From assembly GCA_951640195.1 (NCBI GenBank), contig OX621172.1, positions 124,001 to 188,000 on the forward strand: 64,000 bases of DNA, in the 5' to 3' direction. Position 1 is the stretch's first letter; each line of letters starts with the position of its first letter. Shown piece after piece: positions 1 through 64,000 of the stretch. This DNA comes from Porpolomopsis calyptriformis. Taxonomy: Eukaryota; Basidiomycota; Agaricomycetes; Agaricales; Hygrophoraceae. Under the pieces are notes generated by a model. It was not told the origin of the DNA. It did not search any database and worked only from the letters and a program-made list of their open reading frames with translations. Position numbers and translations under genes: made by a program.

Positions 1-67
1 ACAATTTCTTCTTAAAAATGTATGTGTTTATGACTCTATCACTGCAGCTTTTTACATTTGTTTACAG

Positions 68-1130
68 TTACATCGTGGTGTGGATGCTGCTCATGGAGAC
101 AATACCAGCAGCCTGAAGCCAGTCGTTGTCCAGTGGGTGTCTGAAATCACCCTCGCTACTGATCATCTGCAACTACCTTTGGAACCCACTATCAAGTTTG
201 ACCATGGCTTTGTGCATTACAATACCGGTCACCTCCTGTGTCCAATCAACTTTGAATGGTCTCAAGAGGAGTAAGCCAGCAACCCTCACTTTGTCCAAAA
301 TTAACTGCCATACCTTCCAGGGTTTGAAAGAATATCCGTGATGGTCACGCTGACTTCATGGTGACCACACAGTTGTGGCCAACTTTCCTCTATGAGAGGT
401 TTCATTGTGATCCCAACAATCTTGAGAAGGGTCTGTTCAAAAGTACTCTCCTATTAAAGGTGGCTGTTAGTGTCAACTCGAATCCTATTGCTGACCGTTA
501 ATACTTGTCAGGCTTTTTTACACATCTTTATGTCGCCCTCATCGTCATCAAAAGCCAGCGCCGAGAATGATCAACCTCAGATAGACATACTTCATCCCTG
601 CAAAAAGAAGAAATTTGATGTCTCCACTCAGGCCAATGTTGCTTCCTTGTGTAAACTGCAGTCAGTCACGTCACGTTCTATTGCATATATTGCAGTCCAG
701 GTGAGTTGCGTGGGTTCTTTTCACACATTTATTCACTTTTCTGAACAGCTTCAATTTGCGTTATCATCTTCCAGCTCATGGACAGAGCAGGAGGACGATT
801 TCAACTACGTTGAGTTCTACAATGCCATTGTCAATTATTTTGAGGTTGTTCTAGGCCCTATTGCACAAACTCGAATTAACGACTTATTCAAGTGGTGGAA
901 TCAGTGCATTGTCTTCAAACCTTGCCTCAATTCTCTAGTGACTATCAGGTAGCAGAGTATTTGGTCAAGTGCGGCAGCCTTTTGCCTCCCTGTCCAACCA
1001 GTCCATGTCTAAAATGGCTCATCAATGCACTGCAAAGGAGAGGGCTCTGGATGGGTAGTAATCATGTACATACGTTTGTAGCAGCCACGGAATCGGATTG
1101 TTCTTTCAATGTTCCATTTGCAAATAGATG
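68..1130 (+). pseudogene. DUF6698-type basidiomycete gene, 5'-truncated by the window edge, one premature TGA
   Basis: Four exons can be followed in one frame: 68-270, 321-459, 512-700 and 749 to about 940. All introns are short with GT..AG ends (271-320 GTAAGC..CCAG; 460-511 GTGGCT..TCAG; 701-748 GTGAGT..ACAG). An acceptor-like TTTACAG at 61-67 shows that more exons lie upstream. Segments such as GHLLCPINFEW, FHCDPNNLEKGLFKSTLLLK, TSRSIAYIAVQ and DFNYVEFYNAIVNYFE match what I remember of the DUF6698 family of uncharacterised Agaricomycete proteins. Function is unknown; the family is often multi-copy near mobile DNA. The only disruption in the followed part is TGA at 325-327, where CGA is the likely ancestor. 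Past about 940 the frame is lost or another intron begins. Family recognition is from memory. Confidence 0.6.
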
Positions 1131-1144
1131 GTGTATCCGGTAGC

Positions 1145-2385
1145 GACGAAGTAAAGTTGGCGAGTCCTGTTAAAAGCCACCACCTTTTGCCAGTTTTCTA
1201 AACTATCAACAAGATTAGAAGAATCCACCAGAGCTAGAATAAACCTTGGGTGCCGGAAAGCATATAAAATAGAAAAACTTAATGAATCCTGACAAAATAT
1301 CGACAGTTTGTGAGGTGGTACAATATAACCATTGAATCTTCATGCCAGTAAGCATGACCGGTGATCCCATAGGTTAGCATTCCAGTAAGCTAGCAGAATC
1401 GTGAATAATATTATTAGTGTTTCGGAAGTAGAAAATGTAATCTAGGGAGTATAAATTTGCCATTTCATGTCAAAATGCACAGTCTTGAACTGTAAGGGTT
1501 TTGGTTCTTGCCTTGCTCAAGACCAGACTGAATATAACCAATATCTATTGGGTGCGGTATCTCTGGTACAAGCAGTGGCAAAGGGTTAAAACATACTATA
1601 AATAGTGGTAAATACAGCCTCTATACTGCTCTGAGGTGCCAAACACCTATCAACACTGATCACCTACCTCTGTAGGCTCTGTAACAGCCATATCTGTTAC
1701 ATGAACATAGCTAGCAAGGTTGAAAAGTTTGGCGCTTTTTCGCAGATGCACTCTGGATGTATTGAAGTCACCAACTTAGAAAAGAGTCCTCCTCCTCTCA
1801 ACTCACAATGTTTCTCTTCCCAATGAGGCAATTAGACAACTATGCTGTGGAAACGCCAAAGCTTTACAATGTGTGATAATTATGCTCCCGGTGAAAAAAA
1901 ATTTATACTACTTTAGCGACCTGAGTATTGCTGTATTGCTTTGTATGCCCCAATGTTGGAATGTGTGAAGGCTTGTAAATGCGTTACCTGGATCTTCCCT
2001 ATTTGTATGGTCTCGCAAACTCTACAGCTATAGAATCTTTTTGAAAAGCACGGGATCCTTGTGCGCTTGTGTACCGAAGAGCATTGGGATAATGTCTTAT
2101 AATGATAAATGTAATAGTTTCATGTATTTTGGACATTCCTCCCTTTCCACAACTCTTATATAGCATTACCACTTCCCCCTCGTTTTAGTGATGCAGTCTC
2201 TCATGTGACTCGATGTTCACTGTCATTGTTTATTTTGCCACAATTCAAATAACTACAAATAGCCTAAAAAGCCATAGTTAAGGACTGAAATGGGTCAACT
2301 GGATAATGAACCACAACAAAACCACAGTTTAATTTAAACACCGCTATCCATGGTTGCAAACTGCAGTTTGAAAGTTACACAATGG
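1145..2385. other. Gene-free stretch
   Basis: AT-rich sequence with no long open frame, no recognisable repeat shared with the rest of the window and no clear RNA gene. It separates the DUF6698-type remnant from the hAT remnant and may contain the 3' end of the latter. Confidence 0.5.
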
Positions 2386-3955
2386 TTAATCCAATGGTAT
2401 TACTACTACCCATCTGCCTCTCCATGATGTGAATAGCAGTGTCAACATTAGGAAACAGTGGTGTGCCATCCCAAGATCCAACAGCCATCTGCACCTTAAA
2501 TGTCTAGGATAACATGTTGTGCTGCATGAAGTTAACTTCACAGCGGCCTTCCAAAAATGCATGTTCAGCATCCATTGATGAAGCTGCAGTATCAGGGGAT
2601 TAGACCTAGTAGAATAAAGGCAATGGAATTTTATGAACCAGGTGCAGAGCAGTAATCAGAGCCATATCTCGATAGATCTGGGCAAGATTGTTCCTTTCGA
2701 AACCAGTACATCATAACACCCCCCCATATACTTGAGCTCGTTTGCATCAATAACTAGTGAGGCTAGGTAATTTTCGATGCTGTTTGGGGGATGGGTAACA
2801 GATGGTTGTTTCATTAGAACCTTCCATCAAGATCCAGGCTGTAATGGAGCAAAATATTAGCATATGTCACAAAAAATATAAGAATAACAAAGGATTGACT
2901 GCGAGTGGCTCAGCAGCAACTGGTGTTGTAGCAGGAACAGTACTAGCTGGTTTGTATAACTCTTCCCATCATTTGACAACAAGTTAGTGGACTTCCTCAA
3001 TAGCCTCCAGAGCCTAACAACAATCTTCGAACCACTTTAGCTTTTTATCAGGGCACATAACTATGCAAAGGTATATTAGACAACAATATTATTAAGAAAA
3101 GTATTACAACTCACCAATTGCAATTCAATATACTTCACATTCATCATTCAGAGAGTGGTACTTCTGAGCAAGCATCAAGGCTGCATGTGCAGCAATGTGC
3201 AACACATTTAGTAAGCTCTCATATTCATGCACAAGTGTCAGAGCTTGCTCAAGATCATCAAGTATTGGAATTGTGTCACAAACTAGTAGAAGCTCTGCAT
3301 GAGAAAAAAGCAGGGTTGGGTCCTCAAACAGGACAAGTACATCCTTCAGCTCAATTGCCAGGTTCCATTATGCCAGGGATAGCTTGAATGCACCAAGCTT
3401 ATGGGCAGAATTTCTAGTAAGCGACTCTACTGTAGGCCTCAAATTGATATGGGAATCAAGGCAGTCTTTTTCAGAATTCCAGCAAGTTGGTACATATCAT
3501 GTGAGGGAAGTTTGATTTCCAACCACATCTGGTGATGCCTGGGCAAGCAATGTGAACTTCTCACTAAGAGTGCTGTTGTCATGCAGCCGTTATGCCAATC
3601 TAGCTACCTTTAGGAAAATGCCAGTTACTACTGCATTCTCCTCAGGTATAATCTTGATATTTTGTCTGGCCATATCAGCAATTGCCCAAACTTTAAGTGT
3701 TTGGACCACTTTCTCATCATGAACCTGCAACCTATTATCCAGAGGGGCCTCAGCATCCTCGTCTTCAATTGCTATTGCAATCTCTTCTTCTTCAGGGGTT
3801 AGATCACCACCTTCTTGGACAACAACATCCTTGACAGCTATTTGAACTTCAGCAATAACTGCCTGAGTACCATGCTGCTGCTTCATGCCCTTTCCAACCT
3901 TGACAACCTTTTTTTGGACATAGGCTTTCCAAAAAAATGATAGGAACATTTTTGC
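2386..3955 (-). pseudogene. hAT-family transposase remnant
   Basis: Reading leftward, one degraded frame gives segments typical of fungal hAT transposases. Near 3600-3500 there is a run around LHDNSTLSEKFTLLAQASPDV, then VPTCWNSEKDCLDSH (hAT proteins carry a conserved TRWNST-like motif here). Further on come LPLAHKLGAFKLS-like helices, then CPDKKLKWFED near 3050. At 2580-2400 lies the C-terminal dimerisation block with AEHAFLEGRCEVNFMQHN and QMAVGSW (usual form ERAFS.GR...QHN). Stops interrupt the frame at several points: TAA after VARLA near 3590, TGA before YVPTCW, TAA before WNLA, and TAG after QHNMLS. Most fit C-to-T changes. A small intron-like gap (GTGAGT..ATAG) lies near 3060-3115. No terminal inverted repeats or 8-bp target duplication were identified. 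Confidence 0.65.
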
Positions 3956-3970
3956 TATAAGGTTAACAAT

Positions 3971-4162
3971 ATTATAGGTGATATCCCCTCAGGGTCAGGG
4001 TACACTAGGGTTTTGGTAGCATTTTAAAAAGGGGCTCGAAATAGACCAATAATCAAGAAATGAAAAAGAATGGGATATTGACCCCAAAATAAGGAATGGA
4101 AGCAAACAAACAGGTGAAAATGAGGATAGGTAGTGCACATCGGACTAGTCTGATGTGCACTA
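3971..4162 (-). repeat. R1 terminal repeat module (copy 1)
   Basis: Starts with the shared end ATAGGTGATATCCCC, followed by a GGGTTTTGG block, a TTTTAAAA run and a hairpin repeat. The same module recurs at 30628-30813 in this orientation, and inverted at the ends of 31488-32240, 33608-34339, 50276-50346 and 57300-57630. The sharp GATATC-containing edge marks it as the terminus of a mobile or formerly mobile sequence of unknown class. Confidence 0.6.
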
Positions 4163-4382
4163 CCAACTTGCATTTTGAGTATCTGTATCTATAGATATCT
4201 ATATATCCCCCTCCCCTTGCCACCTTAATATCTCAGCTTGTACTGATCGGATTCATTTCAAATTTGGTAGACATAGACACCCTCATATCCTACCTTAATA
4301 GCGCACATTGGACCAGTCCGATGTTTGCTACTAACTTGCATTTTGAGTATACATATCTATGTATCCCCCTCCCCTTGCTACC
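4131..4382. repeat. Hairpin-repeat units, left of the foldback element
   Basis: Palindromes at 4133-4160 and 4301-4328, 168 bp apart, with arms related to GCGCACATCG / CGATGTGCGC. The spacer holds a CCCCCTCCCCTTGC tract and CTCAGCTTGTACTGATCGG, which recurs at 7325-7600, 8470-8500 and 13390-14500. The array resumes right of the foldback element at 7319, so it was the insertion target. Confidence 0.75.
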
Positions 4383-4389
4383 TTAATAT

Positions 4390-7318
4390 GAGCCCATTCA
4401 GCCAAGATAGCAGTGAACTACAGTGAAATGAACTTGCTATATAGCGGTGTTTCTCGGTCCACCAATCTTCAGCCAAAAATACATATATAGCTGATGTACA
4501 CTGAAGCACCAAAATTTATATATAGTAGTGAAATACATCTCCACTAAAAGGCAGGTATGCCAGTACACTACAGGGTAGCCAAGAGTGATAAGGGAGATAC
4601 ACTAATGGGCTAAAGATAGTACTCACCAAAGACTATGGAGGGGCCAAGAAATGGATGTATATGTATATGGCTTGGCCGAGATATAGATTGCTGATAACTA
4701 CCGATGGGCCGAAGGTGGTTTCTACTATATATACAGGTTGGCTGAGATATAGATTGCCAATGCCTACCGATGGGCTGAAGGTGGTTTCTACTATATATAC
4801 AGGTTGGCCGAGATATAGATTGCCAATAACTACTGATGGGCTGAAGGTGGTTTCTACTATATATACAGGTTGGCCGAGATCGGTATGCTATACTACACCT
4901 TCAGAGATGTCCACCAATGCCGAGAATGGCTCAGCTGAGGGGTAGCAGTTGCATCGGTACCCTATAAATATGTGTATAGTAGATATAAATATATATTGCG
5001 AATAATTAATTGCTTCAGCTATAAACAACTTTGCTGATAATTGTATACTTTAATCCACCTTCAGAGAGGTCCGCTGATGCTGAGAATAGCTCAGCCGAGG
5101 GGTAGCAGTTGCCTCAGTACCCTATACATATGCATATAGTAGATAGAAATACATATTGTCAATAATTAATTGCTTTGGCTTTAGATAACTTCACTGATAA
5201 TTGCATGCATTAATCCACCTTCGGAGAGGTCCGCCGATGCCGAGAATGGCTCGGCCAAGGGGTAGCAGTTGCCTCAGTACTGTATACATATGCATATAGT
5301 AGATAGAAATACATATTGTGAATAATTGATTGCTTTGGCCTTAGGTAACTTTGCTGATAATTGCATGCATTAATCCACCTTCAGAGAGGTCCACTGACGC
5401 CGAGAATGGCTCGGCCGAGGGGTAGCAGTTGCCTCAGTACCCTATACATATGCATAGTAGATAGAAATACATATTGTGAATGATTAATTGCTTTGGCCTT
5501 GGGCAACTTTGCTGATAATTGCATGCATTAATCCACCTTCAGGGGGGTCCGCCGACACCGAGGATGGCTTCGCCGAGGTTTCACAGCTGCCTCGGTAACC
5601 TACACTCCATGGATAATTTATTAATATAACTTCTATAGAGATGTAAGACTATCTATCTTAGAGTAGTGCAACATATTTCCTATTTTATTTCTATCTCAAT
5701 AGTGAGGTATTCAATGTTTAGTTGTTACTCTCTGCTAAAATGCAATGTCAAATTTTGGACTTGATAAATATGCTTGTAAAAAATCCAGAAATATTTGTAC
5801 CACTTGTATATGTACTTCATATTCTATTAATACTATGTGCCTAATACTGAGTAGTCTACTATGTTTGAATGTAATGAAAAAACTCTATAGATTTATATAG
5901 TAACCTATACTGTGACAGTGTAGAGTAACATTGAACATAGGTTAATCTAACACAACATTTTCTACACAGTTTACTTATACTAGCACACCCTGTCAGGCAC
6001 ATCAAATAAATGTAATATAGAGTATATAAACAAGTGGTACAAATATTTCTAGATTTTTTACAAGCATATTTATCAAGCCCAAAATTTGATGTTGCATTTT
6101 AGCAGAGAGTAACAACTAAACATTGAATACCTCACTATTGAGATAGAAATAACATAGGAAATATGTTGCACTACTCTAAGATAGATTGTCTTACATCTCT
6201 ATAGAAGTTATATTAATAAATTATCCATGGAGTGTAGGTTACCGAGGCAGCTGTGAAACCTCGGTGAAGCTATCCTCGGTGTCGGTGGACCCCCCTGAAG
6301 GTGGATTAATGCATGCAATTATCAGTAAAGTTATCTAAAGCTAAAGCAATTAATTATTCACAATATGTATTTCTATCTACTATATGCATATGTATAGGGT
6401 ACTGAGGCAACTGCTACCCCTCGGCCGAGCCAGTCTTGGCATCGGTGGACCTCTCCGAAGGTGGATTAATGCATGCCATTATCAGCAAAGTTATCTAAAC
6501 CCAAAGCAATCAATTATTGACAATATGTATTTCTATCTACTATATGCATATGTATAGGGTACTGAGGCAACTGCTACCCCTCGGCCGAGCCATTCTCGGC
6601 ATCGGTGGACCTCTCCGAAGGTGGATTAATGCATGCAATTATCAGTGAAGTTATCTAAAGCCAAAGCAATTAATTATTGACAATATGTATTTCTATCTAC
6701 TATATGCATATGTATAGGGTACTGAGGCAACTGCTACCCCTCGGCTGAGCTATTCTCGGCATCAGTGGACCTCTCCGAAGGTGGATTAAAGTATACAATT
6801 ATCAGCAAAGTTGTTCATAGCTGAAGCAATTAATTATTCGCAATATATATTTGTATCTACTATACACATATTTATAGGGTACCGATGCAACTGCTACCCC
6901 TTAGCTGAGCCATTCTCAGCATCGGTGGACATCTCTGAAGGTGTAGTATAGCATACTGATCTCAGCCAACCTGTATATATAGTAGAAACCACCTTCGGCC
7001 CATCAGTAGTTATTGGCAATCTATATCTCAGCTGAGCCATATACATATACATCCATTTCTTGGCCCCTCCATAGTCTTTGGTGAGTACTATCTTCGGCCC
7101 ATTAGTGTATCTCCCTTATCACTCTTGGCTACCCTGTAGTGTACTGGCATACCTGCCTTTTAGTGGAGATGTATTTCACTACTATATATAAATTTCGGCG
7201 CTTCAGTGTACATCAGCTATATATGTATTTTCGGCCAAAGATCGGTGGACCAAGAAACACCGCTATATAGCAAGTTCATTTCACTGTAGTTCACCACTAT
7301 CTTTGACTGAACCATGTG
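4390..7318. mobile_element. Foldback-type element with 1.3-1.4 kb inverted arms
   Basis: About 4390-5812 is repeated as its reverse complement at about 6027-7318, around a loop of roughly 210 bp. The 7-bp sequence TTAATAT lies directly outside both ends (4383-4389 and 7319-7325) and is the likely target-site duplication; the outer 20 bp of the arms have diverged. Each arm is itself repetitive. It has about four 60-65 bp units (4655-4890 and mirror) and four units of about 162 bp centred near 5065, 5226, 5388 and 5548, each with a GAGGTCCGC and GAATGGCTCGGCC block. No transposase frame is present, so it would need activity supplied in trans. Built like Drosophila FB or large MULE-derived foldbacks; the superfamily is unknown. 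Confidence 0.8.
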
Positions 7319-7905
7319 TTAATATCTCAGCGTGTACTGATCGGATTCATTTCAAATTTGGTAGACATACATGCCCTGATATCCCACTTTGGTAGCACAC
7401 ATCGGACCGGTCCGATGTGCACTACCTATCCTCAATTGATCATCCCTACTATATTGAGTTTATATAGTTGGGATAATAATGAAATAAAGATAAGTAGCGC
7501 ACATCGGACTGGTCCGATGTGCGCTACCAAAGTGGAATATCAGGGTGTGTATGTCTACCAAATTTGAAATGAATCCGATCAGTACAAGCTGAGATATTAA
7601 GGTGGCAAGGGGAGGGGATATATAGATATCTATAGATACAGATACTCAAAATGCAAGTTAGTAGTGCACATCAGACTGGTCAGATGTGCACAATCAAAGT
7701 AGGATATCAGGGTGTGTATGTCTACCAAATTTGGAATGAATCCAATTAGTACAAGCTGGGATATTCAGGTAGCAATGGGAGGGGGATACATAGATATATA
7801 TACTCAAAACACAAGTCAGGAGCACACATCAGACCAATCCAATGTGCAACATCAAAGTGGGATATGAGGGTGGATATGTGTATCAAATTTGGAATCAATC
7901 TGCCT
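7319..7905. repeat. Hairpin-repeat array right of the foldback element
   Basis: Palindromes at 7393-7424, 7495-7526 (one of the best, 32 bp including TA ends), 7662-7693 and 7822-7850. Units left of about 7450 run in one orientation and those right of it in the other, so the array has an inversion axis in the 70-bp spacer between 7424 and 7495. The same axis structure recurs at 13638-13768 and 57333-57465. Confidence 0.75.
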
Positions 7906-8480
7906 AGGTGATAGATATTGGACCCACTCGCATTTTTAACTTATTGTATTTTTACTTGTCTCATATAATTCACATAGTAGTTATTGAAGCTAATAATTGA
8001 TTTCATATTAGCATTTGTAATTCTAATTCAGAGTAATGCAATAGGAAGAAAGCAATTGTAATTTAAGAGGCTATTGCAAGAAAAATAGGAAATAGATTAG
8101 AAAATCTAGAAGCAATTTAAATAAGTGCTTTGTGTTGTATAATAACTCTTGCTGATTATTGATTACTATTAACATTTTACTCTTAACTTATAAGAACCTT
8201 TCTGTCAGTGTTATAATTCTCAGGACTAATTACTGTAGCACAGTTGTCAGCCCTTAGGAGTCAAGCTGATTATGTGCAAATTAGTATATATACTAGGAAC
8301 AATAGTACTCAGTGTTAAAATATTCAATAGATGGCATACTGCATTATAGTTTCGGAGCCTGGCTAGAGCCACTTCAATGAAAATGTTGTTAGAAATTGGT
8401 AAGGATATACTGAGCTTGAAAAAACTATTATAGATATCTATATGTTCCCCTCCCCCTTGCTACCTTAATATCTCAGCTTG
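7906..8480. other. Gene-free AT-rich stretch
   Basis: No open frame of note and no recognised repeat. It separates two stretches of hairpin units. Confidence 0.5.
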
Positions 8481-8563
8481 TACTGATTGGATTCATTCCA
8501 AAATTGGTACATATACTCACCCTGATATCCCACTTTGATGGTGCACATAGGATTAGTCTGATG

Positions 8564-8676
8564 TGATGAAGTTGGTCGGGTGAAAAATGTTAGATTAAGG
8601 AAAAATACTAAAGATTATGTAATCGATACATGCATACATTTGTATCAATAGACTCGTGATTGTACATATCCCAACA
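8564..8676 (-). repeat. copia 3' LTR
   Basis: On the minus strand it begins TGTTGGGATATG and ends CTTCATCA, so it has TG..CA ends. Immediately inside it (8677-8690) a purine run GAGGGGGAG on the minus strand is the polypurine tract. Confidence 0.92.
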
Positions 8677-8683
8677 CTCCCCC

Positions 8684-11600
8684 TCAATCACAACGTGGTC
8701 CTAGTTTGTCGCGGAAGTACATAAACTTCGGAGCTGGGAGGGCTTTCGTGAAGATGTTAGCAATGTTTTTGGAGGTAGGTACATAGATGATTTTGGTGTC
8801 CTTGTTTGTTACCGATTCCCTGATGAAATGATATCAGATGTCAATGTGCTTAGATCAGGCATGGAACTTGTTGTTCTTTGTGAGGGCGATCACGCCTTGG
8901 TTATCCGAGTAGAGGGTAGTTGGATTTGTGAATTTTGATGTGAGTTCTCCCAAAAATTGTCATACCCATAATAGTTCCTTTAGGGCATGGGTTTGCCCAA
9001 TGTACTCAGATTCCGTACTTGAGAGGGCCACAATAGGCTGCTTCTTCAAGCTCCATGTAACAGTCCCTTCTCCCATCTGCATCACATACCCAGATATCGA
9101 GTGTCTATCCGACTGGGATCCCCAGTTGGCATCAGTGTATATCACCAGGTCTGACTGTTCACCCCCACCCAAGACCAGCCATAGGTCCTTCGTTGAGTTG
9201 AGGTATATGATGAGGTGTTTTAAGGCCTCCCAGTGTGCCATTCCCAGGTTTTTAATGAATTGGGCAAGCTGCCTGACTTGGAATATTGCATCTGGCCGGG
9301 ATATCATAACCAGCTAGAGAACATGACCTATAGCCTCGGCATAAGGTACATCCTGCATCTCACTTATCTGATGTGGTGTAGCAGGTGATTGATCTCCAGA
9401 TAGCACCTGACCAGGCAGAGCTGGGAGATTTATGGGTTTGGCATCTGATACTCCGAACCTTGTTGCCATTGCCTCTATATAGGCTTGTTGGTTGATGGAG
9501 ATAGTCCTCATCGCTCTGTCCCTTCTTATCTCAAATCCTAGGAACTAGTGGATATCTCCCATATCCGCAATCTCGAAGTGGGTTTGAAGCCCTCATTTGA
9601 ATCCATTTACAGCTCAAATAGATGACCTGGCAATGGCTATGTCATCTGTGGCTACAGCAACAATAACAGATTTGTGGGCATTGCATTTGAAGAATACAGA
9701 GTGGTCCATGCTTGATTGTTGGTATCCGAGCTTGTAGAACATGGCAGAAAGTGTTTCATACCATTCGTGCCCAGCCTGTTTTAGTCCATACATTGCTTTC
9801 AGCAGACGACAGACCTTCCCTTCCTCTCCGGGTTTTAGAACTCCTTTTGGAGGCCACATATAGACCTCCTCCTTCAGTGGGGCATTGAGGTAAGCACTCT
9901 TCATATCTACCTGGTGGATTTCCCAGTTGAGTTGAGCAGCTAAAGAGAGGATGACTTGGACAGATGGCATCTTGGCAGCTGACGAGAACGTTTCCATGTA
10001 ATTCACACCATATGTTTGGCAGTGTCCACCAGCAACTATGCGAACCTGACGTGTATCCACAATGTCATCTGCATTCCGTTTCTCCTTCAATACTTTGGAA
10101 CATGGGATTATGGGTTTTCCAGGAGGTAGGTTGACAATCTCCCAAGTCTGGAGTTTCTGGAGTTGACCTATCTCATATTTCAGAGCAGCATCCCATGCCT
10201 TTCCATGTGGGACCTCAAGCGCTTCAGTCATTGAGCGCAGTTCTGAGCCCATGGATCCCGCTATCGCATAAAGCAGGTCAAGGGTGTCATCATCGGAATT
10301 GAAGTTGAGTGGGATTACTCCCCCTGGTTCATCACCACTCTCCAGATTGAGATCACAGATGAATGCCTCAGCATATGCTAGGGCAGCAGGTTCATAAACA
10401 CCCTTTGCCATATCCCAGTAGGATCCCAGGGGTAGACGTGTACACATTCCGCGTCTGAAGATATGTGCCAATTCCGGGATTTCCAGGATTTCTAGGTTAA
10501 GTCCCTGGGTTTCCGGGATTTTCGGAGTTTCCAGAACAACTTCGGAATTGGGGGGTTGGTGTCTAGGTTCATCAGGATAGTGCTGGATAACTTTATTCTT
10601 CTCCCCTTCATCCAAGGTATCCTCAGGGATGATAGTACCTTCACCCTGAAGCAGATGTAGGTCTTCAAGGTTGAACACAACATCCCGTTCAATACTGATG
10701 GTTTGCTTATCAGGCCAGTAAATCCGGAACCCTTTGCTCTCGGAATCATATCCAACAAAGCGGGCTTTCTGTGCATGTTCATCAAGCTTTCTGGCATGCA
10801 AGTCTTTCACATATGCGGCAGCTCCAAACTCATGGATCCCACCCAGAAATGGTTTCTGGTCACATACCATCTCATATGGGGTCTTTCCATTCAGTGCTCA
10901 GGTTTCAGTCTGGTTCTCTAGCCACACACAGTGGTGCATAGCTTCAGCCCAAAGGGATTGCAGTAATCCCAATGCAAAAAGGAGGGCACGGGTGTGTTCA
11001 GCATGGGTACGCATACTACGTTTGGAGACTCCATCCTGTTGAGGAGAGTCATGGATGGTAAGTTCACATTTCGTCCCTTTCGTAGTGAGGTGGTGATCGA
11101 AGTCATTACTCAGGAATTCTCCCCCTCGATCACACCAGAGGTATTTGATCTGGGCACCATTCTGTTGAGTATTAATGGCTACCTCATCCTTCTTGTAGGC
11201 ATCGAGAGTTTCACTTTTCTTCGTGAGGAAGTAGACTTGTGTCTCATGGGAGTAGTCATCTTTCTGGAAGGCAGCATAGTGCTTCCCACCTAGGCTAGAT
11301 GTTGAAGCAGGCCCCCAGAGATCCCAATGGACTCGTTCACTGTATTGTGTCACTCGGGTAAGTGACTCTTTTGGAAATGGTTTTCGTGCCGCCTTTGCCT
11401 TTACGCATAGCTCACAAAATTCTTCCTTGGACAATGGGTCAATCTCGATACCCAATATCATTCCATTCAATACCATACACTTTACTGTCGACACAGCAAT
11501 ATGGCCCAACTTCCAGTGGGCCTCCATCAGCGTCATCTTGGTAGTCACAGCATTCACATGATCACACCGGGTTTCAGTTCCAGCTGTAATCCTATATAGC

Positions 11601-13186
11601 CCTTGGAATCGTGGGATCTTCACTATCACATGTCCACAAGGGTGAGTAACAGTTGCATGGTCTTTTCCAAAGACCACAGACTTGGCAGCTTGAGCTAGTC
11701 AGCTGATGGAAACAAGTGTAAAGGCTAAATCTGGTGCGTACACACAGTCCTTCAACATCACTGATGACGATGAACTGCTGTTAGGTAGCTCAATTCTTAC
11801 GTCTCCAGTTCCGATTGCCTTGAACGTCCTTCCATCAGCGGTTTTGATTTCACGGTCAATCGGTATGTAGTTTTCAAACCTTGCCCTATCTGGGCAAAAG
11901 TGATGACTAGCACCACTATTGAGGATCATATCACGACCCAATCCATCCAACCCAAGGTTAGATACAATGGCTTTAAAGTCTGAGGTGCATGTGAATGCGA
12001 ACAAGTCATTGTTTTCTAATACTTTCGCTACATTAGCTGCCTCAAGTTTCTTTTTCGCCTTTAGTTAATGGGGACCTTGCCCCTCTATGCCACCTCCTGG
12101 GGCATAACACATTACCTTCAGGTGACCGACCTTTTGGCAGTTATAGCAAGTTTTAGTCATTGCAGACTTCTTTTCTGTATGTTTCAATCTGGATCCTTGG
12201 GAACCTTGCGAGGCAAACATCACTGCCTCAGCAGCCCTTTCTTGCCTGCTGGCAATCAAGCGGTGTTCCACTTCCTGGATGAAGATTGACTGTTATGTCC
12301 GAAGTTTCGGAGTTGAATTCGGAGATCGGAGATGAATAAATGACAGGACTTAGTCGATATTCTGTCTACAGATATAGGAAAAAATGCAGTACTTATATAC
12401 CTGCTAGATAATTATATCTGAGACATAGTGATGACAGAGGACATCATAAGTAAGAAACATGTGAAAAGTACAGAGTGTTCGGAGTTGTCAGAGTAATCGG
12501 AGTTCGTCGGAACTGGGATGTAACATTGACGCTAGGTCATCAGGCTGGATAGACTTTCCAGTAACCTTCATGGTGGTTTCAACCATCTGCACAGTGGCAC
12601 AGTAAACCTCCAGCATCGACGCAATCATTATATTGACCTGCATCAGGTTGGAAACAGGTGAGCTAGTCACCCTCAGATACTCCACCCACTCTGTCATCTT
12701 AGCCAGATGAGCCTTCAGCTCGGCAAGATGTATCTTCAGGTCCGGAGACGATGGGCATCTCATGTTCTGTAGCACATTAAGCACATCGACCTGGTGAAGA
12801 ACACTTTTTGTGGTCGCATCTGCTTTAACCATATCCCACATGTCCTTGGCAGTGGTAAGCTTCATGATCTTTTGTGACAAATGAGGTGAGACTGTCGAGA
12901 GGAGTATATGTTGAGCAAGATACTCTCGCTGATCAAAGTCAAGCATTTTCTTCTCTCTAGTTTCGATTTGTTCATCAGTGGCATCTTTGCCATTGTACTG
13001 GGGAACACCATTAAGCTCGACCAGGTCCACTAGTCATTTGGATTGTCCATTCAAGTGGGGTACGAGGCCTTTCGAGCCCATCACTCGCATAGCCCTCGGC
13101 TTGTAATCCGCCCAGTTAGAGCCATCATCTCGAAGTTTCGGAATAACCAAGGATTGGGAATTGGAGGTGAGTATAGAATCAGACAT
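8684..13186 (-). pseudogene. copia gag-pol polyprotein, inactivated by nonsense codons
   Basis: Gag starts at 13186 (MSDSILTSNS). Its zinc knuckle is CYNCQKVGHLKVMC (CX2CX4HX4C) near 12150. The protease site reads LNSGASHH where the family has LDSGAS; the catalytic Asp codon is AAT at 11918-11920. Integrase has an HHCC region, DLWGP and CDRGGEF, but the catalytic Glu of the GVAER motif is Lys (AAA, 11021-11023). Reverse transcriptase has QVDMKSAYLNA and VATDDIAIA near 9630. RNase H has YTDANWGSQSDRHSISGY near 9100, followed by a SKHIDI block. Premature stops start at 13034, 12065, 11699, 10898, 9614, 9593, 9545, 9314, 8960, 8855 and 8834: eight TGA, one TAA, two TAG. All lie in one frame with no indel, apart from the solo-LTR insertion. 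Confidence 0.92.
12291..12525 (-). repeat. Solo LTR of the gypsy-1 family inside copia gag
   Basis: Ends TGTTATGTCC..GGGATGTAACA on the plus strand match the LTRs at 17067-17314 and 23247-23502. It is flanked by a perfect 5-bp duplication TTGAC (12286-12290 and 12526-12530). The copia gag frame resumes exactly on the far side. It therefore inserted after copia did, and later lost its interior by LTR-LTR recombination. Confidence 0.93.
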
Positions 13187-13208
13187 TGGTGAACCAGGGC
13201 TCATAACC

Positions 13209-13321
13209 TGATGAAGTTGGTTAGGTGAAAAATGTCGGATTAAGGAAAAATACTAAAGATTATGTAATCGATACATGCATACATTTGTATCAATAGACTC
13301 ATGATTGTACATATCCCAACA
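13209..13321 (-). repeat. copia 5' LTR and primer-binding region
   Basis: Same 113 bp as the 3' LTR with five transitions. Directly downstream on the minus strand (13208 leftward) is GGTTATGAGCCCTGG, a plausible primer-binding site of the initiator-Met type often used by copia elements. The tRNA match was not tested. Confidence 0.88.
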
Positions 13322-14500
13322 TGATGTGGGCTCCTGACTTGTGTTTTGAGTCTCTGTATCTATAGATATCGATATATTCCCTATACTTATTACCTTAATA
13401 TCTCAGCTTGTACTGATTGGATTCATTCCAAAATTGGTACATATACTCACCCTGATATCCCACTTTGATGGCGCACATTGGACCGGTCCGATATGCGCTA
13501 TTAACTTGCGTTTTGAGTCTATGTATCTATAAATATCAATATATCCCCTCCCCTTGCCACCTTGATATCTCAGCTTGTACTAATCAGATTTATTTCACAC
13601 TTGGTACACATACGCACCCTGATATCCCACCTTGATGGCGCACATCGGACCGATCCAATGTGCACTACTTATCCTCATTTCATTATTGTCCCAACTATAT
13701 AAACTCAATAGAGTAGGGATAATCAATTGAGGATAGGTAGCACACATTGGACTGGTCTGATATGCGCTACCAAAGTAGGATATCATGGTGAGTATATGTA
13801 CTAATTTTGGAATGAATCCAAACAGTACAAGCTGAGATATTAAGGTGGTAAGTATAAAGGGATATATCAATATCTATAGATACATAGACTCAAAACGCAA
13901 GTTAGTAGCGCATATCGGACCTGTCCGATGTGCGCTACCAAAGTGGGATATCATGGTGTATATGGGTACCAAATTTGAAATGAATCCGATCAGTACAAGC
14001 TGAGATATTAAGGTGATAAGTATAGGGGATATATAGATAAGTATACTCAAAATACAAGTCAGGAGCACACATCAGACCAATCCAAGGTGTGGCATCAAAG
14101 TGGGATATCAGGGTGTGTATGTGTACCAAATTTGAAATGAATCTGATCAGTACAAGCTGAGATATTAAGGTGATAAGTATAGGGGATATATTGATATCTA
14201 TAGATACAGAGACTCAAAACGCAAGTTAGTAGCGCATATCGGACCGGTCCGATGTGCGCCATCAAAGTGGGATATTAGGGTGTATATGTGTACCAAATTT
14301 GGAATGAATCTAATAAGTACAAGCTAAGATATAAAGGTGGCAAGGGGGAGGGGTATCTATAGACATCTATAGATACAGAGACTCAAAATGCAAGTCAAGA
14401 GCACACATCAGATCAATGTGATGTGCAGCATCAAAGTGGGATATGAGGGTTGGTATGTGTATTAAATTTGAAATCAATCTGATAAGTACAAGCTAAGATA
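13322..14500. repeat. Hairpin-repeat array, 156-169 bp spacing, with an inversion axis
   Basis: Palindromes start near 13471, 13638, 13740, 13908, 14064, 14232 and 14401, and the half cut by copia is at 13322. Spacing is 167, 102, 168, 156, 168 and 169 bp. The 102-bp gap is the inversion axis: units before it carry CTCAGCTTGTAC on the plus strand, units after it the reverse complement. The best copies are perfect 28-bp palindromes with GGACCGGTCC at the centre (for example 14232). Confidence 0.8.
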
Positions 14501-14553
14501 TAGTATATGTTGATTGCTGAATAGTCTTTTCAGTATTCAACTAAATGATAGGA

Positions 14554-14601
14554 ACAGACTTTGGATAATCAGACTTTGGATAATCAGACTTTGGATAATC
14601 A
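14554..14601. repeat. 15-bp tandem repeat, three copies
   Basis: CAGACTTTGGATAAT is repeated three times in direct succession. No other copy was seen in the window; probably simple replication slippage. Confidence 0.85.
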
Positions 14602-14877
14602 GTATGAAACAAAATAGTTGAAACATTGACTTGCTTCATATTGAGCATACTTTGCAACCCATACTTGATAGATTAGACCTTCTTTAGTAGGTGGTCATTT
14701 ACTTATTATAGACTGCATCTGTCATGAAATTGGCGTTCACTCTCTTAAAATTTCTCTCTTTTCTTCGTTCTTTTCTTTTCTTTCTTATGGCAGTTCTTTT
14801 GGGAGGGAGGCTGTCTTTATTGGCAGTGGAAACTACTTGTACAAAGGGAGGAGTCCATGTCCGACTAACTATTTATA

Positions 14878-15757
14878 CTAGTCCGTCTTGGCAATCTCCT
14901 GCACCATACTGTCCCTCAAGAACTCTACAAAACTTGAGACTACTTGACCATCTAATGCGGCCAACTTGTTGCCCCAGTAGATTGCCCCATTAGTGTCACC
15001 ACCGGAGGCCTGCAACTCAGCAGCCTTCCCTTCAATGAAACCCATCGCTATCTTTCTCGCTTCCTCACCCAACCAATCATTGGTGGGACTCCATAACAAA
15101 CTAGGAGGAACTTCTTCCTCCTCGATCTTGACGTTGACGTTGGTCAACGACGACGACAAATCTTTGACTAAAAAAGACAGGGAATCAACAACTATGAAGA
15201 AAACGAGAGAGTTAAAGACTCACCACTAGATAGAACACTTGTTGGACCAGGGGTCCAAGGACGGAAAGGGGGGCTGGTAGCCAAGTCCTCAGGCTTAGCA
15301 CCATCAAAGGGGAGGGGATACCCCCAATGGTCGGTACTCCAATCAACTTGCTCCTCCAAAGGAAGCTTGGAGGTGGGAGGAGGGGCGTTATCATCCCAAG
15401 CTAAAAAGGGAAAGCCTATTATCAATAAACACGGACTAATAAAGACAAAACAAGATACATACCAAGCGGATCCTCCATTAAGCCACAAACATGCTGGATT
15501 GGCCAGCGAACATACGGACACTTTCTGACCTTATGCTTGCCACCGCAAGCAAAACAAGAAAAGGAAGACCAGCAGAGGTCGGCGTCGGAGGGGATGCGCT
15601 GGAGGTAGTAGTGAAACGAATCACAATCGAGAAAGACAGGAGCAGTGCGGTGCACCACTCCAGACTGCTTGAAGAATCGGACGTAGTGGCCTTGGTGGGA
15701 GGGAGTTATGATGAATTGACAAGGATTGAACTGAAGCGTAGGGATACAACCCCACAC
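14878..15757 (-). CDS. Intron-containing gene of unknown function (5' end unresolved)
   Basis: Three exons join cleanly: 15463 to about 15757, 15224-15400 and 14878-15167. The introns are 62 bp (15401-15462, GTATGT..TTTTTAG) and 56 bp (15168-15223, GTGAGT..TTTTTAG), and both junctions preserve the frame. Exon 1 contains a Cys/His-rich stretch (CFACGGKHKVRKCPYVRWPIQHVC region; too irregular to call a zinc finger) and FLDCDSFHYYLQRIP. Exon 2 is Pro-rich. Exon 3 is helical and acidic, starting near KDLSSSLTNVNVKIEEEE and ending QEIAKTD. No premature stop was found, unlike most genes here, so it may be a real gene. The true start probably lies in an earlier exon right of 15757; an alternative frame with TEEPPFGLPF is open to about 15836. 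I do not recognise the family. Confidence 0.5.
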
Positions 15758-15939
15758 CTTTTATATGCTCAGACACAAAGGGAAGACCAAAAGGAGGTTC
15801 CTCAGTCAAAGAAGAGAAACCCGATACACCGGACAAGAGATAGAAACAGCGGCGATCTCATGACTAGAAGAACAATAGGAACCAGTTATGAGACAGCACA
15901 GCCTGATACTGCGGAAGGCTATACCCAATAGAGTTGAGT

Positions 15940-16110
15940 CATCAAAACAACACAGCCTTCTGCAGTATGACTAAGAACAATGACAAACCTTAAATCGGAG
16001 GCTGTGAACAATAGAAAATGGGGTGACTGCGGAGGCTGACTCATAGTGACTCCTATTTTAGAAATACTATATAAACCCTGAGGGCGAAGCGGATCATCAC
16101 TTCGTCCTCC
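15940..16110 (+). promoter_or_regulatory. LTR-like promoter segment
   Basis: TGACTCA at 16037-16043 is followed 24 bp later by TATATAAA at 16068-16075. The same order is seen in the LTRs at 38383, 44683, 30814 and 54478-55517. No LTR ends, target duplication or coding interior were found, so it may be an eroded solo LTR or a host promoter. Confidence 0.35.
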
Positions 16111-17060
16111 TGTGAGATTACTTGTAGTAGCACAAACGCAATCAGAATCATCAGACTTCTTTTCCATTAGAACAAGAAAAGAGAAACATAAACCATAACT
16201 ACTGAGCCAATCGTTCATGCCCATATTCCCTAAACTCTCAGCAGAGGCACGCAATGGATTTAACTCGCAGAACAACTTCTTTGTAGAAGTAAAACTAAAC
16301 TCAGAAGGAATTATCACCCTTTACGAGGACGTCCCCGTCAGAACTTTCTTCTATATCCTACTAGACTTATTAAGCTCCAAGGCCTGCCTTGTGATTGACA
16401 AAAAGACTTGCAACTACAGTTGTGACAGCATCATACAAGTTAAGTGATATAGGATAGACAGGTTAGCTATGGAGAAAGATGTTCAGTGCTATGTCACATG
16501 TCACGTGTCACGTGACCAATAACGTGACTGTAGTATAGCATACAGCTTGAACCTGGACCCTAGTCTACACATAAACTATGGAAGCAATTTTTGCTAAAAG
16601 AGAGGACAAAATCAATAGCTAATTAGCATAATGTCCTGGTAAGTTACTAGAATGTCCTAACACAATTCCAAACTGAATACAACCTCTGCCTCTTCTGGTA
16701 ATTATAAACAGTGAACTAGAATTCAAGATCTCCAAAATCCTAGACTTAAAGATTGATATAGATATGCACATATCAGGTTTTGGTGATGAAAGCTATAAAT
16801 ATAAAAGAGATTTGTACAGTATATGACTTAGAGTAGCAAAAAGAAGTTAGTGTAGCAAATATAGAATATATACAAGACAATATACCTAGCAGATAGTGTA
16901 TATGATATAGATTATATTATAAAATTTATACATAGTATACAAGATATGTAGTATACACAATATATATAGAATAGATAGACACAGTATATAGTACATATAG
17001 GATATATAATATGATGATGATATTAGTATAGGAAAGATTGTGTGCTAGTTGGCATAGCTG
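16110..17060. other. Mostly non-coding, TA-rich; CACGTG cluster
   Basis: A 77-codon frame at 16217-16447 has no recognised features. At 16494-16514 the 7-mer TCACRTG occurs three times in tandem, with a further ACGTGAC at 16522, giving CACGTG E-box-like sites. From 16740 to 17060 the sequence is strongly AT-rich with TATA runs and no gene. Confidence 0.45.
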
Positions 17061-17066
17061 GGATAT

Positions 17067-17314
17067 TGTTAGGTCCAAAGTTTTGGAGTTGATTTCGGAG
17101 ATCGGAGTTGGATAAATGATGGGACTTAGTCGATATTCTGTCTACAGATACAGGGGAAAAAACGCAGTACTTATATACCTGCTAGATAATTATATCTGAG
17201 ACATAGTGACGACAGAGGACATCATAAGTAGGAAACATGTGAAAAGTACGGAGTGTTCGGAGTTGTTGGAGTTCATCAGAATTCATCGGAGTTCGTCAGA
17301 ACTGGGATGTAACA
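17067..17314 (-). repeat. gypsy-1 3' LTR
   Basis: 248 bp, inverted ends TGTTA/TAACA. It shares an internal CTGTCTACAGATA and ATATACCTGCTAGATAA block with the other two copies. Length differences between copies come from a variable number of short TTCATCGGAG-like units near one end. Confidence 0.9.
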
Positions 17315-17483
17315 GTATCTCCCTCTTAAGGGTGAGCCCTTGAGACCGCATATTGGACTTGACCATATTTGGTAATGACCAAGAAATTGGAGTTTTGGAA
17401 TGTGGCAGATTTCGGAGAATCATCGGAGTTTGAAATCGGAACATATATAATAAGGTCTGGTGGATCACTCTTCTTCATTAACA

Positions 17484-18241
17484 ATGCCCACTTGCAATGA
17501 AATCCAAGCTCAACTTGCACAGCTCCAAGTCTTGCTCGAAAATGAAGAACAATGAGAGCGCGAGGAAGCAGAGGAGGCCTGGAGGGTGGAGGAAGAGCGT
17601 CGGTTGGCAGAGGAGCAACGGGTAGCTAGAAAGGCGGCCAAAGCTGCAAAAAGGGAGGCAGCAAGGAGGGCGAAGGAGGCGGCTCAAATAGCGGAGATGG
17701 TGGTGGAGGAAAGATCAGGGCAAGAGGCCTTGATCAGACAACCATAAGTATTTCCTTTTTATTATCCACTTTATTCTGGAGTTGACTGGAATTCATTAGG
17801 AGGGCTCCATGCAAGCCTTGCATCAGGAAAGGGAGCGCAGAAGAATGCGTGTGGCCAACCGGACAGGGGAAGGCCCAGAGTTGTACCGCCTGCCAACAGG
17901 TAAAGGCTAAATGCTGGGTTGGGGAAGAACTAGCAAAAAGGAAATGCGTCCGGAGTACCACAGAGGAACTGGAGCACGGTGGAAAAAGGCGACAGGGAAA
18001 TGCGGAGTCGTTGGAGATGGCGAATTTGAGGGAGGAGCTGCAAGGAGTTCGGGGGGAGATGAGGAAGATGAGAATGGAGATGAAGAGAATGAGGGTATCC
18101 ATGGAGAGGACTAAGGAGTTGTTAGATGGGGAGTATAAGGACAGTGGAGAGAGCGGAGAAAGTTCAGAGGAATCGGAGGAGTCAGAGATGTCAGAGGAGG
18201 AATTACCCATAAGGGATGTAGAAATAGTCCCTTTGGAATAG
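17484..18241 (+). pseudogene. Zn2Cys6-type plus coiled-coil protein encoded antisense within gypsy 1
   Basis: Exon 1 (17484 to about 17744) starts MPTCNEIQAQLAQL and is a highly charged helix rich in E, K, R and A. It contains one TGA (after ENEEQ) and a TAA at the donor. An intron of about 50 bp (GTATTT..CATTAG) separates it from exon 2, although the phase at the junction is one base off, so the gene is probably damaged. Exon 2 carries CKPC-x8-C-x11-CTAC-x6-C, close to the fungal Zn2Cys6 binuclear-cluster spacing. A Met/Arg/Glu coiled coil and a Ser/Glu-rich acidic tail (GESGESSEESEESEMSEEE) follow. The gene lies head-to-head with the end of pol (stop at 18290) and 170 bp from the LTR. It has the same architecture as 48511-49621 and 55906-57033, suggesting an element-borne DNA-binding factor. 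Function is not known. Confidence 0.6.
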
Positions 18242-18289
18242 ATAATGAATTTTTGAATCGAAGTAAAGAATAAATAAGAGTGAAAGAAA

Positions 18290-21200
18290 TTAATAGTCAG
18301 GTCTAGGTTTCTCCGGATAAGTGGAGTGGAACTCCGAGATGAGTTCTGAAGCATGTCCTAGCTCAGTAGCGAGGATCCATGAAGTTTCTTCGTCGGTACC
18401 TTCATAGCCTTCCCAATGAACCAAATACAATAATTTGCATAAGCGACACCTATTATCAATTTTCGAGTCTAGGATTTTGGAGATCTCGAACTCCAGTTCT
18501 CCATCTATGATTACCAGAGGAGGTGGAGGTTGTACTTGGTTCGGAATCATATTTGGTGAGGCTGGTTCCAACTGTGATATATGAAAGACAGGATGGATAG
18601 CTTTCATAGAACTAGGCAAACAGAGAGTATAGGAATGGGTTCCAACTTGGGCAATAACCTTGAAAGGACCTAAGTTCTTCTCTGAGAGTTTCTTGGAGGG
18701 TCTGGTAGTTCGGAAAAACTTGGCCTTTACGAAGGCTTGAGTTCCTATTTCGAAATCAGGGGCTGGAATGCGCTTTAAGTCAGTGTAATGCTGATAATGC
18801 TTTTGAGCTTCAGAGATGGTATTTCGGAGTTCGGAGTGGAGTTTGTCCAAATCAACAGCTAGTTCTCTGGCTCGAATGGAAGTAAGATCACGCTCAGGGT
18901 GTACTGAAATATTTGGATGATAACCCTTGTTGGCAAAAAAAGGGGATATCCCAGTAGTAGCGTTCGGAGCGTTGTTATACACGAATTCCGCAATAGCCAG
19001 GAGATGGGACCAGTCGTCCTGTTGATAGTTACAATACATCCATAGGTATTGCTCCAAGGTTTGATTGACTTGTTCAGTTTGTCCGTCACCTTCCGGATAA
19101 TACCTGGAGGTAAAATGGAGATGCATGTCAAGGACTTTACCCAATGACCGGAAAAAGCGGGAGACAAACTCCGAGCCTTGGTCACAGGTGACATGTGAGG
19201 GAACTCCATGTTTGGAGAATACATGGACAAGAAAAAGTTGAGCGAGCTGAGGAGCAGTGATAGTGTCGAAGGTTGGTATGAAAATAGCTTGTTTGGAGAA
19301 TCAATCAACAACAACAAGAATAGCAGAGAATTCATCAGAGTTAGGGAGTTGCTTGATGAAATCCATGGAGATGGAATTCCAAGGCTTCTCCAGAATTGGG
19401 AGTTGCTTGAGCAAACCATAAGGCCAATGGCGAGGGACTTTAGACCTAGCGCACATAGTACAGGAGTTACAGTAGTCCTTTACAAAGGTCTGGAGTTCCA
19501 GCCATGTGTATTCTCGTTGGATCAATTCAAGCGTTTTGTTTTGACCAAAATGACCAGCAATTGGATGATCATGCTTCATACGCAAAATTTGAGGTTGTAA
19601 GTCATCTACATTGGGCACATAGATACGACCATCATGACGAAGGAAACCAGAGGTGTCGATAGTCCATCGGAGATCGGAGTTGGCATCAGAGTTGGCATCG
19701 GAGCTGGACTCCGCAACCTTTAGGTGCTCCATAGCCACTGGATCATCACGAAGCAAATTCCAAATTTTCAAGTGCAGGGAGTCTACATCCATAATGAATG
19801 CAGCCTTTAACACTGGATCTAATAAGGATAAAGCTTGTAGGGATGAAGCCAGTTGCTCCAAGGTAAAAATCGGTCAGAGGTTCTGAGGATTGATACTGGC
19901 ATAGTCGCTATCTCCCTCTTTAGGATTTATATCATATCGACGAGTTAAGAAGTCCAGTTTTGCTCTGAGTTTTCTGGGGCGAAAATGAATGACCAGATTA
20001 AAGCCCGACAAAAATTCAGACCAACGAGCCTGACGCCGTGACAGGAGTTTAGTCGTAGAAAAGTATACCAAATTCTTGTGATCAGTGACAACGTCGACTG
20101 GGTCAGAAGAGCCTTCAAGGTAATGACGCCAGTTGCAAAAACTATCGTGAATGGCTAATAGCTCCTTGTCATGGATATCATAGTTCAACTCCGGTGGAGT
20201 TAAAGTCCGAGAGTAGAATGCGATGGGATGTAATGATTCATCTTCAGTGTAAGTTGATAAGATGCCCGCTATGGCATAATCGGAGGCATCTGTTTCTACT
20301 ACCAGACGTGATCCTAGAGTGAAATTAACAAGAACAGGAGTGGAAGTGAAGGCCCGCTTCAGAGATTCAAACGCGAATTTGCATTGAGTATCAAAATTCC
20401 ATGGAACGTTTTTCCGGGTCAATCGTGTAAGCAGAGATACCAATCCTGAGTAGTTGTTGATAAAACGCCTATAGAAATTTCCAAAACCTAAGAATGACTG
20501 GACATCCTTGACTTTCCGTGGTTCCGGCCAATCTAGGATAATTTCAACTTTGGCAGGGTCCATGGTAATTCCACCAGGGGAAAGGATAAATCCAAGGTAT
20601 TCAATTGTATCTTGATGGAAGAAACATTTCTCCAGTTTTCCAAAAAGACTGTTAAGTCGGAGTCTTCGGAGCACTTCGCGGACATGTCTCCAGTGATCCA
20701 CAATGTTATCCAAGTAGATAAGGATATCGTCAAGATATACTACAACAGAGATATCGGAGAGGTCGGAGAAAATCTCGTTTATGAAATGTTGAAATGTTGA
20801 TGGGGCATTGCATAGACCTAAGGGCATAACCAAGAATTCGAAAGCACCATACCTGGTACAGAAAGTGGTTTTCCATTCATCCCCTTCCGTGATTCGTACA
20901 TTGAAGTATCCAATTCGCAAGTCGATTTTGGTGTAGATACAACCTTTGCTGGCACGGTCCAGGAGATCGGAGATGAGTGGAAGTGGGTAATGATCTTTCT
21001 TGGTGATTTTATTGATGCCTCGATAGTCCATGCATAAATGTAATGAGCCATCTTTCTTGCAGATGAAAACGATCGGAGCACTGCCCGGAGATCTGGAGGA
21101 ACATATCCAACCTTTTCTAAGGTGCTCATCCAAGAATATATGAAGGGCTTCTTGTTCTGCAACAGAAAGAGAATAGATGCATCCCAGTGGAGGTGTCGTA

Positions 21201-22150
21201 CCCTCCTCTAGATCAATATGGTGATCACTATAACGATGAGGAGGAAGATGTTTAGATTTCCCCTCACTGAAAACATCAGCATAGTCATGATATTCCGGAG
21301 GAACTTTCGCGTAAAATGTAGGGTCCGGAGGAACATCAGAGATGTCGATAGAACGCGCTTTTGAAATATCAGCAGCTTGAAGAACAAAGGACTGAGATCC
21401 TTCTTGCTTACTAGCATGTACAAAGGCAGCTGCCAAAATAATAGACACAGGAGGAAGTGAAGTCGGAGCTGGAGTCGGAGCTGGAGGGTCAAGTGGAGTT
21501 GCCTCGGAGGGCATAGGTGTCGATGATGAAGACGAATACATCGGTTTTGGTGTCCCGAATGAAATACTACTTGTAACCCAGTCAATCAACGGATTGTAGC
21601 GGGTAAGCCAGTTGAATCCAAGAACAGCAGAACATGATGCATCCAACGGAGTGACCAAAAACTCAATATCTAGAGTTTCTCCAGATGGAAATCAGATGGG
21701 GAGCATAACTCCCATATCAATGGTTCTCCCTTGAGATCCATCAAATAATTGGAGTTGCTTCGGAGGAAGTGGTGATGTTTTGAGCTTGTTTTGATGGACA
21801 AAGTCAAAGTCCAAGAAACAATGCGTGGATCCTGAATCGATAAGAGTCAGAATAGATAATGAATCAATAAATAAAGTGATCAAAAAGGAATCAGAGCAAG
21901 GAACGGAAGCATTGAGCTTTACAATAGAAGACGCAGGAATGGTTTCAATGCAGTCCACATTCCGCGTCTCATGCGGACTGCCTCCTATTTTTCCAGAGCG
22001 GCTGGAGGGGCGCTCAGAATAGGAGTAGGGGATTCCTGAGTGGGTGGATCGGCGACAGTAGTGGCACGTCCAGAAGCCTTCTTTGAAGCAGAGGAACCTG
22101 ACTTTGGACATTCCTTTGCCATATGACCTAGGGATCCATAAAACATACAC
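18290..22150 (-). pseudogene. gypsy-1 pol: protease, RT, RNase H, integrase, chromodomain
   Basis: One frame, right to left. Protease LIDSGSTHCF lies near 21830. Reverse transcriptase has KKDGSLHLCMDYRGIN and VVYLDDILIY near 20720. RNase H starts at ETDASDYAIAG near 20290. Integrase has a zinc-binding H..H..C..C region (CNSCTMC) near 19460 and catalytic SMDFI, CDQGSEF and GDGQTEQVNQ, so the DDE residues are intact. A C-terminal chromodomain contains ILDSKI..LVHWEGYEG..TSWI near 18420. Premature TGA codons start at 21692, 19874 and 19301; the usual residue at 19301 (VVDRFSK in relatives) is Arg. Pol is shifted one frame relative to gag and overlaps it over about 22150-21985, so expression needed a frameshift. 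Confidence 0.93.
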
Positions 22151-23211
22151 AAGTTATTATCCAAACGATGTTTTCGTTCAGCCGGAGTAAGCTTTCTGTC
22201 TTTTCCAAGCTTATTGGAGAGGTCAGGACACTTCAGAGTTGAGGTAGTTGGAGTGGATTTCATAGGAGTTTTCTTGAAAGTAGAAGGTGTTGTTGGAGTT
22301 GAAGACGGTTTAGGAGCATTTGTTGGAGGTGCCGGAGCACGACTGGAGTCCTGCTTAAGCTCTCCTTTACATTCCCAATACCTAGCATCAATTGTTTGAG
22401 CTAACTCCTTCATAGCTACCAATGTGGCTGGTTTTCTGACTTGAGACATTTGATCCTTGATTTGATCTGGAAGACCACAGTAAAAGATATGCCGCAGTGC
22501 TCCAATGTCCCATTGGACTTGAACCGCTAGCCTGTTGAAGTGCACAATATATTTGGCGATCCGTTGATTATCGAACATCTTCAAAGATTCCAATTCCGCT
22601 TTGGCAGTTCCTATTGGATCCAAAGGTCCGAATTGGTCCTGTAACTCGGAGCAGAACTCCGAGAAGTCCAAGAGGAACAACGGAGGGTTAGGAATAGTCT
22701 CCAAAAGGTAAGGTTCGAATAAAGATAACGCTATTCCCTTCAGAAACAACATAGCATAATTGACCTTAGCTTCATTGGAAGTAAACGCAGAAGGCCTATC
22801 CTTGAAATTCAATTGAAGTTGAACTAGGAAAGGTCAGAGTTTCATTGGATCAGAGCTGTCGAAAAGATCAGGCTCTCGGACTTTGGATTTTGTGGGTTTG
22901 GCTCCAGAAGAAGCTTGAGCGATGGTGGCGATATTTTGAAAAGCCATGATCAATCTCTCTTCAGCTGTCTCCTGTTCCAGAGCTTCCTGAGCTGGCTGGA
23001 CTTGAGGTGTCTCTTCAACCGAAGTTGATGTTTGACCTTGAGTAGTCTGCAGAGTTACAGGTCATAACGGATTTTCTTGATCATGAAAAGCAGTGGGAAG
23101 CCTTTCAGATATACGCGTAGTGGGAGACACAGGACTTGTTTCGGAGTTGGTCAGAGATAATCGACTTCTAGTTGAAAATCCCGTAAAACATTCAAGAGTA
23201 CGTTGTGTCAT
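21985..23211 (-). pseudogene. gypsy-1 gag
   Basis: ATG at 23211 (MTQRTLECFTG). The capsid-like region contains QLQDQFGPLDPIG-type and NRLAVQVQWD helices around 22700-22450, where relatives have the retrotrans_gag fold. A Pro/Thr-rich linker follows. The zinc knuckle reads CMFYGSLGHMAKEC, so the second Cys of CX2CX4HX4C is Tyr (a G-to-A type change). Premature TGA codons lie at 23062-23064 and 22834-22836. The frame ends at 21985, inside pol. Confidence 0.85.
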
Positions 23212-23246
23212 CGTGAATAAAAACCTGAGCTAGAGACAGAATATAC

Positions 23247-23502
23247 TGTTAGGTCCAAAGTTTCAGAGTTGATTTCGGAGATTGGAGTTGGATAAACGAT
23301 GGGACTTAGTCGATATTCTGTCTACAGATACAGGGAAAAAATGCAGTACTTATATACCTGCTAGATAATTATATCTGAGACATAGTGACAACAGAGGATG
23401 TCATAAGTAAGAAACATGTGAAAAGTACAGAGTGTTCAGAGTTGTTGGAATTATCAGAGTTCATCGGAGTTCATCGGAGTTCATCGGAACTGGGATGTAA
23501 CA
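23247..23502 (-). repeat. gypsy-1 5' LTR
   Basis: 256 bp, TGTTA..TAACA ends. The interior begins GTATATTCTGTCTCTAGC on the minus strand. That does not look like a standard tRNA 3'-end primer site, so the priming mechanism is unclear. Confidence 0.9.
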
Positions 23503-23735
23503 GAATCCGTTGTTTAATCAACCTAGAATTGGAGGTTGATAGCGCACATCAGACTGGTCTGATATGCGCTATATATGTAAGAATCTGGTGTCTATCTAAC
23601 ATGGAATTGGAGGTTGGTAGCATATACGGACCAGTCCGATGTGCACTACATATGTGAGAATCCGTTGTGTAATCAACCTAGAATCGGAGGTTGATAGCGC
23701 ACACCGGACTAGTCCAATATGCGCTACATATGTTT
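23503..23735. repeat. Hairpin array a: three units of about 78 bp
   Basis: Hairpins start near 23542, 23620 and 23697. Units begin AATCYG.TGT.TAATCAACC, and units 1 and 2 carry GTAAGAATC or GTGAGAATC plus CTAAC-like motifs. This spacer sequence is not shared with the other arrays although the period is almost the same. The gypsy-1 right flank starts exactly at a unit boundary. Confidence 0.75.
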
Positions 23736-23931
23736 AAATGGATAGCATCTGGTTTCTTTAAACTACATGTGACCAGTCCGGGTACTGTACACGTGTATTC
23801 CACATGTGCCGTCCTTGGACCACATGTCTTGCTTAGCGTTTCACATAAGCCGTAGAGTCTGGCACGCCATTCATCATCCCTACTTGCACCCATAGCAACT
23901 TGCACTGATATTCTTCATATCCTCAAATCCG

Positions 23932-24950
23932 ATGTTGTCTTCATCCACAACCATCCAACAGACCACTGTCCATCATGGAGATGGGCCAGCTCCTGTAGTT
24001 GTCACCCAGGGACCTGATCCTCATGAAGAGACACAAGTAAGTAATTTGTAACTTCGCATTTGGTCACAGAACATACTAATTTATTGCTTATCACTCTTAG
24101 GCCACTCGATCTGACAGCGAGATGGAAGACATTGAGATGGATGATCCCGTGATCAATGCGCGGAGGTTGGACATGAAAGCCCGTGAAGCGCTATTAGGGT
24201 ACACAATGCTAGATATGTTTGCCACTAACCAGACCCTCATATTTGGGACGTGGAACTCCTGGCCATTGAAATCTGCTGAGGTTAAGAAGCTGAAGGCATT
24301 GATGGAGACCCATGGAATCTGATGACAAGACTCGCAGAATTTCTTGATATTGATAATCAGTCCAGAAGATGTCGAGTCCAAGTTGTCGATGGATCCAAAC
24401 GCAGACCTAGATCTATTTCGATCAAAGCCTGTCAATGGAGCCCGCAAGCTTCTTATGGCTACGGGTCAACATCACTTTCACGCCATTAGCATGCTCCAAG
24501 ATAAAACAAATGCTACGATTCAATCCCTACTAAAGCTGAAAAACAAGAAGAAAGACTGCTTGCAGTTGGACAAGGAGGACTAAGCCAATTTCAACAAGAG
24601 GCTTGCGGGGTTGCAAGCAAAGGCACACAATATCAGCTTGTGGGGGGTGGTAGTATACGACAGCAGTAAGTCGATTCATATATTATGACTCTGAGATAAT
24701 ATACATGCTAACAGAATTGATAGACAAAGTCTGAGAGAATGACGAGGAAGTGGCAAGACATCTGTCAGAGAATCGCATTCTGTATGATTATCAGAAGACC
24801 GAAGAGGAGGGACTCACTGAACAACTTAACTGATTGCCGCTCGACAACGAGGATGATTTCATAAAGCAGCTTGATGTTCTGTGGGCCGACTTCAAGTCTC
24901 GGAACAGCCATCTAGCTATTTTATCAGCTTACCAGGGTGCTAAGTAACTT
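23932..24950 (+). pseudogene. Truncated paralogue of the 35.7-47.2 kb gene
   Basis: Exon 1 is 23932-24036 (MLSSSTTIQQ..), exon 2 24101-24665, exon 3 from 24715. Introns are 24037-24100 (GTAAGT..CTTAG) and 24666-24714 (GTAAGT..AACAG). Segments ALLGYTMLDMFA, FGTWNSWPLK, VKKLKALMETH, LSMDPNA, KNKKKDCLQLD, WGVVVYDSSK and HLSENRILYDYQKTEEEGL align with the gene starting at 47230, roughly half the residues being identical. The second intron sits at the same phase and position. In-frame stops occur, including a TGA right after METHGI that has a counterpart in the other copy. Homology ends near 24950, before a tetranucleotide-rich satellite. The function of the family is unknown; it looks helical with coiled coils. 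Confidence 0.7.
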
Positions 24951-25117
24951 TAGATCAAAAGTGCTACTCACAGAGTGTGCTATTGGATAGCCCTCACTCT
25001 CCCAATCACCAAGAGGATTTTCTTTTCACTTGGAACTTCCTGGTTGCCACACTAGGGGGTTTTTTGTCTTTTCAGAGTACCACATTAGAGGGGGTACAAG
25101 GAGCAAGCAGCTGAATC

Positions 25118-25505
25118 ACATATTTTTGCAAGTTAGGGGGGGGGGTTAAAAAGATAGTAAGCAAGTGAGAAGTGAGTATATTAATAAAGCAACTGGGATA
25201 AGCAAGCAACTAAGGAAGTAAGTATCAATAACTATATAAGTAAGTGAGTAGCAATTTATAAGTAAGAAGGTGAGTAAGCAACTAACTAAGAAAGTAAGTA
25301 AGTAGGGAATTTAAGAAAGTGAGTACATAAGTAACAATATACTAAAGTAAAGTAAGTAAGTAAGTTAGTAAAGAAGTAACTAGAAAGTAACTATGTGAAG
25401 AAGTGAGTGCATGAGTAACTTATAATAACAAAGTGAGAGAGTAACTAATGATAAGAAACTAAGAAAGTAAGTAAAGTAACTAGGTAAATAAGGAAGTAAC
25501 TTCCT
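25118..25505 (-). repeat. C-tract/AAGT satellite element, copy 1
   Basis: TTTTTGCAAGTTAGG, a run of more than ten G and TTAAAAAGATAGTAAG are followed by about 350 bp of degenerate AAGTAAGT repeats. The same layout, inverted, occurs at 32690-33140, 34344-34850 and 58312-58762, and the C-tract end alone at 57786-57836. Confidence 0.85.
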
Positions 25506-25509
25506 AGCT

Positions 25510-26860
25510 AAATATGGTATTGACTAGGAGGTTTATAGGGATTACTGCATTCTTCACCATTTCTACACAAATAACTCTAATGATTGTGACAATGTTGAAG
25601 TTTTTTTGGATGTAGCTAGGCTACCAGCTTATATGGCTGAGGTATGTTGCGAGGTTGATAACACTATCTTTCTGGATGACTCCATTGTTGCACTGAGGGA
25701 GAAACTGCAAGAAGACCCTGATATTGATATTACTTCCAGGGATATAGTTGCTCATTGATTAATCTAGCAAAAAGTATTAAGGATCTGTCAAGAAATATTC
25801 TAATATAACTGATTTTGAGTAGCGATTGGTACTGTATGAATGCTCACAGCCTTGCATCTCTTCATGTGGTTTGTTAGTTCCTTCCAACTCAATATTCATT
25901 AGATGGAAGCTTTGTTTTGTAAAACTTATCACAGTATGTTCAAACCAGATTTTTCTGATAGCATGGATAGTCCGAATTACCCCTTGTTTTACAGAATAAT
26001 GAGAATCCGATCTGATCCTGGTTTGCTTATGGATGGTAAACACTTTGTCAAGTGAAATATCAGATAAGTCAACATCAGAAAGATCCAAGAGTGACTATTG
26101 CCCTCTTGAAAAAGACATTTCATCCTGCACTAATCAACTGCCCTCCTGAAATGCTACACCCACAAGCACAATGTGTTTATCCAGAGTGCAATTGCGGTGG
26201 CTTTGTAGCACCAGACTCCTATACTCCCATTAGTCTCTCCTTTCTATACTATGATATTACTTGTTGACTCTAATGGCAGCATCTGGCAAGTCCTATAGTG
26301 CTTTACCTGTGTTGCCACCCTTGGTGGCAGCATCAACCTACAGAACAGAATTTTTTTTCTCATAATCGAGGTGGACACCCTCAAGCTTTATGCAGCAGTT
26401 TCTATCTGGTACTACTTCAGGGACCCATTATCAACAAAATGACCAAAATGCTGGTACAAAATTAATTCAAAATTCTTTGGGGGATCATTAGGGCATCCAA
26501 ATGCAATCAGTTTGAGCTATAAATTGAAAAGATTAGCAGTCCCACTCTTGAGATATATCTAAAACACTCCATATATACTATTATGTAGCCCAGCTATTAT
26601 ATTGCACTCTCCTTGATATCCCACCAGCCATAGCTATAACCATTTCAAAGACTGAAGAAATTACCAAGGAAATTCAGGCTATTTCGGAAACAACAAAGCA
26701 TTTCTCAGCCCAATTGAAAGATGCCCAGAATCATATGCTACTCGTGGCCTGGGAGTTCCACACAGAATGTATTAGGCTTAATGGCCAGCTCACAATGGTC
26801 CAGGGTATACTTGCCTAGGGAAATTCATAAGCACTCATAATTATGGGGTCGACATGAACT
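25510..26860. other. Coding-like fragments and repeat pieces, no intact gene
   Basis: A plus-strand fragment near 25600-25755 reads VEVFLDVARLPAYMAEVCCEVD in a frame that soon stops. A 103-codon minus-strand frame at 25777-26088 has no known features. A helical plus-strand fragment lies at about 26640-26815 (EIQAISETTKHFSAQLKDAQ). 26390-26580 is an inverted copy of 58765-58930. The DNA transposon inserted just right of this stretch. Confidence 0.4.
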
Positions 26861-26868
26861 GCAGATAG

Positions 26869-29800
26869 TGGGGAGTGGCAACCACGGTTCCAAAATCATT
26901 CGCTTCCCACGGTCTCGCCTACGCATATTCTCCGCCAATTCCAGCTCATCGATGGCACTGAAACCGCAATCACTCTATCGGGCCATCGGACGCTCCGAAA
27001 TGACTGCGAAAGCTTCGGGCCAGTGTCTATTAGTAATAGTATTATGAAATACTTGAAATCTCCCCTACAATCAAGTACTCAAGTATGTACTCTTTTGTTG
27101 TGTCTCGCAATCGCATTGCCTAATGCTGCTAGTTTTTCGTTCTTTTTGGTGCAGCGGGACTTCATTGGTATTACAGTCTTGATCCCAGCTCAGAAATCTT
27201 CTCATCGGAACCAATTAAGCTGGGCTTCAAGCCTCGGGTTAGTCCATTCGTTTGGGCTGATTTTATTGAAGTCAAAGATGACTGTGACACCATCTAGTCA
27301 CTCGTTTTCATCGTCCCTCCTCTTCTGCCGTTCAGCATCCTTGCGGTGCCCTGCTTCCACCACAGCCCGGTCTGCCTTTGCAATTGCCTCACGATCTCTT
27401 TTTGCCCTACCACTACCATCAACCACCCAAGCCTCCCGACGATGGAACTGTTGATCCTGTGGCCTTGATGCATGCTCGTGGAGGTATATCCCTGTCTGGT
27501 TTTAGTTATACATCGATCACGCATTCCCTTGGTCTAATCCAATTGATGGCGCAACCCATGATTGAACTCGAAATGATCCAAGTGCCCCTTCGTTGGGATC
27601 ATTGGTAGTTTCCATGTGCGCGAGTGCCTTTTCTGCTGATGATAGGGATGCTATTGCACCACCAGACTCAAACTCTGCAGAGAACCGGCCCCACGTTTCT
27701 AACGCGCCTTTAAAGAAGGCAACTGTTGCTCCGCGAAGATGAGGGAGGTCTGCAGCCATACTTTGGACAACATAGAATGCCTCAGGTCACTGCCAGCTTT
27801 GCCCGTCCATAGATCCGGTTTCATACGATGCCTCAGGAGACAGTAGGAGTTCAGGATCGTCTATGATATTTTGACAGTGAGTCTGCACCTGTTTGTGCAG
27901 TGGCCCAAGGTCCAAAACATTGATATTTAGTTTCCCAGGTCCCCGAACCACTCGCATATACAGGTATGTGATGGAGAGCAGGTAAAGAACAAGAACACAG
28001 AGCTCGGTGATAGTTGGAATATCGCTCAAGGCATTCAGGACATTTTGCTCCATGTTCATAAAGGTTCTTGCCTCTTTCTTGTCACGTATGAATACTAGAA
28101 AGTTGATGTAGGTTTGGAGATGAACGATGAGAACAGCGGCGGCTTCACAGTGTGACTGATAACGCGTATTACTCATGTCTGGGAACCTGATTCTTGTTCC
28201 GAGCTTCGACTCCAGGTATATTTGGAGTGTCTTGTGTTGTCCTTTTTTATCATCTTTGTGGTTGAAGATTCCTCCAGCAAGGCTCGTTGCCTTCACAGCC
28301 CCACACTGCGAAACCTCCTCTGCTCTCTCCTGAGCAGCAGAAGGTCCAGCAGCTGCCGCTGCTGTGTTATCACGATTCATCAAGCAAATTGGACCTTCGA
28401 GGTTGTTCTCAATCCAATAACCCATCATGGCTGTGTTTCCCCCTTTCACTGAATTTATCTCTTTGTGCATGCAGCACCCAACCCAGATGAAGAGATTCAC
28501 TTGGCGTTTTGCCTCTGCATCCAGCTGATCATATGCTTGCTTTCTGAATCGTATGGTGACAGCACGACATGCTGCCTTATCTCGCACATCTTGCTCCTCC
28601 TTCCCAAGTGCGTCCCATCCTGCAATACCCCCAGCTGCAGCTAACTTCTCCTCATTTTCCTCCATTAACACTGAGATGAGCTCCGACGGCACAGCAGCCA
28701 GCATTGCAGCAACCCCTCGTACCTCCCAGTCACATGACAATTTCCATTCTCTCATCAAGCGGAACAGTTTCTTCTGGTCCTCGGCGTGATCTGTATTCAA
28801 ACCTGTCATCTTTGCCGTAAACTCCATCAAATTTGCAGGTTTCTCCACCCCTTGCGGACTGGCGTTGTATGTGGTATAGAGGTCGAGTAGTGAGTCCTTC
28901 CATCCTTGCAGCTGACTCTCACTGGTGTGATTGGTTGCAGATCGGATGCCTAGAAAGAATCGCGTTGGACAGGATGGTTCGGATACTGCAGTTGTCATTG
29001 AGGTGCTGGCCAACAGGTTACTTCTCATTAAGATGTAAGCACTTTCGTAATTGCGATGCTTGTGTGATGTGCCGTCACTGCTGATGGTGTAACCTGCCAA
29101 CCTGGTATTAGTTTTATCAACAAAAATAGTTTGAGGCTTACTTTTAGCTTCGAGAATATTGTGCACGACCTGAATTTTGGCCCCAACACCACCTTCGAGC
29201 ACCACCCGACCAGCAGTTCTGGAGCTGATTTTGTGTTTGAAAGGAACCTCCATGGTATCCGCCACTACCTGGAATGCTTCGCCGACTTTTGCGATGGGAA
29301 CTCCACATTTTGAAACCAACTCTCTCACTGCTGACCTGGTCTTCTCGGCATAAATCCCCTTTGGTTTAAGTTGTGCAATAGATCCCACTGCACTGGCCTT
29401 CTCTTTCACTCTCACAGCATGCTTCACAGCTGTGATGACCCTCTGAGACACCCATGCATTTCTCATGCGAAGCTTGTCCTTTGCTGCTGTGAGCACCTTG
29501 TTCTGCTGATGTGTCTTCTGGTTAAGACAACTGCGTGCCTCCTTGAGAAGATGGCTCTTGCTCGTATTCTCCTTGCTGAGTATCTGAACCCTGCTTTCCA
29601 GCTCCAAGAGCTTTGCATCCATCACAGCAAGCCTTGCATCTGCTGTGGAGAGCTTAGCCTTGGATTCTCCGAAATTCGCCTGAAGTATAGAATTGGAGCT
29701 CCTGGCTCTCTGGAGCTGACGAGAAACATTGTAGAGGGTCCCCGTAACAAATCTGTCCTTACTTAGTTTCTTTTTGACACCCAACATGATTTCAACTTTG

Positions 29801-30322
29801 GGACAGGCATTTTCTTTATTGGGGTGATTGATAGCACTAAGATTTTGCTGGGACACAGATCTTTGCAAAGAAGAGTGTTTCCGCTTAAGCATGAGATCCC
29901 AGACACGATTGTGAGTAGCAGCAAGTTTTTTAGCCGATGGTGTTTCCAGATTGGGACACAACTTTAAGGTGATTCTTCAACCATTGCTGTGGGTGGCCAC
30001 ATCCCTTGGAGGACTGTTTCAGACACCTAGGGTTATGTTATTTTGTCCTCTGAACAAAATGTTGGGAGCAGAATTTTTTTATCCACTCAAACTGGGAAAT
30101 TTTGAGGGCTAACTCCAAGACTAAGACCTTTTAAAAAAATGTGCTCCCAACAATTTTATCTAAAGAGCATTAGCTACAACTTTGCCCGCCAAAACTAGTT
30201 GCCAGGAGGGTCAGAGGAAGCCCCGCAGGCTTCGCCATTTTCTGTTTTTCATTTGGTGTGCCAGTCGGTGGCGGTGCACGAACGCTACGGAGTTCGAATT
30301 GGCAGGGCATTGCCACTCCCCA
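26869..30322 (-). mobile_element. DNA transposon of unassigned superfamily, 3454 bp
   Basis: Perfect 13-bp terminal inverted repeats TGGGGAGTGGCAA (26869-26881, and reverse complement 30310-30322) are flanked by an identical 7-bp target duplication CAGATAG (26862-26868 and 30323-30329). One large minus-strand gene with one recognisable intron fills most of the interior. A 7-bp duplication is unusual; hAT gives 8, MULE 9 and CACTA 3. The encoded protein lacks the motifs I would expect for hAT, CACTA/Plavaka, MULE, pogo or KDZ. Confidence 0.85.
27298..29961 (-). pseudogene. Putative DDE-type transposase with coiled coil; one nonsense codon
   Basis: The first 724 codons (29961-27787) are open. 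The frame continues past TGA (27787-27789) for about 77 more codons. A likely 60-bp intron (27496-27555, GTTGCG..ACCAG with ACTAAAAC) then leads to a basic tail ending KRRDDENE at 27298. Residues 75-190 form a coiled coil. VRELVSKCGVPIAKVG is at about 212-227 and the motif SSDGTSHKHRNYES at 294-307. NTDHAEDQKKLF is at 389-400, CCMHKEIN at 496-503 and NTRYQSHCEAAAV at 598-610. By analogy with metazoan transposon proteins I remember with SDGT/S-x-DRA.xxKKF/H..N motifs, D296, D391 and E606 are candidate catalytic residues (inference). C499 and H500 lie in a conserved-looking C-x-H-x3-N. The protein lies inside terminal repeats, which supports the transposase role. TGA probably arose from CGA. Confidence 0.65.
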
Positions 30323-30329
30323 CAGATAG

Positions 30330-30627
30330 TTGAGAAGGGCTGCAAACTCTCAGAGAATGGCAGATAGCTACTTGTACTGCTCTACTTTTTGTTCCCTCCT
30401 TATCTAACAATGTGCCATGCCTTAGCTTTATGTAACTATGCTTTTATTATTGATAGCAGGGTGTAGGTATTCCAAACCTGAGGTAAAAGCAGGTAGTAAA
30501 ATAGCATAGAGGGTGATTTCAGAATCACCCTTGGGTTTTGTACATATGGCACAGCCATGTGTCTGTGCACTGGCATTAATCTGGCCTGCTATCCTGGGTA
30601 AGTTGGGATTAGGTATAATTCTACATA
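30330..30627. other. Gene-free stretch
   Basis: No coding or repeat signal recognised between the DNA transposon and the R1 module. Confidence 0.5.
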
Positions 30628-30813
30628 TTATAGGTGATATCCCCCCAAGGTCAGGGTTACACTAAGGTTTTGGCAGCTTTTTAAAAATGGGTTCAAAATA
30701 GAGCAATAATTAAGAAATGAAAAAGGGTATGTATATTGACCCCAAACTAAGGAATAGAAGCAAACAAACAGGTAAAAATGAGGATAAGTAGCACATATCA
30801 AACTGGTCCAATG
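30628..30813 (-). repeat. R1 terminal module, copy 2, cut by a solo LTR
   Basis: ATTATAGGTGATATCCCC edge, TTTTTAAAAA run and AACAGGTAAAAATGAGGATA, then the left part of a hairpin ending at 30813. The missing hairpin remainder AATGTGTGCTACCTATCC follows at 31239, on the other side of the inserted LTR. Confidence 0.75.
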
Positions 30814-31237
30814 TGTTACGGACATAATTTTTCATTCCTTCTCTATGTTAGTCATTGTAGCTTAGTCAGACTGGTCTTATCTTTGCTTGGGATTCCCCAG
30901 AGATTCCCCATGATTACACTATGGGATTCCCTATAGCCTTACCTTTTTCATTTATCCAAGATAGGATACCTTTCATTTCTGACTACTTATGTTTCATCTC
31001 TTCACATACTCCACACTGTTATCATACTTATCTCTCATCTACCACATGTACTCCTCATTGTAAGACTGACTCATCTGCAGTAGCGTAGTCAGTATATAAA
31101 CTCCTAGTTAGTTGTACTCAGACCTTAAGTCTGATTTCTTGTTAGACACCCCAATAACTAGGACTTGAGACATTATTATTGTCTTGGGACAGAGCACTCC
31201 AAAGTAAAACCATCTTGACAACAACCAGTTTATAACA
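30814..31237 (+). mobile_element. Solo LTR, gypsy-2-like family, 424 bp
   Basis: Ends TGTTACGG..TTTATAACA with a perfect 5-bp duplication CAATG (30809-30813 and 31238-31242). Inside are TGACTCA (31067-31073) and TATATAAA (31093-31100), then a CTAGTTAG block. This is the same order as in the LTRs at 38383 and 44683, which also begin TGT..GGACA and end CATAACA. The insertion lies in a hairpin repeat. Confidence 0.92.
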
Positions 31238-31316
31238 CAATGTGTGCTACCTATCCTAACTATTTATCCCACCAGGTCAAGGTATCTGTGGCCCATTCTT
31301 GATCATCCAAGTCTAA

Positions 31317-31487
31317 GGTTTAGATAGCCTGTTCATCTGTACATCCTAGCCAAGGCTCAAGCCTCATCAAAGAAGGAAGTGACCATTACCTAATCAATTC
31401 ACATCTCCCCCAAACAACTAGGACTCACTTGATTGACGTATAACTCCAGTAGTTCTAGAAGTGAAGTATTTATATTTCACCTGATAG
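31317..31487 (+). repeat. Fragment of the gypsy-3 LTR
   Basis: TAGATAGCCTGTTCATCTGT to TATTTCACCTGATA matches the end of the repeat at 54478-55517 (inverted) and 60281-60650 (same orientation). Truncated on its left side. Confidence 0.8.
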
Positions 31488-32240
31488 AGGGCAGAGCAGC
31501 TCTTAGCAGCTGTCTCCTCTCTTGCTGATTCCTTCTCCACCCACCACAACTACCTCCCTGTGTGGTCTCAACCTCAGTCTGAGCCTCCTGTTTCCACCTC
31601 AATTGATCCATCTTTAGTCTCTGCCCCTTCCACTAGCTCTGCCCCTCCCCTTCTCCCCCTTTCTAATCTCTCAATTCCCAAGTCCCCCTCTATCACTCCC
31701 CCTCCCCCTCTTAACCTTTCCCACCATTCTCAGTCTCTTGGGGATGTATAATTTTTATGTGTACTTCATTTCAGTTTTACTTTACACATTTTTTCTATAT
31801 TCTGTATATTCTCTTTTTAATCAAATATCCCATTTCATTTGCTTGGAATATTCTTCAAGTTATTAATTTATGCATTTGTCCTAAGTATTCACTTTTGATT
31901 CACTCATTCCCTTTGCTACACAATACAACATGTCCAATCTCTGAATAACTTATTGAGTGAATGTGAGTAAATAATATGGCTAAGTACAATGTTCAAATCA
32001 CATACTGAAAATGAAAGCATACAACCAGGTGAAAATGAGGATAGGTAGCACACATCAGACTGGTCTGATGTATGCTACCTATCCTCATTTTCATTATTGT
32101 CCCTGTTATTGACTTTATCTTTCAGTTGGTAGTCAATATACCCATCCTTTTTCATTTCTTGATTATTGCTCTATTTCAAGCCCCTTTTTAAAATGCTGCC
32201 AAAACCCTAGTGTAACCCTGACCTTGGGGGGATATCACCT
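31488..32240 (+). pseudogene. 3' fragment of the Zn2Cys6-type gene plus R1 module
   Basis: Starts abruptly at GAGCAGCTCTTAGCAGC, which corresponds to the EQLLAAVSS segment of 55906-57033. It continues through the Ser/Pro-rich tail (stop near 31750), the downstream AT-rich segment, one hairpin (32047) and the R1 end GGGGGGATATCACC. The N-terminal exon and Cys cluster are missing. Confidence 0.75.
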
Positions 32241-32359
32241 TTAATGCCTGCATATTGGTTGGCATTAATTAATGATTCTTGTGGAACCAATCCAACATAA
32301 GGGAGCCCTTCATATGTCACTAGATTATGGCAATCAAGTCGCCATCTTTTCATTCTTTT

Positions 32360-32677
32360 CTATTGCTGCTTTGCTTTCTCTAAGGCTCCAGCCAGTCGTT
32401 TCTTGGAGGATTGATAGGACCATTTGTGATTAGCAAGTGCACTAGCTTGAAGGAACACCCACCTGCATATACATAACAAGGAGTTGTCTATACAGGCAAG
32501 TTCAAACTTGGAGTGGAGATAACCAAGAGGAAGTGTAGCAACCAGGAATGAGAAAGTGTGAAGTTGATGGACATCTTTTGATGGATCCAGGTTAAACTTT
32601 GATGTGACATCTTTCCAAGAGGCATTGGAGAATGAGGGGGTTGCAGCCTTACACTTTTTGAGTTCTTTAAGTATCAA
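32360..32677 (-). CDS. 105-codon open frame, unknown
   Basis: Encodes a basic, helical sequence (ILKELKKCKAATPSFSNASWKDV.., ending RLAGALEKAKQQ). No family recognised. It lies between repeat modules and may be a fragment of a larger gene removed by satellite insertion. Low confidence that it is a gene. Confidence 0.25.
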   Translation of the reverse strand: MILKELKKCKAATPSFSNASWKDVTSKFNLDPSKDVHQLHTFSFLVATLPLGYLHSKFELACIDNSLLCICRWVFLQASALANHKWSYQSSKKRLAGALEKAKQQ

Positions 32678-32689
32678 ACCAGCTTAACA

Positions 32690-33140
32690 TACCAGATCCA
32701 AAATAACTGCAACTTATAATTAATCTAAAGAAGGTGGATGCTATTAGGAAGTTACTTCCTTATTTACCTAGTTATTTTACTTACTTCCTTAGTTTCTTAT
32801 TATTAGTTACTCCCTCACTTTGTTATTATAAGTTACTCATGCACTTACTTCTTTACTTAGTTACTTTCTAGTTACTTCTTTACTAACTTACTTACTTTAC
32901 TTTAGTATACTGTTACTTACTTACTCACTTTCTTAAATTCCTTACTTACTTACTTTCTTAGTTAGTTGCTCACTCACTTCCTTACTTATAAATTGCTACT
33001 CACTGATATAGTTATTGCTACTCACTTTCTTAGTTGCTTGCTCATCTCAGTTACTTTATCAATATACTTACTTCTCACTTGCTTACTATCTTTTTAACCC
33101 CCCCCCCCCTCCCCCCAACTTGCAAAAATATTACACTAGT
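32690..33140 (+). repeat. C-tract/AAGT satellite element, copy 2
   Basis: GTCCAAAATAACTGCAACT-like start, about 330 bp of degenerate CTTACTTACTT repeats, TACTATCTTTTTAAC, a run of C and AACTTGCAAAAATATTACA. Nearly the same as copy 3 (34344-34850), including the start. 33140-33605 after it shows no gene. Confidence 0.85.
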
Positions 33141-33607
33141 TACACATTGCAGGATGTTACAAGTGGTTATCTGGGATATAAACCTAGGACCATAATCAAT
33201 TCACTGCAAGGGACATCGACAGTCAAGAGTAGAGAGAGCTTGAACTTCCCAATGGAGCATGTAGTCTCACTGCTTGCCTCTCCTGTCATGCATCTTCCAG
33301 TGTCTGGCAGAATGTAGAAGTGAAAGTTGAGGCTCGGAATTTACAAGGATACAGCAGTCATAAGTCATGATAATTAACAGGATACAAGATTTGACAATGC
33401 CACTCCTTTCCTTCAGCAACCTTCCCCAACTGGTTGGGAATTAGCTGGGACTCCAATGTCTTTGATGAATGACCACTAGCCATAGACATTTGTATAGCTA
33501 CTTTTATAAATGCTTTGCCTTTGTCTCATTCATGAATCCAATGTGATAATAGTACCCAAGGCTTCAATGCATGATTCATGTTTATCCCCACATCAGCTTG
33601 GATAGTC

Positions 33608-34339
33608 AAGGGTATCTCCTCTCTTGCTGATTCCTTCTCCACTCACCACAACTGCCTCCCCTTGTAGTCTCAGTCTCAGTCTGACCCTCCTGTTTCCACC
33701 TCCATTAATCCATCTTTAGTCTCTGCCCCTTCTACTAGCTCTGCCCCTCCCCTTCTCCCCCTTTCCTTTGCTCCTCCTCCCCTTTCCCCCCTTTCCAATC
33801 TCTCAATTCCCAAGTCCCCCTCTATCACACCCCCTCCCCCTCTTAACCTTTCCCACCATTCTCAGTCTCTTGGGGATGTATAATTCTTATATGTACTTTA
33901 TTTCAGTTTTACTTTATATGTTTTTTCTATATTCTGTATATTCAATTTTTAATCAACTATCCCATTTCATTTGCTTGGAATATTCTTCAAGTTATTAATT
34001 TGTACATTTGTCCTAAGTATTCACTCTTGATTCATTTATTCCCTTTGCTACACAATACAACATGTCCAATGTCTGAACAACTTATTGAGTAAATGTGAGT
34101 AAAGAATATAGCTAAGTACAGTGTTCAAACCACATACTAAAAATGAAAGTATACAACCAGGTGAAAATTAGGCCTGTTATTTTTCATTATTATCCCTGTT
34201 ATTAACTTTATTTTTCAGTTAGTAGTCAATATACCTATCCTTTTTCATTTCTTAGTTATTACTCTATTTTGAGCCCCTTTTAAAAATGCTGCCAAAACCC
34301 TAGTATAACCCTGACCTTGGGGGGGATATTGCCTATAAT
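33608..34339 (+). pseudogene. 3' fragment of the Zn2Cys6-type gene plus R1 module (second)
   Basis: Begins CTCTTGCTGATTCCTTCTCC and is close to 31520-32240 throughout: Ser/Pro-rich tail ending near 33882, then the R1 end GGGGGGGATATTGCC. The hairpin present at 32047 is deleted in this copy. Confidence 0.7.
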
Positions 34340-34343
34340 CAAA

Positions 34344-34850
34344 CTAGCTTGACATACCAGGTCCAAAATAACTGCAACTCATAATAATAATAATTAATCC
34401 AAAGAAGGTGGGTACCATTAGGGAGTTACTTCCTTATTTACCTAGTTACTTTACTTACTTCTTTACTTACTTCTTTACTTACTTCTTTACTTACTTCCTT
34501 AGTTTCTTATTATTAGTTACTCCCTCACTTTGTTATTATAAGTTACTCATGCACTTACTTCTTCACCTAGTTACTTTCTAGTTACTTCTTTACTAACTTA
34601 CTTACTTTACTTTAGTATATTATTAGTTACTTACTTACTTTCTTAAATTCCTTACTTACTTACTTTCTTAGTTAGTTGCTCACTCACTTCCTTACTTATA
34701 AATTGCTACTCACTTACTTATATAGTTATTACTACTCACTTCCTTAGTTGCTTGCTTATCCCAGTTACTTTATTAATATACTCACTTCTCACTTGCTTAC
34801 TATCTGTTTAACCCCCCCTCTCCCCCCAACTTGCAAAAATATTACATTAG
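34344..34850 (+). repeat. C-tract/AAGT satellite element, copy 3
   Basis: Immediately follows the R1 end, as does copy 2 at some distance. Same internal order. Its right end (AACTTGCAAAAATATTACATTA) abuts and truncates coding-like sequence at 34855. Confidence 0.85.
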
Positions 34851-34854
34851 GATT

Positions 34855-35463
34855 GCAGAGGTTGAGAGTGAGAGTGTAATTATGGTCAATGGTGATATTG
34901 GGGATGCAGGCATTAAGACCCATTCCTTTGGGAACAACAAGGAGATAGTCGAGAAAGTGATGGGAGGTATCCCAGATGAGGTTTGGGTCATCATGACACA
35001 ATGAGGATTCAGTATCGACGTTGACATGAGTCCAGCGAAAGAGCAATTGGAGGGCCACATTGGTATGAGAACGTTCATACTGGGTTTTCAAAGTACTTAG
35101 CTTGAGTGAATGGACAGGTATTGTATTGAAGGTTTTCAACACATCCCCATCCCTCACCACAGCAGAAAACAGGGCATGCATGATATCTTCCTGTAGAAGA
35201 GGGTCTTCAGTGATAATGTCATCTGGAACATTCTCAAGCAGAAACTGATTGTGAGGTTCAGAGGGAGTGTTATCAGTGGACTGGGCAGGTTGAGGTCTAA
35301 AACACAATGAAGCATGAAGCCATATGGAGGAGGTGAGATGCCTCACCTGAGATGCGTGAAGAAATTGGGCTGCGAGGAAGTTAATGGAAGTGCTAATGAT
35401 GAACTGGATGAAGACATGATAAGTATGGTGATGGAAAAGATAACTGGAAAGGTGCATACACAA
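34855..35463 (-). pseudogene. Coding remnant of unknown family, 3'-truncated by a satellite
   Basis: About 200 open codons on the minus strand, with segments such as PQPAQSTDNTPSEPHNQFLL, DIMHALFSAVVRDGDVLKT and WDTSHHFLDYLLVVPKGMG. The first 45 residues (hydrophobic, His-rich) may be intronic. It lies 220 bp downstream of the end of the multi-exon gene and could belong to it or be a separate gene. No family recognised. Confidence 0.4.
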
Positions 35464-36251
35464 TTATGGTGAAATACTAAGAATTAATTGGTATGTAGAT
35501 GGAAAATAAAAGTAATGAATGGTGAGTGAAAAATTATGAAGTGAAGGTTTCAGAGTGAAAAAGTGGAGGTGAAAGTAGCGAGCCAACGATCCAGCTTAAA
35601 GGGTGCAGATGAAGGAGAAACTGGGTGCATAAAGACATATAACATAGAATGCATACAAGTTGTAAAAAACACAAGGCATAAAAAAGCTACATAGTCAGAG
35701 TTGTTTCCACTATGTCATCATCACCATCACTGTCCTGAGTGAGTTCCACCGATTTCAATTTCTTCGAAGTTGACGATGGCGACTTTACTAATTCTGAAAG
35801 GAAAGTGAGAAATGCAGGGTGGAAAAGAGAGAACTGGAGATGGACCTGGGGAACTCCAGGTACATTTGTGGGGGGCAGCTTTTGAAGCCTTGAGAGCGGA
35901 AGATCTTGGGATAGATTTGCTGGGGAAGTTCAAAGTGATGAAAGGCGCAGTGGATGTTGACAAGGCGTGGGTGGTAGTGGAGTGAGTGGCTGACACAAAG
36001 ATGAGGGTTAGGGTAAGATATCGAATGAAATGGAATATGATACTTATGACTGATGACTTCTCTGGAGCCTTCTCCAGAGCCTTCTCCGGAGCCTTCTCTG
36101 GAGCCTTGCCTTTGCCTAAATAACAAACAGAAGTGAATGAAAGCAATAACAGGATAGTAAGGGAACACACCTTTGTTGTGAGGAATGATCTGTTCATCGT
36201 CGGAGTCATCCTCACTCAAGACAGGCAGTGGTCTGGTGGCGATAGCAGAGA

Positions 36252-36954
36252 CTAGATGATAAACAGTGGATATTAGTGCACATCGGATGAGTACGATGTG
36301 TGCGATGTACCTTGATGTGTGGATGGAGTACCAGATGGTAAACGGAGAAAGTTAGCACACATCGGATGAGTACAATGTGCGCGACATACCTTTGTCATCT
36401 ACCATCGGAGTAACGAATGATAAACAGTGTATGTTAGCACACATTGGATGAGTACAATGTGTGCGACATACCTTCATCATCTACTAGCGGAGTAATGAAT
36501 GATAAATGGAGAAAGTTAGCGCATATCAGATGAGTACAATGTGCGCGATGTACCTTGATGTGTGGACAGAGTACCGGATGGTAAACAGAGAAAGTTAGCA
36601 CATATCAGATGAGTATGATGTGCGCGATGTACCTTCATCATCTACCAGTGGAGTAATGAATGATAAATGGAGAAAGTTAGTGCATATCGGATGAGTATGA
36701 TGTGTGCAATGTACCTTCATTGTCTACTAGCAGAGTAATGGATGATAAATGGTGGATGTTAGCGCACATCAGACGAGTACGATGTGTGCAACATACCTTG
36801 ATGTGTGGACAGAGTACCAGATGGTAAATGGAGAATGTTAGTGCACATTGGATGAGTATGATGTGTGCGATGTACCTTGGTGTGTAGAAGGGGTACCGGA
36901 TAGTAAATGGAGAATGTTAGCGCACATTGGATGAGTGCAATGTGTGCAATGTAC
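36252..36954 (-). repeat. Hairpin array b, an intron made of nine 79/82-bp units
   Basis: Unit starts (plus coordinates) are 36274, 36353, 36435, 36517, 36596, 36678, 36760, 36839 and 36918, so the steps are 79, 82, 82, 79, 82, 82, 79 and 79. On the minus strand each unit reads AAG then GTACAT, hairpin, CTAAC or CTAAT, TTTCTC-like tract, and a 20- or 23-nt spacer ending CATCAAG or GATGAAG. The outermost donor (36954) and the acceptor CATCTAG (36252) join flanking exons in frame. Confidence 0.8.
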
Positions 36955-38382
36955 CTTGATGTGCAGGCAGAGGTTTGGATGGCATAGTGCTAATGTCAGA
37001 GGACGTCGGACGTGTCCAATATAAATCTTTAACAGCTTCCTTGTGGTGGCTGATTCCCACCTCATCCAAGTCCACCATGCTGATGGTGGAAGTGATATTG
37101 TCCCATTCATCAATGAAGAAGGAGTTGCCGGCATCAGATGAAGGTTTGTGCTTGTGGGTTTATTTGAATGGGTCTTGTGAGGGGGCATCTATCATAGAAG
37201 ACGATAGTGAGGTCAGCGCGGACAAGGAAGATGATTGTGTTATCGTTGTGGGTAGATTGACATCCATATCAGTAGTCTCGGATACATGGTGTGTGTGTCT
37301 CAATTCACCAGGACTTGTGCAGGCTTGAGGAGAAGATACAGAGTGAGCGGGAAGAGATTCCAGATTAGTGTTGCCATTATTGTCAGTCGGGGTGAGACGG
37401 ATTCGTGATGGCGCATGGCAAAAGTTGTGGTGTATGATGCAGCTAGACTGAGCAGTGTCGGACTCCTCAATCAAGTCTTCAGAATGGAGTCGAATAACAT
37501 TCATTTCCATTGCCTGAGGATGGAATTAATCTAGGGGAATTGAACGGGTGTAGGTGTGATCTACCTTGATGAGTGAATCTATCGCGACACGGATGGAGTC
37601 CCACATGACGCCTTTGTTGGAATTGTTAGTAGAGAATTGCGCTGGTCTAGATGCTTCGATATAATCAATGACTTGCTGTATTTTGCGGAACTCCTTCAAT
37701 TCGTATTTCTAGTTAGCTAGTTGCTTGATGAGATTGTCACTGATGTCATTGGAGTTGATGTCCTCCATAATTGTTTTGTCCTTGATTATAACATTGGCAG
37801 GGAATGGAACAGAGAGAGTCCATGTCGGTGTCAATACCCATTTGTTGCCGCATTTCATTTTGGCCTCTTGCACACATCTCCTCATCATGTTCTGAAAGTT
37901 GGTCTGGTGATATGCAATCAACATATTCGCATGATGCGACCAGGTATAGTTGAATGTGAGATGTTCAAAGATGGCTGCCATTGCCAAAGGAGGATGATCC
38001 CATTGGCATGATTTCATTGCAGTCTCAGACAACCATTCACACATAGTCCAGGTGAGGATTGTTGACCCAATGATTAAGGGATCCAGTTTCGGGGTTGCTT
38101 CTGTCCAGGTTTTCATCATCCAGGCTAATAATTTATTGAGGAGCTTCTGGTGCTTGGCAAGCGGAGGCATGTGTGCGTTCAATGAGGATGGTGTTTTCCA
38201 ACATTCATCAAAATGCTTTTTCGACGATGGCCTTGAGATAGTGGGGCATGCTGGACTCATCAATTCCAATTGGAGATGGGGGAGGAGTACCATCTGAGCA
38301 TGCGAAAAGCAATCAAGCATCTGGCGGAAATGTGAATTAGATGATGAGATAGATTTCGGTAGTGAGCTTACTATTGTCAGAC

Positions 38383-38753
38383 TGTCATGGACACTTTTTT
38401 CTTTTTCCTTTTAGTCATACTTGATTAGTCTCCATTCCGTTCATCCTTCTGCTTTACCGTTTTATATATAGAGACTGATCACATGTACCTTCTTTCCGAC
38501 TCTTTCACGAGTCACATTCCGTTTCCGTTATTCCTTTTGTGACTCTTCACTAGTCACATTCCGGATTCCGCTTTGTAATCGTACATACGACTGACTCATG
38601 GCGACTCAGGTAGTTAGTATATAAAGCCTGACCTTTAGTCAGTAGGTTAAGTTCGATTCCTAGTTAGCTCCCCCACTCTTTAGTCGAATTCCATTTCCCT
38701 CATCAGCCCCTCCAATGCGAGAAGTAAAACCCTTCGACTACCAAATCATAACA
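38383..38753 (+). repeat. gypsy-2 5' LTR
   Basis: TGTCATGGACAC..ATCATAACA. TGACTCA at 38592-38598 and TATATAAA at 38618-38625 form a promoter. All three differences from the 3' LTR are transitions at CpG sites, with the TG or CA state in this copy. The interior starts AGAATCGAACTTCC, which resembles the complement of a tRNA T-arm rather than of the CCA end (untested). Confidence 0.95.
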
Positions 38754-38928
38754 AGAATCGAACTTCCTTCTTGCGCATCAAACTATTTCCACTCTGGATC
38801 CTGCTGAAGACTTAACAAGGTCAATCTTCTCATCCGCAGATTCAGATACTCCCTTTCAACCCATAGTATTCCAAACCCCTGCACAATCCATCATCCCCCT
38901 TTCCCCCTCGCCATCATCACTGACATCA

Positions 38929-40343
38929 ATGTCTCAACAAGAATATGAAGCTGATCAGAGCGTTCCCGCACCCGGACCCAGCAACATCCCCACTACCATT
39001 CAAGAAGAAGAAGAAGACGTTGTCCCATTCAACATCGAACAAGAGCTCAGAGATCTAAGAGCACAAATCGATCAATTCCGTGGCTGGTACTACAACGAAG
39101 TCGACGTCAATGACGAACTCCGAAAGGAATTAAAAGCTCTCAAAGAAAGTCGACAAGAAAACGCAGAACCAACCACCCCTCCCCCTCGACGACGATCTGT
39201 ACTTCGAGGACCTGGACTTTCCCCCTCCAATCCTTTCGTTTACCCTACAAGAAGAACCAAATCCGTCCAACCTCCTCTCCCACCAACCTTTCCCACTCAA
39301 CTACCTACCCAGATAACTGCTCCCCCTACACTTCCAGCCCCCACCAAAATCAAAATTGCCGATCCAACTGAATACGATGGAACTTCCAAGAAGCTAGAAG
39401 ATTTCATTCACCAATGTTGACTCAATTTTGTGGTCAAGGACTACAACGACAAACAGAAAATCGTCTACATACTCTCTTATCTCAGAGACGGCAACCCACG
39501 GGCTTGGGGACGACTGTTCACGGAAGGAGTTGATAGAATGAGGAATTTCGTGTGGGACTACGCAACATTCTTGGACGATTTCAGGGAAGCTTTCGGAAGG
39601 ATTAACCCAGCGGCGAAGGCGCGGATCGAGCTAGAAAAAGTGAAGATGACAGGAACGATTGAAGACTACAACCTTCGGTTCATGCAACACGCAGCAAGAA
39701 CTGAGTACAACGAGGCCGCCTTACTTCGGTTTTATAAAGCCGGACTTCCCCAGCCGATCCGAATGCGGATCTACTCGATGGACAATATGCCGTCGACCTT
39801 GCTGGATTGGATGGCGAAAGCGGCCCAATTCGAAGAACAGTACCAGGAGCAACGAGCTGAACAAGCGTTGTGGTCAAGTCGAGACCAAAAAGGAAAGAAG
39901 TCTGAAGCCAAATCAAATCCATGAGGAAACCCTTCCCACTTCACCACCACCACCACTTCATCCCCAATCAAACAAGAATCGAGAGAAGCCTCTCTCAAGA
40001 CAGCGAAACAAGACAACTCCTCCATCACTTGCTACAACTGTGGCAAAAAGGGACATTACGCCAATGAATGTCGAAGCCCATGCGCTGAAGACGTTCCGGC
40101 ACGTCAAGAATCCTCAACTTCTGCTCGAGGAAAAGGAGGAAATCGCGGTCGAGGCAAAGGACGAAATGTCCGAATGATCAATTGGGTTGATACAGAAGAA
40201 TCGGAAGCACGGATAGAGGAAGTACCAGAGGATGACAAAAAAAGGACAGCTAAGGACGACCTGAAGGATATGGGAATCGCGAATTGGGACAAGGAAAGAC
40301 AGGCTGCGCTAGCTCGAGCGTTAAAAGAGCAAAAGGATTTTTA
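38929..40343 (+). pseudogene. gypsy-2 gag
   Basis: Starts MSQQEYEADQ. A coiled coil lies at about residues 35-80 (EQELRDLRAQIDQFRGWYYNE), then a Pro-rich linker and a capsid-like region (KLEDFIHQC.., NPRAWGRLF, FREAFGRINPAAKARIELE, FYKAGLP). The zinc knuckle CYNCGKKGHYANEC lies near 40033-40074, an intact CX2CX4HX4C. Premature TGA at 39418-39420 and 39922-39924. The frame ends at 40341-40343. Pol is in the -1 frame and its open frame begins after a stop at 40251, so the shift must occur within 40254-40343. Confidence 0.9.
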
Positions 40344-43300
40344 ATCTGCCCAAGTGCTAAATGCCCGAGCACTTTGGCGGTGTCCCATGTATGTGTACCA
40401 CCATCTATGAAAAGTTTTCGTTTTCTTGGCACACTTGAACAGGGCAAAGGCGCTCTCGAATTCTATCTTTGGATCACGAGTGCCGACAATCTTCGACGAG
40501 TGGCTATCATAGCACTCATTGACTCTGGCGCCTCAGGGAATTTTATTGACGAAGCATTCGTTCGTCAAATGGAGATATTGACCTATCCATTGGATGAGGT
40601 TATACCGGTACAAAACGCTGATGGTTCCGAGAACCGAGGAGGTCCCATCACGCACGACACAGACCTGTTTATCGAGGCACCAGATCTATCTTTTCGAGAA
40701 CGAATCCGGTTGGAGGTCACCAACTTAGGAAGAAAGCAACAGGTCATCCTCGGCTTCCCATGGCTCTTGCGACACAACCCCACCATCAATTGGACAAAAG
40801 GCACCTTAACCTTTGCGTCTGGTGACACGCTGTTCAGTAGTATGTGAGTTGGAGTGTTGCCCCCACAGGAAGAACTCTACGTCTTTGATTCGAGTCTGAA
40901 ACATGACTCCTTTATCCGTTTGGTCGGAGTTGACCACTCCCGACCAGTTTCCATCGAGGAGGACATCAAATCCTTCATTCCTAGTCGTTATCACAATTTC
41001 TGGCGTGTTTTCCACACCGCAGAATTCGACAAGCTTCCTCCTCGATGTTCCTTTGATCATGCGATCAACCTCTACCCGAATACCAAATTTCAAGTCGGAA
41101 AACTCTATCCCCTTTCCCCCTACGAACAGGTGGAACTTAACAAGTTTATTGACGAAAATCTCAGAACAGGTTGGATACGTCCATCGAAATCACCGCAAGC
41201 TGCTCCTTTCTTCTTTGCGAAAAAGGCAGAAGAGATCAATGCCAAAGGTCTCAGTGCTGGTCTACGTCCCATCCAGGACTATCGCTACATCAACTCGAAA
41301 ACCATTCCTGATCGTTATCCCCTCCCCCTTCTATCGGAAATCCTCCAAGTACCGAAGCTTGCTACTGCTTCACTTTTTACTGTTATCGATATTCGATGGG
41401 GATTTAACAACATACGACTCAAGGAAGGGGACGAATGGAAGGCAGCCTTCATCACCAATCGAGGACTCTTCGAACCGACCGTTATGTTCTTTGGACTACG
41501 AAACTCCCCAGCATCTTTTCAACGAATGATAGACGTTCTCTTTAAACCCGTTCTGGACTCCGGCTGTGTTCACATCTATATTGATGACATTCTTATTATG
41601 GGCGACACCCCCGAAGAAATCCGCCACTGGACTGACGAAACCCTTAAACTCATGGAGAAGAATCAACTATCCACCAAACCTGTCAAATGCCAAATGGAGA
41701 AGACCTCTGTTACATACCTTGGTATGATCATTAGTAAAGGTCAACTCGCTATCAACCCAAAAAAGGTAGATGCCATTATCAATTAGCCGACACCCCAAAA
41801 ACTGCGAGACCTCCAATCCTTCCTTGGCACCACCAACTTCTGGCGTCGTTATATCAAAAGTTTCTCCTCAGTTGTTCATCCCCTCTGTGGCCTTTTACGG
41901 AAAGACCAACCTTGGGATTGGTCTCCTTTATGTCAAAAAGCCTTTGAACAGCTCAAATATCTCGTCACTACAGCTCCTGTCCTTCTTACCCCACGGCCAG
42001 ACCTTCCTTACCTCTTAGAGACCGATGCCTCCGATTTCGGTATTGGCGCGGTCTTATCTCAAAAACACGACAATGGCTGGCACCCTGTTGGCTTTTTCTC
42101 GAAGTCCCTACTCCCTGCCGAGTACAACTATCCTACCCATGATCTGGAGATGCTTGCGATCGTCACTTCCCTCAAGTATTGGCGCTATCTTTTAGAGGGC
42201 GCAAGGGATACTGTATTGATAAAAACAGACAATTTGGCGCTGAAGTATTTCATGCAGAACAGATCCCTCTCCAGATGACAAGCACGTTGGATGGAATTCT
42301 TAGGCAGATTCGACTTCAAGATCGAGTATTCTCCTGGAGTCAAGAATAAAGCTGATGGACTCTCTCGCCGACCCGACCACCGTCGTACAGAAAAAGAAGA
42401 ACCAGAAGGTCAAGCCCTCCTCCCTCCTGAACGTTTCATCAATGCTATCATTTCCATGTCCGAACCCTCTTTCATGTCAAGACTTCGCTTCCCCGACTTC
42501 AATCAAATCCCAGAGGACATTCGCATCAAATTATCCGATCCCTCTTCCGGCTACTCCTTCACTGACGGAATTGCGAGAGATGCAGGAGATCGTATTGTCG
42601 TGCCAGCGGACGTATCGCTACGCACAGAGATAATTCGATTGACCCACTCCCTACCCCATGGAGGCCATCCCGGAATCGAGAAGACACGTGAGCTTGTGTT
42701 GCAGAACTACACCTGGAGTAGTGCTGCCCCTGACATCCATGTATTCGTATCATCCTGTCCGACCTGTCAATAAGTCAAGCTCTATCCCTCTAAGCCTGCA
42801 GGTCTCCTAGAACCCATTCCCCCTTCGTCTCGACCTTGGAAAGAAATCACCGCCGATCTGATCGTGGAACTCCCCCAATCATCTGGCTACGATGCTATCT
42901 TAGTCGTTGTCGATCGCTTTACCAAACGTGCTCACTTTATCCCGACGACATCGAGCATTTCTGCAGAAGGAGTCGCAAAACTCTTCAGGGACAACGTATG
43001 GAAACACCACGGCTGGCCAAAGAAGATCATAACCGATCGAGGAACTCAATTCGCTTCCAAATTCGCAAAAGCTCTCAACACTCATTTGGGAATCATCTCC
43101 GGTCTATCCACCGCTTATCATCCCCAAACTGATGGTCAAACGGAACGCACCAATCAAGAACTTGAACAATACCTTCGTTTATACACAAACTTTATGCAAG
43201 ACGATTGGTCCAACTGGCTATCCCCAGCTGAATTCGCGTATAATAACCGACAACACTCCTCGACGAAACACACTCCCTTTTACCTTGACACTGGCCAACA

Positions 43301-43904
43301 TCCCTTCGTCCCATCTATCCCTGCGATCCCTACTTCCAATCCCGCAGCAGATGCCTTTCACGATCATCTCACAGAAGCCCATGAAGAAGCCACAAAAGCT
43401 CTAGAAACAACGGCCGAAACCATGAAACGCTTCGCAGATCGTAAACGGAAAGATACCCAACTCCAAATAGGTCAATTTGTTTATCTTGATACCCGTAACT
43501 TAAAAACAGGTCGTCCAACTCCCAAACTTGATGTCCGACGCACTGGACCATTCAAAGTTCTAGAAAGAATCGGAAAAGTCTCTTATTGCCTGGCCCTTCC
43601 CTTATCATGGAAAATACACAACGTCTTTCACGTTTCACTCCTGAGACCCGCTAACATTAACTCCGATCTCCATCCAGAGGAAGTAGATGATAATCTCCGT
43701 CCACCTCCAGATGTCATTCAAGAGAAAGAAGAATACGAGGTCGAACAAATTCTCCAACACCACGGGTCTACCCGACGTCGTATGTATTTGGTTAAATGGG
43801 TCAGCTATCCCATTGAAGAAGCAACTTGGGAGCCGAAGAAGAACCTCCTCCATGCGAAAGAATGAATTCTAGAATACGAACACTCAATTCAAATGGCGAC
43901 CTAA
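40254..43904 (+). pseudogene. gypsy-2 pol: protease, RT, RNase H, integrase, chromodomain
   Basis: Protease LIDSGASGNFID at about 40518-40553. RT has QDYRYINSKT and the catalytic YIDDILIMG near 41580. RNase H LETDASDFGIGAVLSQ near 42020. Integrase has the zinc region ending SSCPTCQ (42750-42770) and catalytic EITADLI, ITDRGTQFAS and TDGQTERTNQ, with all three acidic residues present. The chromodomain (EEYEVEQILQ..YLVKWVSYPIEEATWEP) near 43730-43850 has the usual aromatic cage positions, which in relatives reads H3K9 methylation. Premature stops are TGA 40845, TAG 41784, TGA 42276, TAA 42771 and TGA 43863; the likely original end is TAA at 43902. Confidence 0.94.
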
Positions 43905-44023
43905 TCATTCTTTCACGGTATCAACTCCCCTCATTTATGTTTTCACTTCTATCACCTTTCCAAACTCTGACACATCCTTATAATCTCTTTCATCTCCGTC
44001 TTTCACCAGAAATCGACATCACT

Positions 44024-44602
44024 ATGCCCACAGAACGCTCACACCAAACCGCTCGCAAATCAACCGGTGGTCGTCCACCCCGCGCTCCTCATATGTCCAC
44101 TGGAGGACAACCCCCTCGCCGCGCTCCCCCTCCGCTTGCTTCCACCTCCTCCGCCTACGGTGAAGCTGAGCTCGCCGGACAACTCTGGCAACACAACCGT
44201 CGCGCGCGCAATCGGGACCTTCCCATATGGCCAGAAGAGATCATTGCGCCACCCATCCCACCCGAGCAAATCATCGAGTCACTGCAGAAGGACGTCGAAT
44301 ACTACAAAAGCGAAATCATGAGACTGAATGAAGAGCTGTACAATCAAGGAATGAGTTTAGATGGAAAGAGAAGAGCGAGTGAGTATTGGCGAGAACAGGC
44401 CAAACACTGGGAGACGAAATACGAGGAAGCCATAAAGGTACTTCCCCATCTTGATTCCCCAGCCCCTCCTGTTTTCCCAGGTCCACTCATCGTTCCCCCC
44501 GGTTCGTCATCGAACCCCATCACCATCCCCGACGACGACGATACTTCCCCGGTCGACATTAATTCCCTGTCAACCACCTTCTCCGACAAGGACTTAATCT
44601 AG
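44024..44602 (+). CDS. Second gypsy-2 protein: histone H3 tail-like N-terminus, coiled coil, acidic tail
   Basis: 192 codons, intact, 120 bp after pol and 80 bp before the 3' LTR. After MPTERSH comes QTARKSTGGRPPR, which matches H3 residues 5-17 (QTARKSTGGKAPR) at 11 of 13 positions, including the K9 context ARKS. A second partial copy STGGQPPRRAP follows eight residues later, reminiscent of the H3 STGG around residue 32. Residues about 85-145 form a coiled coil (EQIIESLQKDVEYYKSEI..REQAKHWETKYEEAI). A Pro-rich stretch and an acidic end (PDDDDTSPVD) follow. Start chosen at the first ATG, which begins the H3-like block. A spliced or internally initiated transcript is possible (CACCAG acceptor at 44005-44010). 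Being element-encoded next to a chromodomain integrase, it may mimic or compete with nucleosomal H3 (inference). Confidence 0.75.
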   Translation: MPTERSHQTARKSTGGRPPRAPHMSTGGQPPRRAPPPLASTSSAYGEAELAGQLWQHNRRARNRDLPIWPEEIIAPPIPPEQIIESLQKDVEYYKSEIMRLNEELYNQGMSLDGKRRASEYWREQAKHWETKYEEAIKVLPHLDSPAPPVFPGPLIVPPGSSSNPITIPDDDDTSPVDINSLSTTFSDKDLI

Positions 44603-44682
44603 TCCTTCACCTCCTCCGCACCCCTCAGCACTCTCGAAGCCGCCTCGAATTTCAGGACGAAATTCCTTTTAGTGTGGGTGTA

Positions 44683-45053
44683 TGTCACGGACACTTTTTT
44701 CTTTTTCCTTTTAGTCATACTTGATTAGTCTCCATTCCGTTCATCCTTCCGCTTTACCGTTTTATATATAGAGACTGATCACATGTACCTTCTTTCCGAC
44801 TCTTTCACGAGTCACATTCCGTTTCCGTTATTCCTTTTGTGACTCTTCACTAGTCACATTCCGGATTCCGCTTTGTAATCGTACATACGACTGACTCATG
44901 GCGACTCAGGTAGTTAGTATATAAAGCCTGACCTTTAGTCAGTAGGTTAAGTTCGATTCCTAGTTAGCTCCCCCACTCTTTAGTCGAATTCCATTTCCCT
45001 CATCAGCCCCTCCAATGCGAGAAGTAAAACCCTTCGACTACCGAATCATAACA
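44683..45053 (+). repeat. gypsy-2 3' LTR and polypurine tract
   Basis: TGTCACGGACAC..ATCATAACA, preceded by the purine-rich AGTGTGGGTGTA. TGACTCA at 44892-44898, TATATAAA at 44918-44925. Retains CpG at all three sites where the 5' LTR has changed. Confidence 0.95.
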
Positions 45054-45227
45054 CAGACCATGTGGGTGTAGTCCATGAGTTGTGCGGATATGCAGAACCA
45101 AGCCTCCGGTGTAATCGTTACATTTTTGTTCGCAAGTGAAGGCCATATGATGGTCTATGAGCGGTTCAAACCAACGAGATACCTACAGAATTTGTCAATA
45201 GCTGTTCGGATTGAATATGAGGATTGG

Positions 45228-45525
45228 TTGAGTGCTGTAATAGTAGTGCACACTGGACACGTCCGATGTGCGCAAGAATCCTCTGATACGGAATGGATAC
45301 CCACTGCAATATCTCAAACACATGCGCACATCGGACATGTCTGATGTGCGCGGGTATCCTCGGATGCAGAAATGATACCCATCGAAAGATCTGAACCACA
45401 CGCACACATCAGATGCATCCAGTGTGCGCAGGTGTCCTCTGATGCAGACAGGATACCCATTGCAAGATCTTAAACACACACACACATTGGACACATCCAA
45501 TGTGTGCTAGTATTACAGCACTCAA
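45228..45525. repeat. Hairpin array c, four 78-bp units enclosed by an inverted repeat
   Basis: Hairpins start at exactly 45246, 45324, 45402 and 45480. The array is bounded by TTGAGTGCTGTAATA (45228-45242) and its inverse (45511-45525), continued imperfectly for about ten more bases. It lies in an intron of the minus-strand gene (donor GTAAGT at 45548). The spacer (ATCAGAGGA..GGGTATCC) is unlike other arrays. Confidence 0.85.
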
Positions 45526-47437
45526 ACGCACAATAGTCATTCACTTACCTCCTTCAATGCTTCAGGAAAGTGCCTATATATTCCGTCGAGTTTGAAGAAT
45601 AATGTTCAACATAGCAACAGCATCGGTGTAGTTGTTGATAGTGATTTGATACTCAGAATGAATGTTACTTTGCCAAGTGCCGCCTCATAGAATCCAGCGT
45701 GTTCCAGATTCTCCTGTCTGAGCTGCGAATTCTTGCTTCAGCATTTTCATGACCGCCGTCAGATAGTTTTGATTGTCTGATGTCGCTTTGACTGTGGTTA
45801 GTCTGAGATGCAGTGGGTTTAGTATTGTGGAGTCGAATATGGTGTTGAGACGATTCATCATGGATTCTGTCCAGATTTCCATATTGCAACCCTCCATCGA
45901 TTTCGCCAGTCTCTCAGTCAAATCTTGTATCTGTGCTGTCAATTCATGGTTAGTTGCTTCCTCATCACTCAACTTCTCATGGTTCTTCAACAACTCATTG
46001 ACGTCTTTTGCATTCAGGAATGGGGTCAGAGAGGCAATCTGCTGCAACAATTTATATGCTTCTATAATATGTTCCGCAATGATCTGTGATGTTTCGTCAA
46101 TCGTTAATTATGCTCTGGGATATGCGAGTCTGCTCACTCCTCTGTGAATGTTCATGAATTGCATTGATAATTGTGCCATGTTGAATTCCAGTAGCATCCT
46201 AAAATGTCCCTTGAATGATACAAGTATCGAAAGCATGCGTGTGATCTGTGAGTTCCCAACGAGATGTGAAAGATGACTGTTCTGGGTCTTGAACTCCTTT
46301 CGAATAATCTCCAGCTCCTTCTCGAATTCGTCATTGTTTTCCAATGAGAGTCGAGCTAGGTGCTCTGCGAGTCCTTCTTCCTCTGTCTTTTGATAATTGT
46401 ACAGTGTCTGATTCTCTGATAAATGTTTCGCAACCTCCGCGTCATGCTCCCTAGCTAATTCTGATTGATGCGTTAGCGGATGAGATCACAGATATGACTG
46501 TGTCTGTTACTTACTCGCATTGTACACTCTCACACCCCACATGCCCATCTCATGCATCTTATCCTTCAATCCAGCAATCTGTTTGTCAAGCTCAACTTGT
46601 CCTTCCTCGTCCAACTGGGTCTGATCCTTCTTCTTGTTCTTGGGGTGGAGAAGCGCTTGGATCTGCATATTGCAGGTATCATAGAGTGACTGAATTGCAG
46701 TGAAGCAATGCTGTCTGGCTGCTATAATGAGTTTCTGCGTTCCATCCACATGCTTTGAATCGAACTCTGGCAGCTCTGCATTTGGGTCCATTGACAACTC
46801 GCACTTGAGATCCTCACAATCGATGATTAGTATGAGGAAGTTGCAAGGGTCGTGGTGTCAGATTCTGTGTGTTTCCATTGATGTCCTCAGCTTCTTGACC
46901 TCCGTTACCTTCAATGGCTGAGGGTTCCAAGTGCCAAAACAAAGTTCCTATTTGTCCGCAAACACATCCAACATTGCATAACCAAGGAGACACTTCTGGG
47001 CTGTGGTGTCCAGGTGCATTGCCTTTAAGGCTAGACCCTCCACATCTCCTACATCTATGTTAATATCCGATCCGGTATCCTAACATCACATAAGTCAATG
47101 GTTCCCACAAAACAATGTGTAGTATGAATTCACATACCAATGAGTCCAACGACAGGACTTCTTTCTGTGGACGAGGCGGACTACGCGGACGAGAGGTGGG
47201 CTGTTTTGTTTTCTTAGTTACGATGGACATGTTGATTCGTTAATAGCGCCTTAGAAAGTGGGCACAAGATGATGATGAACAGACTCGCACACTCCGCATT
47301 TATACATAAACACAAGTGAGAATAAGTGAGACTCATGTATTACATGTGTGCAGTAGTTGGTCTGGTCATGTGGAAAAGATTTACAAGAAATGTTGCCTAG
47401 TGCGATGTGAAGTGTAATTAGCAAACAGAGAGTAGCC

Positions 47438-48140
47438 ATGCACATTGGATGCGTCTGATGTGCACGGCTACTCTCCATGTGGACCATATCACTCTGCTCT
47501 GTATTGTAGATATGTTGCGCACATCGGACAAGTACGATGTGTGCAACCAATCTCTGTTTACTCCACATCACTCCACTCTGTATCATACCCATCCGTTGTG
47601 CACGACCTATCTCCATTTACTCTATATCATAGATATGTCGCGCACATCATACTCGTCCGATGTGCGCAACCAATCTCCGTTTACTCCACATCACTCCGCT
47701 CTGTATCATAGATATGTTGCGCACATTGTATGCATCCAATGTGCACAACCTATCTCCGTTTACTCCACATTACTCCACTCCGTATCATATATATGTTGTG
47801 CACATCATACTTATCCGATATGCACAACCAATCTCCGTTTACTCTACATCACTCCACTCTGTATCATAGATATGTTGCACACATCATACTCATCCGATGT
47901 GCGCAACCTATCTCTGTTTACTCTACATCACTCTGCTCCGTATCATAGATATGTCGCACACATTGTACTCATCCAATATGTGTGACCTATCTCCATTTAC
48001 TCCACATCACTCCACTCTGTTTCATAGATATGTTGTGCACATCATACCCATTCGATGTGTGCGACCAATCTCTGTTTACTCCACATCATTCCACTCTGTT
48101 GTATAGATATCTTGCATTCATCATACATTTCTGATGTATG
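47438..48140. repeat. Hairpin array d, about nine 79-bp units
   Basis: Units start near 47438, 47517, 47640, 47719, 47798, 47877, 47956, 48035 and 48114, each step 79 bp except where half a unit is deleted at about 47595-47640. Unit: GTATCATAGATATGTTG, hairpin with centre TACTCGTC, AACC.ATCTCCGTTTACTCC. The hairpin centre and CTCCGTTTAC are shared with array b in reverse complement. It starts 208 bp upstream of the ATG at 47230, in the promoter side of the large gene. Confidence 0.85.
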
Positions 48141-48510
48141 CTATCACTCTCCTCTTATATCTTGTCTTCATTTCTGCACTCCTCCACTCTCCACTTTCAT
48201 CCTCCATCAATCAGGCTTTGTCTTTCGAATCTTATTTTATCAGTTGTAGTAATTAAATTCTATATTTGGTAATATTCCCTAATTTGGGTTATGTGTACTG
48301 CCACCACCTTTGTCAGCTACTTTGTGGCTCACTTGCCTTTTTTATCTGTTTGTCCTCTGTTTGTCATCACTGCATACCTGTCTGAGTTTCAATTCATCAC
48401 ATTATAAGAGAGGGCTCACTCTCGTCTCTTTCTCTTAATTACTCTCATTTCTTTCACCCCACCCACCCACTCCTCTCACCTACCCACTCCCCTCTGTCAC
48501 ACCCAAAGCC

Positions 48511-49621
48511 ATGTCATCAAATGAGCTTGAGGCCCAAATGGCCAAGCTCAGGAAGAAACTTGAGGCCACCCAAAAACTCGAAGCCAAGGAATGCGAACAC
48601 AAACGTCAAGAAGAGGAAGAAGAATGCCGCTGACAGCAGGAACGCGAAGCTGAGGAGAAAAGATGTGCTGAGGAATGCAAGTGTGAACAGGCCCGCAAAC
48701 GCGCAGAAGCCCACAGGAGAGTGCAGGCCCATAAACACGAGGTGGCACAGCATGGCCAGAAGCCCAAGGGTGTGCACCAGTATGGCCGCGCATCTATTAC
48801 CACTTCCGACCCATCTACCGCCTCCTCCTCCAAAGGAAAGAAACAGTAGTGTGAAATGTAAGTCCCCCTCCCCCTCTCTCTCTTTTTACTGACTTTTTAC
48901 TTTCTTTTTATTCTATTCTAGGTCTATTGTATGCAAGCAGTGCACAAAGTTCGACCTTCCATGCATCACCCCCCTATCCACAGGCCGCAGCACCACCTGC
49001 CACACATGCATTAACGCGAAGGCCTGCTGCATCCCGAAGTTGGATGATGCAGCTGACAATGATGACGACATCGACGATGATGACAGTGATAATGACAATG
49101 AGGTCGATGACCACCCCTGCCCTGCTAAGAAGACGCAGGTTGGTGTCTCTGAGGTCTACGTGGCTGCCCCCGCGATCTGTCCATCAGGAGTTGAACAACT
49201 CCTGACGAAGATTCTTGTCGAGGTCTGGACCCTCGTCATAGAGGTCTGTGCGTCCCAGTTCCAGGCCGAGAGGAGGGGGGAGCAGCTCCTTGCTGCTCTC
49301 TCTGCTCTTGATGACACTCTGTCCCCCCACCAGACCTGCATCCCTCTGTGGGATGGCCCAGCTGAGCCCCTCAGCACCCAGTCTGCCCCCATCTCCCTTC
49401 CCTCCTCCTCCTCTGCCCCCATCCCTGCCCCAACTCCCCCTCCCCCTCCCCCTCACTCCACTACCACCATCACCACCTCCTCCATCACCCCTCCTCCCCC
49501 TCTCAACATCCCCCTCCCTCCCATTCTTCCTCCCACCCTCAACACTCAAGACTCCCTTCTCCTGTCCAAGGATACTCAGTCTGTTGGGGATCAGCTAGAG
49601 AAAGATGTTGAAGGGGTATAA
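48511..49621 (+). pseudogene. Zn2Cys6-type plus charged-helix protein, free-standing copy
   Basis: Exon 1 (48511-48857) starts MSSNELEAQMAKLRKKLE and is a long E/K/R/C-rich helix with TGA (after EEEECR) and a TAG near its end. Intron 48858-48921 (GTAAGT..TTCTAG, 64 bp). Exon 2 (48922-49621) carries CKQC-x6-C-x11-CHTC-x6-C, exactly the fungal Zn2Cys6 spacing (CX2CX6CX5-12CX2CX6-8C). An acidic D/N-rich stretch (DDDIDDDDSDNDNE), a helical block (VEQLLTKILVEVWTLVIEV) and a Ser/Pro-rich tail follow. The two exons sum to 349 codons with phase kept, so only two nonsense changes disable it. The long charged helix and the position beside repeat modules are unlike a typical host transcription factor; the antisense gene in gypsy 1 suggests a mobile-element origin. 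Confidence 0.7.
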
Positions 49622-49920
49622 TAATTTTACTTTAATCTTAGTTTCTTTTTTAATTTCATGTATATCTTGTATATGCTTTTTGTATTATAATAATCTTAGT
49701 GTCTTTTATAATTGATTCATGTCTAACTTTCCTTATCTGATGTTATAATTCCTCAGTAACAATATTCATTAAGTCAATTTAAGTCACTAGTAAAATACTT
49801 CTAACTAAGTTTATTAGCCTGATACAACTCAGAACCTACTTATAATAATACTGCTACCCATGTTATATATCTGAAATATGAACTACACAGGATTGTAATT
49901 ACTCTAAGTGAGAATCCTCA

Positions 49921-50190
49921 CGCACATCGGACATGTCCGATGTGTGCAAGTATTTGAGATTCTTGGTTATGATGTCTTACCTAAATCAGAGACTACTCAT
50001 GCACATCAGACGTGTCCGATGTGCACAAGTATTTGAGATTCTTGGTTATAATGTCTTACCCAAATCGGAGACTACTCATGCACATTGGATGTGTCCGATG
50101 TGTGTGAGGATTTGAGATTCTCAGTTATGATGTCTTACCCAAATTGGAGACTACTTGCACACATCGGACATGTCCAATGTGCACTACACT
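49921..50190. repeat. Hairpin array e, four units of 79 bp
   Basis: Hairpin cores at 49922, 50001, 50080 and 50159, steps 79 bp. The spacer (ATTTGAGATTCTTGGTTATGA) is unlike other arrays. On the minus strand each unit runs from GTAAGACAT to TGATTTAG or CGATTTGG, that is, between splice donor- and acceptor-like ends. Confidence 0.8.
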
Positions 50191-50275
50191 TCTCAATTTT
50201 CTCCTTGTTTTGCTTTTTTTTCTTGCATTCTCTCACTTATAATGGCTTCTTTTTGACTTCTAAATTCTTGACAGT

Positions 50276-50346
50276 TTTATATCCCCTTTAAGAAAGCTAG
50301 CAAAACCCTAGGCTAACCCCAACCTTGGGGGGATATTGCCTATAAT
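50276..50346 (+). repeat. R1 terminal module, copy next to gypsy 3
   Basis: TTATATCCCCTTTAAGAAAG, CAAAACCCTAGG and the terminal TTGGGGGGATATTGCC. It joins directly to the broken end of gypsy 3 pol at 50347. Confidence 0.7.
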
Positions 50347-53306
50347 TGTCATCATTCGTGATAGAGGGAATGGGGGAAGTGGTAATGATTGTTTTCAGGG
50401 CGTCAAAGGTGTCTTGGCATTCAGCAGTCCAGTCAAAAGGAGCATTTCCAGTTAACATGTTCAGGGGTCGAGCAATTCCGGCAAAATGATGGGTGAATCG
50501 ACGGTAAAAGTTGCAGAATCCAAGGAAAGCTTGGACATCTCACTTGCACTTGGGGGTTGGCCAGTCAGTGATCCCTTGAACCTTGATGGGGTCCATTTTG
50601 ATGTGGCCTTCAGACATGATGACACTGAGGTATTCCACTTGGCATTGATCGAAGTCGCACTTCTCTAGCTTGAGATAGAGTTTATATTCACGAAGTGTGG
50701 TCATAACTTCGTAAACATGTTGGTGGTGCATTTCGAGGTCCTTGTCGAAGATGAGGATGTCATCTATGTAGACCAAGATGTGTCCTTCAATGATTTGGAT
50801 GTGGAAGATATCGTTCATCATGTTTTGGAATGTTGTGGGCGAGTTGGTAAGACTGAAGAACATGACAAGGGGTTCAAATAGGCCACAATTGGTTTGGAAT
50901 GCAGCCTTGTGTTTATCTCCTTCCTTGATCCTGACATTATTGTATCCCCAGTGAACATCTAGCTTGGTGAAGTAGTAAGCATTCTGTAGGGTATTAATCA
51001 GTTCATTGATCAGAGGGAGAGGGTATCAATTTTTGACAGTTATGTCATTGAGTTTCCTATAGTCCTGGATAGGGCATAGTCCACCATCCTTCTTCTTGAT
51101 GAAGAAGAAAGGGGAGGCAATAGGGGAAATGGATTTTTGAATCCATCCAGTGTGGAGGTTCTCTTCCAAGAACTTGTCCAGTTGGGCACATTTGTCCACA
51201 GAAAGGGGGTAGACCTTGCAGTTGAGCTTTTCCTCAGTTCTGGGGAGGAGTTCGATCGCATGGTCCTAGGGACGACTTGGGGGGAGTTCGTCGAAGTCTT
51301 CCTTGGTGAAGATGTCTTGGAATTCATGGAGGTATTCGGGCACAATCTCTTTCCATGTATGATCCTTTTTCTAGGCTTCCCAAGCCTTGATTGCAAGATC
51401 CTGAGACTTTATTCCCATCAAGCGAATTTGGATGGCAGGATTGAAATCAACCATGAGTAGTTGATCGCCATCCTCAAGAGTTAATTCATTGATATTGATG
51501 GAGTCCAGAAGGGGAGAGGGATGACAGTCCGGGGGGCATTGATCGAGAATCAGGGAGTTTGCCTTCCAATCAATGGAGGGGTTGTGATTCCTCAACCAGT
51601 CGTGTCTGGGGAAAATCTGTGATTTACCAAGGTTCCTGATGCCGAAGTTAATCCGTTCAACATGAGAGCCAACCTTGAGCTTAAGTGTGACCATTTTGGA
51701 GATGGGTCCCTCAGAATTGGGTTGTCCATTGGCATTGTGTACCGGAATGGGTCAGGTGAGTTTGGTTGTGTGAAGGCCATTTTCACGAATGTACTTGATG
51801 TCAATACACGAGCCTTTGCAACCACTATCAACAAGAGCAGTTGCGAGGTGTTTGGCATAATCGTCCAGGGTAGTGATAACGGTTTTGAGGGTCAATTGGT
51901 TCCTTGAGCCTGATCCATGAATGAACACATGGGGTTCCTTGAGTTTATGGAGGGCTCAGATGGCATTCTCCATTGAGAGGGCATTGATTTAATCGATCAT
52001 GGTTTGAGTCATCTCTAGCAATCAGGCAGGGTGAGACCATTTCTGAAGAATTGGAATTGCGTAATTAGCCTGTTCCTTAATGGCATTAACAATGTCCAAG
52101 GGGGAGGAAAGAGAGTCGATGTCAATCAAATCGACAGAAGGGAGAGATGATGATTTGGGAATGGGAGAGTTTGGGAGTTTGGGGCACTCAGTGTTCACAT
52201 CTGGCATAGACAGGATTGGACAAATTTCATTGACAGGCTTGTTGGTATCAAGTAATGTACATGCTGTCATAGTACAAAGAATGGAAAGGGGAGAAGGAGT
52301 AACTAAGGGGGTGTCTGATACTGTCTGTTCACAATGCCAGAGTAGACATGATTCTGTTGAGTAGAGTGAGTGCATCTCTATTGACCATCTCCAAAATCCT
52401 GTTTGTCATTGTTGGGGGCAGGTTCGGCTGAGCTGTGTTCCTCTGCAGAAAGGAAGTTCATCAGCTCTGAAATCTCATCGACAGTTAGTTCATACTGAAG
52501 AGCGCAAACATTGACCTTCTTGAGTTCTTGCGGGCATTCCCGATGGAAGTGTCCAACTTGACCACAGTTGTAGCACCTGTTGGTCTGGTGTGTCTTGCTT
52601 AGGTCCATCGGCAGACCCTGACCTCTATGGATGGTGCCCAATGGCACTTGCTTGTCCTGGGGGAGTGGGGGATGGAAACCTGGAGCGGAGGGACAGAAAG
52701 CCAGATGAGAAGGAGGGGTGGATAGGTGTCAGCAACGTTCCTGATCATGGAAACATTCCAACAGTTGGCCCATGGCTATAACCTTCTCATGGTACTTCGG
52801 GTAAGTGGTAGGGAGTGGCAGTGACATATACATTGACGAATGATGTCCTGGCGGACATTCTTCTCAAGGATCCAGATGCATTCTTTATCCTGGCTGACAA
52901 GGCCAGCATGGTGGAACAAGAGTTCCAACTTGACGAAATAATCTACAATTCCCAAACATCCTTGTGAGAAATGCTTGACTTCCTCACGGGCACATTGCTC
53001 CGTGGTGTGGTCAGTGAAAACAGCATCCAGGATGTCCATGAAGTCCTTCCATGGGCCAAGGGGGATGAGGTTGCCAGTGACAGGGTCTGTCAGGCCAAAA
53101 TAATTGTCCACATATTGTTAGGCCCACTTAGTGGTGATGCCTTCCTTCATGTACGACAAGGTCACCAAGATCATTTTTTCAGGGTCCATGACTTCGCTGC
53201 CATGAAGGAAAATGATAACCTGGTGGAACCAATTCTTGTACAATTTTTTGTCGCCATTGAAGATGTCAGGCTGGGCGAGCTTGATTGTTTTGGAGACTGA
53301 AGCCAT
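50347..53306 (-). pseudogene. gypsy retrotransposon 3, gag-protease-RT, 3' half missing
   Basis: Gag starts at 53306 (MASVSKTIKL) with the usual FNGDKKLYKNWFHQ and SYMKEGITTKWA blocks, ending near 52790. The zinc knuckle CYNCGQVGHFHREC lies near 52560 (intact). Protease has ALVDSGCKGS near 51850, then GHDW-like RHDWLRNHNPSIDWK near 51600. RT contains [24 protein letters not shown] and VYIDDILIFDKD near 50750, and ends before RNase H at about 50347 where an R1 module abuts. Several stops interrupt it, for example TGA after TTKWA and TGA before YPLPL. Further open Ser/Pro-rich frames right of 53306 (to about 54290) may be the gag N-terminus or leader. Integrase and the 3' LTR are absent. Confidence 0.85.
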
Positions 53307-54470
53307 TGGTGGTGTTTGCAGGGGAGGAAGTGGGTTCAGGTTTGAAGGTGGTGGGGGAGATGAAGAAGGGGAAGGAGCCAGAGAAAAACAAGGGAAGGGA
53401 TCCAGTTCAGAGGGGGAGGGAGACCTTTTCAGAGGAGGAGAGTCTTTCAGTTTCCGGGGGGTTTCCGGAAGTGGTCATTGGGTGGAAGTTGAGGTGGTTG
53501 CCTTCTCAGGAGTGGATGACAAGCGGGAAAGAGGTTGAGGTGGTGTTCAGAGGAAACGAGGATGTCCGAATGCGAAGGGCGAGGGTGTTTCCGTGGGTCG
53601 CGGAGAAGGGGTAGGGAGAGTGGTTGGTTCAAGAATGGAGAAGACAGAAGGAGTCGAGGGGGCGAGAATCTGAGATGATAAGGGTGAGAATATCTCAGAG
53701 GTATCGATGGCATCCTGGAACTCTAATTCATTGTCTGCGAGCCTGTAACTTGGTCGATGGGATCCTGCACAGGGTGGCATGGTGGAAGATTGTCTCAGAT
53801 GTGGATCTCCCTGATGTGACCAGAGGATCCGCGACGGTAGAAAACATGGATGGAAGAGGCGAGAAAGTTTGCAACAAGTGCTGGGGAATGATAAACCCTG
53901 ATGCAAATGTGATTGAACATATGCAGTTTGATTTCAATGAAAGGGTCAAGACCATCATCTGAATCCAGAGGGGACAGAGCAGTATAATATGAGTCCAAAG
54001 AAAATGAGGAGCAGGATGAGGCAGGGGAAGGGTTTGCAGAAATGGGAGGGGTGAGGTCAAAAGCAAGGTGGGAGAACTTGAGCACAAGAGCTTTGAGCTG
54101 TTCTCGTTTGATATCTAACGCATTGATGGCTTGCTGTTCTGAGTAGCTAATGAGTGTACTGGACGAAGCCTGAGGGGATTGATGAGGTGGGGAGTAGGAT
54201 GGGGGCAGGGTTGAGGAAGAACGATCCAGAGTGGTGGTCACACTTAATACTGTGTGAGGATGTGCCAAGGCATCTCTTGTGGTTCTCAAGGCAAAAGAGG
54301 ATGGGTCAGACAGGGGAGCCTGTCGAGATTCCAGGGAGGCAACAGCAATGGCTTTGTCTGATAACTCAAGGCAAAGCAGTTAGTGTCAGATGAATCTTGA
54401 CCAGTGACTCTTGCAAAGATAAGCAAGGTGAGGGAGGAGTTTCGTCCTTCTGTTATATCAGCGGTGGTGC
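53307..54470 (-). other. Leader or gag N-terminal region of gypsy 3
   Basis: Several overlapping Ser/Pro/Thr-rich open frames (longest 53795-54289) lie between the LTR and the gag start. None has a recognised domain. Probably untranslated leader or a decayed gag extension. Confidence 0.4.
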
Positions 54471-54477
54471 CTCAGGT

Positions 54478-55517
54478 ATCAGGTGAAATATAAATACTTC
54501 ACTTCTAGAACTACTAGAATTGTACATTAATCAAGTAAGTCCTAGTTGTTCAGGGGAGATGTGAATTGATTGAGTAATGGACACTTCCTCCTTTGATGGG
54601 GCTTGAGTAATCCTTGGCTAGGGTGTACAGATGAACAGGCTATCCAAACTCAATGGATAGTGTTGACTGGGAGAACAAGAATAAAGTCAACAGCTGACTT
54701 AGAAGAATATGTATCACAGTGAGGTCTCTCCAATAAGGACTGAGACTTAGAGAATGTGATGAATAAGCAGGGGCTGAAGTAAGATAAGATAGTCCTCAGT
54801 GGCTATCTTCAACTTACAGAAATATGTCAAGGGGTGATTCCTAAGTTGGTTCTTAATGTAAGAGGGCTTAGGTGAAATCACACAGGGTATAAGCTTAAAA
54901 GACTAGACTAGATTGGATGTATTGACTACAGACAAGTAGTATCAATAAGAGGTAGCACTAGGTACTAAGCACTAGGGGTGAGTTCAAGGAAAAGGGGGAG
55001 GATAGTCTGAGGGAAGGGAGTGGGGTAAAAGTGGGGGGGGGAATGAACTTAAAGTGAACTGAACTCCTCACTGGTGAAAAGGGGGCCCTTTATATATGTT
55101 TGAGAACAATAGGCAATGAGAACAATAGGAAATAAGAACAATGGATAAAAGAACAATGAGGAGTTTGAATTGTGACTCACTATGAGTTAGACAATGAGGA
55201 GAACAATGGAGGAGATTAATATGAGTCATAGTGACTCAGAGAACAATGGAGTGATGACAGAACAATAGAGAAATGGGATATGAGTCATTCTGACTTAGAG
55301 AACAATGGGGAAGAATGCTATTGTCCATGATAAGATAGCATAGGTAAAGATAGTAGTGTATCTTATCTGAGATAAGATAATGTGTGAGGGACAGTGATAT
55401 CTTATCTAAGATAAGATAAGATAAGATAAGATAAAGGATATTTGAGCTGTGGATGCTACTTGCTGAATGTATGATCTTTGGTTAAGTTTGATACCAAATC
55501 AGTTTGGGATCATAACA
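54478..55517 (-). repeat. gypsy-3 5' LTR (about 1.04 kb)
   Basis: On the minus strand it begins TGTTATGATCCC and ends near TTTCACCTGATA, a sequence shared with the fragments at 31317-31487 and 60281-60650. It contains TTTATATA (55090-55097, TATATAAA on the minus strand) preceded in the transcribed direction by TGACTCA/TGAGTCA sites (55173, 55222, 55232, 55281) and GATAA clusters, giving a strong promoter-like arrangement. Many AACAATRG repeats lie between. The exact 3' boundary is uncertain. Confidence 0.75.
55409..55436. repeat. GATAA pentanucleotide run
   Basis: Five tandem AGATA/GATAA units inside the gypsy-3 LTR; a second run lies at 55781-55800. Both are potential GATA-factor sites or simple slippage. 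Confidence 0.8.
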
Positions 55518-55905
55518 CAGGTCGCTTAACTGGGGACAGCAAGGAGTTCAGCACATAAACTGAAGGTGACAACGTTAAAGGATGAAACTAGGGAAGATAC
55601 AAGCATTCTGTACTCTACTTATATCTACCCAGGTCTGGGCCTGTGATTGTGATAACCACAGCAATGATCCATGGAACAGCTGACTAATGCGCAGTATTGC
55701 GCAGCCTTGCACAGCTACTGCAGAGTTGCTGCGTAGCATGTCCTCATCAGCCAATGGCATTATCACCTCTGATCTAGGAGGAGATAAGATAAGATAAGAT
55801 CAAAGATAAGATTAGATAACAAGGAAAAGGAAAGTTGGTGAGATAACAAAATGAAGTGACTATAACAACTCTCCTCTCACCACCACCACCATTCCTCCAC
55901 CCTCG

Positions 55906-57033
55906 ATGCCATCCACTGCCACCATCAAGTCCAGGGAGTTGCAGGCCTGACTAGCTGCACTCCAAATCGAAATTGAAGATGCCAAGTGACAAGAAGAAGA
56001 GGAGCGGAAACGACAAGAAGAGGAAGAGCGTGAACGTGAATGAGAACGAGAATGAGAATGCAAGCACGTAGCCCAGGAGAAGAAGCACGAACAGGACCGC
56101 AAGCATACCGAGGCCAAGAAATGCACCAATGAACGCAAGAAGGCCCATGCCCGGCCCCTCCCCAAGCCCATCCGCATGCGCCACAACAGTGGCACCCCTG
56201 CCACTCACTCGGACACTGCCGCTGCCTCTTTCAGAGGTATGAAAAGGCAGCGAGACTTATAAGTCCCCCCACCCCCCTTTTCTTTTTACTAACTTTTTAT
56301 TTTCTTTCATTTTATTTTATTTTATAGACATGCTGGTTGTGAACGGTGCAGCAAGATTAGTGTCGAGTGTGTTACACCCCCCTCCACAAGCCACGGCACA
56401 GCTTGCTGCACATGTGCTAGCTCCAAGCTGCGCTGCAACCCTGTGTCGGACGGCCCCACCTATGACCACACCAATGACGATGATGATGGCAGCAATACTG
56501 ACCACAACCGCGACAACCAGGATGACAACGACAAAGGTGCCAACAACGATAATGACAATGACCTCCCCTGCCCCACTAAGAAGAAGTGCATTGGTGCTAC
56601 TCACCCTGAGGTCATTATGACTGCACCTGCCCCTGCCCCCTCCAGATCTTCATTGGCAGTCAATCTGCTGACGAAGATCCTCATCGAACTTCGGACCATT
56701 ATGATGGAGGTCTGCACAGCTGAGGATAGGGAGCAGGAGAGGGTGGAGCAGCTCTTAGCAGCTGTCTCCTCTCTCGCCAATTCCTTGTCCTCCCACCACA
56801 ACTGCCTCCCTGTGTGGACTCAGTCTCAGTCTGAGCCCCCCATCTCTAATTCTATTGATCCATCTTTCATCTCTGTCCCTTCCACTAGCTCTGCCCCTCC
56901 CCCTCTCCCCATTTCCTTTGCTCCCCCTCCCCTTTTTCCTCTTTCTAATTCCTCAATTCACAAGTCCCCCTCTATCACTCCCCCTCCCCCTCTTAATCTT
57001 TCTAAACATTCTCAGTCTCTTGAGGATGCTTAA
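55906..57033 (+). pseudogene. Zn2Cys6-type plus charged-helix protein, copy with lost splice donor
   Basis: Exon 1 (55906-56258) starts MPSTATIKSRELQA, then a charged helix with four TGA codons. The intron (56259-56327) ends TTTATAG, but its first base is A: ATAAGT where the paralogue at 48858 has GTAAGT. Exon 2 carries CERC-x6-C-x11-CCTC-x6-C, an acidic D/N stretch, the VNLLTKILIELRTIMMEV helix and EQLLAAVSS. A Ser/Pro-rich tail ends at 57033. The downstream 600 bp and R1 end match 31488-32240, so the gene and R1 module travel together. Not functional as it stands. Confidence 0.7.
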
Positions 57034-57630
57034 TTCTCATATGTACTTCATGTTAATTTTAGTGTATATGTTTTTCTATATTCTGTATATTCTCTTTTAA
57101 TCAAATCAAATATCCCATCTGACTTGCTTAGAATATTCAAGTTATCAATTTGTACATTTGTCCTAAGTATTCACTCTTGATTCACTCATTCCCTTTTGCT
57201 GCACAATTGAATGTCTGATGTCTAAACAACCTATTGAATGAATGAATGTCAGTAAAGAATATGGCTAGCTACAATGTTCAAACCACATACTGAAATTCAA
57301 TGTATACATCCAGGTGGAAATGAGGATAAGTAGCGCACATCAGACCAGTCCAATGTGCACTACTTATCCTCATTTCATTATTGTCCCAACTATATACAAC
57401 TCAATATAGTACAGACAATCAATTGAGGTTAGGTAGCACACATCGGACCAGTCCAATGTGCACTACTTATCCTCATTTTCACCTGTTTGTTTTACTTCTA
57501 TTCCTTGCTTTGGAGTCAATATACATCCCCTTTTTCATTTCTTAATTATTGCTCTATTTTGAACCCTTTTTTAAAAAGCTGCTGAAACCCTAGTGTAACC
57601 CTGACCTTGGGGGGATATCCCCTATAATCC
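57034..57630 (+). repeat. Downstream region and R1 module with an inverted hairpin pair
   Basis: AT-rich 3' region, then hairpins at 57333 and 57436 around a 75-bp spacer (CCCAACTATATA..TCAATTGAGG), as at 7393-7526 and 13638-13768. A TTTTTTAAAAAG run and the terminal TTGGGGGGATATCCCC follow. Confidence 0.75.
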
Positions 57631-57785
57631 CCCTCCTTTTTATCACCCTCTAGTACCATGGATGGGCTGTTGCAATAGACTAGTAGCCAGAGGGACCACA
57701 ACTACCCCTCTATGCTACACCCCATCAGATACCTTAGCAGTGAAGGGTAGGTACTAAATAAACACTAAGTGATTTCTAACCCACC

Positions 57786-57836
57786 ATGCCTGCTTACTAT
57801 CTTTTTAACCCCCCCCCCTCCCCCCAACTTGCAAAA
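57786..57836 (+). repeat. C-tract end of the satellite element, fragment
   Basis: TACTATCTTTTTAAC, a run of C and AACTTGCAAAAATA, without the AAGT repeat body. Confidence 0.7.
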
Positions 57837-57839
57837 ATA

Positions 57840-58310
57840 GATTAGTTTGTTTTGCTTTTTGTCTTGTCTTACTGTGCTGATCTTCATTGTTCATGTGCAC
57901 TATAGTTTCTCCTTTTCATTAGGGAATCGGTGCAGCAACCTGAGGCTCAAGGTTACAGATTATGTCACAGAGAAATGATTCCTTTCTAGCTGATCTAGAA
58001 ACAAATGTCAAAATATTCTTGATTGCTTGTATAAGAGTTAATTAGCAAGTATGGTTTATACTAACTTCTTATTTGTATTAACTATGTTCTCTACAGTAAC
58101 AGATGCAAGCATAACATGCTCCTGCACCTAGTGTGGCTGTTTCTCTGGTTCCTTGTAAAACACTGTGTGCTCTATCAAACAGTCCACAAATCCAGCCTTA
58201 ATCGTGCATATTACATTGCCAATATTGCTATAGAAGCTCCCACTTTAGTTGGAGTGGTTATGACAGGGGGGGGCATTCTGTGTTAAGCAGAGCATTTAGG
58301 TTTCTTCTTC
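57840..58310. other. Gene-free stretch
   Basis: No open frame or recognised repeat. Confidence 0.5.
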
Positions 58311-58311
58311 T

Positions 58312-58762
58312 TCTTTCCCACTTACTCACTTACTTCATTTAGTTAGCTACTTCCTTATTCACCTAGTTACTTTACTTACTATCTTAGTTTCTTGTTATTA
58401 GTTACTTCCTCACTTTGTTATTATAAGTTACTTACTCACTTATTAGCTTCACTTACTTACTTCTTTACCTGGTTACTTTCTAGTTACTTCTTTACTAACT
58501 TACTTTACTTTACTTTAGTACATTGTTGCTTACTTACTCACTTCCTTAAATTCCTTACTCACTTACTTTCTTAGTTAGTTAGTTACTCACTTCCTTAGTT
58601 AGTTATTAGTTACTACTGTAACTCACTTCCTTACTTATAAATTGCCACTCACTTACTTAACTTACATTAGTTACTTGCTTATCCCAGTTACTTTATCAAT
58701 ATACTTACTTCTCACTTACTTACTATCTGTATAACCCTCTCCTCTCCCTAACTTGTAAAAAC
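58312..58762 (+). repeat. C-tract/AAGT satellite element, copy 5
   Basis: CTTACTTACTT-type repeats of about 400 bp, then TACTATCTG, a degenerate C tract and AACTTGTAAAAACATTACA. More diverged than copies 2 and 3. Confidence 0.8.
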
Positions 58763-58764
58763 AT

Positions 58765-58930
58765 TACACTTGGATATATCTCAAGAATGGAACTACTGAT
58801 TTTTTTAATTTATAACTTAAACTAATTGTATTGGGATGCCCTAGTGATCCCCCAAAGAATTTTGAATTAATTTTGTACTAGCATTTTAGTTATTTTAATA
58901 ATAATGGGCCCCTGAAACAAGAAGTGAGAT
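58765..58930 (+). repeat. Dispersed repeat, inverted copy at 26390-26580
   Basis: ATATATCTCAAGA, GGATGCCCTA, GATCCCCCAAAGAATTTTGA and a TTTGTAC.AGCATTTT block occur in reverse complement at 26390-26580. Class unknown. 58930-59260 shows nothing. Confidence 0.7.
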
Positions 58931-59262
58931 AAAAGAGACAAGAGGGTAGTTAATGTGTTACTTGTAAGATATCTTTAGAAGTAACCAGTATGGAGATTTG
59001 GTTCTAGATTATAATATTCCAATTCAGCCCTTGAAATACATACACGTATACGCACCCAGAAGTGAGTACTGTATAAAGTTCCAAGTTGGAGTAATTAAGC
59101 TATAAGTTGGCATTCTCTAACATTTCTATGAGCCTAGCATGGATGTGCTGCTTTGCAAAATATAACACTGAGTTCACAGAGGGAGGGTTCATGAGTGAGT
59201 CCAGCTGTGGGCGTCTTGGTAAAGTTGTAAGCTTGTGAAGATAAAGGAGAGAGAGCCTAGTC

Positions 59263-59965
59263 TTGATTAGTCTCTCTCACTACACCACCCACCCCAGGTT
59301 CTCTAGCCAATGTGGAACTATTGCACCTGCACCTTTAGGGATAGCATATGGTTCAATAGTTAGTGGAGGTCTCTTAGAACTAGGATTCTGGGCATTTGGA
59401 TATGATAGGGAATCCAAAGGATCATTGACTTTAATATACTTGGAGTACACACCTAAAACTATAAATGGATGTTGTGTCCAATGGATTGGAAGAGTGTGGA
59501 AATTGAGTGGAGCACCTCTGACCTTCTGCTAGCATAGCTAAAATCCCTCTGAAGACCTTCTTGAATATTGGAACCCCTCAGAAAGGTCATCATCTAGAAG
59601 TTGAAACTGCTAGTGATACCTATCCAAAGATACCTAATCCATTGAACAATATAAAAATCTACAGTGAGGTGTCTTTCACTCACAAAGTCATTTCTGAAAC
59701 AACTACACTTCCTTACCCTAATATTGTTGTTATTAGTCATGTAGATCACAGCATTGATTATATCCTCAAGTCCCATGTTAAGAATGCTACCAAGCAGCAT
59801 AAATGTCCCTTCTACTCACTCTTACTCCTTGTCAAGGCTAAGTTCAACAACAGTGTTGACCATGCAATACCTCAACTCCTTGTTTACTTAGCATCTCTCT
59901 ATCAGTCCAGATTGCAGTGAAACAGGAAGGATATATCTGTCCATTAGGAAAACCTGAATTTACTT
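59263..59965 (+). pseudogene. Remnant of a large fungal protein gene, possibly CRN-like
   Basis: A 119-codon frame (59561-59920) contains NATKQHKCPFYSLLLLVKAK and HAIPQLLVYLASLYQSRLQ, then TGA (59918-59920, CGA expected), then NRKDISVH. From memory, IPQLLVYLASL.QSR.. resembles a segment of fungal Crinkler (CRN)-like or related REase-fold proteins; low confidence. An upstream frame (59263-59532) is open but unrecognised, and stops separate the pieces. Confidence 0.3.
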
Positions 59966-60031
59966 GAGGCTACTTGAAGTTACTTAAAGCTTGTTTGATA
60001 GCTATTTCAAACAAGTTCAAGCAACATTCTT

Positions 60032-60136
60032 TCAAGTAAAATTAAACTTGAGTCAAGTAAAATTAAACTTGAGTCAAGTAAAATTGAACTTGAGTTAAGT
60101 AAAATTGAACTTGAAATAGGTAAAAATTAAACTTAA
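60032..60136. repeat. 21-bp self-complementary tandem repeat, five units
   Basis: Unit TCAAGTAAAATTAAACTTGA plus one base, with TCAAGT pairing ACTTGA within each unit. Later units diverge. Preceded by further single CTTGAA/TTCAAG motifs. Confidence 0.8.
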
Positions 60137-60280
60137 ATTCAGTAGGTCCCTGTGCTTGAAACTTTCTTATCCTTTGGGTTAGTGAATATACAAGGTGTGA
60201 CCTTGGCAAATAGAATAACCCAAAGAATGACCATCTTGTGCCACCAAATCTAACCATCATATGTATCTCAAACATATTCA

Positions 60281-60650
60281 TAGGAATCACCTCTTGATAT
60301 ATTCTGTAAGTTGAAGATAGCTATTGTGGACTATCTTATCTTACCTCAGCCCCTGCTTATTCATCACATTCTCAAAGTCTCAGTCCTTATTGGAGAGACC
60401 TCACTGTAATATGTATTCTTCTAAGTTAGCTGTTGACTTCATTCTTACTCTCCTAGTTAATACTATCCATTAGGTTTGGATAGCCTGTTCATCTGTATAT
60501 CCTAGCTAAGGATTACTCAAGCCCCATCAAAGGAGGAAGTGTCCATTACTTAATCAATTCACATCTCCCCCAAACAACTAGGACTTACTTGATTGATGTA
60601 TAACTCTAGTAGTTCTAGAAGTGAAGTATTTATATTTCACCTGATACTAT
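60281..60650 (+). repeat. Fragment of the gypsy-3 LTR (3' part)
   Basis: AGGAATCACC to TTTCACCTGATAC matches the inverted copy at 54478-54850, lacking the promoter half. It abuts a copia protease fragment at 60651. Confidence 0.8.
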
Positions 60651-61413
60651 ACCAATCACTTTGAAGGTCCTCCCATCTGCAGTTTTGATTTCCTGGTTGA
60701 TTGGTGAATACTTTTTGAACCTTTCTTTATTTGGACAAAAGTGACAACTTGCACTACTGTCAAGGATGACTTCAGATGCTAGGTGGGCCTTGGAGATGAA
60801 GGCTTTAAAGTCTGATGTGCATACGAAGGCAAAGAGGGTGTGAGTCTCAGGCACCTTAGCCATATTGGCTACCTCAGCCTTTTTCTTTGCTTTCAGTTGT
60901 GCAGGCCTTTCCCTTCTATCCCACCTCCAGGTGCATAGTAGGTTGCCTTGAAATGGCCTGTCCTTTAGCAGTTGTAGCATTTCTTAGTTGTCTACTTCTC
61001 ATTTTGTTTAGAGCCTGAGGCCCCATCCCAACTCTATGAAGCAAACATCACAGCCTCAGCTATTTTCCTTTGGCTGCTAGCAATCAAGCGATGCTCTGCT
61101 TCCTAGATAAATACAGATGCTAGGACATCTGGTTGGATTGATGATCTAGTGACCTTTATAGTAGTCTTGACAGTTTGGATTATTAGGCAGTATATCTTAG
61201 GCATGGATGATATTATGATGCTAATGTGTGTTGGCTCTGAGACAGGTGAGCTTGTCACTCTTGAGTATTCAACCCATTCAGTCATCATTGCAAGGTGGGC
61301 CTTGAGCTCTGCAAGATAGGTTTTTGGGTCAGGGGATGATGCATATTTCATACTTTGGAGTGCATTGAGAATATCACTTTGATGTAAGATACTTGTTGTG
61401 GTTGCATCAGCTT
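60651..61413 (-). pseudogene. Second copia fragment: gag, zinc knuckle and protease start
   Basis: Aligns with 11800-12830 of the first copia. Gag has ADATTTSILHQSDILNALQ and YLAELKAHLAMMTEWVEY. A zinc knuckle near 60970 has its second Cys followed by a stop. The protease reads LDSSASCHFCP, with the catalytic Asp kept but Gly replaced by Ser. Cut on the left by an LTR fragment and on the right by a pogo-like transposon. Confidence 0.85.
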
Positions 61414-61739
61414 TACTGTGCCTAACTGGGAAACAAGTCACACTGTATTGTGCACAGTGCTGCGCATTCGAAATTCCACCAGACATCACATAAATCAGCC
61501 AGAAGGTAGACAAATGTATGAGGAACATAGTTGTCTGTTTAAAAATATTTATTGAATAGGAAGAAACTATGCTATGAATATTTTGCGACAGAGTGTCAGT
61601 TTCGGGGCAAAACCATAGAAGTGAGTCAACCAGTGACAGATGTGACTTGTCACACCCTTTGAGACCTCCCATGTTTCCCTTCCCCCCGTGCCCACACTTT
61701 CCATACAATTTATATGGTTTTTGGCCACTCGATTCGCGT

Positions 61740-62290
61740 TCACCAAGGCTTTCCAATGGTCCCCAGTTTATAGAATTCGGCCCAGTTGTTCAACAAATAT
61801 TCGCATTTTTCCATTTTGGCACAACTGGATGATAATTGAGCGATATCTCCAGATTAACAGCCCATCATCTGTTCACTCTTGGGTCTCGATAAGTCCTTCT
61901 TTGTGCCTTCCCAATGACCACAATATCACTCAAATTGGCCTATGCGTTGTTGACCAACGACTTCATCTTTCTACAGCCCTTATAACATTGTGCCCACTTA
62001 CTGTGACATTTCGTTTTCGTTCAATTTTTCATGTATCGCATTGTCGATTGCACCCTTCCATTTGCCTCATCAAGGGTTTCAAAACAACCGCATGTTTGTA
62101 GGATTCCATTAATCGGTTCCAGAGATATTCATTTTTGTTGTTTTGGGACAGATAGGATAATGATTCGGCCATATCTCTGGATTGACCCCACGTCTTCCCC
62201 CCATCTTTAGAGGGTGATAGCGCTTCACCCGTGCCTTTCTGACAACCCCGAGATCGTCCACATCCGTCCATGCGTTATTGACCTATGACA
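61740..62290. repeat. Diverged internal duplication in the pogo-like element
   Basis: Two blocks of about 190 bp (about 61760-61960 and 62105-62290) share a GGATGATAATTGAGCGATATC / GGATAATGATTCGGCCATATC core and CCTATGCGTT / CCATGCGTTATTGACC ends in the same order and orientation, with much substitution between them. Confidence 0.5.
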
Positions 62291-62924
62291 TACCCCTCCC
62301 CCTACCCCCTGCCTTATCTACTTTCGTCTGCTTCACCTCCCTTATCGTCACCATTGTTGTTTCGGCTGCTCTAGATTTTGGACACCTATCTAGACCAATC
62401 TGCTCATATTGCCCTCATTCCTTGGCCAATTTCTTTCATCAAGTGTTCATTTTGCATTCCCCATCTTGAATTCTCAGTGTAATTATCATCCCTTGCTCGA
62501 TTTTCAATCAGTCCTTCCCCAATTTCGCTTTTCAGCCATTTACCCCTCATTTGGTTGTGTTACTGCCCCTTCCCTCCCTTTACCATCCCTAGGCCCTTTT
62601 CTGCCCCCACAGACACCCTTCCTACCCTCCTATGGCACAGTTCTACCCAACCATCAATGTTTCAGCCACTCATTATTCAAACCGCCAAGTTGGGACTCGA
62701 ATATGATGTGACTTGTGCAGCACACTTTGAGGTGTTAACTGGTGTTTTTTAGAGGGGTATAGTGGTGTGTCGTGTGCTGATGGCTGGTTGGGAGGGGTGT
62801 AAACCTGTTGGAATCGAGGGCATGGACGAGGGCGAGGTTTTGGTGTCAAGGGTAAGTCCATCTCTTGTCCTGTTGAATCTGTGTCATCATAGCTGACATC
62901 ATCCTCGCTATCAGATGAAATCTG

Positions 62925-64000
62925 CTACCTTACTGCCCTTCTAGCCTGCACCACTGCTTGCTTCCCCTGAACTATCTTCTTCTTTTTGATTATCTCAAGC
63001 TTTTTGGCCTTAGCAGCTAGTCTCTTCCTTTGCATAGCTTCAGATCTCTGATTCTTTATAAACACCTGCTTTGCAGCCTTCTGAGCCTGGAGAATGTGTT
63101 TTGCCGCAAGCAAAAATGCCTGTTTTATTGCCTTGGCTGCCTCTTGAAATTCAGCTGCCTGCTTCTTTTCCTGCTGCTTTCGTTCATCAGCTACCTCTTT
63201 CTCATCTTGTTTCAGGCCTGTTTTGATATGCTTGAACTGATCAGCTGCTTCTTTATGAACAGCCGCCATGCTTTCCATCCAGTCTACCTTCGCAAGTCCC
63301 TCAATACTTTCGGCACTAGTCATATGCTGAGCAGCAGTACCTCCATCCCTCCGCCAACTCTTTGTCTTGTTCTTCTCAAACAGGCGAGATTGCAGGCACT
63401 CATTCTCAGCATCCATGAGGCGTTTGAGTGCCAGGTCAGCTTCCATCTGTGCCTTTGCCAGTGCAGTGTACTGGAGCAGTCGCTGATTGTGTTGTTGGTA
63501 GATTTTCTGGGACGCATTTTGTTTTATTGGGGATGGAAAGCCAACAAGAATGTATGTCACTGGAATGGCTGATGCTGTGAGATTGGTTGACTCCTGGAGG
63601 AGAGAAGGGATAGCAGCAGGTACAGGCTGTGCTGCTTGGGTTGTAGTGTTTAGTGCTAGTGTGAATGCATCTTCCTCAATTGCTGTTGGATCAAGAGGCC
63701 ATATTCCTGTCTTTCGGAATGCATTCAGGATAGTTGGTGGGGAGAACACCCTTGTACAAGCTCGATGGTAATGTTCAAGGAGGTTAGATTTTGAAATCTT
63801 GATTTCGCGGCAGCTAGCTGCATTCACTTCTGATTTCCAGCTTGATGCAAGTGGGCCAAATACTCTGACATCGCAAGGCTGGAGATGATGCGTAGTATGG
63901 GAAGGTAGGTAGAGAATGAGGATCTGGTGCTGTTCACTGAACCTAGTAAAACCATAGGTGCAATGGGAGTTATACCCATCCAAAATCAGAAGCCGCCACC
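62925..64000 (-). CDS. Pogo-like transposase, C-terminal part, N-terminus outside window
   Basis: Open from the window edge to the stop at 62925. It begins WRLLILDGYNSHC; in DDE_1 (pogo/Tigger/Fot1) transposases the Asp of LDGH.SH is the second catalytic residue. LYLPSHTTHHLQPCDVRVFGPL follows, whose QP-x-D Asp is the third. NAFRKTGIWPLDP is also a standard pogo block. The C-terminal 170 residues are Ala/Lys/Gln-rich coiled coil with a very basic end (KKLEIIKKKKIVQGK). The first catalytic Asp and the DNA-binding domain are beyond the edge. No nonsense codon in this part, so this copy may be among the youngest elements in the window. Confidence 0.88.
   Translation of the reverse strand, partial: WRLLILDGYNSHCTYGFTRFSEQHQILILYLPSHTTHHLQPCDVRVFGPLASSWKSEVNAASCREIKISKSNLLEHYHRACTRVFSPPTILNAFRKTGIWPLDPTAIEEDAFTLALNTTTQAAQPVPAAIPSLLQESTNLTASAIPVTYILVGFPSPIKQNASQKIYQQHNQRLLQYTALAKAQMEADLALKRLMDAENECLQSRLFEKNKTKSWRRDGGTAAQHMTSAESIEGLAKVDWMESMAAVHKEAADQFKHIKTGLKQDEKEVADERKQQEKKQAAEFQEAAKAIKQAFLLAAKHILQAQKAAKQVFIKNQRSEAMQRKRLAAKAKKLEIIKKKKIVQGKQAVVQARRAVR

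Follow-up and report, generated by a model that had tools for sequence, protein, structure and literature searches.

Accessory genes that begin with a look-alike of the histone H3K9 tail in two families of chromodomain retroelements from Porpolomopsis calyptriformis

Why should a retrotransposon encode a look-alike of the histone H3 tail? The question is raised by a gypsy element in a 64,000-nucleotide stretch of DNA from Porpolomopsis calyptriformis, the whole of which is here called the window. Downstream of pol lies a second gene, ORF2, whose protein opens with the residues MPTERSHQTARKSTGGRPPRAPHMSTGGQPPRRAP. Within its N-terminus (MPTERSHQTARKSTGGRPPR), 11 of 13 residues are identical to H3 residues 5-17: the block reads QTARKSTGGRPPR, the histone reads QTARKSTGGKAPR, and the two mismatches are K14R and A15P. 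The equivalent of H3 K9 is K12 (codon 44057-44059), and its neighbours are those of the H3K9-like sequence: A at -2, R at -1, then S and T.

The original prediction had singled out this frame by its coordinates, its peptide, its 11/13 match to H3, and a second STGG block a little further on. All of these are as claimed; STGG indeed repeats at residues 25-28. Moreover, the look-alike is a genuine feature: it starts the accessory genes of two chromodomain retroelement families. The analysis summarized here asks how it is conserved, where else it occurs, and what it might do.

The element and its downstream gene

The element (Table 1) displays the sequence hallmarks of a group I chromovirus: RVT_1, rve, SH3_Tf2-1, and C-terminal Chromo domains; LTRs; a target site duplication; and three cage aromatics. 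The integrase had earlier been said to end in a chromodomain, and the PF00385 match, with its cage intact, bears this out. Over 79 loci of the same family, hereafter F1, the cage residues are Y in 78, W in 77, and Y in all 79. Matches of the F1 chromodomain among PDB sequences include HP1-type chromodomains.

Table 1. Features of the element and of ORF2, in window coordinates
Feature	Position	Strand	Details
Target site duplication CAGAC, 5' copy	38378..38382	.	flanks 5' LTR
5' LTR, 371 nt	38383..38753	+	3 differences from 3' LTR
gag position	38929..39924	+	two open pieces, stop 39418 between; no gag match in Pfam
Reverse transcriptase	41253..41732	+	PF00078, E 1.2e-27
Integrase frame	42864..43865	+	rve, SH3_Tf2-1, chromodomain (Pfam)
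Chromodomain	43734..43856	+	PF00385, E 8.7e-12; Y/W/Y aromatic cage present
TATAA	43979..43983	+	45 nt upstream of ORF2 ATG; possible internal promoter (inference)
ORF2, 192 aa	44024..44602	+	open reading frame
H3-like block QTARKSTGGRPPR, ORF2 residues 8-20	44045..44083	+	sequence match to H3 5-17
Second STGG block, STGGQPP, ORF2 residues 25-31	44096..44116	+	
Longest proline-free stretch, ORF2 residues 81-140	44264..44443	+	coiled coil by appearance only
3' LTR, 371 nt	44683..45053	+	
Target site duplication CAGAC, 3' copy	45054..45058	.	

The ORF2 start codon lies 158 nt beyond the integrase stop codon. ORF2 thus follows pol, as does the env-like third ORF of gypsy elements. No Pfam family, env or other, matches ORF2 at E 0.1 or better, and no histone fold follows the tail.

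The window has other conspicuous features. Large nested inverted repeats occupy 4404-7303, with arms of up to 665 nt that are 95% complementary and with tandem units of about 160 nt; a repeat array, mostly with 79-nt spacing, occupies 47417-48171; and an open frame of 724 aa lies on the minus strand at 27787-29961.

ORF2 had been described as intact beside a gag and pol carrying seven nonsense codons. The ORF2 frame is open, and five internal stops were seen in gag and pol: one in gag (39418) and four in the pol frame (40845, 41784, 42276, and 42771). Nor does the intact frame point to special maintenance. Among the 79 loci, stops number 25 over 15105 ORF2 codons and 53 over 24358 integrase codons. 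The window copy offers 17 single C>T or G>A steps to a stop within the 192 codons of ORF2, and 33 within the 333 of the integrase. On these figures, the contrast between an intact ORF2 and a broken pol is nothing special, and the open frame was rejected as evidence of selection.

How might ORF2 be expressed? TATAA stands 45-49 nt before the ATG in 81 of 84 F1 copies (two further copies, L092 and L100, were excluded, their starts not being covered), and it precedes the ATG in all six copies examined from the second family, F2. It is absent from the 80 nt upstream of one copy of a third family (F3) and of one chromodomain-less ORF, the two examined. A spliced subgenomic RNA was also considered, from an AG 14 nt before the ATG. 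However, CAG or TAG occurs in the last 30 nt in only 30 of the 84 F1 copies, so splicing was dropped in favor of TATAA, possibly an internal promoter that would give ORF2 its own transcript in both families. Over the 75 nt that precede their ORFs, F1 and F2 show only a weak alignment, whose score is attained by 22 of 500 shuffles.

Conservation within the first family

The genome contains 130 ORF2 matches, of which those at about 34% identity represent another family. The F1 sample comprises 86 copies (the 80 best-scoring and 6 weaker), picked for their similarity over the whole of ORF2, irrespective of the motif, which favors intact copies. Residues Q8-G16 read QTARKSTGG in 65 of them, QTAHKSTGG in 8, QTACKSTGG in 3, and something else in 9; one copy does not cover the region. 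Residues T9, K12, S13, and T14 are invariant in all 85 covering copies. Position 11 is R in 69, H in 10, and C in 6, both replacements being consistent with CpG decay.

Many other amino-acid differences among F1 copies replace R by H or C, through C>T or G>A at CpG, an indication that inserted copies decay through methylation.

One subfamily, L093-L097, has diverged around the block: its second STGG block has become STERQPL or STEQQPL, and the spacer before the H3-like block is altered. Nevertheless QTARKSTGGRPPR itself is retained in four of these five copies, and the fifth (L097) has one G-to-S change.

Is the block, then, under selection of its own? Fixed differences among six F1 subfamilies, counted over 15 non-independent pairs, are 29 synonymous and 0 nonsynonymous in the block, versus 517 and 303 in the other regions. 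Counted once per codon, they are 4 and 0 over the 9 codons of the block, versus 98 and 53 over the remaining 183 (Fisher p = 0.30). An equal absence of fixed amino-acid change is seen in five other runs, each eight or more codons long. In a between-cluster scan that included decayed copies, the block ranks 31st of 184 scan windows by pN and 92nd of 184 by pN/pS; the sliding-window pN/pS is hard to read, with its decayed copies and many C>T and G>A changes. These fixed-difference counts, the Fisher test, and the ranks together make ORF2 as a whole look like a protein under constraint, with the block among its conserved stretches, not uniquely so. For the purifying selection proposed as a check on the original prediction, the fixed differences speak in favor, as does the comparison with F2 given below (6 synonymous to 1 nonsynonymous in one pair), whereas within F1 the block is not exceptional.

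A second family with the same N-terminus

Reading the sequence downstream of the genome's other chromodomains brought the second family to light. In F2, the ORF following the chromodomain starts MPREVRYARKSTGRRPPRG (L115:306-998, 230 aa); a genome search finds 137 matching places. Where F1 has QTARKSTGG, F2 has VRYARKSTGR, with K10 as its lysine, and so is without Q5-T6 and G13 of the H3 match. The residues common to both families are A-R-K-S-T-G. The similarity extends further: F2 keeps ARKSTG-x-RPPR, and the RPPR that it shares with F1 is only half H3 sequence.

Beyond the N-terminus the two proteins part company. BLASTP aligns the N-terminus alone (16/28 identities, E 1e-4); hhalign gives E 1.6e-4 and a probability of 50% over query residues 1-55. 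A comparison of the window copy with L115, codon by codon from ARKSTG through RPPR (11 codons), gives 4 identical, 6 synonymous, and 1 nonsynonymous. The shared RPPR suggests that the N-terminal module had one origin in F1 and F2, which would mean that the families are not independent cases.

ARKSTG is present in all 16 fetched F2 copies, of which 13 were taken from the list of ARKSTG pattern matches and two more also stand on it. Because these copies were nearly all selected by the motif, a less biased figure comes from contigs C1-C10, where 97 places encode ARKSTG: 53 lie in F1 ORF2, 39 in F2, and 3 in host H3 genes, and 2 are unassigned. F1 or F2 thus account for 92 of the 97. Viewed from the copies, the 74 of F1 on these contigs keep the exact ARKSTG code in 53 cases, and the 88 F2 N-termini in 39; the copies that lack it are presumably for the most part decayed.

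At the amino-acid composition of ORF2, QTARKSTGG is expected by chance about 1.5e-4 times in the six frames of the 33.5 Mb genome. The DNA pattern for QTARKSTG occurs at 72 places, three of them the host H3 genes, versus 0 for the backward control; the corresponding figures are 70 versus 2 for ARKSTGG and 125 versus 14 for ARKSTG.

Related ORFs without the block

Not every such ORF carries the tail. In F3 (L111 and L133), a chromodomain is followed by an ORF starting MPATRSTRSPSPQ, with no ARKS. A further ORF, L093:2990-3511, starts MSTPYSAEAQRQWF and lacks the H3-like block. Its protein is homologous to the coiled-coil part of F1, residues 81-140 of ORF2 (hhalign E 1.5e-9, probability 96%). 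The integrase piece preceding this ORF, in a mosaic locus, has no Pfam chromodomain. No ARKS-type ORF was found in the stretch read for the chromodomain elements L110, L113, L130-L132, and L134, which have another C-terminal extension.

Two structural observations belong here. The loci L093 (1295-3511) and L094-L097, five fetched loci, are mosaics in which an F1-type ORF2 is followed by a coiled-coil-matching stretch; in L093, the sole mosaic locus read, that stretch belongs to a chromodomain-less integrase piece and its own downstream ORF. In L110, L113, L130, L131, and L132, a conserved extension follows the chromodomain (MDDFFGID.RLYDPITDSYGE.YKPP and on), and this has no Pfam match in L110, the one tested.

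The original prediction had staked itself on homologous elements keeping the block. They do so in part: the tail-less relative of the F1 body and the F3 ORF are without it, whereas it recurs in F2. These two tail-less ORFs show that only some lineages have the block and that ORFs of this kind can do without it. The tail appears to behave as a portable module: a relative of the F1 body lacks it, and in F2 it sits on another body, which does not align with that of F1. The association of tail with chromodomain is suggestive only; it covers four ORF families, and for one of these the sequence comes from a mosaic locus.

What the tail may do

The reading favored here, at a probability of roughly 0.4, is that ORF2 would be an H3K9-tail mimic, methylated by a SUV39/Clr4-type enzyme and bound by chromodomains. 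ORF2 would be an accessory protein with an N-terminal H3K9-like tail and a helical, probably coiled-coil body. A host SUV39/Clr4-type enzyme would methylate K12 in its R-K-S-T context, and chromodomains would bind the methylated A-R-K-S-T.

Published preferences on both sides are pertinent. Peptide arrays show that Clr4 favors R at -1, S at +1, and T at +2 (PMC7700585). SUV39H2 reads R8-G12, whereas SUV39H1 is stringent for R8 only (PMC8303541). For the Cbx3 chromodomain the motif is ARKS/T, and Ala at -2 is strictly required (PMC3325965). Group I chromodomains, such as that of MAGGY, bind H3K9me2/3 and require three aromatic residues (PMC2832683). In the host genome itself, Pre-SET matches once, at C14:899559, and SET matches in a neighboring frame. 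From these writer and reader preferences, together with the F1 cage and the host Pre-SET/SET match, we infer that K12 may be methylated and then recognized by chromodomains. The conserved core ARKST links the Clr4 preference with the chromodomain motif ARKS/T. Against this reading count the F3 ORF, which has no block beside its chromodomain; the lack of unique constraint on the block within F1; the H or C that replaces R11 in 16 of 85 copies; and the absence of Q5-T6 and G13 from F2.

The likeliest partner would be the chromodomain of the integrase that the element itself encodes; oligomers of ORF2 would then serve this enzyme as a tether or placeholder. Host HP1-type readers come second. A more specific proposal, which we advance with greater hesitation, is that the element carries a self-contained pair of ligand and reader: a soluble, methylatable H3K9 tail and its own chromodomain, which together would couple integration, or escape from silencing, to the host H3K9 methyltransferase.

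Other readings of the block

Perhaps the block is simply a motif that serves the protein and mimics nothing. ARKSTGxRPPR might be a nucleic-acid-binding, nuclear-import, kinase, or 14-3-3 site that equals H3 by coincidence. The part shared by F1 and F2 includes RPPR, half of which is foreign to H3, and the first 60 residues are net basic (+6 and +10). However, a coincidence of this kind would have to supply nine exact residues, QTARKSTGG, whose expected number genome-wide is so small, and H3K9 writers and readers need the very residues that both families conserve. We consider such a site unlikely, the best placed of the alternatives all the same.

Ranked next, and likewise unlikely, is a decoy role; it is the main rival among the histone-mimic readings. 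ORF2, methylated or not, would titrate the Clr4-type enzyme or HP1-type readers and so leave less heterochromatin on the element. The same sequence evidence that speaks for the H3K9-tail mimic speaks for a decoy: conservation in F1, the ARKSTG counts, and the F2 codons. Many copies, together with the conserved TATAA near the ATG, could give a separate and abundant transcript. Histone H3 is very abundant, so a decoy would need high expression; moreover, it leaves unexplained why a tail-less relative of the coiled coil should follow a chromodomain-less integrase piece.

Might the block be a fossil, the 5' end of a host H3 gene picked up once and functionless since? In all three H3 genes found, the first intron directly follows the STGG codons. 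One of these genes and the window copy share 25 of 26 bases; under synonymous recoding, with the best of the three genes taken, P is 0.0096. In local alignments, 0 of 500 recodings reach the score for that gene, and 8 of 500 that for a second H3 gene. The other ten of the 12 comparisons, made with other subfamilies and with F2, are unremarkable, with 24 to 428 of 500 recodings reaching the score, and RPPR lies beyond the H3 exon boundary. Furthermore, a functionless relic would not be expected to change at synonymous sites and yet preserve its residues. H3 exon 1 may have been captured, an origin compatible with function; a capture that does nothing is improbable.

Chance resemblance we regard as negligible: the original scan covered very many sequences, but the small genome-wide expectation, the forward over backward pattern counts, and the placement of the block at the start of an ORF after a chromodomain integrase in both F1 and F2 (probably through one origin) all stand against it.

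Relation to known systems

The H3K9-tail mimic favored here has partial parallels. MAGGY-type group I chromoviruses are likewise Ty3/gypsy LTR elements with a C-terminal integrase chromodomain and three cage aromatics; MAGGY is described as an H3K9me reader, and the portions of that source drawn on here mention no H3-like peptide made by the element (PMC2832683). Fungal gypsy elements may also possess an extra ORF besides gag and pol. Novikova et al. 2010 (PMC2864245) describe it as an "add. ORF" of unknown function, and the portions of that paper drawn on mention no histone-like sequence.

Among peptides, those around G9a K185 and H1 K26 have the same A-R-K-S/T core and are bound by the chromodomain reader Cbx3 (PMC3325965). 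These belong to host proteins, whereas the ORF2 motif is on a mobile element beside the element's own chromodomain, and its binding is putative. Viral histone mimics, such as the ARKS of coronavirus ORF8, offer another case of a parasite protein with an H3-like sequence. The claim that this ARKS is a mimic is disputed (PMC10833455), a warning here; by comparison, ORF2 matches H3 exactly over nine residues close to its N-terminus, and F2 has the core of that match as well.

Searches for relatives carry little weight: the F1 ORF2 protein gave no matches at E 1 or better (146 candidates), and neither did the F2 protein (1561 candidates). Among viral contigs, F1 gave 7 pattern matches, of which 0 were confirmed. 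No description of a retrotransposon-encoded H3 tail stands among the matches listed in the open-licence literature.

That chromodomain retroelements read heterochromatin is known. If the favored reading is true, one that carries the substrate of the mark as well would deal with silencing in a way that is new among genomic parasites.
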